Under the pieces are notes generated by a model. The model was given only the letters and a program-made list of their open reading frames with translations. It did not search any database and was not told the origin of the DNA. Of a stretch of 28,702 nucleotides of DNA, positions 1 through 28,702 are shown in pieces. The stretch comes from a virus. The stretch spans positions 1 through 28,702 of IMG/VR virus record IMGVR_UViG_3300022074_000279, one strand, 5' to 3'. The first letter of the stretch is position 1; the number at the start of each line of letters is the position of its first letter. Made by a program: the position numbers and the translations under genes.

Positions 1-11
1 GGGGGACTCAT
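1..11 (-). CDS. possible first codons of the next minus-strand gene (large terminase expected)
   Basis: On the minus strand an ATG (bases 11-9) is followed by two in-frame codons before the window ends. An AAAAGGG Shine-Dalgarno-like sequence lies about four bases upstream. The small terminase gene is just upstream in the same direction and the portal C-terminus is at the other edge, so a large terminase gene is expected here. Only three codons are visible, so identity is inferred from gene order alone. Confidence 0.25.
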
Positions 12-31
12 ATTGCCCTTTTGATTTTGAA

Positions 32-41
32 GGGGGGGGGG
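32..41. repeat. homopolymer tract, 10 G (poly-C on the coding strand)
   Basis: Ten consecutive G on the plus strand lie between the 65-residue gene and the possible next minus-strand gene. On the coding (minus) strand this reads GACC...CCTTC, followed about 20 bases later by CAATATGAG. The same arrangement recurs at 247-294. Confidence 0.9.
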
Positions 42-239
42 TCAGTGCCGGGTTGCGAAAAGGTCTTCAATCTCTTGATGATCTTTAATCAAATCAGCAG
101 CGAACCCCTCCGCCTCGTCGAGCGTTTCAAAGCGACTTACTTCGACGACGTAGTAGCGATCCAGTTTTGTGTCTTCGATTACACCGACCGTTCCCTGATC
201 AACATCAAGGTCAAGCGCATCCAGAAAATCGTTGCTCAC
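42..239 (-). CDS. small acidic hypothetical protein (65 aa)
   Basis: The gene starts with GTG (bases 239-237) behind a good Shine-Dalgarno GAGGTGAAGC. The 65-residue product is strongly acidic, with a DLDVDQG stretch near the N-terminus, one probable short beta-rich region around YYVVEVSRFET and a helical C-terminus. I see no membrane segment or catalytic motif and do not recognise the family. It sits between the small terminase gene and the presumed large terminase gene, so a role linked to packaging is possible but only inferred from position. The strong ribosome binding site and codon periodicity make it more likely than the overlapping plus-strand frames. Confidence 0.65.
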   Translation of the reverse strand: MSNDFLDALDLDVDQGTVGVIEDTKLDRYYVVEVSRFETLDEAEGFAADLIKDHQEIEDLFATRH

Positions 240-285
240 GCTTCACCTCATATTGTTTTAGCAACTGCACCCGCAAAAAAAAGAA

Positions 286-294
286 GGGGGGGGG
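286..294. repeat. homopolymer tract, 9 G (poly-C on the coding strand)
   Basis: Nine G on the plus strand, adjoining an A-rich run at 275-285. On the minus (coding) strand this is GACCCC...CCTTC followed by a T8 run and, about 30 bases on, CAATATGAG and the ribosome binding site of the 65-residue gene. It shares this layout with the tract at 32-41. Confidence 0.9.
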
Positions 295-330
295 TCGAAA
301 CACGACCTCACCGGCCCCGCAGCCGGCGAC

Positions 331-351
331 CACTTCATTAACGATGAAGTG
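331..351. other. perfect inverted repeat downstream of the small terminase gene
   Basis: CACTTCAT (331-338) and ATGAAGTG (344-351) form an 8-bp perfect stem with a TAACG loop. Another short hairpin, CCGGC/GCCGG, lies at 311-326. No T tract follows directly on the minus strand, so it is not a classical terminator. It may protect the terminase mRNA end or act as a recognition site near the packaging genes. Confidence 0.5.
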
Positions 352-366
352 ATCGTCTCAATAATA

Positions 367-789
367 TCAATGACTTACGGCGTCTTTGCTTGCGACCTGC
401 TCGACCGCCGCCGCAATCTCGTCTTGCAGGCTTTCAAGCTCGTCGGCGTAACTGACTGAAATCGTTGCCTGTTTGTCGACAAACATGCCCAATGCGCGGC
501 CAAGTTGTGTCAGTGCCGCGGTTCTGCCACTGGAGGTTTCGCCCTGCTCGGCCTCACGCTTGAGGCCCGCTAGTACATATTCAGGCGTGACCATTTCCTC
601 CGGCTTAGCATATTTAGGCTTTAGCGCCTCAATCGCTTCACGAATGGCAACACGACTTAACAAACGGCTAGCACCTTGGTGAGCGCCATTCGGACTGTAG
701 CCAGCATCGACGTAAGCCTGCCTGCCGTTGCCGCTAACAGCGTAAAGCTCTGTAAATCTTTGCTCTCGGTAACTCAGCGGCCGTTCCAT
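367..789 (-). CDS. terS: terminase small subunit
   Basis: The 140-residue protein matches the phage small terminase pattern. The N-terminus reads LSYREQRFTELYAVSGNGRQAYVDAGYSP, then SRLLSRVAIREAIEAL, which are the helix-turn-helix DNA-binding signature residues of the Terminase_2-type family (compare xxQxxFVxxYxxxxNxxxAAxxAGYS). The middle (residues 65-100) is probably the oligomerisation helix region and the C-terminus is acidic. Small terminase binds the phage packaging site and loads the large-subunit ATPase/nuclease. The ATG at 789 has a GAGGGAACC ribosome binding site just behind a terminator, so it probably has its own transcription start or depends on readthrough. The large subunit is not in the window and should lie past base 1. 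Confidence 0.85.
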   Translation of the reverse strand: MERPLSYREQRFTELYAVSGNGRQAYVDAGYSPNGAHQGASRLLSRVAIREAIEALKPKYAKPEEMVTPEYVLAGLKREAEQGETSSGRTAALTQLGRALGMFVDKQATISVSYADELESLQDEIAAAVEQVASKDAVSH

Positions 790-801
790 GGTTCCCTCAT
801 G

Positions 802-836
802 AAAAAAGGCCAGGGCTTGCCGGCTCCTGACCTTTT
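802..836 (-). terminator. rho-independent terminator between HTH gene and terS
   Basis: The two arms (804-814 and 826-836) pair over 11 bp on the minus-strand RNA, with one G-U wobble and an 11-base loop, and are followed by a U run (807-802). It ends minus-strand transcription from the HTH gene before the terminase gene. On the plus strand the same stem has one C-A mismatch and only four T, so it is weaker in that direction. Confidence 0.75.
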
Positions 837-906
837 AAACTCTTAATGCGAATTTGGCAGTTAGACACAAATTCCCACCCCCAAAATATAGATTTTTAGC
901 GCGGTG

Positions 907-1116
907 TCAACCAGATGTTGTGGTTTCGTTTGCCTGCTCGAGCCACCCACGGCGGTCCTCATAGCTCAACAGCTCCAATAAGCTGACCAAGGCGCTGTAC
1001 TGCTTTAATTCCTTTTTAAGGCCGTGATGCACTGTCCTATGAGTCACACCAATCCGCCTTGCCAACTCGCTTTGGTTCACGCCGGTGCGGCGCAGCCGGC
1101 CGATCAAATCATCCAT
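907..1116 (-). CDS. small helix-turn-helix DNA-binding protein, probable repressor
   Basis: The 69-residue protein is essentially a single HTH domain. Residues 14-32 (NQSELARRIGVTHRTVHHG) read as helix 2, turn, recognition helix of a Cro/C1-type or HTH_3-like fold. The C-terminal part ends with ALVSLLELLSYEDRRGWLEQ, plausibly a dimerisation helix. The ATG at 1116 has the ribosome binding site AGGAGAG. It is divergent from the 170-residue gene at 1252 and the shared 135-base region holds two inverted repeats, one over each promoter, which is the expected layout of an autoregulated switch. The binding target is inferred. Confidence 0.75.
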   Translation of the reverse strand: MDDLIGRLRRTGVNQSELARRIGVTHRTVHHGLKKELKQYSALVSLLELLSYEDRRGWLEQANETTTSG

Positions 1117-1133
1117 GATTTCTCTCCTCTAGC

Positions 1134-1156
1134 TAACACCTATGTAACAGGTGTTA
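1134..1156. promoter_or_regulatory. operator-like perfect inverted repeat (8-bp arms)
   Basis: TAACACCT (1134-1141) and AGGTGTTA (1149-1156) form a perfect 8-bp inverted repeat separated by 7 bases. It overlaps the predicted minus-strand -10 at 1141-1146 and is 18 bases from the HTH gene start, so binding there would block that gene. Likely ligand is the 69-residue HTH protein (inference). Confidence 0.6.
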
Positions 1157-1168
1157 AAGAAATTGCAA
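1141..1168 (-). promoter_or_regulatory. putative sigma70 promoter for the 69-aa HTH gene
   Basis: On the minus strand a -35 TTGCAA (1168-1163) and a -10 TACATA (1146-1141) are separated by 16 bases. The match is moderate (4/6 and 3/6). The predicted leader is about 20 bases and carries the AGGAGAG ribosome binding site. Confidence 0.4.
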
Positions 1169-1185
1169 CACATGACATTTTTTGC

Positions 1186-1214
1186 TTGCCAGTATTGATA
1201 TGTGTTTCTATAAC
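1186..1214 (+). promoter_or_regulatory. putative sigma70 promoter for the 170-aa gene
   Basis: TTGCCA (1186-1191) and TATAAC (1209-1214) are each one base from consensus and separated by the ideal 17 bases. Start of transcription would be near 1221, giving a leader of about 31 bases with a GGAAGGA ribosome binding site. An inverted repeat, ATATGT (1198-1203) and ACATAT (1213-1218), covers the -10 and is a candidate operator. Confidence 0.65.
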
Positions 1215-1251
1215 ATATGTAAGACATGGCATACACAGGAAGGATATCAGG

Positions 1252-1764
1252 ATGACTTACAAAAACAGCACAGACGAGATGTTTGACGCAATGATCGCAT
1301 CGTTCAAACAATTTGATGATGAGCAGTTAGCGCGTGACCTTGAATGGCATCAAGCACGAAAGAGTGCGGGTGAGAAATATCGTGACGCATATAAAAGCGG
1401 TGAACTGGATTTCAGTAATGTTGACCGCCGGGATCGCACCTATGCCTTTGCCTGCGGGTTGGTCGAGGCATACGGCGGGAAATCTCTCACGCAACTATTT
1501 CAGCACCATGCATGGCGTGAGGTAGTTGCAGCAAACCACCATGCAAAAATCGCCAAGCGGAACGCCCGCCTTGTTTACCAGCTCACCAAGGAATTTGTGA
1601 CCAGCGTTAAATCAGCCAAGGTTACGCACAGTCACGACGGGTTTGATGGATGCTTTCACGTCGATACCGACCAAGGCCAAAAAGTTATTAAAATAACAAC
1701 AATCTTCGCCTGGGGTCCAGTAAACCGCCCACATTATCGCGTCAAAGTGAAGGTGTCGCACTGA
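1252..1764 (+). CDS. hypothetical protein of the first divergent switch (170 aa)
   Basis: I choose the ATG at 1252, which follows an AGGAAGGATATCAGG ribosome binding site and lies just downstream of the best promoter in the region; the longer open frame to 1024 would run through the divergent HTH gene. The 170-residue protein is rich in charged residues and His, with a predominantly helical N-terminal half (DEMFDAMIASFKQFDDEQLARDLEWHQAR) and a basic, beta-looking C-terminus (QKVIKITTIFAWG, HYRVKVKV). No membrane segment or known catalytic motif is visible and I do not recognise a family. Being the only plus-strand gene here and facing a repressor gene, it could be an early or lysogenic accessory function. 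Its end converges on the replication operon. Confidence 0.7.
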   Translation: MTYKNSTDEMFDAMIASFKQFDDEQLARDLEWHQARKSAGEKYRDAYKSGELDFSNVDRRDRTYAFACGLVEAYGGKSLTQLFQHHAWREVVAANHHAKIAKRNARLVYQLTKEFVTSVKSAKVTHSHDGFDGCFHVDTDQGQKVIKITTIFAWGPVNRPHYRVKVKVSH

Positions 1765-1787
1765 TGACTTGACCATCCCCAGCCGAC

Positions 1788-1807
1788 GGCAGCGCGTAAG
1801 CGCTGTC
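1788..1807. terminator. strong hairpin after the 170-aa gene, no T tract
   Basis: GGCAGCGC and GCGCTGTC form an 8-bp stem (one G-U) closed by a GTAA tetraloop 23 bases after the stop codon. No U run follows in either direction, so intrinsic termination is uncertain; it may be an RNA 3'-end stabiliser between convergent genes. Confidence 0.4.
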
Positions 1808-1836
1808 TGCGGGTGTGGCTGAGGTTTGCCCCACCC

Positions 1837-1940
1837 CCTTATAAGGAAACGCCACTAACCTACCTATGAAACTAACCTCACTCCCTAATAAGGGAACTTC
1901 ACTAACCTCACCTGAGGTTGACCTCACCCCTAATAAGAGG
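1837..1940. repeat. cluster of CCCT-A/T-AGGG palindromes and ACTAACCTCAC direct repeats
   Basis: Within about 100 bases there are three related palindromes: CCTTATAAGG (1837-1846), TCCCT-AATA-AGGGA (1882-1895) and an imperfect CCCCTAATAAGAGG (near 1927-1940). The direct repeat ACTAACCTCAC occurs at 1871-1881 and 1901-1911, with a partial copy at 1853-1860. A fourth related palindrome, with CCCC-TATAAG-GGGG at its heart, is at 2964-2985. The cluster is non-coding as far as I can judge and lies at the end of the replication operon. It could be iteron-like origin DNA or a set of protein-binding sites; neither is shown. Confidence 0.6.
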
Positions 1941-1941
1941 C

Positions 1942-2370
1942 TCACTTCCCCGCTATATACTGTGAGATACCGTTTAAGCCATGCTGAAGCGCGTCAAGGT
2001 CATTTGGGCTGTAATACCCCTCCAAGAGCAGCAAAACCGCTGTAGCGCCGTTTTCTGCGTGCTTAACGGCAACATTGAATTTTGCCTGCCTTTCGGCTTG
2101 ATCGTCGCTTTGCTCTCCGCCAGCGCCGAGCGGGTTGTATGAGCTGACCACCCTGCCATCCATGCCGGCGGCTTGCCGTAGCTCAGCAAGCCATAAGGCT
2201 GCGTCGGCCTGCTGCTGCGTCAGGACGCCGGCGTCAGCCAGCATATCTATGACATGCGGATTATGAACAGCGATGACCTCGGTTGTAGCTTTACCGCTGC
2301 CCATTTCAATTGACCGCACCTGCGGCTTGTCGTGCTGCCAACGCTCTTTTGTGCCGCGTTCTGTTGCCAT
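1942..2370 (-). CDS. hypothetical protein, last gene of the replication operon (142 aa)
   Basis: The 142-residue protein is mostly helical and soluble. Two regions stand out: HVIDMLADAGVLTQQQADAALWLAELR (about residues 39-65) and a C-terminal helical part ending LDALQHGLNGISQYIAGK. This arrangement faintly resembles alphaproteobacterial DUF6456-type proteins, but I cannot confirm it. The ATG at 2370 is preceded by an AGGAGGTCAC ribosome binding site. It is 11 bases downstream of the gene for the acidic-tipped protein, so it is co-transcribed with the primase-helicase. Function unknown; a replication or regulatory role is inferred only from the operon. Confidence 0.7.
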   Translation of the reverse strand: MATERGTKERWQHDKPQVRSIEMGSGKATTEVIAVHNPHVIDMLADAGVLTQQQADAALWLAELRQAAGMDGRVVSSYNPLGAGGEQSDDQAERQAKFNVAVKHAENGATAVLLLLEGYYSPNDLDALQHGLNGISQYIAGK

Positions 2371-2381
2371 GTGACCTCCTG

Positions 2382-2927
2382 TTAAAAAGGTAATTCGTCG
2401 TCAATCCACTCTTTGTTCCTGATCGTCTCAATCCGAGCCCCAGGAAAAAACTTAGCTGCTGTCTTAATGGTGTCCTTGACCCGCTCATGAAACAGCTCCC
2501 CGATAGCCTCGGCACCGATCGCAATCACTTCGCGCTCGTCACCCTCGATCACGCGGTGACACGCCCCTTCGGCAACGATTTGAAGCACGGCGCCGTTCGG
2601 CATCACCGCCTCGATCACGGCGCGTTGGTCGATAGGCTTGAACCCTGCCGCCAGGTAGGCTCGTTCTAGTGCCTGATAACCTTTGATGGTGGCTTGGCCA
2701 TGAACCCGCACACCATCCCAGTCGGCCTCCAAGATAGCCTGATTGAATTTATCAATTTGCCGCCTCATTTTGGCGGCGAGCTCTAAGTCAGGACACACCG
2801 CCAGCAAGCGTCCATAACCGTAGGTCTGTTCCAACGCTCTGACAAAGGTATCGACCTGGCCAATATCTTGAGCCATCAGCCGGCTTTCATCATCTGTTTT
2901 CGGGGTTGTCTTTTTAGATTTAGCCAT
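2382..2927 (-). CDS. replication-operon protein with an SSB-like acidic C-terminal tip (181 aa)
   Basis: I start at the ATG ending at 2927, behind a GAGG ribosome binding site; a TTG one codon upstream is possible. The 181-residue protein has a basic N-terminal tail (AKSKKTTPKT), a helical middle (about residues 20-75) and a compact alpha/beta part (about 90-170). It ends in EWIDDELPF, which closely matches the C-terminal tip of bacterial SSB proteins (DDDIPF) that docks onto primase, exonuclease I, RecO and other partners. I do not see a clear OB-fold signature in the body. It follows the primase-helicase gene, so an ssDNA-binding or SSB-mimicking replication role is a reasonable inference, not proven. 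Confidence 0.7.
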   Translation of the reverse strand: MAKSKKTTPKTDDESRLMAQDIGQVDTFVRALEQTYGYGRLLAVCPDLELAAKMRRQIDKFNQAILEADWDGVRVHGQATIKGYQALERAYLAAGFKPIDQRAVIEAVMPNGAVLQIVAEGACHRVIEGDEREVIAIGAEAIGELFHERVKDTIKTAAKFFPGARIETIRNKEWIDDELPF

Positions 2928-2963
2928 CAATTTTTACCTCAGCATCCTACGGTGTGACACCGC

Positions 2964-2985
2964 GACACCCCTATAAGGGGGTGTC
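2964..2985. other. intercistronic hairpin between primase-helicase and 181-aa gene
   Basis: GACACCCC (2964-2971) and GGGGTGTC (2978-2985) form a perfect 8-bp stem around TATAAG. Flanking CCG and CGG extend it by three more pairs past one mismatch. No U run follows. It resembles the palindromes at 1837-1940. It may adjust mRNA stability in the operon or be a protein-binding site. Confidence 0.55.
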
Positions 2986-3005
2986 ACGGCTGTCACGCAC
3001 TTGGA

Positions 3006-4949
3006 TTATGCTGTGCGTTCGCTAGAGTCTCGTAAAAGTCCAATCTTTTCAGACCCATAGACGATATCACCCTCTCGGCATACGTCCAGCAGAGCTCTTT
3101 GATAGCGCTTGCGTAAATTAGCGGATGTCACGCCATCATTTTCCGGTAACGACTTGAAGCTATCGCGGATAATTTCACTGTCAATTGCATCAATCACGTT
3201 GATCATTGTGCCATTGACTTCGATCCGGCCAGGCCGTGCTGCAGGTCGTGTTGGCGAGTTAAATTTGTTGAAAATGATCTTTTCTAAAGCTCGCACTAAA
3301 CTGCTTTTCTTGGTCGTGTTCCGCGTCACGTCCTTTGGATCAACCACGCAGCTTGTGATCTGATCACCGCTGGCGGTTTCATGGATCACAACGGTGCGCA
3401 GCTCGAAGCCCATTTGCGCCGCCAGCTCCATGTCGCGTTGCTTTGTGATCTTGATCCGCCCGATGTTAGTTCCTGGCACGGCCATCACTTCGAGCTCAGT
3501 GTCGAGCGCAGCCCGCAGCGAGCTGTGACCCCGCGCCCCTTTTTCTTCTGATTTGCCCATGTGATGCACTAACATGACATGGGCACCTGTCCGGCTAATC
3601 AGCTTCCGGCAGTTATCAACAATCGCCAACATGGTCGGCGCGGTGTTTTCATCACCGCCGGCAGCAACGGCAGCCAGGGTGTCAATCACAATGAGATCAG
3701 CTTCGCCGATTGCTTCAATTAGGGCATCGATGTCACCTACTGGCGACAGAAGGTCGAAGCTATCGCCGATCATGTCAAATGCCGGTAGCTCGCCTCTTTT
3801 TTCAAGCATGTCCTTATGCTCGATTTTAAGAGCTGCCCGGCGCTTTCTGATATTGGCTGCACCCTCAGCCGCCAGATAAACCACCCTGCCCTGCATGGCT
3901 TGCCGGCCGTAAAATTCGGTACCTGTTGAGACGGCGAACGCCAGGGCCATTGCTTGAAAGGTCTTGCCGCTGTTTGATGGCCCGTAAAGCACTGACAGCG
4001 ACGATTGCGACAGTAAGCCCTCAACAAGATCGTCGTCGCCGATTGGATTGAAATCTTGGGTGTTCCAAGGGTCTACTTTGAACCTTCTTGGCTCAGCCAC
4101 CGGCACCTTGTCATCCTCAACACTCCCAACAATCGATAAAAGCTTTGGCAGCGTTGACCGACACTTCGCCAATACCTCGGATCGTGGCCAATCATCCTGC
4201 AGCTCCTTGCCATGCCGACCTCGCGCGACTTGTGCGAAGCGCTCCTCGGCCCGCTCTGCCCAGGCATCTAAATCTTGTAAGTCGCCGCGTTCTTCGACAA
4301 TGCGATTACCGGCAAACCACACCGCGTCCGCCAGCAATCTCTCACGTCCGTCCTTTGCCTTGCCGATTGATACAACTGTGCCATCTTGAAAAGTACCCCG
4401 GTTTTGAGATACCGCCTCGCCGGCCATGTTACTCTGCACCACGCCGGCCGGCAGCTCGCTTGCAACCGCTGGTATGCCGTCAGCCGTTATACCGGTGGCT
4501 CGGTCCGACCACTTATAAATACCGCTGTCACTTTCAGATCCTGGGACAAGCACATAGCCGCCGTTGCTCTTGATGTCGATGCACTCGTTAATCGGCCCTG
4601 ATTTCACGCCACCTGGTGCTTTTAGCCACAGATGTAAGCCGCCGCTGCCTGTGTGCGCTTCGGGACCATCTTGGAGCGTCAAGTTATTATCAAGGAGCCA
4701 GTCGCTAAATTGCTCAGCGGCTGCTGAGTGCTTGTAAATATCGCCATCGACCACGGCCCAGTCGTTTGAGCCTGGGATGACCCCGATGTTAGCGTCCGGG
4801 TTGTTGTTCCAGTAGTTCGCAATCTCGCTGTCTGCCCAGGGCGTTTCTTGCATTGCCCGCCATGCAACAAGTGGTCTTTTGTCTCTGCCGACTGGCAGTA
4901 CAGTGAAACCAGCCCTGGCCCATGCCAGTGCAATATCTTTTTTGCTCAA
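3006..4949 (-). CDS. bifunctional primase-helicase (PrimPol domain plus RepA/RecA-like ATPase)
   Basis: The 647-residue protein has two modules. Residues 1-170 match the bifunctional DNA primase/polymerase (PrimPol) domain: an N-terminal AGFTVLPVGRDKRPLVAW segment, the metal-binding acidic pair in WAVVDGD (64-70), GSGGLHLW (101-108) with the conserved His, and IDIKSNGGYVLVPGS (124-138). Residues 300-500 match a RepA-like hexameric helicase ATPase: Walker A GPSNSGKT (323-330), Walker B LIVID (419-423), a VHHMGK stretch (461-466) and GARGHSSLRAALD (471-483). It would prime and unwind DNA for phage replication. It starts with TTG (4949-4947) behind GGAGATAAATC and overlaps the resolvase stop by 4 bases (TTGA), so the two are translationally coupled. 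No DNA polymerase gene accompanies it. Confidence 0.88.
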   Translation of the reverse strand: MSKKDIALAWARAGFTVLPVGRDKRPLVAWRAMQETPWADSEIANYWNNNPDANIGVIPGSNDWAVVDGDIYKHSAAAEQFSDWLLDNNLTLQDGPEAHTGSGGLHLWLKAPGGVKSGPINECIDIKSNGGYVLVPGSESDSGIYKWSDRATGITADGIPAVASELPAGVVQSNMAGEAVSQNRGTFQDGTVVSIGKAKDGRERLLADAVWFAGNRIVEERGDLQDLDAWAERAEERFAQVARGRHGKELQDDWPRSEVLAKCRSTLPKLLSIVGSVEDDKVPVAEPRRFKVDPWNTQDFNPIGDDDLVEGLLSQSSLSVLYGPSNSGKTFQAMALAFAVSTGTEFYGRQAMQGRVVYLAAEGAANIRKRRAALKIEHKDMLEKRGELPAFDMIGDSFDLLSPVGDIDALIEAIGEADLIVIDTLAAVAAGGDENTAPTMLAIVDNCRKLISRTGAHVMLVHHMGKSEEKGARGHSSLRAALDTELEVMAVPGTNIGRIKITKQRDMELAAQMGFELRTVVIHETASGDQITSCVVDPKDVTRNTTKKSSLVRALEKIIFNKFNSPTRPAARPGRIEVNGTMINVIDAIDSEIIRDSFKSLPENDGVTSANLRKRYQRALLDVCREGDIVYGSEKIGLLRDSSERTA

Positions 4950-5269
4950 GATTTATCTCCATTACCTTTAATTAAAAGCTCAAAAAAATCGTGTTCCCGC
5001 ATCACAACCAAGCGCGGCTTGCGGTCAGCGCGTATGGTCAAGACGTCAATGTAGTCAGGGAGCCAGCCATAGATTTGCTTGAAGCCCTCAGCCCGGTGCT
5101 TACATTCAGCCGTCCACAACCGATTATTTGTGATGATCTCAACGTCGCCCTTAAAGTCAGCGACGGCCCCGGAAAGCGGCACCCGCCTCGCCCGCAGCCC
5201 TGCTGCTTTGGCGGCATCGACTAATTGGCGCTCATCCCTGTCGCCTTTTTGCTTGCTGCGACTAGGCAT
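4946..5269 (-). CDS. Hjc-like Holliday junction resolvase / PD-(D/E)XK nuclease
   Basis: The start chosen is the ATG at 5269, with an AAGGAAG ribosome binding site; the open frame extends to 5308 but without better signals. The 107-residue protein carries the archaeal-type resolvase pattern: KGDRDERQLVDAAKAAGLRA with Glu13, RRVPLSGAVADFKGDVEI with Asp42 and the strand LWTAECKHR with Glu55 and Lys57, giving E-D-ExK. Size is close to the family norm. Such enzymes cut four-way DNA junctions made during replication and recombination, clearing branches before packaging. It sits between the 137-residue gene (8-base overlap) and the primase-helicase gene. Confidence 0.78.
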   Translation of the reverse strand: MPSRSKQKGDRDERQLVDAAKAAGLRARRVPLSGAVADFKGDVEIITNNRLWTAECKHRAEGFKQIYGWLPDYIDVLTIRADRKPRLVVMREHDFFELLIKGNGDKS

Positions 5270-5675
5270 TTGGCTTCCTTGCCTGGCCACAAGAGCGCAG
5301 CTCTCCAAATTCTTCCCAAAATTCTTCTACGGTTTCACAGTTAATTGTCGCTTCAGATGGATAAAATTCACGGTGGTGGTAATTCCCAAATACTGCGTCT
5401 TGCAGATAATTTTTGGGGAGCTCCTGAAATTGGTTGTGCGACAGGTAGCTTCGGCGCGTAAATGTATTTTTTGACATTAACGCCTGGAAAAAAATCGCGC
5501 TGTCATCTGGCACCGACAGAAAAATTGTCTCGCGAAACCTTTTTGAGGCAGCACTTAAATCTTTACTGTAATCAATATCTACTGACACTAACTCAGCTTC
5601 ATCGACTGCGATCCACGCCTCGCCGCAATCGACATAGAGGTTCAAGATGTAAGTTCCTTTGACTTTTCCGGTCAT
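5262..5675 (-). CDS. hypothetical protein, first gene of the replication operon (137 aa)
   Basis: The 137-residue protein starts at ATG 5675 behind a strong GAAGGAGAATTTT ribosome binding site. It opens with beta-looking segments (YILNLYVDCGEAWIAVDEAELVSVDI), contains many aromatic and acidic residues, and ends in EEFWEEFGEL and a short basic tail. I see no membrane segment or nuclease motif and do not recognise it. Its start is only 20 bases from the T tract of a strong terminator, so transcription must read through that terminator or begin very close to it. The product might be an early regulator or a replication accessory protein; that is inference from position. Confidence 0.68.
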   Translation of the reverse strand: MTGKVKGTYILNLYVDCGEAWIAVDEAELVSVDIDYSKDLSAASKRFRETIFLSVPDDSAIFFQALMSKNTFTRRSYLSHNQFQELPKNYLQDAVFGNYHHREFYPSEATINCETVEEFWEEFGELRSCGQARKPNA

Positions 5676-5695
5676 AAAATTCTCCTTCTACCCTT

Positions 5696-5731
5696 AAAAA
5701 AAGTGCCGCCTCGTAGGGGAACGAGGCGGCA
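5696..5731 (-). terminator. strong rho-independent terminator downstream of the Cro-like repressor gene
   Basis: GCCGCCTCG (5705-5713) and CGAGGCGGC (5722-5730) form a perfect 9-bp GC-rich stem, extended by an A-T pair, with an 8-base loop. On the minus strand it is followed by seven U (5702-5696). It sits between the repressor gene and the replication operon. Confidence 0.88.
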
Positions 5732-5775
5732 AGTGGGGCCGTCTGGGAGGTGCATGATTACGCTCATGCGGGCGA

Positions 5776-5994
5776 TCAGTTGTTTGGGTCGCGCACAAAA
5801 TCCAGCGCCACAGCTTTGAGGCGCGGATCAATGGGTTCATAAAACTCCACAGCGGCTATCAAAACCAAACGTCGGGCGTATGTTTTTGGTAACCCAAAGT
5901 GTTGCCACTGGAGCACCGCGCTGGGCTTTATCCCAAGTTTCGATGCGAAATAATGCTTGCCGCCGAACGCGGCCAATAAAGTTTTGTAATCCAT
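5776..5994 (-). CDS. Cro/YdaS-like repressor, probably leaderless (72 aa)
   Basis: From the ATG at 5994 the 72-residue protein reads as a compact Cro/YdaS-type HTH: DYKTLLAAFGGKHYFASKLGIKPSAVLQWQHFGLP, with FASKLGIKPSAVLQW as the helix-turn-helix, then a short C-terminal part (YEPIDPRLKAVALDFV). The Gly-Gly/Lys-x-x-x-A and QW features are typical of Cro-like proteins that act by pairing with an opposing repressor. No Shine-Dalgarno precedes this ATG, nor the upstream one at 6027, but a promoter at 6002-6030 would start transcription within a base of the ATG at 5994, giving a leaderless mRNA as for lambda cI from PRM. It is divergent from the XRE gene at 6146. Confidence 0.72.
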   Translation of the reverse strand: MDYKTLLAAFGGKHYFASKLGIKPSAVLQWQHFGLPKTYARRLVLIAAVEFYEPIDPRLKAVALDFVRDPNN

Positions 5995-6001
5995 GTAAGA
6001 G

Positions 6002-6030
6002 ACAATAAAGCAAAATTGTTTTTTCATCAA
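6002..6030 (-). promoter_or_regulatory. putative promoter for the leaderless repressor
   Basis: On the minus strand TTGATG (6030-6025) and TATTGT (6007-6002) are 4/6 matches to -35 and -10 with exactly 17 bases between. Transcription should start near 5995, next to the ATG at 5994. A half-site CAATAG (6028-6033), one base from the CGATAG arm of the operator at 6069-6092, overlaps the -35. Confidence 0.5.
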
Positions 6031-6055
6031 TAGCGAAAAAAATTAATAATGTTGC

Positions 6056-6084
6056 TTGCATTTTAATTCTATCGAAATTATAAA
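6056..6084 (+). promoter_or_regulatory. putative early rightward promoter for the XRE gene and early operon
   Basis: TTGCAT (6056-6061) and TATAAA (6079-6084) are separated by 17 bases in AT-rich DNA. The -10 is 5/6 and the -35 is 3/6. The expected leader is about 55 bases and leads to the AGGAAA ribosome binding site before 6146. Confidence 0.55.
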
Positions 6085-6092
6085 TGCGATAG
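6069..6092. promoter_or_regulatory. operator-like inverted repeat over the rightward -10
   Basis: CTATCG (6069-6074) and CGATAG (6087-6092) are a perfect 6-bp inverted repeat with a 12-base spacer centred on the -10 element. It is the best operator candidate for the Cro-like or XRE protein. Confidence 0.5.
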
Positions 6093-6145
6093 GAACAAGT
6101 GAGAATCAGTGTAAAAGAAGGTAGAAAAAATGAGGAAATCAAAAA

Positions 6146-6433
6146 ATGTTCGACGTATTAGCGTTCGGGGAACGCCTAAGATTCTTACGCGAAAGGCGCA
6201 ATTGGAGCCAGAGAGAGGCCAGCCTGGCAATGAATTGGACAGCAGCATCGTGGCGCGACTTGGAAGCGGGCCAAAAGATGGCCAAATGCGCAGACGCGGT
6301 GGCGATCTGCGAGGAGTTCAAGGCACCGGTCGAGTGGTTGATCTCTGGGGATACCGATCGGCTAGACCCCGAATTGAAAACTGCAATCGACCGGCGGATA
6401 TCCGATATGACGGCCCGATTGAACAGGGCGTAA
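6146..6433 (+). CDS. XRE-family HTH regulator (95 aa)
   Basis: The 95-residue protein has a classical lambda-repressor-like HTH at its N-terminus: FGERLRFLRERRNWSQREASLAMNWTAASWRDLEAGQK, with WSQREASLAMNWTAASW as the helix-turn-helix and LEAGQK as the usual terminal turn. Then AICEEFKAPVEWLISGD follows, as in many XRE regulators where the last helix packs on the domain. There is no peptidase or cleavage domain, so it is shorter than SOS-cleavable repressors. Start ATG 6146 has GAGGAAATC upstream. It is first in the plus-strand early operon and divergent from the Cro-like gene; the pair forms the second regulatory switch. Confidence 0.8.
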   Translation: MFDVLAFGERLRFLRERRNWSQREASLAMNWTAASWRDLEAGQKMAKCADAVAICEEFKAPVEWLISGDTDRLDPELKTAIDRRISDMTARLNRA

Positions 6434-6447
6434 TCGACGTTCGGAAG

Positions 6448-6852
6448 TTGCGTGACAATTACGTCATTGTCTGGGAGTTCCCAACCGTTTTCGATGTTGA
6501 GAAAATGCGCCGTATCACGCGTGAGATGTTTGCCGATCAAGACGGTACCGGACCAAAGGCGCGCACAGTCAAATATAGCGCGCTGACAAATTGTTGTATC
6601 GTCCGGTCTTTTTGGATTGACCGCGACATTGACACAATCTTTTCCATGGCAGCGCAGACTCAAGTGCCTAAGCGCTTGATGAAGCTGCAAAGGTACGATC
6701 TGTGGCGGGAATTTAATGACGTGATGATCGGAGCGGTCGATTATTTGACTGATCATCCAATAGACGACCAGCCCATCCCGCTCGATAAATATTTACGCTT
6801 GTTCCAAGCCGGGCACTTAGATCGTGACGAACCTTCTTACAAACTTTTTTAA
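6448..6852 (+). CDS. hypothetical protein following the XRE gene, unusual start (about 134 aa)
   Basis: The open frame overlaps the XRE gene in another frame, but protein-like sequence begins only after the XRE stop (from about VIVWEFPTVFDVEKMRRITREMF). No ATG lies near the expected start. A TTG at 6448, 15 bases after the XRE stop, is the best candidate and gives 134 residues; the first in-frame ATG after it, at 6505, would drop the VIVWEF segment. The product is helical with aromatic residues (YDLWREFNDVMIGAVDYL) and no motif I recognise. Alternatives are reinitiation after the XRE stop or a frameshift fusing it to the HTH domain as an effector domain. Confidence 0.6.
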   Translation: MRDNYVIVWEFPTVFDVEKMRRITREMFADQDGTGPKARTVKYSALTNCCIVRSFWIDRDIDTIFSMAAQTQVPKRLMKLQRYDLWREFNDVMIGAVDYLTDHPIDDQPIPLDKYLRLFQAGHLDRDEPSYKLF

Positions 6853-6894
6853 AAAACCAATGTGTGACGAGAAATTTTATCGTAAGGAACGACA

Positions 6895-6993
6895 ATGATC
6901 AAATTATTAGCGGAATTTCTGACGATTTGTCTGATTTTCGGAATTGGATATGCGCTTTTGGTGTTCGGATACATCCTTGAGATGCCGCAATGA
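6895..6993 (+). CDS. 32-residue single-span membrane peptide
   Basis: A short frame starts at ATG 6895 with an AAGGAACGACA ribosome binding site and ends with TGA at 6991-6993, overlapping the next start as ATGA. The 32-residue product is one hydrophobic helix (FLTICLIFGIGYALLVFGYIL) after a short start carrying one Lys and one Glu, with a short MPQ tail. The good ribosome binding site, the coupling overlap and the ideal membrane-span length support a real gene. Small single-span phage peptides can modify host membrane proteins or resist superinfection, but no function can be assigned here. Confidence 0.65.
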   Translation: MIKLLAEFLTICLIFGIGYALLVFGYILEMPQ

Positions 6994-7175
6994 GCCGTTA
7001 CGCAGGTCTAACACCCGAGCAAATCACGGCGCTAGAGCGCCGATATGACGGCCCCATCACTGACGAGCAGATCGCAAATTTTAAACGTTTGTGGGAATGG
7101 CAAAACCGCCCTGGCCGTGAGGCCTGGGTTGAGCCAGCGGGCGTGTGGGAAAAGGTGCTTGTTGATGGCTCTTAA
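6990..7175 (+). CDS. hypothetical small protein (61 aa)
   Basis: The 61-residue protein starts with the ATG of an ATGA overlap with the membrane-peptide gene and overlaps the nuclease start by 11 bases. It reads LTPEQITALERRYDGPITDEQIANFKRLWEWQNRPGREAWVEPAG: two helices joined by a loop, then a Trp-rich tail. No known motif. Compact, charged and conserved-looking, it could be an accessory to the adjacent RecB-like nuclease. Confidence 0.62.
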   Translation: MSRYAGLTPEQITALERRYDGPITDEQIANFKRLWEWQNRPGREAWVEPAGVWEKVLVDGS

Positions 7176-7911
7176 AAAGAAAACTCCATGGTCGCCATCG
7201 ACCCTGAATATGCCAGTTGATGCATGGCTGCTGAAAGAGCTTGGCTACCGTGACGGCATGAACGCACCCATGGCAGCCGGCATCGCCGTCGAAGATGGCG
7301 TCAAAGAGGGTCTGATAGACCACAAGCGGCCAATCAGTCAGTGCGTGGCTCTGGCGTTCGCTAAATTCGATCGGTTGACGGCCCTCAAAGCAATCAGTGA
7401 GGAAAGCAAGGCCAATCGACGCAAGCACATCGAGGGCATGGTAACTCACGCCATCAATGCGCTAAGGCCCTATGGCACGCCCGAGTTTCCTGGCGAGGGT
7501 CAGCACAAGGTGTCGCTCCAGCTTGACGGCTGCGAGCAGTCACACACTGGCTTTTTAGATTTTTTGTATCCCGATCATGGCTTGATTGTGGACTTGAAAA
7601 CCACACTGCGGCTGCCAACTGCGAACGTGTCTGACAGCCATCGTTGGCAGGGCGCGGTGTATGGCACCGCTCTCGGAAATCACGAAATGCGCTTTGCTTA
7701 TGTCAGCGGCAAAGAGTGCCGAATTTTTAGGCAAGAGGATATCCCTCAAGCCATTGAAGAAGTGCGGCTTGCGACCATCGCACGCGAAAAATTTATGGGG
7801 CTTTTTTCAAGTTTTGAAGAAATGGCCCAGTGCGTCGTCCCAGATTATTCGAGCTTTTATATGTCGTCACCCGCCATGCGGGCTGCTGGCAAAAAGGTGT
7901 TCGGATTTTAA
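7165..7911 (+). CDS. RecB/Cas4-type PD-(D/E)XK exonuclease
   Basis: I start at ATG 7165, after an AAGG ribosome binding site, giving 248 residues. The PD-(D/E)XK nuclease core of the RecB/Cas4/PDDEXK_1 type is clear: GIAVEDGVKEG (39-49) as the first helix with its acidic residue, TGFLDFL (128-134) with Asp132, LIVDLKTT (140-147) with Asp143 and Lys145, and the QxxxY motif WQGAVYG (161-167) with Gln162 and Tyr166. The four-Cys cluster of Cas4 is not present. Such phage exonucleases process DNA ends for recombination, usually next to an ssDNA annealing or binding protein, which fits the following gene. A C9 tract separates the stop codon from that gene. Confidence 0.82.
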   Translation: MALKKKTPWSPSTLNMPVDAWLLKELGYRDGMNAPMAAGIAVEDGVKEGLIDHKRPISQCVALAFAKFDRLTALKAISEESKANRRKHIEGMVTHAINALRPYGTPEFPGEGQHKVSLQLDGCEQSHTGFLDFLYPDHGLIVDLKTTLRLPTANVSDSHRWQGAVYGTALGNHEMRFAYVSGKECRIFRQEDIPQAIEEVRLATIAREKFMGLFSSFEEMAQCVVPDYSSFYMSSPAMRAAGKKVFGF

Positions 7912-7920
7912 CCCCCCCCC
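7912..7920. repeat. homopolymer tract, 9 C
   Basis: Nine C immediately follow the nuclease stop codon and precede the purine-rich ribosome binding region (AGAAGGAAGAAAGAAGAA) of the next gene. On the coding strand it is poly-C, as in the two tracts near the terminase genes. Confidence 0.9.
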
Positions 7921-7946
7921 AGAAAAACAGAAGGAAGAAAGAAGAA

Positions 7947-8597
7947 ATGCCTATTAATAAATTCATGTCCACTGGCACAACCCCATCAGCAATCCTGCCC
8001 CGACTGAGCTTTGACGCCCGCAGCGGCATCTTGTCGAAGGTAAATCGCGTTCAAATCGGCGAAACCTGGACCAATCAGCCGCAGCCCCTGCCCTTCCCGA
8101 TAGCTTTGCAAATGGATTTTGCGAACATCGAAATTGTCTGGCAACGCCTGGTCGGCGTTGTGGATATCCAAGCAATGAAATATCGCAGCCTTGTCGATGG
8201 CTCACAACAAATGATCGAGCAGCCATCAGACGATCACAAGCTCGGCTTTCGCATCCAAGTCTATAACTCCAGCCTGCTTGGTGCTGACATCCATGAATTT
8301 GGATCAACTGCAATGTCAGTGCGCAACGCCGTTGATGCCGTCCACGATGCATTTGAGGCAGCCACCGGCCCGGAGTACGTCGACAAAGCTCCGATTGTGA
8401 CCTTCACCGGCACCACGCCAATTGTATCGCCGAAGGGAACGGCGCACGCGCCCGTTTTGGCGATCACCGGCTGGGAAAGCCGCTCGCCCTTCGACAACGG
8501 CGCAGCTACTCCCGTTGCGCCAGGCGTCACGGCACCGCCGGCAGCCGTCGCGGTTTCGGCACCACCTCCGCCACACAACGCTCCGGAGTCCTTTTAA
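7947..8597 (+). CDS. putative ssDNA-binding/recombination protein (216 aa)
   Basis: The start is ATG 7947 behind GGAAGAAAG, giving 216 residues. An all-beta-looking body (LSFDARSGILSKVNRV, LPFPIALQMDFANIEIVWQ, HKLGFRIQVYNSSLL) is followed by a short hydrophilic helix and an APIVTFTGTTPIV...HAPVLAITGWESR segment. It ends in a long Pro/Ala-rich, presumably disordered tail (VAPGVTAPPAAVAVSAPPP). This beta-rich domain plus flexible tail, next to a RecB-type exonuclease, is the layout of phage ssDNA-binding proteins, but the tip lacks the acidic DDxxPF motif. Assignment is by shape and context and could be wrong. Confidence 0.6.
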   Translation: MPINKFMSTGTTPSAILPRLSFDARSGILSKVNRVQIGETWTNQPQPLPFPIALQMDFANIEIVWQRLVGVVDIQAMKYRSLVDGSQQMIEQPSDDHKLGFRIQVYNSSLLGADIHEFGSTAMSVRNAVDAVHDAFEAATGPEYVDKAPIVTFTGTTPIVSPKGTAHAPVLAITGWESRSPFDNGAATPVAPGVTAPPAAVAVSAPPPPHNAPESF

Positions 8598-8866
8598 TGG
8601 ACCGGGCTGCCGTGCTCGCACTCGCTCATGCAGCAGTGATGGGCCGTGGGAAGAGCTACGGCAGCCCAGAGCGCTCATTTTTTGAGATTGCGCGGCTTTG
8701 GTCAGTCTTTTTTGATCGTGAATTTACGCCCGGCGACGTCGCTTTGGCTTTGGCCTTGATGAAACTGGCGCGGTTGAAGGCTGACCCGTCGCACAACGAC
8801 AGCATCGTTGACTTGGCTGGCTACGCCGCCTGCCTTGGCGAGATCGTTGGAGGTGAAGATGACTGA
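8597..8866 (+). CDS. DUF6378-like small protein
   Basis: The 89-residue protein starts with ATG at 8597, overlapping the previous stop (TAATG). It shows a pattern seen in many phage proteins of the DUF6378 type: RGKSYGSPERSFFEIARLWSVFF, then FTPGDVALALALMKLARL, then NDSIVDLAGYAACLGEI. The RxxxYG, the W, the M-x-L-x-K/A-R and the D-x-x-x-D-x-x-GY residues are the shared features. The fold is probably all-helical. Its biochemical role is unknown; it is common in the early/replication modules of phages. Confidence 0.75.
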   Translation: MDRAAVLALAHAAVMGRGKSYGSPERSFFEIARLWSVFFDREFTPGDVALALALMKLARLKADPSHNDSIVDLAGYAACLGEIVGGEDD

Positions 8867-9278
8867 GCGCATTCGTGAAATCATGCGACAGAACGAAGAA
8901 CGTTTACGTGTAAATGCTGAATACATCGCTGGACAAATCGAAAAATATGGCTACTTCGGCACCAAGTATAAACAATTGGCTGATGCACCATCATCAAGTT
9001 TTGCTCGCCGCCCAAAGCATTTGCAAAAAAAGCGTCAGAGTGTTCAACCAGATTTTTGGCTTTTAGCACACGATCTAGCGGACCGCATTCACATGGATGC
9101 ATTGTTGCTGCATCGCCAACATGACCTCGGTGATGTATTGGATTTAGTAACGCAGCGTCACCAAGATATTAACGATGACGACGCCATCCGCCTAGCCCTT
9201 ATGACGACAGGCATCCTTCTCAAAAAATCCAATCCAAGACCAGTTCCTGACGAAATGATGGGGGCGCTGGCAGTATGA
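8859..9278 (+). CDS. hypothetical helical protein (139 aa)
   Basis: The ATG at 8859 follows a near-perfect GGAGGTGAAG ribosome binding site inside the end of the previous gene (8-base overlap). The 139-residue product is helical and charged: TERIREIMRQNEERLRVNAEYIAGQIEKYG, then a basic linker (ARRPKHLQKKRQS), then FWLLAHDLADRIHMDALLLHRQHDLGDVLDL and DDAIRLALMTTGILLKK. No catalytic motif or membrane span. I do not recognise it; the basic linker might contact nucleic acid. Confidence 0.65.
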   Translation: MTERIREIMRQNEERLRVNAEYIAGQIEKYGYFGTKYKQLADAPSSSFARRPKHLQKKRQSVQPDFWLLAHDLADRIHMDALLLHRQHDLGDVLDLVTQRHQDINDDDAIRLALMTTGILLKKSNPRPVPDEMMGALAV

Positions 9279-9481
9279 ACATCTTTATGGTCCTGGGCTT
9301 ACTGATGACGCTTGAATCGCGTGTCTTCATTCTCGTCCAAGACCGTATCGAGATGGACACGATGCAGCAGTGTGTTGAGCAAATGATAGCCATCAACATG
9401 GCTAAAACATCACAGATTGCTACATGCGTGCAGCGGCGGCCAGTGGCTCAGCCGCAAGGATTGAAAACGAAATCTGGCTGA
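9275..9481 (+). CDS. small protein with N-terminal hydrophobic segment and two Cys (68 aa)
   Basis: Starting at an ATGA overlap, the 68-residue product begins with NIFMVLGLLMTL, a short hydrophobic stretch that could be a weak signal or membrane anchor. A helical segment with Cys (TMQQCVEQMIAINM), a second Cys (IATCVQRRP) and a polar tail follow. If exported, the two Cys could form a disulfide. No family recognised. It is the last gene before the structured RNA/terminator that separates the early operon from the xis-int module. Confidence 0.55.
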   Translation: MNIFMVLGLLMTLESRVFILVQDRIEMDTMQQCVEQMIAINMAKTSQIATCVQRRPVAQPQGLKTKSG

Positions 9482-9503
9482 GCTTCGCATCCTCAGTCCG
9501 ATA

Positions 9504-9585
9504 GCTGGCGGCGAGTGCGTGTCAATGTCTTCTCGTGACCAGGGTTTTGTATGTCCCTGTGGCCATCTCGCCGTCAGCACTTTTT
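9504..9585 (+). terminator. branched terminator-like or structured RNA before the excisionase gene
   Basis: GCTGGCGGCGAG (9504-9515) pairs with CTCGCCGTCAGC (9567-9578) over 12 bp with a single G-U wobble, followed by AC and five U (9581-9585). The 51-base apical region has its own hairpin: CCAGGG (9539-9544) pairs with CCCTG and a bulged G (9555-9561). The whole 82-base element lies between stop 9481 and ATG 9600, so the early operon is probably terminated or attenuated here. A processed small RNA is an alternative. Confidence 0.65.
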
Positions 9586-9599
9586 AAAGGGGATTCACA

Positions 9600-9866
9600 A
9601 TGGACTCGCGCTTATTTACGGTAGGAAAACTCGCTGAGCGATGGGGCGTAGACCCCAAGACTATTAGAACGATGGTGCGCAAAGGTGAGATCGCCCACTT
9701 CCAGGTGGGCAGACAAATCAGGTTTATTGAAACAGAAATTAGGAAGCATGAAGGATGGACACAACAATCAAGCTCGGAAAATACCGTGGACGATACGCCG
9801 TGCATTGGTACGAACCATGCGAAGGCGCAACCGGCGTCGAGTGGCGTCTTAGACGTTACGGCTTAG
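9600..9866 (+). CDS. xis: excisionase-like winged-helix protein
   Basis: Residues 5-55 match the helix-turn-helix_17/excisionase family (MerR-like winged helix): LFTVGKLAERWGVDPKTIRTMVRKGEIAHFQVGRQIRFIETEIRKHE. The recognition helix VDPKTIRTMVRKGEI and the wing GRQIRF are clear. The remaining 33 residues are low-complexity and lie in the 112-base overlap with the integrase gene. In this position, directly ahead of a tyrosine integrase, it is most likely the directionality factor that bends attachment-site DNA for excision, though it could also regulate int. ATG 9600 follows AAGGGGATTCACA. Confidence 0.78.
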   Translation: MDSRLFTVGKLAERWGVDPKTIRTMVRKGEIAHFQVGRQIRFIETEIRKHEGWTQQSSSENTVDDTPCIGTNHAKAQPASSGVLDVTA

Positions 9867-10759
9867 GCCTCGCATACAATTTAGAAAATCGAGACAAGGC
9901 AGAACAGCTTCTCGCCGAATACAAGGCCCAGCAGACCGATGTCACTGAGGCAACTGTCAAGGCGGTTTGGCGCAGCTACAAGATCGGCAGTCCAAAAGGG
10001 CGGGAGCACTACGGAGAAAAACACCTGCTGCCGTTTTTCGGCGACCTCGACACCAACAAGATTTCGGTGCCGATGTGCCAAGCCTACATTCAGCGACGCC
10101 GCAACGCAGGAGCTGGCAACGCAACAATCAGGCGCGAGCTGGCGTGCCTTAAAGCGGCGGTTAGAAAGTACGCACCCGAGGGCCATCGAAGTTTTGTATT
10201 TGAGATGCCACCTCCACCACCGCCACGCGATAGGTATCTGACGCGCGAGGAGTTCAAGCTGCTCCGTAGCGCGGTCGCGCCGACCGACCACCTGGCGCTG
10301 TTTGTAGAGATCGCCATCGCCACCGGCGCCCGCAAGTCGGCGATCTGCCAGATGAAGTGGTCTCAGGTAGACTTTGATCGCAAGCTGGTAGACCTGCGCG
10401 GCGACGGCGGGGCGGCAAACAAGCGACGCGCCGTCGTGCCAATGACCGACAACTTATATGATCGGCTGCGTGAGGCAAAGTCGGTTGCGGTGACTGATCA
10501 CGTCGTCGAATATAATTGCAGCCCAATCAAGCGCATTGACATCGCGTTCCGCCGGCGGGTTAAAAAGGTGCCGCAGCTTGCTGACGTGACGCCGCACGTT
10601 TTGCGTCACACGGCGGCGGTCTGGATGGCGGAGGGCGGCGTACCGATGTCGCAAATCTCGCAATTCCTTGGTCACACAAACACCAAAATCACTGAGTCTG
10701 TTTATGCGCGGTTTAGCCCCGATTTTCTGCGCCACGCTGCAGTGGCCCTAAACATATGA
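9755..10759 (+). CDS. int: tyrosine-family site-specific integrase
   Basis: The 334-residue protein has an N-terminal arm-binding-like region (1-60), a core-binding SAM-like domain (about 65-145), a proline-rich hinge (151-157) and a catalytic domain. The catalytic residues are all visible: Arg193 (TGARKSA), Lys223 (NKRRAVVPM), His281 and Arg284 (HVLRH), His307 (FLGHTNT) and the nucleophile Tyr317 (ESVYARF). It would recombine phage attP with bacterial attB. The gene starts inside the excisionase gene in a different frame and ends just before attP. The attP core matches the 3' half of a proline tRNA gene, the usual target type for such enzymes. Confidence 0.93.
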   Translation: MDTTIKLGKYRGRYAVHWYEPCEGATGVEWRLRRYGLGLAYNLENRDKAEQLLAEYKAQQTDVTEATVKAVWRSYKIGSPKGREHYGEKHLLPFFGDLDTNKISVPMCQAYIQRRRNAGAGNATIRRELACLKAAVRKYAPEGHRSFVFEMPPPPPPRDRYLTREEFKLLRSAVAPTDHLALFVEIAIATGARKSAICQMKWSQVDFDRKLVDLRGDGGAANKRRAVVPMTDNLYDRLREAKSVAVTDHVVEYNCSPIKRIDIAFRRRVKKVPQLADVTPHVLRHTAAVWMAEGGVPMSQISQFLGHTNTKITESVYARFSPDFLRHAAVALNI

Positions 10760-10848
10760 AGGGGTCTACTGTGTTATTTTTGTCACAGTTTTATGTTCAA
10801 GTGAACATATTGCACTGCACAATAGTTTCCGCCAAGTCATTGATTTAT

Positions 10849-10893
10849 TGGTCGGAGCGGCCAGATTTGAACTGACGACCCCTTCACCCCCAG
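10849..10893 (-). other. attP: attP core identical in form to the 3' half of a tRNA-Pro(GGG) gene
   Basis: On the minus strand the sequence begins with CTGGGGG, an anticodon loop carrying GGG. It continues with a 3' anticodon stem TGAAG, a variable region, a T stem/loop GTCAG-TTCAAAT-CTGGC and the acceptor strand CGCTCCG-A-CCA. The 5' half of the tRNA is absent: the matching 5' anticodon stem (expected CTTCA) is replaced by unrelated sequence. This is the standard layout of an attP core in a phage that integrates in a tRNA gene and restores its 3' end. It follows the integrase gene by 89 bases. Exact core ends need the host attB. Confidence 0.85.
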
Positions 10894-10964
10894 TAATGAC
10901 AGGCATACGGAAGTTATTGGAAACTAACAGACTTTAGTGGAAGGCAGCGCCTTCAAGTGAACAT

Positions 10965-10998
10965 GCAACCCCTTCACTCAGTATAGTGAAGGGGTTGC
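10965..10998. other. perfect 14-bp inverted repeat between int and the lysis cluster
   Basis: GCAACCCCTTCACT (10965-10978) and AGTGAAGGGGTTGC (10985-10998) pair perfectly around CAGTAT. It sits between convergent int (+) and the 63-residue gene (-), and includes two of the TGAAGGGGT arm-like motifs in opposite orientation. It could be a bidirectional transcription stop or a protein-binding palindrome in attP; no T tract follows. Confidence 0.7.
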
Positions 10999-11050
10999 GA
11001 CACCTTGCGCCAATCCAATCCCTTCACTTTCTGAATAAGACAAGCGAAAA

Positions 11051-11242
11051 CTACCTGCCAAGATAGCCTGCAATGACGCCTATAACGCCCGTCAGCGTCA
11101 TCTTTAAAAGTGTGATCACGCTCTCGTCTGGCGGTCTATGCTCACGGAGAGCGATGTAATAATCACCAACAATGATGACGGTCAGCAGCAGGAAAACGCC
11201 AAAAATCATGGCGATGACCATGATCTCTTTTGCATGCTTCAT
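11051..11242 (-). CDS. small two-span membrane protein of the lysis cluster (63 aa)
   Basis: I choose the ATG at 11242, which has a GGAGGATGCGGC ribosome binding site and overlaps the lysozyme stop (ATGA). The 63-residue product has a hydrophobic helix (residues about 7-27, IMVIAMIFGVFLLLTVIIVGDYYIA), a short charged loop (LREHRPPDES) and a second hydrophobic helix (VITLLKMTLTGVIGVIAGYLG). This hairpin membrane layout, next to the endolysin, suggests a holin, antiholin or other lysis-timing protein. It is the last gene of the minus-strand late transcript before attP. Confidence 0.68.
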   Translation of the reverse strand: MKHAKEIMVIAMIFGVFLLLTVIIVGDYYIALREHRPPDESVITLLKMTLTGVIGVIAGYLGR

Positions 11243-11685
11243 GCCGCATCCTCCATGTCCGATAAAAACAATACTCTCTCGGCTTCTCGACGTCGCACCA
11301 AGCCCGCCAAGCGGCGTCCTGCGGCAAACACCCATCGGGGGAACTCGTCGGCGGCTCCGAGATAATCTTCGCGCATAATCTTACGCCGAAGCGTACTGCT
11401 CTGTAGAGCGCCCGAGCCGAGATTGAAGCTGAATGAAACAAGCGCATCATACTGGCCTTGCGTTAGCGGCACCGGACATAGCCGATGCACCGCGCGTTCA
11501 AACCTAACTAAGTCACGCTTGAGCAACGCCTCGCCTTCGGCCATCGTAATCGGTGGTGTGTCTGCTGTGATGCCAGACGTACTACCCCAACCTTGTGTCC
11601 AAATTTGAGCCGGACATAAGTAGCTTTCAGCGTGAAACCCCTCAAAGTCTTTAATGAGGTCAATGCCCGTTTGACTGATTTTCAT
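11239..11685 (-). CDS. endolysin, GH24 phage lysozyme
   Basis: From ATG 11685 the product has 148 residues and begins MKISQTGIDLIKDFEGFHAESYLCPAQIWTQGWGS. This is the glycoside hydrolase 24 active-site region with the spacing of the T4 lysozyme triad: Glu15, then nine residues on Cys24 in place of the usual Asp, then Thr30 six residues further. The helical C-lobe follows (FERAVHRLCPVPLTQGQYDALVSFSFNLGSGALQSSTL). It would cut the glycan strands of peptidoglycan. There is no signal peptide or hydrophobic anchor, so export should depend on a holin. A TTG start at 11709 is possible but has weaker signals. Confidence 0.88.
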   Translation of the reverse strand: MKISQTGIDLIKDFEGFHAESYLCPAQIWTQGWGSTSGITADTPPITMAEGEALLKRDLVRFERAVHRLCPVPLTQGQYDALVSFSFNLGSGALQSSTLRRKIMREDYLGAADEFPRWVFAAGRRLAGLVRRREAERVLFLSDMEDAA

Positions 11686-12007
11686 CTGGGCGCTCAATAA
11701 TGCGTTCAATTTTCAGGCTGCGGATTTTTTCGTTTGCGACGTGCCGCCAAACCAGGCCACGGCCATTGCGAATCGCAAACACAGTTTCGCTTGTCGAGAT
11801 CTTTATGATGGTTGCTTCTTCTCCATCTATAAACACTTTTTGACCCTCAGACCATGCCTCCGACCACTTGAACTTCAGGCCAGCTATAGCGTTTACAACC
11901 CAGTCTTTCAGGGCCAAACCAATCGTCAGAGCGATGGTGACGGCCACCAATGGCTCAATCAGATTGACGATATCGAGCGAGAGATTTTGAATTGCGTCCG
12001 TATTCAT
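11660..12007 (-). CDS. membrane protein with an MscS-like beta domain (115 aa)
   Basis: The 115-residue protein has one probable membrane helix (about residues 14-41, LIEPLVAVTIALTIGLALKDWVVNAI). It is followed by WSEGQKVFIDGEEATIIKIST and GRGLVWRHVANEKI, which resembles the small beta domain of MscS-type channels (G-x-x-V-x-I-DG-x-x-G-x-V-x-x-I, then a loop ending in pore-lining Asn/Pro). The usual upstream transmembrane helices of MscS are missing. It starts in an ATGA overlap with the 3TM holin gene. A role in lysis control or membrane stress is plausible; the resemblance is by eye and unconfirmed. Confidence 0.65.
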   Translation of the reverse strand: MNTDAIQNLSLDIVNLIEPLVAVTIALTIGLALKDWVVNAIAGLKFKWSEAWSEGQKVFIDGEEATIIKISTSETVFAIRNGRGLVWRHVANEKIRSLKIERIIERPDENQSNGH

Positions 12008-12453
12008 TTGCGGTTCATCGCACGGCTGCCAAACCAGAAACTGATCACCGCAGCAATCATGGCGTTAAACTGATCATCAGCGATTGCTGGAAGCGCTTGA
12101 TAGACCGCCATGCCTTCGATGGCTATCAGCGCGTACAGGCCACAAAACTTGATCGCAATGAGGCAGCAAACAAGCAGGTATGTGATTGCCGGTCTTACCG
12201 AACCACGCAGGTTGTTGACCCAGGTTGATGACTTGATCGAGCTGTCATGCCGATAAATCGCACGAGTCTCAGCAATGTCAGCCTGGGCGTTGATTTCCTC
12301 TAGCTTGAGCTGCGAGCCTAATTTCATTTGCTCCATCTGGCGGTCGATCATGGCCAGCTCGTGAGCGCGGTCTGCCTTTTCTTGAAAATAGTCAAACGCC
12401 CTCGGCGCTAGCGCCGATAGAAACCCAAGCAAACTCCCCAAAAGCGTCAGCAT
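12004..12453 (-). CDS. three-span holin of the GTA_holin_3TM type
   Basis: The 149-residue protein has a hydrophobic N-terminus (LTLLGSLLGFLSALAPRAF), a long charged helix (about 20-65) and the sequence IKSSTWVNNLRGSVRPAITYLLVCCLIAIKFCGLYALI, where W-x-N-x-x-R-x-S-V-R-P followed by a membrane span is the hallmark of 3TM holins in alphaproteobacterial phages and gene transfer agents. A third span (FNAMIAAVISFWFGSRAM) ends the protein, with a basic tail. It would form membrane lesions that release the lysozyme to the cell wall. It overlaps both neighbours by a few bases. Confidence 0.82.
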   Translation of the reverse strand: MLTLLGSLLGFLSALAPRAFDYFQEKADRAHELAMIDRQMEQMKLGSQLKLEEINAQADIAETRAIYRHDSSIKSSTWVNNLRGSVRPAITYLLVCCLIAIKFCGLYALIAIEGMAVYQALPAIADDQFNAMIAAVISFWFGSRAMNRK

Positions 12454-12659
12454 AAAATTTCCTCGTCAGAATTTTGAATTGTCTCAGATATCCAACAGCC
12501 AGCTTCATAAAGCGTGTCGGAAAGCGGTGAGCCTTCTTTGCCTCTACCGACAATGAAGACCTCACACACTCGGTTGGTTTCTGGGTCATGGCTGATTGCT
12601 ATATCAAACTGATCAAAGCTCTTGATCTGTGTCGGGCGTCGGTTGAGATTTTTTCGCAT
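12447..12659 (-). CDS. TSCPD-like small protein (70 aa)
   Basis: The ATG at 12659 has a strong GGAGAAGCA ribosome binding site, giving 70 residues. The sequence CEVFIVGRGKEGSPLSDTLYEAGCWISETIQN resembles TSCPD-type small domains (EVFI-x-x-x-KxGS-x-L-x-x-L-x-x-x-G-x-x-IS-x-x-IQ), found as stand-alone proteins in phages and at the C-terminus of B12-dependent ribonucleotide reductases. Two Cys are present (near residues 36 and 57). It lies between a nuclease-like gene and the holin gene in the lysis cluster, an odd context for a nucleotide-metabolism domain. Assignment is by motif resemblance only. Confidence 0.62.
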   Translation of the reverse strand: MRKNLNRRPTQIKSFDQFDIAISHDPETNRVCEVFIVGRGKEGSPLSDTLYEAGCWISETIQNSDEEILC

Positions 12660-12960
12660 TGCTTCTCCGCGACCACTCTGGGTCCAAGTCAACGTGGCCA
12701 TCGTGATGGACGATCATCAGTTTGACGCCTGCCTTGAGCTGATTATATGAAAGCCCCTCAGGTCTTCCGCTCTCGATGCCCTGATAGCGGACTTCGAGCA
12801 TCAGTACCTGAGCTGGGCGCGACCCTTGCATTTTGATTGCAACAATGTCGGCCGGGGAGTGCGATTGAAAGCATTTGAAGACGTACCAGTCGCGGCTGAT
12901 TAGCCACGCGATTGCGATGGCTTCTCCCCGCGCACCAGTGCGGTGCTTCATAATTGACAT
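12613..12960 (-). CDS. PD-(D/E)XK-like nuclease domain protein (115 aa)
   Basis: The 115-residue protein reads HRTGARGEAIAIAWLISRDWYVFKCF, then SPADIVAIK, then VLMLEVRYQG. This is the layout of small PD-(D/E)XK nucleases of the YraN/Holliday-resolvase type: a Glu in the first helix (E13), an Asp in ADIVAI and a final E-x-K strand, here E-V-R. The Lys-to-Arg change at the last catalytic position may weaken or abolish cleavage. A hydrophilic tail follows (RRSNAKKSQPTPD). There is no clear Shine-Dalgarno; the start lies two bases from the previous stop, so coupled reinitiation is likely. Confidence 0.7.
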   Translation of the reverse strand: MSIMKHRTGARGEAIAIAWLISRDWYVFKCFQSHSPADIVAIKMQGSRPAQVLMLEVRYQGIESGRPEGLSYNQLKAGVKLMIVHHDGHVDLDPEWSRRSNAKKSQPTPDTDQEL

Positions 12961-12961
12961 T

Positions 12962-13168
12962 TTAGATTTTAAGCTGCTCTAACAGCCATGCGCCTGCAGC
13001 CAAAAAACCTGCCAACAAAGCACCAATTTTGATCAGCAGCCAGCCAGCGCCCTTGCCGATAGCGGCCAGCTCAAGTAGGCCATCAATTTTTTCTTCGATA
13101 CGCTCTAGCCTGCGCTCTTGCTCGTCTGTGCGGGCCTCTAAGCGGGCTAGGCGTTCTGTGTCGGTCAT
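12962..13168 (-). CDS. coiled-coil plus membrane-span small protein (68 aa)
   Basis: The 68-residue product has a charged helix with heptad-like spacing (TERLARLEARTDEQERRLERIEEKIDGLLEL) followed by a hydrophobic membrane helix (GWLLIKIGALLAGFLAAGAWLL) and a short tail. This N-in coiled coil with a C-terminal anchor is common in phage lysis and host-takeover cassettes; a holin-like or spanin-like accessory role is possible but not shown. The start overlaps the stop of the large virion gene (ATGA), so it is expressed late with the virion genes. Confidence 0.65.
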   Translation of the reverse strand: MTDTERLARLEARTDEQERRLERIEEKIDGLLELAAIGKGAGWLLIKIGALLAGFLAAGAWLLEQLKI

Positions 13169-15108
13169 TCTTCTGGCCTCATATCAGGCGATAGCAAGCT
13201 GATTGCGGGAACGGCAAGGCCAGGTGCTGTAGCATTCAGAAGGCCAGAGCGGCGAGCCGACGGCAGTGAGGCAATTTGATTTAGCAAAGCTCGTTGCTCT
13301 TGCGGGTCAGGTGTTGTGAGCCCCCGAAGCACGTTGGCAGCCGTCGGGCTGTCAAAAGACCCTCGCCCTTGGCCTGCTCGAAAGATCGTTCGCAACACAT
13401 CCATGTTCCCGCCTGTTGCCGCGCTCAACGCAATATCGCTCAACCCCTCTTCAACCGCTTGCCTTTCAATCTGGAGGGGAGCGGTCGGCGACCCTCCGGT
13501 GATGCGCGCTTTTGTGGCGCGTTGTCGACCAACATTTTCGGCCAGCTTCATGATTGCATCGAAGGACTCTGGCTCATCAAAAAGGGTTCGCAAAACTTTT
13601 TGCTTTTGGCGCGACCCAAAAATGCTGGTGATGTCCCGATTGTTTCTAGCGTTTGCCGTGCGCTCAAAAATCTCGGTCAACAGCCCCTGCCGAAAAGCCG
13701 CCTTTTCATTGGGCTTGAGCTTTTGGAAGGCCTCAATTGACTTGCGACTTGTGTCCGAAAATGCCTTTCGGCCAGAGTCGATGGCATCTTCAAGCGCGCC
13801 AAAGCTGGCATAGTTTGCGTTGGCAGTGCGGAAATCTTCATTCAGGCTGCCAATTTTCTGGTTGAAGGCGTCGGTAATTTTGCGGACCGGCGGCCTTCGC
13901 GACGCATCTTTCTGGCCGATGCCCTTGTACACACTATCCAAGCCAAATTTTAACTGCTGCAGCGTAGCAGTAGAAAGCTCAGGCAATTTTTTGAAATCTT
14001 CAAATGTTGTCAGCAACGCCTCACCAGGAAATAGACCATCGCCACCCTCGGCCTCTGCTTCAAGAATTCGAGCTTGTTGTTCATCCTTCGCACGACGAAA
14101 TGCCTGTTTAACGTAGTTATTTTCAAGAAAACTGTCGAATTCTGATCTGGGCAGCATCTGCGGCTCAGCCTGACCATAGTCGATCTGCGCTTGCGCCTTC
14201 TGACGCTTTTGCAATTCTTCCAGGTAATCTTTGCTTGAGTCGAAATCGACATCTGCCCGGCGTGCGACCTCACCTTCAAACAACTCACCCTCGTCGGCTT
14301 GTCTGCGCTGGAGAAAGTCACGGGCGACCTGTCGCTCGGGGTTTGGCCTCGCTGCGGCTATTGCAGCTCCGGTTCTGAGAACGTCGTCCGTGTCCGCGAT
14401 AATCGGCTCAGGCAAGCCGCTTGCTCTCATGTCATCTAGCTCAGCTATCACTTGGTCGGGCGTTTTGCCAGCATCATCAATCCGCTGTTGAATTGCCCGC
14501 GTGGCGGCCAGTTGCGGGTTTGGTTCTCTAACCGCCCTCAACACGCGACGCCCCAGATCGCCAGCGACAGGCACAGCGACCCCTGTGGCCGCGCCAATGC
14601 CAAGGCCTATCGCCGTATCAAGTTTATTTTGATTAGATCCAAGTTCTGCATCAGAAAAACCTTGGCCAGCGATTGCGCCGCCAGCACCACCGGCCAAGGC
14701 TGTACGTTTTAATAATTGACCAGCAGTTTTTGCGCCTCTAATCCCCGCGCCAAACGCGCCGCCAGGCAGAGCAAGTCCACCCAGCAGCTCAAGAGCAAAC
14801 GCTTCCACCGGCCGTTTGTCGCGAAACTCGTTCAAATCGCCGCGTAGGTCATCACGAATTTCATCATAGGATCGGTCACTGAATAGTGAGCGAGCGGCCG
14901 CCTCAATCTCCTCGCCAAAGCCAAGCGTTAGCCCTTGAACGCCCATGCGAATGCGCTGCGAATCCAGTCGCTTTTCCTCTACCGACTTCCGCCCCACAGC
15001 TTTGCGAATGAGCCCTTGTCTTTGAGCTTCAGTCAAACTGGCGAACTGTTCGCGGCTGTAGTTGGGAACTGTGATTGTGCCTTCGCCTCGAACATTTACC
15101 TCAACCAT
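13165..15108 (-). CDS. large internal virion / DNA-ejection protein (647 aa)
   Basis: I start at ATG 15108, which has a GAGAGGGCAGTC ribosome binding site; the open frame extends to 15162 without one. The 647-residue protein starts MVEVNVRGEGTITVPNYSREQ, a motif shared by podovirus ejection proteins. A hydrophobic glycine/alanine-rich region follows near residues 95-195 (LELLGGLALPGGAFGAGIRGA, TALAGGAGGAIAGQGF, IGLGIGAATGVAVPVAG) and could insert in membranes, as in T7-like ejection proteins. The rest is helical and charged. Together with the two genes upstream it should form the internal core or the channel through the cell envelope. No lytic transglycosylase motif is apparent. Confidence 0.75.
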   Translation of the reverse strand: MVEVNVRGEGTITVPNYSREQFASLTEAQRQGLIRKAVGRKSVEEKRLDSQRIRMGVQGLTLGFGEEIEAAARSLFSDRSYDEIRDDLRGDLNEFRDKRPVEAFALELLGGLALPGGAFGAGIRGAKTAGQLLKRTALAGGAGGAIAGQGFSDAELGSNQNKLDTAIGLGIGAATGVAVPVAGDLGRRVLRAVREPNPQLAATRAIQQRIDDAGKTPDQVIAELDDMRASGLPEPIIADTDDVLRTGAAIAAARPNPERQVARDFLQRRQADEGELFEGEVARRADVDFDSSKDYLEELQKRQKAQAQIDYGQAEPQMLPRSEFDSFLENNYVKQAFRRAKDEQQARILEAEAEGGDGLFPGEALLTTFEDFKKLPELSTATLQQLKFGLDSVYKGIGQKDASRRPPVRKITDAFNQKIGSLNEDFRTANANYASFGALEDAIDSGRKAFSDTSRKSIEAFQKLKPNEKAAFRQGLLTEIFERTANARNNRDITSIFGSRQKQKVLRTLFDEPESFDAIMKLAENVGRQRATKARITGGSPTAPLQIERQAVEEGLSDIALSAATGGNMDVLRTIFRAGQGRGSFDSPTAANVLRGLTTPDPQEQRALLNQIASLPSARRSGLLNATAPGLAVPAISLLSPDMRPEE

Positions 15109-15118
15109 GACTGCCCTC

Positions 15119-16330
15119 TCAATAACTGTAGTCGTAATTCTGCGGCGTTCTTCGTGCAGCACCTCGGCTCGTGCGCGTCCCCGTAGTGCGTTTCGTCATC
15201 AAAGGAACAACAGGGGGATTTGATGTTTGCTGCTGAGGTGCGGTGTAAGTGGTCAACGGTGTTTGATTGCTGAAATCGGCTTCTGTCAGGCCTACATCTG
15301 CGAACGCAATTCCTGCTCGCATCGCCCTGTCCCGAAGATCTTTTGCCTGGCGCACAAAAATCGGCCGCCTGGACGCTAGTCTCTGCTTGGCTACTTTCAA
15401 CAATTCTTGCCGCACTTTGTCTGTCAATCTGTTACCGCCTTGTACTGCGTTAGCGGCACCCCTGATCAACTCATCAAAACCCTGCGCGTTCGCAATTGTT
15501 TCATATTCACCAGGTCGAACGACACTGCCAGGGTCAAAGGCTTGAGCGATTGCGAACACCAAGTTGACATCGCCCGCAAGAGACTTGACAGCGATCCCCC
15601 GCTCAATGGTGCGGACGCTGGCCTCAACCTCTCTGTACTTTTGGATTTCTTTTCCTTTATCGAAATTTTGTTTCAGCTTAAGAGCAAACTTCTCATACTT
15701 TTCGGAGCCGGGCCGGCCAAACCCCTCACCGCTTTTAATGTCAGCCTCCAACTCAATCTTTTCCCGCGCCAGTCGCGCTTGCTCTCGCAGCTCCTTGATT
15801 CTGTTTTCATAGAGCATCATGTCACGCTCTGTTCTTTGCGAGGCGTTAAAACGTGCCAAAGCCATTTGACCCTCGCGCGTCAATCGCCCCTCAATAATTT
15901 TCAAATTGCGATCAAGTGCGGCTTGGTTTGCTTGCGCCGTAAGTGTTTTTTCCTGCCGCGCGTCAACCGCCATGATAGAGCGTTGTTGTTGCGCTCGCTG
16001 TGCGGCCTGCTTGCCCGCCGCAGTCGATGGGAAAGCTGCCGCGACTTGGGCAATTTTGCTCACATCATCTCCAGCGGCCGAGAATGCTTCTCGCGCTTGC
16101 TGCTCTCGGCTTTGCAAAGCCATCTGGCCTAGAGACTTGCCGAGCGATCCTAAGCCTGACCCCAGCGTGTTTAGAGGGTTCTCTTCCATAATCACGTTTG
16201 TGGGTGCGCGGATTACAGAAGGTGCGCGAGCTGCACCAAGTAACCGTTGCTGTTCTCGCATTGCATTCGCGCGAACTGCGTCTGGACCAGTGGCCAGCAA
16301 CCCGCCGCCACGTTGTCTTAGTAAAGCCAT
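15119..16330 (-). CDS. internal virion protein (403 aa)
   Basis: The 403-residue protein begins with a Gly/Ala-rich region (ALLRQRGGGLLATGPDAVRANAMREQQ). A long coiled-coil-like helical part follows (about residues 110-210, with TLTAQANQAALDRNLKIIEGRL and RIKELREQARLAREKIEL). A conserved module comes next, LVFAIAQAFDPGSVVRPGEYETI then TDKVRQELLKVAKQRL, which recurs in ejection proteins of marine and cyanobacterial podoviruses. The C-terminus is polar and basic. A structural, ejected internal role is likely from context. It lies 4 bases after the 294-residue gene and 10 bases before the 647-residue gene. Confidence 0.75.
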   Translation of the reverse strand: MALLRQRGGGLLATGPDAVRANAMREQQRLLGAARAPSVIRAPTNVIMEENPLNTLGSGLGSLGKSLGQMALQSREQQAREAFSAAGDDVSKIAQVAAAFPSTAAGKQAAQRAQQQRSIMAVDARQEKTLTAQANQAALDRNLKIIEGRLTREGQMALARFNASQRTERDMMLYENRIKELREQARLAREKIELEADIKSGEGFGRPGSEKYEKFALKLKQNFDKGKEIQKYREVEASVRTIERGIAVKSLAGDVNLVFAIAQAFDPGSVVRPGEYETIANAQGFDELIRGAANAVQGGNRLTDKVRQELLKVAKQRLASRRPIFVRQAKDLRDRAMRAGIAFADVGLTEADFSNQTPLTTYTAPQQQTSNPPVVPLMTKRTTGTRTSRGAARRTPQNYDYSY

Positions 16331-16334
16331 ATTT

Positions 16335-17219
16335 TTACCCTCTCAAGCCTGTCAACAGGCTACCAACACCGCCAAGCAATGAGCCAAAGTTCAACGGACT
16401 ACGACGCACTGGAACTTGAGCAAACTGACCCACTGGCGTGCCAGATAGCGCTGATTGTCTGATCGCAAGCTGCTGCAAAGGAAAGCCGCGCTGTTCTAAG
16501 AAGTCGCCATATTGGAGGTCCAAAGCTTGCTGGCGTCGGTCGCGGTCTCCCAAGCCAAGATTTTGTTGGGCTTGAGCAAACGCAATATCTCGGTTGAACT
16601 TTGCCTGACTGGCTGCTCGTAAAGCATCTGCGGCCTGTAGTTGTCGGCTCATTTGCTGACCTTGAGCAGCTTGATTACGCGCTGCCAAATCCTGCGCGGC
16701 AGCCTGCGCTTGACCAAAACCGCTGGCCCGAAGCTGTGCGGCTGTGCGAGCTGCTTGGTCTAAAAACGCACGGTTGGTTTCAGCTTCTGCAACGCCTTGG
16801 CGGCTGCCGCCAAAAGAGCCAGCGCCAACAGCAGACTGACCGACGCGGTTGAGCGCCATTTGATTTGCGCGATCTAAGTCAGCCAATGAAGTGTCAATAA
16901 CTTGACTGGTATATGGGTTCATGAAGGCTTGGGTGTTGCTTGTGATATCGCCAGCAGAAATCATTGGCGCTTGAGCTTGTTCAACACGCTGAGCGATGCC
17001 ACCGCCAAAGCCACCGAACCTAGATGGTGCTTGCCGGAGAAATGCAGCCGCATCAATTTCATCTTGGCTGATATCAGCAAAACGCTGACCCTGGTAAGGG
17101 GTAAATGGCTGATTTGCAATAGTACCAGCAATCTGCAAATTTTCGTCTGCGAACTGCTCATACTCTGGCAAAATACGCGAGCTGGTATTTACTGTCCGTG
17201 AACCGCCGCCTTTACTCAT
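16335..17219 (-). CDS. internal virion protein (294 aa)
   Basis: The 294-residue protein is rich in Gln, Ala and Gly. Near residues 105-112 it has AFMNPYTSQVIDTSLADL, a motif (NPYxxxVID) widely found in podovirus internal virion proteins. The following region (GAGSFGGSRQGVAEAE, then SGFGQAQAAAQDLAARN) is low-complexity and helical, and the C-terminus is hydrophobic with Gly (FGSLLGGVGSLLTGLRG), possibly membrane-active. It overlaps the GNAT-like gene by 4 bases. Ejection-complex membership is inferred from the motif and gene order. Confidence 0.75.
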   Translation of the reverse strand: MSKGGGSRTVNTSSRILPEYEQFADENLQIAGTIANQPFTPYQGQRFADISQDEIDAAAFLRQAPSRFGGFGGGIAQRVEQAQAPMISAGDITSNTQAFMNPYTSQVIDTSLADLDRANQMALNRVGQSAVGAGSFGGSRQGVAEAETNRAFLDQAARTAAQLRASGFGQAQAAAQDLAARNQAAQGQQMSRQLQAADALRAASQAKFNRDIAFAQAQQNLGLGDRDRRQQALDLQYGDFLEQRGFPLQQLAIRQSALSGTPVGQFAQVPVRRSPLNFGSLLGGVGSLLTGLRG

Positions 17220-17575
17220 AACCTTTTCTCCAGTACATGGTGTGGTTGCTCAAAGTCTTGCAACACACGCAGCCAGCCCTTACGGCCAACCAATTCAATT
17301 TTACTACAACCGTGCGCCTTCGCCCACGTCTCAATGTCATTAAGCACCTGGGCAACCAGCTCTTTTTTGTCGCCCGCTGCCAGCCAAATCCGACAAGCAT
17401 TCATGCGCGGGTATTCAATGATTTCAGTGACAACGCACGACCGCTCAGCACACCAAAGCTGTGCTGCGCCCTCATTGATCAGTGTCTTGATATCGTGAAT
17501 GTCATGCGTGTCTTGATAGTCTAGCGCTAATTGCAGCATTGGAGCTGCAATTCGCCACGTTTTTTCATCAATCAT
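17216..17575 (-). CDS. GNAT-like protein near the virion genes (119 aa)
   Basis: The 119-residue protein resembles phage GNAT-fold proteins: LWCAERSCVVTEIIEYPRMNACRIWLAAGDKK, then IETWAKAHGCSKIELVGRKGWLRVL. The late WAK-x-x-GC-x-x-x-x-x-x-GR-x-GW segment matches the usual C-terminal GNAT core of such phage proteins, but the acetyl-CoA loop R/Q-x-x-G-x-G/A is not clear, so it may be non-catalytic. T7 gp13, an internal virion protein, has a comparable fold, and this gene lies at the head of the ejection-protein genes, so a virion or assembly role is plausible. Confidence 0.65.
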   Translation of the reverse strand: MIDEKTWRIAAPMLQLALDYQDTHDIHDIKTLINEGAAQLWCAERSCVVTEIIEYPRMNACRIWLAAGDKKELVAQVLNDIETWAKAHGCSKIELVGRKGWLRVLQDFEQPHHVLEKRL

Positions 17576-17796
17576 TCGCTATCCGAAATATCGTCAATCA
17601 GTGTCGCCACCACCTGAGCCAGCTCAGCAAGCGTGACAGTTGAGCTGTCAAACGACCGCCGCTTAGTCGCATTGGTTGCTGCGAAGTTTCTGGCCGCGCT
17701 GCCGGCAGAGTTTTCGGCTGCCCTTTCAAGGTCAGCAATGAGCTGATTAAATGACCCTGGGTCATATTCTGGCGGGGCCGCTGGTAAACGGCTCAC
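17572..17796 (-). CDS. small conserved tail-region protein (74 aa)
   Basis: The 74-residue product has a helical N-terminal part (DPGSFNQLIADLERAAENSA), a basic patch (TNATKRRSF) and a C-terminal VTLAELAQVVATLIDDISD helix that recurs in phage structural operons. It overlaps the nozzle gene start and the GNAT-like gene by 4 bases each, showing translational coupling. Function is not known; structural or assembly help is inferred from position. Confidence 0.6.
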   Translation of the reverse strand: MSRLPAAPPEYDPGSFNQLIADLERAAENSAGSAARNFAATNATKRRSFDSSTVTLAELAQVVATLIDDISDSE

Positions 17797-19568
17797 CGCT
17801 GGCCACCGCTCAGCTCAACATCGAAGCGTTGCTTGCCAGCACGCCAGAAAAGCGTGTTAGAGCTGCTTGCCAACCGATAAGCAATCTGCCGCCCAGTCGC
17901 TCTGACAGACAGCTTTTGCGTATCAGAGCCGATTTCATGCGGACCGTTTGTGACTTGATCGCCCAATGGATAAATGCGGGATTTTAATGTCAAGTTGACT
18001 TTATTATCGGCGTTGCTGCCGGTGATATCCAGATCGGGAATGATATCACTGATCGTATAAAGTTGATCGCCGTCATCAATCGACACGTCGCCTGTTTCCA
18101 CAAAAGTTACAAGGGCTGAGCCATCTGCCGATGTACCAATTTCGTGTTCATAGACATACCTGTTACCGCTCGCCGCCAGCGGGTTGCTGATAACCCCGGC
18201 GGCGTCCCAGGCTGTGCGGCCCAGATCATCTGACAACCACCATATGCCTGTGCCTTGGCCATACGCCCAAACTACAACCTTGTCTGGCTCGTCGCTGTTG
18301 GCACTTGGATATGACCAGATAAACTCGCCAAAAGCGTTATTGACGCCAGCGTTAATTTTGACGCGTTGCACTAAGTTTATGTCGTCAAAAACATGTCGGC
18401 GGACAGGGCAGCTAAGCTGTTTCAAAGCGCCGTCAAAGGCCATAAATGTTCCGTCCACTGTCATCCATGCGACCAAGCCATCACGCTCTGTAATCGCTTG
18501 CGGACCGCAAATTGGTCCTGTCGCACCAATGCGGCGGAACCGAAAAACGTACTCGCCACCTATGTATGACATCTCATAGACAGCAGTATCAGTCAGAACC
18601 AAGATTGCGCCACGCGACCGGATAGCTGCCCGGATTTCCGAGCCATCAATCAAACGCTGATCACCTGCGTCATTTGTAGCGCTCGGCGTCCATGTCGTGA
18701 TTGCGTCCTGCGCACACCATTGAACCTTTAGCGGGTCGCCACCTGCGCCAAAAGTTATAATATGACGCGTTTCAGGCGACACCACCAAGAGGTTGGCCGT
18801 TGGCGCATTTGCAAGCGCTGTGGCTCGATTTGAGGTGCCGTTTGACGCATCCCAGAAATAGATGTTGCCGCTATCGTTATGCAGGGCAAGCAGGTCTTCA
18901 CCATACGGGGCAAGCGACCAGGTGCGAGCATTTAAAACGATATCGCTGGCGCTGCGGGCCGTACCCCATGTGCTTTCGCCCCAGGTGCCGACGCCCCAGC
19001 CGTAATTAAAAACAGAGTCAACCGGACCGCTGGCAAGTAAGTATTGATAGCTCGGCGAGCCACCACCAGAGCCAGAGCCGCTTGCGGTTGTACTGGCTGT
19101 GATTGTGTAGCTGTTTGCATCGACCTTGGTTGCAACAAATTCACCGTCAATGGTGATGCCATTCACGGCAGACGCGCTTGAAAACAAAACCCGGTCGCCC
19201 GTTTCAACTCCATGGCTGGTGTGCGTCACAGTAACAGTCGCTGACCCACTAACTGTTGTAAACGGCGCTGATAGCGAACCGCTGGCGCGAACTGGGGTAA
19301 CGTCATTAAATTCGCCGCCTTGACCAACTTCAATGGCGGCAGCTGACGCATAAGCTGTGTCAATCTGACCGTCGATTTGCGCCCAGCTTTTGAGCGCCCT
19401 TGCGATGCCATTCGTTTGCTCGTCAGTGTACTTTTGAAAGCCACCAATGCTTTCAGCACGGCCTTGTACAAATCGCACATTGCTGCCTGCCGTATAAAAA
19501 CCAGAAGCGTCCGCCGGCGCTTGATCAGCGAAGATGCCGGCTTGGGGCGTCACCGCCGAGTAAGTCAT
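17793..19568 (-). CDS. tail tubular protein B-like nozzle protein (gp12/P22 gp10-like)
   Basis: The 591-residue protein has the expected N-terminus PQAGIFADQAPADASGFYTAGSNVRFVQGRAESIGGFQKY, typical of podovirus tail nozzle or stabilisation proteins. A long beta-rich body with repeated short blades follows (for example LVVSPETRHIITFGAGGDP and AILVLTDTAVYEMSYIGGEY), compatible with the beta-propeller of T7 gp12 or P22 gp10. A Gly/Ser linker (ASGSGSGGGSPS, about residues 159-170) splits an inserted beta module (VTVTHTSHGVETGDRVLF) from the body. It would close the tail tip and anchor fibres. It is separated from the gp11-like adaptor gene by the fibre gene block. Confidence 0.82.
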   Translation of the reverse strand: MTYSAVTPQAGIFADQAPADASGFYTAGSNVRFVQGRAESIGGFQKYTDEQTNGIARALKSWAQIDGQIDTAYASAAAIEVGQGGEFNDVTPVRASGSLSAPFTTVSGSATVTVTHTSHGVETGDRVLFSSASAVNGITIDGEFVATKVDANSYTITASTTASGSGSGGGSPSYQYLLASGPVDSVFNYGWGVGTWGESTWGTARSASDIVLNARTWSLAPYGEDLLALHNDSGNIYFWDASNGTSNRATALANAPTANLLVVSPETRHIITFGAGGDPLKVQWCAQDAITTWTPSATNDAGDQRLIDGSEIRAAIRSRGAILVLTDTAVYEMSYIGGEYVFRFRRIGATGPICGPQAITERDGLVAWMTVDGTFMAFDGALKQLSCPVRRHVFDDINLVQRVKINAGVNNAFGEFIWSYPSANSDEPDKVVVWAYGQGTGIWWLSDDLGRTAWDAAGVISNPLAASGNRYVYEHEIGTSADGSALVTFVETGDVSIDDGDQLYTISDIIPDLDITGSNADNKVNLTLKSRIYPLGDQVTNGPHEIGSDTQKLSVRATGRQIAYRLASSSNTLFWRAGKQRFDVELSGGQR

Positions 19569-19924
19569 CAGCTAGGCTCCCTCGGCCATTCGACAGGCAA
19601 AGCTTGTGTCGTAATATCACGCAAGTGTTGCCGATAGTCAGCCCAGCCAGCTTGCATCGCAGCGCTCAGATTGCAGTCTGGTAGCTGAGTCCAGTCGCAC
19701 GCGAGCAGCTTTGCGTTTCGCTCAACGCGAACGAGTGACCACTCTTTCGCCTCTTGGCTCGCTGCATTGTCATAAGCAGCCAAGGCCGCGTCAGCGTCAA
19801 CCTGGCTGACATCAGGAAGGTACAACCTATCGTCAGCCGTGTACGCCTGGTCTAACGGTTGACCCGCCGCCGCAATAATATCGGTCAACACCCAGGTCGG
19901 CTGGATTTGAAGAACAGCGCTCAT
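19568..19924 (-). CDS. tail assembly chaperone-like protein (118 aa)
   Basis: The 118-residue protein has the C-terminal signature of the phage tail assembly chaperone family (Phage_tail_APC): ERNAKLLACDWTQLPDCNLSAAMQAGWADYRQHLRDIT, then LPVEWPREP. The R-x-x-x-L-x-x-x-DWTQLPD and W-x-x-YRQ-x-LRD residues are diagnostic. The N-terminal part is variable. Such genes typically accompany tail fibres. It overlaps neighbours by 1 and 4 bases. Two Cys (in LLACDW and LPDC) are present. Confidence 0.78.
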   Translation of the reverse strand: MSAVLQIQPTWVLTDIIAAAGQPLDQAYTADDRLYLPDVSQVDADAALAAYDNAASQEAKEWSLVRVERNAKLLACDWTQLPDCNLSAAMQAGWADYRQHLRDITTQALPVEWPREPS

Positions 19925-20736
19925 CGCAACACCTCCGCGTAAACCGAATAACTGGCTGTGACGTTTTGATTGCTCAAAACTTGGAAGTCAAAGACCTGAC
20001 CGCTGGCGACCGGCGTGACGTAATGCACCACGCCCTGAGTGCCGTTGCCGTCGCCAAAACCGCCGGTGCTTACCCACGCAGCAGGAGGGTTAGCTGACCC
20101 GCCATAAGCGGCACCGCCTTGGCTTCTGCCGTTCAAAGTGTTGCCGCTGCTGACAACGCCAACAAAGTTGAAAACGACATGAATTAGTGAGCCGGTCGGC
20201 GGCGCAAGCTGGTTTGAGCTGTTAAACAAGCCATGCTCGTCATACACGCGATTGCTGCTGCTAAATGGCACGGTGGCCGCCACATTGGCGCTGACAACTA
20301 AGTTGCCAGCTTCATAGAACGCAGCCGGTCTAGTGCCGTCATTCCGGACTACGTTTGTACTGTCACAACGGACTAACGTGGTGATGCCTTGGTCAGCGAT
20401 AGCGCCTGTGCCAGATGCTGTTTTGACCGTCACAGTGAATGCGCCGGTGCAGCCATTTTTAACCAAGTAAGTTTTCGACCGCGTTGGTACGATGATATTG
20501 ACGTTTGCGCTCAGCGTGCCGCTTAGCTCTAAAACCGCCGCATGGGATTGCTGGCCGAATGTGAACTGCGTGTCCGTCAGAGTAACGTCACTGCTTGAAA
20601 GCGTGATGGCTTCAGTGCCGCCAATCGCGTCCTCTAGGATTTTGAGGTTGGTATTCGTCTTAGTTCCCCAAGTCGCTGCATTTTCGCCGCTGGCCTGGAG
20701 TTCAAGTTGTAATACCGCGCTCGCAGAACTAGCCAT
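19921..20736 (-). CDS. fibre/appendage-type structural protein (271 aa)
   Basis: The 271-residue protein begins SSASAVLQLELQASGENAATWGTKTNTNLKILEDAI, a motif (LELQxxGENxxTWGxxTNxNL) frequent at the start of tail-appendage proteins in marine and alphaproteobacterial phages. The rest is beta-rich with many Thr/Val/Gly and ends in FDFQVLSNQNVTASYSVYAEVLR. It is probably a virion surface or fibre-attached protein. Its start overlaps the 124-residue gene by 8 bases. Confidence 0.72.
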   Translation of the reverse strand: MASSASAVLQLELQASGENAATWGTKTNTNLKILEDAIGGTEAITLSSSDVTLTDTQFTFGQQSHAAVLELSGTLSANVNIIVPTRSKTYLVKNGCTGAFTVTVKTASGTGAIADQGITTLVRCDSTNVVRNDGTRPAAFYEAGNLVVSANVAATVPFSSSNRVYDEHGLFNSSNQLAPPTGSLIHVVFNFVGVVSSGNTLNGRSQGGAAYGGSANPPAAWVSTGGFGDGNGTQGVVHYVTPVASGQVFDFQVLSNQNVTASYSVYAEVLR

Positions 20737-21103
20737 TTGCGTCTCCGTCTATTGTATCTTCTGCATCAACACTAACCACCTCGGCTGGCGCTGTCGCATC
20801 AGCAACGGTTTCGGTTAGTTCTTCAGGGGCTGCCACCTCCACCGGCTCCTCAGTCACCTCAACCGGCTGCTCAACAATGACAACGGGCGGATTTTCAGTC
20901 ACCACCCAGTCAACTCCGCTCCACGAAAGACTATGTGTGGCCGCGTCATAATCAGGCGGATCGCTCACGGCAATCCAGGGATGGCTTTCGTCATCTATGC
21001 ATCCATAAACAGCCTCGGAGGTGTAAGTCAGGCCATTTATTCGACGCACCCGGTGCGGCATAGTTGCGACTGGATAGCTGCCGTTTAAACTGTACATAAC
21101 CAT
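20729..21103 (-). CDS. tail-appendage associated protein with acidic repeat tail (124 aa)
   Basis: The 124-residue protein starts YSLNGSYPVATMPHRVRRINGLTYTSEA, a pattern (NGxxPxxxPHRIR) seen in small phage tail proteins, followed by WIAVSDPPDYDAATHSLSWSG. The second half is a disordered, Val/Pro/Glu-rich tail with repeats (VEQPVEVTEEPVEVAAPEE). Start is ATG 21103 with a GGAG ribosome binding site. The acidic tail could bind or chaperone a partner; function is otherwise unknown. Confidence 0.65.
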   Translation of the reverse strand: MVMYSLNGSYPVATMPHRVRRINGLTYTSEAVYGCIDDESHPWIAVSDPPDYDAATHSLSWSGVDWVVTENPPVVIVEQPVEVTEEPVEVAAPEELTETVADATAPAEVVSVDAEDTIDGDANG

Positions 21104-21136
21104 GCAAAAAATTCTCCATTGAGCTGAGCAAGTGTT

Positions 21137-21790
21137 TTAGGTGCCACCCCAGCCGGCTTGATAACCAGTGACTGTATAAGAGTGATTACTTTTTTGCGTT
21201 AAGCGCGCGCGACTGCCATCCCATGGCATGAATGCCATCCGCAGGCCGTTGGCATAACTAAAGCCAATCGTTGCTGAAAATTCATTCGAGTTATTTTTTC
21301 GGATGAAAATATTGCCAGTTGAGTAGTCGATGCCAACGCCGATAACGTCGCTGTTAGAAATTGACGAGTATCCGGTATTGAAGCCAAGCCGAAAGCGTAT
21401 TTGACGTGAGTAATTTTCTATCCAATCACTGCCGTCGTTCGGACTGCCGCGATCAAATGCGGAAATATTTTCTGCTTTGATAAAACCAACCACGAATGAA
21501 TACGGAGAAATATTCTGGCCCGGCAGCTCTTTCAACTCGATGTAATGCGTTCCGCCGGTGATTGTGCCTTCGAGTGCGGTTACAGCTAAACTACCACCAT
21601 TGCCAGTCAAGTCTCTTTTGTCTGTGCTATAAGTAAGACTGTTGCCTGTGTAGCTGGTGTCCCAGAGCGCCTCACCATTTTGGGGGGTCGAAACAAGTCG
21701 ATCAAATGCGTGTTCTTCAAAATGACTGTTTAAATCGTAAACATTACTGTCTATCGCAGTTGGATCAACTTTTCCTCGAAAACCTAACAT
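21137..21790 (-). CDS. SPRY-like putative receptor-binding protein B (217 aa)
   Basis: The 217-residue protein shares its first 33 residues almost exactly with the neighbouring 206-residue protein (MLGFRGKVDPTAIDSNVYDLN...EHAFDRLV), which looks like a virion anchor. The body resembles a SPRY/concanavalin-like beta-sandwich: HYIELKELPG, YSFVVGFIKAEN, DVIGVGIDYSTGNIFIRKNNS, RMAFMPWDG. Such domains bind proteins or sugars. The protein ends with a GYQAGWGG-type tail shared with the paralogue (GYLAGWPQ). Ribosome binding site GAGGAG. Host recognition is a strong inference, not shown. Confidence 0.72.
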   Translation of the reverse strand: MLGFRGKVDPTAIDSNVYDLNSHFEEHAFDRLVSTPQNGEALWDTSYTGNSLTYSTDKRDLTGNGGSLAVTALEGTITGGTHYIELKELPGQNISPYSFVVGFIKAENISAFDRGSPNDGSDWIENYSRQIRFRLGFNTGYSSISNSDVIGVGIDYSTGNIFIRKNNSNEFSATIGFSYANGLRMAFMPWDGSRARLTQKSNHSYTVTGYQAGWGGT

Positions 21791-21806
21791 TTATGACTGC
21801 TCCTCA

Positions 21807-22427
21807 TTATTGAGGCCAACCAGCTAAATAACCACTTGGGGCCGTGTAGGAGTAGGAGGATAAATCAACTAATGTTAATGCGTTCCCATTCCATAATTCA
21901 ACTGCTAAAAATAAAGCACCAGTCACAGAAAAAGACCCTGACATGCCACTATCTAAAGAATTATTAACATATATGTTTAGAGTCTTATTATCGGCATCAA
22001 GTGCTAGACCTATAGTATCACCATTGTTGATATTATTTGTACCTGCGGGTCCAAATTGTCCAAATCGTCTGCCAAAACAATCAGAGTCATTTTGATTGCG
22101 CATTTCGCCACTGTGATTTGCATTAAGTACTCCCACAGTCAAACTGTTGCCATCCGTTCCGTCGTGAGTCAATTCTATATAATACTTACCAGAAGTGGTT
22201 GAATTTAGTATGTAATTTGCACCAAGTTCCGAGCCGCTGTTGTGTGTAATTGTTTTATTTGAATTTGATAATACCTTACTCGATAGAATATTGCTTGGAT
22301 CAAAAAATGGTTGATAGCCAGCCACTGTTACAAGCCGACCAAAAGCATGCTCACGGTAATGACGATTCAAGTCGTAAACATTACTATCTATCGCAGTGGA
22401 ATCGACTTTGCCGCGAAAGCCCAGCAT
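21807..22427 (-). CDS. SPRY-like putative receptor-binding protein A (206 aa), AT-rich
   Basis: The 206-residue protein has the same anchor as its downstream paralogue (MLGFRGKVDSTAIDSNVYDLN...EHAFGRLV). A different body of the same SPRY-like layout follows: YYIELTHDG, LTVGVLNANHSGE, DTIGLALDADNKTLNIYVNNS, LFLAVELWNG, ending SGYLAGWPQ. The coding body is visibly more AT-rich than its neighbours, whereas the anchor region keeps the local composition, so the body probably came from elsewhere. Ribosome binding site GAGGAG identical in position to that of the paralogue. Confidence 0.74.
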   Translation of the reverse strand: MLGFRGKVDSTAIDSNVYDLNRHYREHAFGRLVTVAGYQPFFDPSNILSSKVLSNSNKTITHNSGSELGANYILNSTTSGKYYIELTHDGTDGNSLTVGVLNANHSGEMRNQNDSDCFGRRFGQFGPAGTNNINNGDTIGLALDADNKTLNIYVNNSLDSGMSGSFSVTGALFLAVELWNGNALTLVDLSSYSYTAPSGYLAGWPQ

Positions 22428-22802
22428 TTATGATAACTCCTCGTATGAGCATATCACGTCAAGATCATTGGCAGCACTAGCAGTCACGACAATGGATCGA
22501 TCTTCTTCCAAATAAATTGCACTGTTTTTATCAAGGACTACAAGTGACGCGTCTGCAATGACAGATGCTGTGTGAATAATTTTATACGCTGTGCCGCCAC
22601 CCGACGCAGCACTGTTAATTGAAATAGTTACATCGGCTGCCGAACTGCCGTCATCATTCGCGACGATGATGCTATTCAGTTTATAGACCTTACCCGACGA
22701 CGCAGCATTACTTAGAAGTGTTGTTGCACTTGTGCTGTTCAGGCTCAAATAAGCTGTTTTTGCCGTGATCGTTGAAACATTTACTAGATTGGGCGCTGCC
22801 AT
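22428..22802 (-). CDS. conserved structural protein near the fibre genes (124 aa)
   Basis: The 124-residue protein begins AAPNLVNVSTITAKTAYLSLN and continues with ATTLLSNAASSGKVYKLNSIIVANDDGSSAADVTISI, a beta-rich pattern (N-x-x-SGKVYK-x-N-x-I-x-x-AN-x-D) found in small structural proteins of marine phages. It ends with DLDVICSYEELS. Probably a virion surface or fibre-linked beta-sandwich. The start has a GGAGCACAAA ribosome binding site; the SPRY A gene begins directly after its stop. Confidence 0.7.
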   Translation of the reverse strand: MAAPNLVNVSTITAKTAYLSLNSTSATTLLSNAASSGKVYKLNSIIVANDDGSSAADVTISINSAASGGGTAYKIIHTASVIADASLVVLDKNSAIYLEEDRSIVVTASAANDLDVICSYEELS

Positions 22803-22811
22803 TTTGTGCTC

Positions 22812-25079
22812 CTAGCCAAAAATCATGGCCATAGCGATGGCCTTGCCGGTTGATACGCCTGCTGTCGCAGCCGAGGTTTGAACTGTGCCGTCTGGGAACT
22901 CAACGCCACCTGAAGTAGTCTTAATCTTGCCAGCGACTTCTAGGGGTTCTGAGGGACTCGTCGTGCCAATCCCGACATTGCCAGCAGAATCAATCCGCAT
23001 ACGCTCGGCGTCGTTTGTAAGAAATCTCCAAAAATGATCCGACAGGTCATATTGTCCTAATGTTTTTAAGTAACCTCGGTTGTCATCAACTTGATTGATA
23101 CTAAAAATTGAATCCGAACTGTCTGAATCTCGGATGTAGGTCATCATTAAAACATGACTAGCGTTTGCCGTGGCACCGTTCATTAAAGCGATACCACCAC
23201 CAGAATATTGAGATGTAGCGATGGATTCTGCAACTATCTGCGCAGCGGTTACTGAATTACCTGCGACATGCAGTGGCTCACCTGGACTCGACGTACCAAT
23301 ACCGATATTGCCGCTGTTGTCGATGCGAACACGCTCTGAACCACCTACATTAAATGCAGTAAAACCGGATGTTTGATTACTTTCATTAGATTTAATCGTA
23401 AGTTGCTCACCATTACCTCCCGAAGCTGTGATTTCAGCAAAATTTGATGCGCCGTTAGTGCGAGTCAGTGTAAGTGAGGTTGCTCCATTTTTTTCGATGC
23501 CCACATTACCAGTCAAGGTGCCACCAGATAGAGGCAGATAATCGCTCGTAGCCGCCGTAGCCATCGTGCCAAGGCCAAGCGATGTGCGTTGCGCTGCGGC
23601 GTCTGCATCGTCAAGGATTGCGCGCCCCGCCGCTGTGATGGTGGCCACGGCATAAGTGTCCGACCCAGTGGTGTAGATCATTTTGTCAGCGGCAGTTGTT
23701 AGGCCCGCGATGCTGTTCAAACCGGCGTCATAGGCTTGGACGTCAGAGCCGATCGCGACACCAAGCGCCGTCCTCGCGTCGCTGGCATTCGAGCTGCCAG
23801 TTCCGCCATCGGCCACTGGCAAGTCGCCGGTCGATAGCTGACCGCCGCTTGAGGTGTAGAGCGCGCCAGCAGATAGGCTGGTTGGTAGGGTCAAAGTATA
23901 ATCAGCGCTTGCTGAATGGGGTGGACTTTGAATGCTGGTTGAATGACTTCCTTGTTCGCACTCTAGCTGCAATTTTGCTGCTGCCGTACCACCCTTGATA
24001 ATTACTGAGCCAGTGCCATCCGGCGACAGGGAAATATCCCGACCTGACGAGCTGACGATTGACCGCGCCAAAACGTCGAGGTCGCCCCCAAGCTCTGGAG
24101 ACGTATCGTCAACGACGTTTGATAAACCACCACCACCGCCGCCGCCTGAGCTGGCGGTGGTTTGTGTTGTGCCGTCGGAGAATGTCAGGCCGCTGCTTGT
24201 AAGCGTCAGCGTGCCGCTAGACACCGACGGCGATGCACTTGCTAGGAAAGCGCTGGACGCGCTGGTGGCGGCTGTGCCGAGGCCGAGTGTGCCCCTCATA
24301 GTTGCTACGTCTGAATCGTCCAAAAGCGCCCTGCCCGCAGCCGTGAGGCTAGTTGTTGCGAAGGCATCGCTGCCGGTTGCATAAATTAGCTGATCAGCAC
24401 CGACCGAAACACCTGCCAAGGCGGTTAGCGTTGCATCAGCTTCTTGAGCAGATAGCGTTTGACGCTGAGCAGCCGCATCAGCATCGTCCAATAACGCCCT
24501 GCCCGCAGCCGTGAGGCTAGTTGTTGCGAAGGCATCGCTGCCGGTTGCGTAGATCATCTGGTCTGCGCTTACCGAAACACCGGCTAGGGCGGTTAGCGTC
24601 GCATCGGATTCCTGAGCCGATAATGTAGCTCGCATCGCTGCTGCGTCAGCATCGTCAAGTAACGCACGACCGGCGCTTGTGATTGAGCTAGTCGCAAAGG
24701 CATCACTGCCCGTTGCGTAGATCATTTGATCAGCGCTGACTGTGAGGCCAGCCAAAGCCGTCAGAGTAGCATCTGTTGACTGGAAGCCGCTTACGTTGAT
24801 TGTGCGGGTTTCGTTGGCCCCGCTATTGTTTGTCGTAAAACTGACCCCGGTGCCGGCGATCAGCTTGTCCTCTAAGGTGCTTGGGCTTTGGTCGTCGCTG
24901 CTGACCTTTAAGCCTGTGGCCGCATTTGCGGCAGATGTAGCACTAGCCGCAGCGGCTGTGGCTGACGTAGCCGCCGCAGTCGCTGACGTAGCCGCAGCCG
25001 TCGCTGACGTAGCCGCCTGATCAGCCAGGCTTTGTGTGACTGTGGTGCCGCCAGTTGACGACCAGACTGTTGTGCTCAT
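22812..25079 (-). CDS. tail fibre with internal 56-residue repeats (755 aa)
   Basis: The 755-residue protein starts with a short N-terminal part, then an alanine/serine/threonine heptad-like tract (residues 22-50, ATSATAA repeated). Three near-identical 56-residue units follow (103-158, 159-214, 215-270) carrying DATLTALAG, ADQMIYATGSDAFAT and AAGRALLDDADAA. A diverged fourth copy (YDAGLNSIAGLTTAADKMIYTTGSD) lies near residues 450-510. A glycine run and VVDDTSPELGGDLDVLARSIV (a beta-helix unit of marine fibres) and GNIGIGTSSPGEPLHVAGN motifs complete the shaft. No C-terminal self-cleaving chaperone (S74) is visible. It overlaps the adaptor gene by 4 bases (ATGA). Confidence 0.85.
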   Translation of the reverse strand: MSTTVWSSTGGTTVTQSLADQAATSATAAATSATAAATSATAAAASATSAANAATGLKVSSDDQSPSTLEDKLIAGTGVSFTTNNSGANETRTINVSGFQSTDATLTALAGLTVSADQMIYATGSDAFATSSITSAGRALLDDADAAAMRATLSAQESDATLTALAGVSVSADQMIYATGSDAFATTSLTAAGRALLDDADAAAQRQTLSAQEADATLTALAGVSVGADQLIYATGSDAFATTSLTAAGRALLDDSDVATMRGTLGLGTAATSASSAFLASASPSVSSGTLTLTSSGLTFSDGTTQTTASSGGGGGGGLSNVVDDTSPELGGDLDVLARSIVSSSGRDISLSPDGTGSVIIKGGTAAAKLQLECEQGSHSTSIQSPPHSASADYTLTLPTSLSAGALYTSSGGQLSTGDLPVADGGTGSSNASDARTALGVAIGSDVQAYDAGLNSIAGLTTAADKMIYTTGSDTYAVATITAAGRAILDDADAAAQRTSLGLGTMATAATSDYLPLSGGTLTGNVGIEKNGATSLTLTRTNGASNFAEITASGGNGEQLTIKSNESNQTSGFTAFNVGGSERVRIDNSGNIGIGTSSPGEPLHVAGNSVTAAQIVAESIATSQYSGGGIALMNGATANASHVLMMTYIRDSDSSDSIFSINQVDDNRGYLKTLGQYDLSDHFWRFLTNDAERMRIDSAGNVGIGTTSPSEPLEVAGKIKTTSGGVEFPDGTVQTSAATAGVSTGKAIAMAMIFG
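24270..24773 (-). repeat. three tandem 168-bp units in the tail-fibre gene
   Basis: Three 168-bp units encode the 56-residue repeats. Two units share an identical block of over 50 bp (beginning at 24327 and 24495), and the third starts at the same phase (24663), so the period is exactly 168 bp. The high DNA identity between two units indicates recent duplication or ongoing homogenisation. Confidence 0.85.
24930..25016 (-). repeat. 21-bp tandem repeats encoding ATSATAA heptads
   Basis: The motif GCTGACGTAGCCGC recurs at 21-bp spacing in the plus-strand sequence 24960-25017. It encodes the Ala/Thr/Ser heptads near the fibre N-terminus. Heptad periodicity suggests a trimeric coiled-coil stalk. 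Confidence 0.75.
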
Positions 25080-25711
25080 GCGATGTTCCTTAGGCCGTGT
25101 TGCATCGAAAGTGTCCCGCCGTAGCTTGCGTCGTCATTGGCTTCATTCGCCCGCGCCACCGCAGCTTCGCGCAAGTTGACGTAACGCTGCGCCGCCTTGT
25201 CATCCATCAAGAATGGCGCGGCTTCAGCCAGCGTGGCGTACAAGTAAACATCAGGATGTTGGTCCAAAATCACGTTGCTGGTGTTGCTATCTGACAACGC
25301 AAAACTGCTGACCTTTGAGTAGTAGGTCAGCTCCATTGTGATAGAAGCCGAAGCGTCTGGCTGCGGTGCGAATTGAATTTGAGGGCCAACAATCGCATAC
25401 GCGCGAGGTGTGCCAGCCGAGCTGTTTGGAAACTGCTGCACCAAGCTTGCAGGCGACATAGACTTGAGCTGGATTGTCGGGCTGGTGCTAGTCAAATAAA
25501 GTCGGATTTCTTGTGCAAAATCGCGTGGCAAGTTTTCATATTGTTCATCTACCGTAGCCGTGGCACGGCTGATCAATTCACGCGCACGCAAAGTCCGGTC
25601 TAAACCAACCTCAGCAATCGTAATAAATTCTGGAATGCGAGCGCTCAGGTCTGTGCGATCAAGCCAGTTCGCCACCGCTGTTTGCAGCTCTGCATATGTC
25701 GAGATTGCCAT
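25076..25711 (-). CDS. head-tail adaptor, T7 gp11 / tail tubular protein A-like
   Basis: From ATG 25711 the product has 211 residues. The N-terminus AISTYAELQTAVANWLDRTDLSARIPEFITIAEVGLDRTLRARELISRATATV is the signature of the tail tubular protein A / gp4-like adaptor family (W-L-x-R-x-D-L-x-x-R-x-P-x-F-I-x-x-A-E-x-x-x-x-R-x-L-R). A beta-rich middle and a helical C-terminal part (LYATLAEAAPFLMDDKAAQRYV) follow. It should form the ring joining portal and nozzle. A TTG start at 25717 is possible. Confidence 0.87.
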   Translation of the reverse strand: MAISTYAELQTAVANWLDRTDLSARIPEFITIAEVGLDRTLRARELISRATATVDEQYENLPRDFAQEIRLYLTSTSPTIQLKSMSPASLVQQFPNSSAGTPRAYAIVGPQIQFAPQPDASASITMELTYYSKVSSFALSDSNTSNVILDQHPDVYLYATLAEAAPFLMDDKAAQRYVNLREAAVARANEANDDASYGGTLSMQHGLRNIA

Positions 25712-26031
25712 TACCAACTCATATTCGTTGTTTTGAAATCAGGGTTTTCGCTCAGCCACTTTTGCCAATCGCGCGGGTTTTGACGCGGCGTTCCAAACTT
25801 TGCGATCAATTGAAAATAAATTGACGTCGGAACCTCAGCGACCTTCTGCCGATGTCGCTGCGTGTCACCAATAAGCTTGCCAGCTTGGTACGCGTTACGC
25901 TCTTGCTTTGCGGCTTCTTGAATTGCTGTCGTGTCTTGCTCGTGACGAATCACCAAGTTCTCGCCGTCGCGCAGGATTGAAGCTTTGGTCTGCGTGGAAT
26001 TATCCACGCTGACTGTTTTGAAATCAGGCAT
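25711..26031 (-). CDS. conserved head-region protein (106 aa)
   Basis: The 106-residue protein is polar, with NSTQTKASILRDGENLVIRHEQDTTA in the first half and a conserved second half DTQRHRQKVAEVPTSIYFQLIAKFGTPRQNPRDWQKWLSENPDFKT. The I-P-x-x-I/S-x-x-x-L-x-x-K-x-G-x-P-x-x-N-P-x-x-W-x-x-W-L pattern is common in small proteins following capsid genes in podoviruses. Function unknown; head completion or capsid-associated role is inferred. It is the first gene after the capsid terminator and its stop overlaps the adaptor start. Confidence 0.7.
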   Translation of the reverse strand: MPDFKTVSVDNSTQTKASILRDGENLVIRHEQDTTAIQEAAKQERNAYQAGKLIGDTQRHRQKVAEVPTSIYFQLIAKFGTPRQNPRDWQKWLSENPDFKTTNMSW

Positions 26032-26075
26032 GTAAAATCCATCAAAGGGAGGTGCGGCGTCATCCGACGCGGCAA

Positions 26076-26101
26076 TAAAAAAGGGGCGCTTTCGCGCCCC
26101 T
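26076..26101 (-). terminator. strong rho-independent terminator after the capsid gene
   Basis: GGGGCGC (26083-26089) and GCGCCCC (26094-26100) form a 7-bp stem (8 with a flanking A-T pair) closed by a tetraloop (GAAA on the minus strand), followed by six U. It sits 24 bases after the capsid stop and before the 106-residue gene, so it should reduce tail gene expression relative to capsid. Confidence 0.9.
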
Positions 26102-26124
26102 CTAAGCTGTGTGTGTCTGACCTA

Positions 26125-27102
26125 TTAGGTCACAGTGCCATCAATGTCGATGACAGCGCCATGAGCCTTTGGAGCCATCAATTTAATGGTATGCTCAGTG
26201 ATCATTGCGAAGGTTTCGGCGTCCGAAGTTTTCGCCAACTCCTCAGTCACAAAGTTACGACCTGGCAGCGTTGCAACAGCCAAATAATCGGTGTCCAGCA
26301 AGAACACGCGATCATTGTGGTTGGCTGCCATGACCCGTGATGGAGTTACGTCGAGAGCTCCGAAATCGCTCATATAAATCGACACGGACCCATTCAGAGT
26401 CAGTGCCTTACCTTCGGTCGCCTGCACTTGGTTGCTTGTGCCAGATGCCATAGCGTTTGAAATGCCACTGAAGGCATTTTTCAGAGCTGGAGACATAACC
26501 ATCATGTTCGGCTCGCCACCGTCAATGTAGCAATCTTGCATAACAGCGTCGATCATTGCGATGGTCAGCGAACGATCGGTGCCGGTGGTGGTGATGGCAG
26601 CTGAACCGTTTTGGTTGTTGGCTGCCAAAGCTGACGTGCTACCAGCGGTTGAAAAACTGACGTTTGACAGATAGCTGGTGATTGACGCGCACTCACGGGT
26701 ACCAGATGACACATATGCATTGTCCGTGATGTAAGCCAGCTCCATATCGCGCCGGAGCTCTTTTGCCTTCAAAAGCTTTTGATAAGCAATTTCAGAGTCA
26801 CGCCCTGCAGCGTTAATAGACTCTGAAGTGCCTGAAATTGCGACGACCTTTGAGGCAATCATATGATAGTTTCCGATGCGAACAGGAGCTGTCACAGCGG
26901 CGCTTGACAGTGAACCACCATCCGCAAGCTTGTTATCGGCAGCAGCTGCCAGGTCTTGATAAAGCCACTCATGAAAGACGCCGGAGGAGGTTTCTTTCTT
27001 GGCAGCACTATAAATTGGAACATCCGCTGGTTGAATTTGTGCGATTACATTTGCGAGGTCTTCACGCGCCCCGACGACGTTATTAGCTGTTAAAGTAGTC
27101 AT
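26125..27102 (-). CDS. major capsid protein, SU10 / DUF5309-like
   Basis: The 325-residue protein matches the SU10-type major head protein family (DUF5309). Typical features are the N-terminal LANVIAQIQPADVPIYSAAKKETSSGVFHEWLYQDL (E-x-x-x-I-x-x-I-x-P-x-x-x-P), the middle RDSEIAYQKLLKAKELRRDMELAYI and the later PNMMVMSPALKNAF and DRVFLLDTDYLAV stretches. It should adopt the HK97 fold. Length is normal for the family. ATG 27102 has an AAGGAG ribosome binding site inside the end of the scaffold gene; that site can pair in a small CTCC/GGAG hairpin. A strong terminator follows. Confidence 0.88.
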   Translation of the reverse strand: MTTLTANNVVGAREDLANVIAQIQPADVPIYSAAKKETSSGVFHEWLYQDLAAAADNKLADGGSLSSAAVTAPVRIGNYHMIASKVVAISGTSESINAAGRDSEIAYQKLLKAKELRRDMELAYITDNAYVSSGTRECASITSYLSNVSFSTAGSTSALAANNQNGSAAITTTGTDRSLTIAMIDAVMQDCYIDGGEPNMMVMSPALKNAFSGISNAMASGTSNQVQATEGKALTLNGSVSIYMSDFGALDVTPSRVMAANHNDRVFLLDTDYLAVATLPGRNFVTEELAKTSDAETFAMITEHTIKLMAPKAHGAVIDIDGTVT

Positions 27103-27105
27103 TGA

Positions 27106-28068
27106 TCACTCCTTGAGGAGCAAGAGATTCACTGCGTCATCAATCTTGCCCGAGGTTTTAAGCTTATCGAACGCCGCCTGGCGCCGACGTGACGTGCGCT
27201 GCTTTTTCGTGACCGGCTGCCCGCCCTTGGCTGCCTTTGGAGCGTTTTTGACCCGTTTTGCATCAACCTTTTGATCTTTCATAAGCTGATCAAACTTCCA
27301 TGCCTTGTGCAGTAATTCGACGGCGCGAGCATCAACGACATTGCTGATTTCATCATCGCTAAAACCGCTGCTTTTTGCGTAAGCAACCACAGCCGCTTTT
27401 TCTGTCTCTGCTACCTTTTGGTCCCGCCAAGCCGGTATGCGTTCCAACAAAACATCGCGCTGCGTGGCGACTTCTCGCTGCATCGCTTGCTGTTGCTCTG
27501 CCATCTGTTGTTGCTGCAGACGGCTTTGCTCGGCTTGAACTTGTGCCAGGCGCTCTTGCTTGTCGCGCCATGCATCTTTTTGAACCATGTATTCAAACGG
27601 GTCTTCATCCTTCAGCCGGTTCCAGTCCGGCTGCTCCTCGGCGCTGAGTTGGCCTTGAATCAACTGTAGCGCTTGAGCGTATTGTTCACGCTCTGCCGTA
27701 ATCTTCTGAGCCTCGGCTTCAACGGCCTTGCGTTGCTTGGCCAGCTCCATTGTCTTACGGCTATAATCTGCCTGTCGCTGATAGCCCTTGGCGGCCTCAT
27801 CACGGGTGACTTTCTCAACTTTTCCATCAATCGTTACTTCGATTGAGTCGTCGAGCAGTTCCGGTTCAACCTCATCGGCATCATCGTCATCGGCAAATTG
27901 TTCCTCACCTTCTTCAGCGTCAAATGCAGCGTTTTCAACTACATCATCAGCTTGTGAGTCTTGGCTTACGTCATCATCGTCAGCCTGTAGCGTTTCGACA
28001 GGTGGGTTGTCCTCTTGAGGGTTCACCAGTAACGAAACAGCATCTTCCATCGAAATTTCAGTAGACAT
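27106..28068 (-). CDS. head scaffolding protein
   Basis: The 320-residue protein has a strongly acidic N-terminal third (ADDDDVSQDSQADDVVENAAFDAEEGEEQ), then a long helical coiled-coil middle with many Gln/Glu/Lys (about residues 120-215, including LAQVQAEQSRLQQQQMAEQQ). A basic C-terminus follows (KRVKNAPKAAKGGQPVTKKQRTSRRR), then a last hydrophobic helix (KIDDAVNLLLLKE). Acidic start, coiled coil and a basic C-terminal capsid-binding helix are characteristic of podovirus scaffolds. It lies directly upstream of the capsid gene, the usual order. Confidence 0.82.
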   Translation of the reverse strand: MSTEISMEDAVSLLVNPQEDNPPVETLQADDDDVSQDSQADDVVENAAFDAEEGEEQFADDDDADEVEPELLDDSIEVTIDGKVEKVTRDEAAKGYQRQADYSRKTMELAKQRKAVEAEAQKITAEREQYAQALQLIQGQLSAEEQPDWNRLKDEDPFEYMVQKDAWRDKQERLAQVQAEQSRLQQQQMAEQQQAMQREVATQRDVLLERIPAWRDQKVAETEKAAVVAYAKSSGFSDDEISNVVDARAVELLHKAWKFDQLMKDQKVDAKRVKNAPKAAKGGQPVTKKQRTSRRRQAAFDKLKTSGKIDDAVNLLLLKE

Positions 28069-28099
28069 TTAAACTCCAAAGGGCTGCGTTTGCTTGGCC

Positions 28100-28378
28100 C
28101 TAGAAAAGCCGCTTGCGACCCGATAGGTCGTCAAGCTGCCGCTTAGCCAGTTCGCCGGTTTCGACGATCTGATCCAGATGCCCTTTCACGTCGGAAAGAG
28201 CGGTGAAAAGTTTGAATAAGTATTCACGCCGGTCCGCATCCGATGCCTCGGTTGTGCGCCAGGCCGTGTGATACTGCTTTTCAAGTTCCGTAAAAGCGTT
28301 GATCAAAAGCTCATTGCGCAGCAAATCTGCTGCACGCTGACCGCGAGCCATTTCGTCTCGCAATGTTCCGTCGTTCAT
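28100..28378 (-). CDS. conserved small head protein between portal and scaffold (92 aa)
   Basis: The 92-residue protein is helical: LRDEMARGQRAADLLRNELLINAFTELEKQYHTAWRTTEASDADRREYLFKLFTALSDVKGHLDQIVETG. The pattern RG-x-x-A-x-x-LL-x-N-x-x-L-x-x-AF and the later R-E-x-L-x-x-x-x-x-A-L-x-x-V-x-x-x-L-x-x-x-V-x-x-G recur in phages between portal and scaffold genes. Its start follows the portal stop directly (TAAATG). No enzymatic motif; a head-assembly role is likely. Confidence 0.72.
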   Translation of the reverse strand: MNDGTLRDEMARGQRAADLLRNELLINAFTELEKQYHTAWRTTEASDADRREYLFKLFTALSDVKGHLDQIVETGELAKRQLDDLSGRKRLF

Positions 28379-28702
28379 TTATGCAGGGCTCGGAATGTTG
28401 CCTTGGCCACCAGGAAGATTTGCAGCCATTTTGATTGCTTCGAGTTTAGCTTCCTCGACAAGCTCCTGCTTTTTCAGCTCTAGCTCAGCACGCTTGAGCT
28501 CTATATCAGCAAGCATTTGCTCGCGTTTAAGCTTTAACTCGGCCTCAGCCTTCTCTCTAGCCAAGGCGATGTCGCTTTCAAGCTTGATGCGATCTCGCTC
28601 AATCTGCGCTGCCAAGGCTGGGTCAATCTGAGGCTGCTGCTGACTTTGCTGCTGCGCCATCTGCTGTGTAATCTCAGCCACTTGAGATGGCGGATTAACA
28701 AA
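28379..28702 (-). CDS. C-terminus of a portal-like protein (partial, runs off the window)
   Basis: The reading frame is open to the right edge; 107 residues are visible, and a GTG at 28681 lies inside the protein, not at a likely start. The visible part has a Gln-rich stretch (TQQMAQQQSQQQPQIDP) and a long charged helix (about 30 to 90 residues, AREKAEAELKLKREQMLADI and RAELELKKQELVEEAKLEA), then a Gly/Pro tail. Podovirus portals often end this way, in a Gln-rich coiled-coil barrel. Position upstream of the 92-residue, scaffold and capsid genes supports portal. N-terminal portal core motifs are outside the window. Confidence 0.68.
   Translation of the reverse strand, partial: FVNPPSQVAEITQQMAQQQSQQQPQIDPALAAQIERDRIKLESDIALAREKAEAELKLKREQMLADIELKRAELELKKQELVEEAKLEAIKMAANLPGGQGNIPSPA

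Follow-up and report, generated by a model that had tools for sequence, protein, structure and literature searches.

A proline tRNA 3′ half beside an integrase gene as the probable attP of a marine temperate phage of a Rhodospirillaceae-type lineage

The window analysed here is the whole 28,702-nucleotide stretch of IMG/VR virus record IMGVR_UViG_3300022074_000279, and its features are listed in Table 1. An excisionase-like gene directly precedes the integrase gene and overlaps its start, and the encoded protein would presumably serve the attP system in excision. The integrase gene in turn converges, by its C-terminal end, on a block of tRNA sequence, with its stop at 10759 and the block beginning at 10849, 90 bp apart. 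Residues R193, K223, R284, H307 and Y317 of the integrase are invariant in an alignment of 23 sequences, and H281 is nearly so. The structural model consists of an N-terminal three-strand sheet and helix, then a core-binding domain and then a catalytic domain, and in Foldseek it aligns with full-length lambda Int (E about 1e-8). The protein is identified from its sequence as a lambda-type tyrosine integrase, and its N-terminus is predicted from the model to resemble an arm-binding domain.

Table 1. Features of the window around the predicted attachment site and at the window ends
Feature	Position	Strand	Remarks
Terminase small subunit	367..789	-	phrog_51 2.5e-17; packaging genes run off left end
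Excisionase-like HTH protein, 88 aa	9600..9866	+	PF12728 1.8e-10; phrog_1840 excisionase 5.7e-7
Tyrosine integrase, 334 aa	9755..10759	+	PF00589 4.7e-23; phrog_1 4.7e-59
Whole attP region (P arm, core, P′ arm)	10757..11030		Repeat cluster; contains all three AGTGAAGGG of the window
TTCAAGTGAACAT copy 1, P side	10796..10808	+	Candidate arm-type or accessory-protein site
attP core	10849..10894	-	46 bases = 3′ part of tRNA-Pro(GGG); block unique in window
TTCAAGTGAACAT copy 2, P′ side	10952..10964	+	Exact repeat; two substitutions in L004/L005
Perfect 14-bp inverted repeat GCAACCCCTTCACT / AGTGAAGGGGTTGC	10965..10998		Candidate inverted pair of integrase arm sites
Third arm-like motif copy AGTGAAGGGATTG	11016..11028	-	Conserved in L004 and C25 core1
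94-aa ORF adjoining P′ arm	11051..11335	-	Homologue marks P′ side of both G022 C25 junctions
SU10-type major capsid protein + scaffold	26125..28068	-	PF17236 5.8e-67; phrog_3927 3.3e-62; structural module, P′ side

The original prediction held that 45 bases on the minus strand are the 3′ half of a proline tRNA and form an attP core. This 45-mer, CTGGGGGTGAAGGGGTCGTCAGTTCAAATCTGGCCGCTCCGACCA, occurs once in the window (10893-10849, minus strand; chance expectation 0 matches). Among 84,980 species genomes it has a single exact match, in PBMU01000002.1, 'Rhodospirillaceae bacterium isolate SP205', a MAG of the predicted lineage, where it lies inside a complete tRNA-Pro(GGG) (L006, 4137-4213). A bacterial tRNA-Pro sharing the core, on which the prediction hung, therefore exists, and provides the chromosomal attachment site that had been expected. 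The identity between the window and the SP205 tRNA actually covers 46 bases, 10849-10894, one more than first proposed. The first base of the block is the final one of the 5′ anticodon-stem strand; from there the block continues through the anticodon loop CTGGGGG, the 3′ stem strand TGAAG, the variable loop, the T arm (GTCAG-TTCAAAT-CTGGC) and the acceptor 3′ strand CGCTCCG to the terminal ACCA (minus strand, 5′ to 3′), thus ending at CCA. Directly upstream of it the window reads GTCATTA in place of the CACTTCA of the tRNA, so the 5′ half is absent from the window, as had been stated; ARAGORN found no tRNA in the window.

The block had also been said to fold as a tRNA 3′ half. Its centroid fold consists of the T-arm hairpin and flanking pairs, and the piece alone folds no better than shuffled sequences (z -0.19). 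Folding was therefore dropped as evidence, and the half-tRNA is identified by its sequence identity with a real tRNA gene.

Within three mismatches, the 45-mer was found in 2 of 36 genomes of the family of SP205 and in 3 of 385 genomes sampled from its class, and this rarity makes the host assignment narrow. The core thus identifies a host group, as anticipated, namely MAGs of a Rhodospirillaceae type; the MAG series to which SP205 belongs is marine. Upstream of the SP205 tRNA lie plsX-fabH-ihfA-merR (merR was assigned by Pfam, the other three genes by reading their translations). A relative of the integrase was looked for in SP205 and none was present. A second, diverged tRNA-Pro 3′ piece lies in SP205 2.9 kb downstream of the intact tRNA (G001, contig C2, 7074-7131; L081). 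In addition to the 3′ sequence, this piece keeps some of the 5′ half, starting at the D loop, and its flank resembles the P side of the phage.

G022, another MAG from the family of SP205, encodes an integrase with 96% amino acid identity to that of the window. In the rest of the family the next-best integrase is 37% identical along part of the sequence, and 47% is the highest identity in the 385-genome class sample. On contig C38 of G022, positions 9532-10916 match window positions 9508-10894, that is, xis, int and the attP half, at 92% identity, and the match breaks off precisely at 10894, the 5′ border of the core. ARAGORN places a complete tRNA-Pro(GGG) at that border. The tRNA is preceded by plsX-fabH-ihfA-merR as in SP205, and the two contigs are similar at the DNA level. 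By sequence comparison we identify the C38 junction as an attL at the predicted site, so that an integrated relative, its integrase gene joined to the complete tRNA, answers the expectation of prophages flanked by the core and supports the attP role of the block. Short-read assembly could in principle falsely join phage and host DNA at a 46-bp repeat.

The G022 element is a different phage, as judged from its other genes, which come from elsewhere than the window phage: they encode a fasciclin, a XerC-like protein, ParA, a methyltransferase, a hydrolase and a small-terminase-like protein 36% identical to the terminase small subunit of the window. The small-terminase-like gene adjoins xis, and the cargo island behind the integrase gene (C38 1-10870, L125) also carries HxlR, a XerC-like/ParA pair and duplicated 162-aa ORFs. 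Codon 46 of the C38 integrase gene reads as an internal TGA, probably a sign of an inactive copy, if not of an assembly error. The T arm of G022 differs from that of the window, and a search for viral contigs with the G022-type core found none. The capsid protein of the window had no match in the 36 family genomes, and a complete prophage of the window phage was thus not found among them.

Integrase relatives at 35-50% identity were also considered as a test of target choice. They lie beside tRNA-Val, tRNA-Met and other tRNA genes and are too distant to count either way. The idea that prophages of the family inserted elsewhere would speak against the prediction must therefore be read as one about close relatives, and there the G022 element fits.

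Taken as sequence evidence, these data make it very probable (about 0.93) that the block serves as attP for a temperate tailed phage whose integrase inserts the circular genome at tRNA-Pro(GGG) of a marine Rhodospirillaceae-type lineage. A lambda-type tyrosine integrase would insert the circular genome into the tRNA gene downstream of plsX-fabH-ihfA-merR. Strand exchange would fall inside the 46 bp that attP and attB share; its most likely place is the 7-nt anticodon loop, by analogy with what is established for integrases that target tRNA genes, and the stem strands CTTCA/TGAAG of attB would serve as a pair of core-type half sites. A complete tRNA would then be rebuilt beside int (attL) from the 3′ half that the phage brings in, and the displaced host 3′ half would come to lie at the far end of the element (attR). 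That the window holds just half a tRNA might also be expected of a phage-borne pseudogene or decayed remnant with no role in integration. We regard this as having practically no chance of being correct: the block is identical to the host tRNA over 46 bases, an intact int adjoins it, and the int of a relative is joined to a complete tRNA at exactly this block in the G022 attL.

Two more P′-core junctions occur in the same orientation on contig C25 of G022: one at 32712-33380 with 81% identity to the window, the other at 21635-22094 with 75%. On the P side of the first lies what remains of a decayed int. The roughly 11 kb between the two (21653-32905, L123+L124) contain a peptide ABC transporter operon, as read from translations. 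We read these junctions, from their sequence, as serially integrated and decayed relatives at one tRNA. The stack would be made up of an element A comprising C38 and the right end of C25, an element B represented by the ABC transporter island, and perhaps a third element; C38 and C25 would be linked in such an arrangement. C25 33589-35199 also matches window 3519-1911 (the primase end and two ORFs) at 88%; this match stands on the P′ side of a core, in an order rearranged relative to the window.

The original prediction further took the window to be in the unintegrated arrangement. All five viral contigs with the core (the window, L002, L003, L004 and L005) have phage DNA on both sides of it and no tRNA, which fits this claim. 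L002 is identical to the window, and the two may come from the same population; L003, L004 and L005 differ from it by 1-5%. A search for wider viral relatives with the P′ arm returned just the same four contigs. The minus strand encodes the terminase small subunit near the left end as well as the scaffold and capsid proteins at the right; a large terminase and a portal were expected and none was found among the window ORFs searched. This layout fits a circular or permuted genome cut within the packaging genes. Serial integration in C25 means, on the other hand, that the order P′-core-P-int can arise within a chromosome, so that an attP is by itself no proof of the free form. The window might accordingly span the boundary between two prophages integrated in tandem, which would likewise bring P′, core, P and int together, as in C25. 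Such an origin is improbable: the joined attP is also present in the four additional viral contigs, which come from other IMG/VR records and show neither an attL nor an attR, and the gene order passes from the left end of the window into its right end, in the manner of a circular or permuted genome. The attP-joined form, that is, free or replicating phage DNA, is well supported. The tail fibre gene (22812-25079) contains internal direct repeats at 24315-24773, seen as offset matches of relatives.

The attP region is conserved in L002-L005 and partly in G022 C25. Repeat motifs occupy both sides of the core, and the three copies of AGTGAAGGG in the window all flank it, on one side. In 7 of 2000 shuffles the most-repeated 8-mer reached at least four copies. 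The central part and right arm of the inverted repeat are kept in the window, in L004 and in both C25 junctions, and the CACTATACTGAGTGAAGGGGT block is unchanged in the most diverged junction. The GTGAAGGGGTTG motif is one base off GTGAAGGGGTCG of the core. These repeats are candidate arm-type integrase sites, a reading inferred from their sequence and placement. The 14-bp inverted repeat (10965-10998) also sits between convergent genes and could fold as RNA, which would suit an interpretation of the AGTGAAGGGG/TTCAAGTGAACAT repeats as phage repressor operators or a transcription terminator rather than arm sites. We consider this unlikely, although far from negligible: a T run is absent behind the hairpin on either strand, repeat copies flank the core on both sides within 274 bp, and repeats are kept beside a core in C25 core1 and partly in core2. 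An arm-like motif, TGAAGGGGT, is also present inside the tRNA-derived core (10878-10887), besides 10757, 10968, 10987 and 11018. IHF-like sites numbered 8 against 2.9 expected at two mismatches; half of them are the AGTGAA repeats themselves, and IHF sites are therefore not claimed.

The 3′ half of the host tRNA itself varies. The T stem is GTGGG/CCCGC in 23 of 23 other tRNA-Pro(GGG) loci examined in the family, GTCAG/CTGGC in SP205, as in the window phage, and GCGTG/CACGC in G022. The two C25 junctions hold both of these latter versions. Over 31 positions of the 5′ half, SP205 has one difference from the common family sequence and G022 none. The G022 acceptor strand has one change, at position 69, giving a G-U pair with the unchanged 5′ half. 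In the family, T arms depart from the consensus only where elements or remnants sit. This pattern and the second 3′ piece in SP205 fit the import of 3′ halves by integrating elements. We suggest, tentatively and from sequence comparison, that integration of these phages and related islands may repeatedly replace the 3′ half of the host tRNA-Pro(GGG); if so, a phage edits an essential host tRNA. The deviant T stems could also be put down to lineage drift, as only two genomes deviate and the numbers are small. Outside the family set, G140 and G216 have the GTCAG T stem as well. An association of T-arm type with an element was sought at G140 and given up: GTCAG/CTGGC is present there, and the 19 kb around the tRNA contain no integrase relative.

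A marine temperate phage that was so far hostless is tied by these results to one bacterial lineage, with an insertion site confirmed in a relative beyond mere prediction. The capsid protein of this phage has at most about 43% identity to any phage record among the matches listed. In the host lineage, tRNA-Pro(GGG) appears to be a spot where phage-type elements and cargo islands pile up.

The window attP is an ordinary site of a known type, and a new example with unusually direct support. Mizuno et al. 2013 (PMC3861242) used attP-tRNA identity to assign marine phage contigs to hosts, and the window resembles those contigs in combining int with an exact match, of 36-46 bp in that work, to part of a host tRNA gene. 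It differs from them in its tRNA, tRNA-Pro(GGG), in its marine Rhodospirillaceae-type MAG host and in having an integrated relative at the predicted site. The integrase shares with the lambda, P2 and HP1 types the catalytic residues, a three-domain model, and sequence and fold matches to HP1, P2 and lambda Int, at a low identity of about 16-28% in structural alignments; a difference from those systems is that the arm-like motif of the window looks like the 3′ strand of the anticodon stem in the core itself. Integrative elements such as the ICEs and IMEs of S. suis are described as accreting in tandem at tRNA and other sites (PMC7168690). G022 likewise has several elements stacked at one attachment site, but in this case, in a MAG, they are decayed phage-type int/attP modules with cargo islands. 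Mycobacteriophages with tRNA-dependent lysogeny (PMC10865867) have a core of about 10 bp and need a complementing phage tRNA. Those phages also use a tyrosine integrase and an attB within a tRNA gene, whereas the attP block of the window rebuilds the tRNA and would thus be of the classical type.
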